Source: Candidatus Sumerlaeota bacterium
GTDB taxonomy: Bacteria > Sumerlaeota > Sumerlaeia > JAFGJS01
NCBI GenBank assembly: GCA_016928995.1
Contig: JAFGJS010000080.1
Span: 1 to 5,678 of the forward strand
Direction of reading: 5' to 3'
Length of the DNA stretch: 5,678 nt
Below are positions 1-5,678 of the stretch, piece by piece. Position 1 is the stretch's first letter. Each line of letters starts with the position of its first letter. Both the position numbers and the translations under genes were made by a program. The notes beneath the pieces were generated by a model. That model was not told the DNA's origin, made no database searches, and saw only the letters and a program-made list of their open reading frames with translations.

Positions 1-65
1 ATGCGCCGCGCAACGCCCGCGACACGGTCATCATGGATAAAGAGCACTTTTTAGCAATGTCTTGA
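1..65 (+). CDS. 3' end of an unidentified CDS (partial)
   Basis: An open frame enters from the left edge. Its first full codon is at 3-5 and it ends at TGA 63-65, giving a C-terminal tail APRNARDTVIMDKEHFLAMS. The first codons end mostly in C or G (GCG CCG CGC AAC GCC CGC GAC ACG GTC ATC), as expected of coding sequence, whereas the other two + frames stop within the same stretch and look less gene-like. Only 20 residues are visible and I do not recognise the family. It lies upstream of and in the same direction as the fuc genes, but more than 400 bases separate them, so it is probably a different transcription unit. A weak 6-bp inverted repeat (CTTGAA 61-66, TTCAAG 84-89) with T-rich sequence at 79-85 overlaps the stop and could contribute to termination. 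Confidence 0.4.
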   Translation, partial: APRNARDTVIMDKEHFLAMS

Positions 66-482
66 ATGCTGGTTCTTTGTTTTTTCAAGGATGGAATTCC
101 GATTCTTCAGATGTACTCATCATCAAGTTAACGCAATTTTTCGCGAGTCGCCCTCTGTTTTCAAGCATGAATTGTTGATTGTATTCGTCAATGGCGGAAT
201 TGAACGAGCGGAACAGCATTGATGATGGCGCCGATAGTCATATTCTGCGCTCAATTCCTTGTTATCACTTTTGCGCCGTCGGCATGCGTTTCCTTTTTTC
301 TGAGCTGCCGGCATCTTGCTTTCGGAGGAGCGCTCAAGCGCATGCCAGCCAGCATTGTTGCCAGGCGCCCGCGTCGTCTTACCGCATCCCAAATTTGATC
401 ATCCATATTACGACTCCGCAGAGGGGAATTCGGTTGACATTCATAGTTAACGGTATCATACAGCATTCTCCATATATATTCA
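66..482. other. Long intergenic region without a convincing gene
   Basis: I find no supported gene in these 417 bases. Open frames exist on both strands, but they overlap each other, lack Shine-Dalgarno sites and show no recognisable motif. The most protein-like is a 44-codon - strand frame at 85-219 (ATG at 219-217, TGA at 87-85), whose product contains SFNSAIDEYNQQFMLENRGR; it has no ribosome binding site and I do not recognise it. The 7-mer GTTAACG occurs at 127-133 and again at 446-452. The region could be a long leader for the fucosidase operon or the decayed remains of a former gene. Only the last ~50 bases carry a promoter-like signal. Confidence 0.5.
431..459 (+). promoter_or_regulatory. 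Candidate promoter and operator dyad upstream of the fucosidase operon
   Basis: A perfect -35-type hexamer TTGACA lies at 434-439. A near-consensus -10-like TATCAT lies at 454-459, but the 14-base spacer is shorter than the usual 16-18, so the -10 assignment is weak. The hexamer sits inside an imperfect dyad: CGGTTGAC (431-438) and GTTAACGG (446-453) are inverted copies matching at 6 of 8 positions around a 7-base centre. A dyad overlapping a -35 box is a typical place for a repressor operator, and fucose operons are often substrate-controlled. No regulator gene is in the window, so the controlling protein is unknown. The site is about 40 bases before the preferred fucosidase start. Confidence 0.33.
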
Positions 483-483
483 A

Positions 484-490
484 TGAGGGT
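484..490 (+). promoter_or_regulatory. Ribosome binding site that favours the start at 501
   Basis: The purine-rich TGAGGGT centred on GAGGG (485-489) is 11 bases before the ATG at 501. The alternative ATG at 483 has only pyrimidine- and AT-rich sequence upstream and no Shine-Dalgarno match. The product from 501 begins MKKSS followed by a hydrophobic run, a more typical signal peptide than the one from 483, which begins MRVYVN. This supports 501 as the start, although the spacing is slightly long. Confidence 0.5.
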
Positions 491-500
491 TTATGTGAAT

Positions 501-2849
501 ATGAAAAAATCGTCAGTCACTTTCGTGATTTTTGCTGCTATACTCATTTGTTTAAACGGCGCAGCGAAGGAGAACAAGGAGCAATCGGAGATGGTGTTAT
601 GGTATGAGAAACCGGCCAGGGAATGGGTGGAAGCCTTGCCTATCGGCAACGGCCGGTTGGGTGCGATGGTTTTCGGCGGGGTTCAACAGGAGCGCCTGCA
701 ACTGAATGAAGACACGCTGTGGGCTGGCGGGCCATATGATCCTAATCATCAGGGCGCCGTCGAGGCGCTGCCTCAGATTCGCCAGTTGGTTTTAAATGGT
801 GAATATCGAGAAGCCGACCGGTTGATTGGCGAGCGGATGATGGCGACTCCGATCCGGCAAATGCCCTATCAAACAGTGGGCAATCTTAATTTTGAATTCA
901 CGGCCATTGGCGAGACGGCGGATTATCACCGTGAACTGAATCTTGACACGGCGACTATCCGGGTGGGTTACAAAATCGATGATGTCGTGTATGTTCGTGA
1001 AGTATTCGTCAGTCCGGTCGATCAGGTCATCGTGATGCGGCTCAGCGCGGATCAACCCGGCAAGATCAGTTTCACCGCGAAATACTCAACACCGCAAACA
1101 GCGGCCGTTTCCGTTCAAAATGGAGACACCTTGCTTCTCGACGGCGTCAATGGATCCTCGGAAGGGATTGAAGGCGTCTTGAAATTCCAGGCGCTCGCAC
1201 GAATTGTACTTCAAGGCGGAGAAATCAGCGCGGAAGAAGATTCATTGACCGTCAGCGGCGCCGATTCCGCGATGCTGCTGATCGCTGCCGCAACGAGTTA
1301 TGTTCGCTACGATGATGTCAGCGGCGATCCTAAGGCAAAAAACCAGGCGACGATCAACAAGGCTTTGGCCAAGGATTATGGCGCCTTGCTTGAGGATCAT
1401 GTACGTGAGCATCAGCGCTTGTTCCATCGCGTGGAAATCGATCTGGGCCGTACGAAAGCGATAAACCTGCCGACGGATGAACGCATTCGCCGTTCCGAAG
1501 AACTCGATGATCCCGCGCTGACCGCGCTTTATTTTCAATATGGGCGCTATCTGTTGATCTGTAGTTCGCGTCCGGGAACGCAACCGGCCAACCTGCAGGG
1601 CATCTGGAATGAAAGCATAAAGCCGCCTTGGGGCAGCAAGTACACGATCAACATCAACACTGAGATGAATTACTGGCCGGCGGAACCGGCCAATTTGGCC
1701 GAATGCGCCGAACCGTTGATCAACATGGTGAAGGAAATCGGGATCACCGGCAGGCGCACGGCGAAGATTCACTACGGCGTCGATCAAGGGTGGACGGCGC
1801 ACCATAATACGGATATCTGGCGCGCCACGGCGCCGATCGATGGGCCGGCGTGGGGCATGTGGCCGACCGGCGGCGCATGGCTCTGCATGCATTTGTGGGA
1901 GCATTATGAATACAACGGCGATTTGGAATACCTCGCGGACGTCTACCCAACCTTAAAAGGATCGGCGGAGTTCTTTCTGGCAACGCTGGTTGAAGAGCCT
2001 AAGCATGGCTGGCTGGTCACTTGCCCGTCGATTTCGCCCGAGAATAGACATCCTCATGGAGTGTCGGTTTGCGCAGGGCCGACGATGGACAACCAGATTT
2101 TACGCGACCTGTTTACATACACGATTGAAGCTTCGAAATTGCTGAATGCCGACGAGGATCTGCGCCGGCAGCTGAGCGACGCTTGTGAAAAATTGCCGCC
2201 GAATCAAATCGGCAAGGAAGGGCAGTTGCAGGAGTGGCTGGAAGACTGGGATATGGCGGCGCCGGAGATTCATCACCGGCATGTGTCGCATCTTTACGGA
2301 CTTTTTCCATCGGATCAGATTCATGTGCGCGACACTCCCGAATTGGCCGCTGCCGTGCGAAAGAGCCTTGAGATTCGTGGAGACGATGCGACTGGATGGG
2401 GAATCGGCTGGCGTTTGAATCTATGGGCGTGGTTGCATGATGGTGAACATGCGCACAAGATTCTGAAAATGCTGCTTCGGCCTAGTCGCACCTATCCCAA
2501 TATGTTCGACGCGCATCCGCCGTTCCAGATCGATGGAAACTTCGGCGGCGTCAGCGGGATTGCGGCGATGTTCATGCAATCCCGATGCAAAATTGAAAAC
2601 GGCGGCATGGTTGCAGAAATCGACTTGCTGCCAGCATTGCCGTCAGCGTTTCCCAATGGAAGCATACGTGGATTCAAGGCCAAAGGAGGTTATGATTTGG
2701 ACATCGATTGGAAAGATGGCAAACTTATCACGGCTAAACTGCATTCTAATCTTGGGAATCCATGCCAGGTTTATTATGGCGACATGACAACTAAAATCGC
2801 TTTGGGCGCAGGGGAAACGCTCGTGCTTAATGGCGGTCTGGAGAAGTAA
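501..2849 (+). CDS. Secreted alpha-L-fucosidase, glycoside hydrolase family 95
   Basis: GH95 enzymes hydrolyse terminal L-fucose, classically alpha-1,2-linked, from glycans with inversion; some members act on L-galactose. Residue numbers here count from the ATG at 483; subtract 6 for the preferred start at 501. A signal peptide (MKKSS, hydrophobic run to about residue 25, possible cleavage after NGAA at about 28) predicts export. LIC is not a good lipobox because Ile precedes Cys. The N-terminal beta-sandwich (about 38-285) opens with LPIGNGRLGAMVFGG and LNEDTLWAGGP. The (alpha/alpha)6 catalytic domain (about 300-690) carries NININTEMNYWPAEPANL (389-405), GWTAHHNTDIW (436-446), CPSISPEN (514-521) and FDAHPPFQIDGNFGG (675-689). 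A C-terminal beta domain follows. By position relative to Bifidobacterium AfcA (N421, N423, E566, D766), the catalytic residues are N390, N392, E520 and D684; all are present. Length is normal for the family and the gene appears intact. Its TAA overlaps the fucU ATG. Specificity among fucosyl linkages cannot be told from sequence. Confidence 0.94.
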   Translation: MKKSSVTFVIFAAILICLNGAAKENKEQSEMVLWYEKPAREWVEALPIGNGRLGAMVFGGVQQERLQLNEDTLWAGGPYDPNHQGAVEALPQIRQLVLNGEYREADRLIGERMMATPIRQMPYQTVGNLNFEFTAIGETADYHRELNLDTATIRVGYKIDDVVYVREVFVSPVDQVIVMRLSADQPGKISFTAKYSTPQTAAVSVQNGDTLLLDGVNGSSEGIEGVLKFQALARIVLQGGEISAEEDSLTVSGADSAMLLIAAATSYVRYDDVSGDPKAKNQATINKALAKDYGALLEDHVREHQRLFHRVEIDLGRTKAINLPTDERIRRSEELDDPALTALYFQYGRYLLICSSRPGTQPANLQGIWNESIKPPWGSKYTININTEMNYWPAEPANLAECAEPLINMVKEIGITGRRTAKIHYGVDQGWTAHHNTDIWRATAPIDGPAWGMWPTGGAWLCMHLWEHYEYNGDLEYLADVYPTLKGSAEFFLATLVEEPKHGWLVTCPSISPENRHPHGVSVCAGPTMDNQILRDLFTYTIEASKLLNADEDLRRQLSDACEKLPPNQIGKEGQLQEWLEDWDMAAPEIHHRHVSHLYGLFPSDQIHVRDTPELAAAVRKSLEIRGDDATGWGIGWRLNLWAWLHDGEHAHKILKMLLRPSRTYPNMFDAHPPFQIDGNFGGVSGIAAMFMQSRCKIENGGMVAEIDLLPALPSAFPNGSIRGFKAKGGYDLDIDWKDGKLITAKLHSNLGNPCQVYYGDMTTKIALGAGETLVLNGGLEK
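576..593 (+). promoter_or_regulatory. Possible internal translation start giving a leaderless fucosidase
   Basis: Within the fucosidase gene, AAGGAG at 576-581 lies 9 bases before an in-frame ATG at 591-593, and a second AAGGAG is at 567-572. This ATG is residue 37 (MVLWYEKPAREW), exactly at the border between the signal peptide linker and the GH95 domain. Initiation there would give a full-length catalytic protein without export signal. The AAGGAG copies also encode the Lys-Glu-rich linker (AKENKEQ), so they may be incidental. Confidence 0.25.
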
Positions 2850-3280
2850 TGCTCAATGGAATTTCACCCCTGATCGGGCCTGATTTGCTTGCAGCGCTAT
2901 ATCGCATGGGACACGGAGATGAAATTGTTCTGGCTGACGCGCATTTTCCAGGCGAATCATTCAACAACAGAGTGTTGCGCGCGGATGGATTGAAAATCCC
3001 CGACCTGCTCGATGCAATCCTGCCTCTATTCCCGCTGGATACATACGTTGAAACTCCCCTGATCATGATGAGCGCTGTCGCCGGCGATCAGCTGGATCAA
3101 AACGTGCTGAAGTCGTACCGCGATGTCATCCGAAAACATGCTCCGCATGCGCCTGCTATTGAACACATTGATCGTTTTGAGTTCTATGAACGCGCTCGAG
3201 CCGCTTACACCGTGCTGATGACAGGCGAAACGGCGAAATATGGCAATATCATCCTGAAAAAAGGCGTAGTCAGTGTTTAG
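2849..3280 (+). CDS. fucU: L-fucose mutarotase, FucU/RbsD family
   Basis: FucU interconverts the alpha and beta anomers of L-fucose in the cytoplasm, so released sugar reaches the anomer used by the isomerase. The 143-residue product is the usual length (E. coli FucU is about 140) and matches that protein throughout: ISPLI then LL (5-14), MGHGDEIVLADAHFP (20-34), RADGLKIPDLLDAILPLFPLD (44-64), RFEFYERARAAY (109-120) and GETAKYGNIILKKG (126-139). The catalytic His22 and sugar-binding Asp30 are in the same positions as in E. coli; Arg109 and Tyr131-Asn133 correspond to Arg107 and 129-131 there. The RADG motif and long C-terminal part favour FucU over ribose-pyranase RbsD. The ATG overlaps the fucosidase stop (TAATG), with GGAG at 2840-2843 five bases upstream, so translation is probably coupled. 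The isomerase follows after 18 bases. Confidence 0.95.
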   Translation: MLNGISPLIGPDLLAALYRMGHGDEIVLADAHFPGESFNNRVLRADGLKIPDLLDAILPLFPLDTYVETPLIMMSAVAGDQLDQNVLKSYRDVIRKHAPHAPAIEHIDRFEFYERARAAYTVLMTGETAKYGNIILKKGVVSV

Positions 3281-3298
3281 GATAATAAGGAGAACAAA

Positions 3299-5089
3299 AT
3301 GACGAGTTCAAAGTATCGTTTTTCCGGCGAACCGCCGAGAATCGGAATTCGTCCCACGATCGACGGACGTCTTGGAGGAGTGCGCGAATCGCTGGAAAAG
3401 CAAACCATGGCGATGGCTAAAACAACTGAGAAACTCATTCATCAATTGCGTCATCCTTCCGGCGAAAAAGTCGAATGTGTCATCCCTCCGTTCACCATCG
3501 GCGGTGTTCAGGAATCGGCAAGCTGCGCCGAATTTTTTGCACGTAATCGTGTCGGCGTTTCGCTCACGGTGACGCCCTGCTGGTGCTACGGTTCGGAAAC
3601 GATGGACATGGATTCTCTGACGCCGAAAGCCATCTGGGGATTCAATGGGACGGAACGCCCCGGCGCTGTGTATCTGGCTGCTGCACTGGCAGCGCATAAT
3701 CAAAAGGGTCTGCCAGCATTCGGCATCTATGGACGCGATGTGCAGGACGCCAATGAAAAATCCATACCTGCCGATGTCGCTGAAAAGATACTGCGCTTTG
3801 TGCGCGCCGGACTCGCGACAGCGACCCTGCGTGGCAAATCATACGCTTCAATGGGCGGATGTTCCATGGGCATCGCCGGCTCGATTGTGGATCAGGGATT
3901 TTTCGAAGATTATCTCGGAATGCGCGTGGAAGCGATCGACATGAGCGAATTCACACGTCGCATTGAACGTGAGATCTATGATCCGATAGAATTCAAAAGG
4001 GCGCTCGCCTGGACGCGTAAAAATTGCGTGGAAGGCGAGGACCTGAATCCACCGGAGAAACAGTTTTCGCGAGAGGCGAAAGACAACGCCTGGGAGACAT
4101 GCGTCAAAATGGCGATGATCGCCCGCGATATCATGGTCGGCAATTCGCGACTGGCGGAACTTGGTTTCGGTGAAGAGGCGATGGGACGCAACGCCATCGC
4201 CGGCGGATTCCAGGGGCAACGCCAGTGGACCGACCATATGCCCAACGGCGACTTCATGGAGGCGATACTGAATTCCTCGTTCGACTGGAACGGCATACGA
4301 CAACCGTATATCCTGGCGACGGAAAACGATTCATTGAACGCTGCCGCCATGCTCTTTGGTCATCTGTTAAACGGCACAGCGCAAATTTTCGCCGATGTCC
4401 GCACCTACTGGAGCCCTGAAGCCGTCAAGCGCGTGACCGGTCATACACTCAAAGGCGCAGCAGCAAACGGCATCATCCACATGATTAATTCCGGACCAGC
4501 GGCGCTGGATGGTTCCGGCCGGATGCAGATCGACGGCAAACCTGCAATGAAACCTTACTGGCAAATCAAACACACTGACGTTGAGGCATGCCTGCAGGCG
4601 ACCACCTGGCGCCATAGTGTCATTGAATATTTTCGCGGCGGGGGATACAGCACACGCTTCAGCACTGTGGGCGGCATGCCGCTCACCATGTCGCGCATCA
4701 ACCTGGTCAAAGGCCTGGGGCCGGCGCTGCAGATCGCAGAAGGGCAAAGCATCGATTTGCCGGAAAAAGTTCATGACGCGCTCGATGAGCGCACCAATTA
4801 CACCTGGCCGACGACATGGTTTGCACCACGTGTCACTGGCAGCGGATGCTTTACGGACGTCTACTCGGTGATGAACAACTGGGGCGCCAACCACTGCTCA
4901 TTGGCTTACGGGCACATCGGCGCCGATCTTATTGCATTGGCCTCCATGCTGCGGATACCGGTTTACATGCATAACGTTCCGTTGGATCAGGTTTTCCGCC
5001 CCAGCGCCTGGACATTGTTCGGATCAGATCAGGATCCGGCTGGCGCCGATTTTCGCGCCTGTAAAAACTTCGGACCTCTATATAAATAA
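3299..5089 (+). CDS. fucI: L-fucose isomerase
   Basis: FucI converts L-fucose to L-fuculose, the first committed step of fucose catabolism, in the cytoplasm with Mn2+; many members also accept D-arabinose. The 596-residue product aligns with E. coli FucI (591 residues) along its whole length. Examples are [10 protein letters not shown] (15-24), [15 protein letters not shown] (91-105), [21 protein letters not shown] (113-133), [10 protein letters not shown] (303-312), [10 protein letters not shown] (323-332), [18 protein letters not shown] (365-382), [10 protein letters not shown] (445-454) and the C-terminus [10 protein letters not shown]. The metal ligands Glu337, Asp361 and His528 of E. coli correspond to Glu342 (ATENDS), Asp366 and His532 (GANH), all present. 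The TAAGGAG at 3286-3292 is six bases before the ATG, a strong ribosome binding site. A short N-terminal extension ([13 protein letters not shown]) precedes the conserved start. No frameshift or missing catalytic residue is seen. Close spacing to fucU and GH95 supports one operon. Confidence 0.97.
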
Positions 5090-5159
5090 TCCAAGAACCA
5101 TCGATAACAGTCGACGGCAATCAACTGCGCATGAGCAAAACAATCGAGGAGATCATCCC

Positions 5160-5237
5160 ATGCCCAAAACAATGACCGGCGCCATTCTGCCCGGCAACAG
5201 CACAGTTGAATTAAACCATGCCCATTCGCGCCTCTAG
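5160..5237 (+). pseudogene. Truncated N-terminus of a zinc-type (MDR) alcohol dehydrogenase
   Basis: GAGGAG at 5146-5151 is followed eight bases later by an ATG at 5160, an ideal initiation site. The product begins MPKTMTGAILPGNSTVEL, which resembles the start of medium-chain zinc dehydrogenases of the alcohol/sorbitol/threonine type: a first beta strand running to Val-Glu-Leu, normally followed by a Pro-rich turn and the GxCGSD zinc motif. Here only about 18 residues look homologous. Then come NHAHSRL and TAG at 5235-5237, for 25 residues in total instead of about 340. I find no continuation of the family (no GICGSD, no GHE motif) in any + frame downstream. It begins 70 bases after fucI and would have been the next operon gene, perhaps a reductase of a fucose-derived aldehyde (inference). 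Alternatives are a chance resemblance, a small real peptide, or a contig misjoin. Confidence 0.5.
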
Positions 5238-5244
5238 AGACGCG
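5227..5244. repeat. 18-bp imperfect palindrome at the dehydrogenase breakpoint
   Basis: CGCGCCTCTAGAGACGCG is symmetrical around 5235/5236. The inner CTCTAGAG and the outer CGCG arms pair perfectly, with only the 5231/5240 pair mismatched. It spans the TAG that ends the truncated dehydrogenase frame and lies where homology to that family stops. It could be a stable stem, a recombination site or a protein-binding site; the sequence alone does not decide. Confidence 0.6.
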
Positions 5245-5334
5245 TCTGCAAATACGCGCATATCTTAAGAACGCTCCGGCGAGCGTGTCAACCGTCAAAA
5301 ACGTTTTACTGACTGCGCAGGCAGGCGCGTCTCT
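5236..5334. repeat. ~99-bp segment bounded by 14-bp inverted repeats (MITE-like or REP-like)
   Basis: AGAGACGCGTCTGC at 5236-5249 and GCAGGCGCGTCTCT at 5321-5334 are inverted copies with 13 of 14 positions matching. They enclose 71 bases with further symmetry: a 6-bp stem ACGCTC/GAGCGT with a CGGC tetraloop at 5271-5286, and GTCA/TGAC (5294-5297, 5310-5313) around the palindrome AAAACGTTTT (5298-5307). No transposase is encoded. Terminal inverted repeats, small size and internal structure fit a miniature non-autonomous element or a palindromic intergenic unit. I see no clear target-site duplication at the outer borders, so insertion is not demonstrated. Confidence 0.4.
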
Positions 5335-5369
5335 CTTCAGCTACGAACTGCATCAATTTCGGCTGTCAT

Positions 5370-5390
5370 GATTTTTGCGGTGCAAAAATC
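5370..5390. repeat. Perfect 9-bp hairpin with 3-base loop
   Basis: GATTTTTGC (5370-5378) and GCAAAAATC (5382-5390) are exact inverted copies around GGT. The last four bases of this stem (5387-5390) also belong to the next hairpin (5387-5405), so in RNA the two stems cannot both form fully. It may be part of the terminator region or a mutually exclusive fold. Confidence 0.55.
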
Positions 5391-5411
5391 CCGCCAGCCG
5401 GGATTGTTTTG
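5387..5411. terminator. Likely bidirectional rho-independent terminator
   Basis: AATCCCG (5387-5393) and CGGGATT (5399-5405) form a perfect 7-bp stem with loop CCAGC. On the + strand it is followed by GTTTTG, a short U-rich tail. Read on the - strand, the stem is followed directly by TTTGC, so CGGGATTTTTGC gives a five-T run. It lies between the + strand fuc operon remnant and the convergent - strand gene ending at 5570, the position expected for a shared terminator. The T-tracts are short, so strength is uncertain. Confidence 0.55.
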
Positions 5412-5419
5412 TCCGTCTA

Positions 5420-5467
5420 CCCAGGCCGGCGCTCACGGTCGCTTTGCGGCCTACGCTTTGGCCTGGG
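5420..5467. repeat. 48-bp REP-like inverted repeat
   Basis: CCCAGGCC (5420-5427) and GGCCTGGG (5460-5467) are perfect 8-bp inverted copies enclosing 32 GC-rich bases. Inside, CGCTTTGCGGCCT (5440-5452) is partly repeated as CGCTTTGGCCT (5454-5464), and this second copy runs into the right arm. Such GC-rich intergenic palindromes are often repeated many times in a genome (REP/BIME-like). The copy number cannot be judged from one window. Confidence 0.45.
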
Positions 5468-5569
5468 CTTTGATCTAAAGCACTTTCAGCGCTAATAAGG
5501 AGTCATGATTGAAGAAGATAAGCGCTTCGCGCATCTTGCCGGAATGAAGACATTCACTTGGACGCACTT

Positions 5570-5678
5570 CTATTCTCGCCTGCTGTGCTCGCGCAGAAAG
5601 ATGGCGGCCTCGGCTTTCGTGCGTTCGCCTTGAGCCAGGGCGATCACGAAGTCGTAAAGGGCGCCGGGCGGGGCGTCG
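5570..5678 (-). CDS. 3' end of an unidentified convergent CDS (partial)
   Basis: On the - strand a frame enters from the right edge and ends at TAG (5572-5570), giving 35 visible C-terminal residues beginning DAPPGALYDFVIALAQGE and ending LREHSRRE. Codon third positions are strongly G/C (GAC GCC CCG CCC GGC GCC, then TAC GAC TTC GTG ATC GCC CTG), which supports real coding and appears more G/C-biased than in the fuc genes. The tail looks helical (ALYDFVIALAQGE, KAEAAIFLREH), but I do not recognise the family. It converges on the fuc operon, with the probable bidirectional terminator at 5387-5411 about 160 bases past its stop. Confidence 0.55.
   Translation of the reverse strand, partial: DAPPGALYDFVIALAQGERTKAEAAIFLREHSRRE

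Follow-up and report, generated by a model that had tools for sequence, protein, structure and literature searches.

The most probable reading of positions 5160–5213, to which we give a probability of about 0.77, is that they preserve the 5′ end of a zinc MDR dehydrogenase gene, formerly located behind fucI in a fucose-use operon, whose body was lost by deletion or rearrangement. The 25-codon open-reading frame that contains them (5160–5237) is a true gene remnant, correctly read, ordinary in kind and adjoining mobile-element debris. The window, by which we mean the whole 5678 bp stretch analysed, is the entire contig C123 of a 4.55 Mb genome assembled in 161 contigs and 92.5% complete. It carries a fucose-use operon of GH95 fucosidase, FucU and FucI, all three intact (FucU and FucI both score above curated NCBIfam cut-offs), and its left end is a fragment of a LacI-like regulator, as judged by reading the ORF list. 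The features are as follows:

483–2849, + strand: GH95 alpha-L-fucosidase gene, intact (Pfam Glyco_hydro_95_cat, E 2e-178)
2849–3280, + strand: fucU, L-fucose mutarotase, intact (above the NCBIfam cut-off for L-fucose mutarotase)
3299–5089, + strand: fucI, L-fucose isomerase, intact (above the NCBIfam cut-off for fucI; stop codon 5087–5089)
5146–5151, + strand: GAGGAG, ribosome-binding site of the broken gene (identified by reading, 8 nt ahead of the ATG at 5160)
5160–5213, + strand: probable MDR dehydrogenase remnant, first 18 codons (MTGAILPGNSTVE shared without mismatch by the MDR starts of L147 and L186; family-unique motif)
5214–5237, + strand: seven unrelated codons and a TAG stop (without similarity to the continuing MDR genes, protein or DNA)
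5214–5322, no strand: unique intergenic sequence (without a second copy in the assembly; fold unremarkable)
5227–5244, no strand: imperfect palindrome CGCGCCTCTAGAGACGCG, 8/9 pairs (tallied across the window plus 74 kb of this genome)
5323–~5550, no strand: MITE-like repeat, left terminus kept, right terminus without its outer bases (copy alignment, terminus scoring, target duplications)
5570–5677, − strand: open frame, 3′ end only, cut by the contig end (ORF list; searches within the class gave only weak matches, the best with E 0.02)

The truncated frame behind fucI

The ribosome-binding site behind fucI is as good as the first-pass annotation had described it, and the frame that follows starts MPKTMTGAILPGNSTVEL and reads in full MPKTMTGAILPGNSTVELNHAHSRL, with its TAG at 5235–5237. 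The MDR-dehydrogenase N-terminus recognised in that annotation was confirmed: MTGAILPGNSTVE matches the starts of full-length (~350 aa) zinc MDR dehydrogenases at 13/13 residues in two other genomes (G038 and G061, the sources of L147 and L186), both proteins opening with MAKMTGAILPGNSTVEF. When 2.58 million translated residues were scanned for the motif [GA][AV]xLPG[ND]STV, the only hits were the window stub and the N-termini of this MDR subfamily, and the dehydrogenase homology of the stub is therefore secure. Searched against its own genome, the stub peptide matched at one further location only, where a 353-aa gene on contig C41 begins; the homologous N-terminus of that gene reads GA(I/V)LPG(N/D)STVEL. 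A DNA match to 5172–5209 at C19:19377 lies inside an unrelated long open-reading frame and was rejected as an MDR copy, being a chance match.

Homology had been placed as stopping around 5213, and it ends there at codon 18, at the same base in protein and DNA. In the protein, the intact genes all keep a conserved stretch that leads to (S/T)ICGSDIR, whereas the window continues as NHAHSRL and stops; in the DNA, the window reads GAATTA and then, from the break, AACCATGCC, where intact genes have GAGTTTCGTGAATAC or GAACTGCGGACG. A Pfam search of the 25-aa product gave no match, and the catalytic and cofactor domains (ADH_N and ADH_zinc_N) are missing from the stub. Beyond the break, a structured RNA in 5214–5323 was considered and rejected (fold z-score −0.45), an Rfam search of the window returned no match, and no plasmid relatives of 5214–5678 were found. 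Just upstream, the window at 5130–5173 holds a near-duplicate start region, in which CATGAGCAAAACAAT at 5130 is followed 29 nt later by CATGCCCAAAACAAT at 5159, which gives a short overlapping upstream frame, MSKTIEEIIPCPKQ.

Intact members of the subfamily and their fucose setting

Pfam assigns the C41 gene to the zinc MDR dehydrogenases; it is intact and belongs to the same subfamily as the stub, whose genome it shares. NCBIfam gave no function for the subfamily, all matches falling far under cut-off. Near the C41 gene are an aldo-keto reductase (Pfam PF00248) and long open-reading frames which, by reading, resemble fucosidases; a small gene between the dehydrogenase and the reductase was considered as FucU/RbsD and set aside, with neither a Pfam nor an NCBIfam match. 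Searching other genomes with the C41 protein recovered intact relatives at 58–73% identity. In Paludibacter (UBA6032) the gene order is FucU, MDR, aldo-keto reductase (AKR), GH29, FucP, regulator, FucI and kinase, one instance of family members lying in fucose clusters. The earlier claim that a fucose-cluster MDR gene was broken here after about 18 codons was right, and neither finding named as refuting it turned up: relatives showed no conserved 25-aa peptide, and the N-terminus is clearly that of a dehydrogenase. Both the Paludibacter cluster and the intact C41 gene resemble the stub in having the same, or nearly the same, first 14 residues and a setting of fucose genes. The stub differs from the Paludibacter gene in retaining 18 of about 350 codons and in lying behind fucI, whereas the Paludibacter gene lies behind fucU. 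In none of the relatives examined was an intact MDR gene found directly 3′ of fucI.

A Chloroflexi MAG retains, downstream of fucI, no more than the C-terminal 80 residues of an MDR from this subfamily (L071, 4898–5137; 70% identity). This second, independent broken copy speaks for the remnant reading and, because only those last residues are kept beside its fucI, loss of the MDR gene next to fucI may have occurred more than once. The MDR gene of a Paludibacteraceae genome (L182, 1468–2545) has one in-frame TAG near codon 195–200 in an otherwise conserved frame, which could be a point nonsense mutation, an error or recoding. Further afield, the fucose/rhamnose microcompartment locus of Clostridium phytofermentans encodes an MDR zinc alcohol dehydrogenase (PMC3557285), again an MDR enzyme in a fucose-use locus and likened here by family and setting; that locus has a microcompartment, whereas no microcompartment genes were seen in the window.

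The palindrome and the downstream repeat

The gene had been described as broken exactly at an 18-bp palindrome, which was proposed as the site of a rearrangement. The palindrome is present at 5227–5244, but it is imperfect, with a single mismatched pair (C5231/A5240), and it is not rare: two of equal quality occur in the window (the other at 4668–4685), and the density over 74 kb of the same genome is 0.22 per kb. "Exactly" was also too strong, since it begins 13 nt beyond the end of MDR homology. Given its chance frequency and this distance, a role for the palindrome as breakpoint or cause is unsupported and we rejected it. The idea, formed by eye, that it represents two collapsed MITE termini was likewise dropped, the terminus score at 5247 (− strand) lying below the 95th percentile of shuffles.

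The repeat that begins at 5323 recurs at about 30 other places in the genome, most at 78–88% identity. Aligned copies end in inverted termini of ~20 bp each, GGGCGCA(A/T)CTCTCTTCAGCT, and are usually 225–228 bp long, longer at some copies (range 225–405 bp). Target duplications of 8 bp flank 3/7 complete copies, those on C22, C6 and C108 (identity 8/8, 8/8 and 7/8), and none was found at the other four. Terminal inverted repeats, short length and target duplications are features of prokaryotic MITEs (reviewed in PMC10969869), which the repeat resembles in its usual length, its terminal inverted repeats and the duplications at some copies; it differs from them in not being AT-rich (about 52% GC) and, for the window copy, in having no right end. 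Terminal inverted repeats and a length below 500 bp are thus found together in the other copies, while the window copy keeps its left terminus only, scoring 25.7 against a shuffle 95th percentile of 5.2. On the right its outer terminal bases are lost and an opposite-strand open frame follows, and the lost terminus suggests a rearranged locus.

Several contigs end ~66 bp past the terminus, a pattern as from a collapsed multicopy element, but no transposase was observed attached to it. Another repeated terminus, GGGCGCATCTTGATCAAGCT, likewise starts ~66 bp from many contig ends (C24, C61, C82, C85, C86, C105, C153, C160, C161 and others), the pattern that a collapsed multicopy insertion sequence akin to the MITE-like family would leave.

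Origin of the break and consequence for fucose use

On the reading we favour, a zinc MDR dehydrogenase gene would originally have lain 3′ of fucI, in an ancestral fucI-MDR order, and deletion or rearrangement in the genome would have removed its body and left 18 codons. Translation from the surviving ATG would pass through 21 nt of unrelated sequence before terminating, hence yielding no enzyme. The MITE-like element with one broken end, 110 nt downstream, makes a mobile-element-associated rearrangement plausible, in which the repeat may have had a part. Those same 110 nt separate the repeat from the break, and 5214–5322 is left without an explanation, which counts against this best account. 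The first-pass annotation had raised the prospect of a displaced dehydrogenase body elsewhere in the genome. None was found in the assembly, which holds only the intact C41 gene and distant paralogues; MDR bodies on C121, C44 and C73 were rejected as candidates at 24–26% identity. Since the assembly reaches 92.5% completeness, the missing body may have escaped assembly.

An assembly misjoin at about 5213, with the gene intact in the organism, is unlikely but has a real chance of being correct: the assembly is of metagenome type and in 161 contigs, many of these stop within the window repeat family or a related one, and the MDR homology ends abruptly. However, the repeat family to the right of the break is abundant here, whereas a search of 1.03 Mb of loci from other genomes did not find it; this distribution speaks for a right-hand segment native to this genome and against a chimera with another organism, and makes a foreign join unlikely. 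Moreover, the join would fall outside any repeated stretch, 5214–5322 having no other copy, and no orphan MDR body lies on any contig. A true remnant is therefore more likely than a misassembly. There is a slim chance that a composite insertion, and not a deletion, split the gene at codon 18 and carried its body past the contig end, as the MITE-like element and the stop of the contig at 5678 would allow; yet no contig of the assembly has a body of the stub subfamily without its start, an opposite-strand open frame stands behind the repeat, and the break does not coincide with an element terminus. That the frame is a genuine small peptide or leader with only a resemblance to dehydrogenases is scarcely credible despite its good ribosome-binding site and complete short frame, since the motif starts a full-length MDR gene in every other genome where it was found, occurs as a short open-reading frame in none of the 80 fucI neighbourhoods compared, and belongs to no conserved 25-aa peptide in relatives.

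The break had been taken to mean loss of an operon gene and a possible change in how fucose products are handled. The gene is indeed broken, but the intact C41 member of the same subfamily weakens the second part: with that gene present, loss of function is not implied, and the activity is probably supplied by it. The genome has a further fucI, on C3 (L034, 8032–9619; 81% identical in protein and 76% in DNA), from which the first 79 codons are missing and whose frame is broken close to the 3′ end (near codon 497), making it a pseudogene; it adjoins large open-reading frames resembling fucosidases. Because this copy is truncated and frame-broken, redundant fucose genes are decaying at more than one place in the genome. 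A broader scenario is speculative and rather improbable: a lineage-specific MITE family would be breaking up duplicated fucose-use genes, the MDR stub and the 5′-truncated C3 fucI would both have come from a single, still continuing loss of a redundant pathway, and the paired MDR and AKR would represent a step of fucose catabolism not yet characterised.

Mobile repeats are commonly flanked by gene remnants, and the stub itself is of little weight. It demonstrates that a 25-codon open-reading frame preceded by a good ribosome-binding site need not encode a small protein but can instead be one end of a pseudogene. It also points to an uncharacterised dehydrogenase subfamily whose Bacteroidales members lie with FucU, an aldo-keto reductase, fucosidases and FucI, and which in this lineage is accompanied by an aldo-keto reductase.
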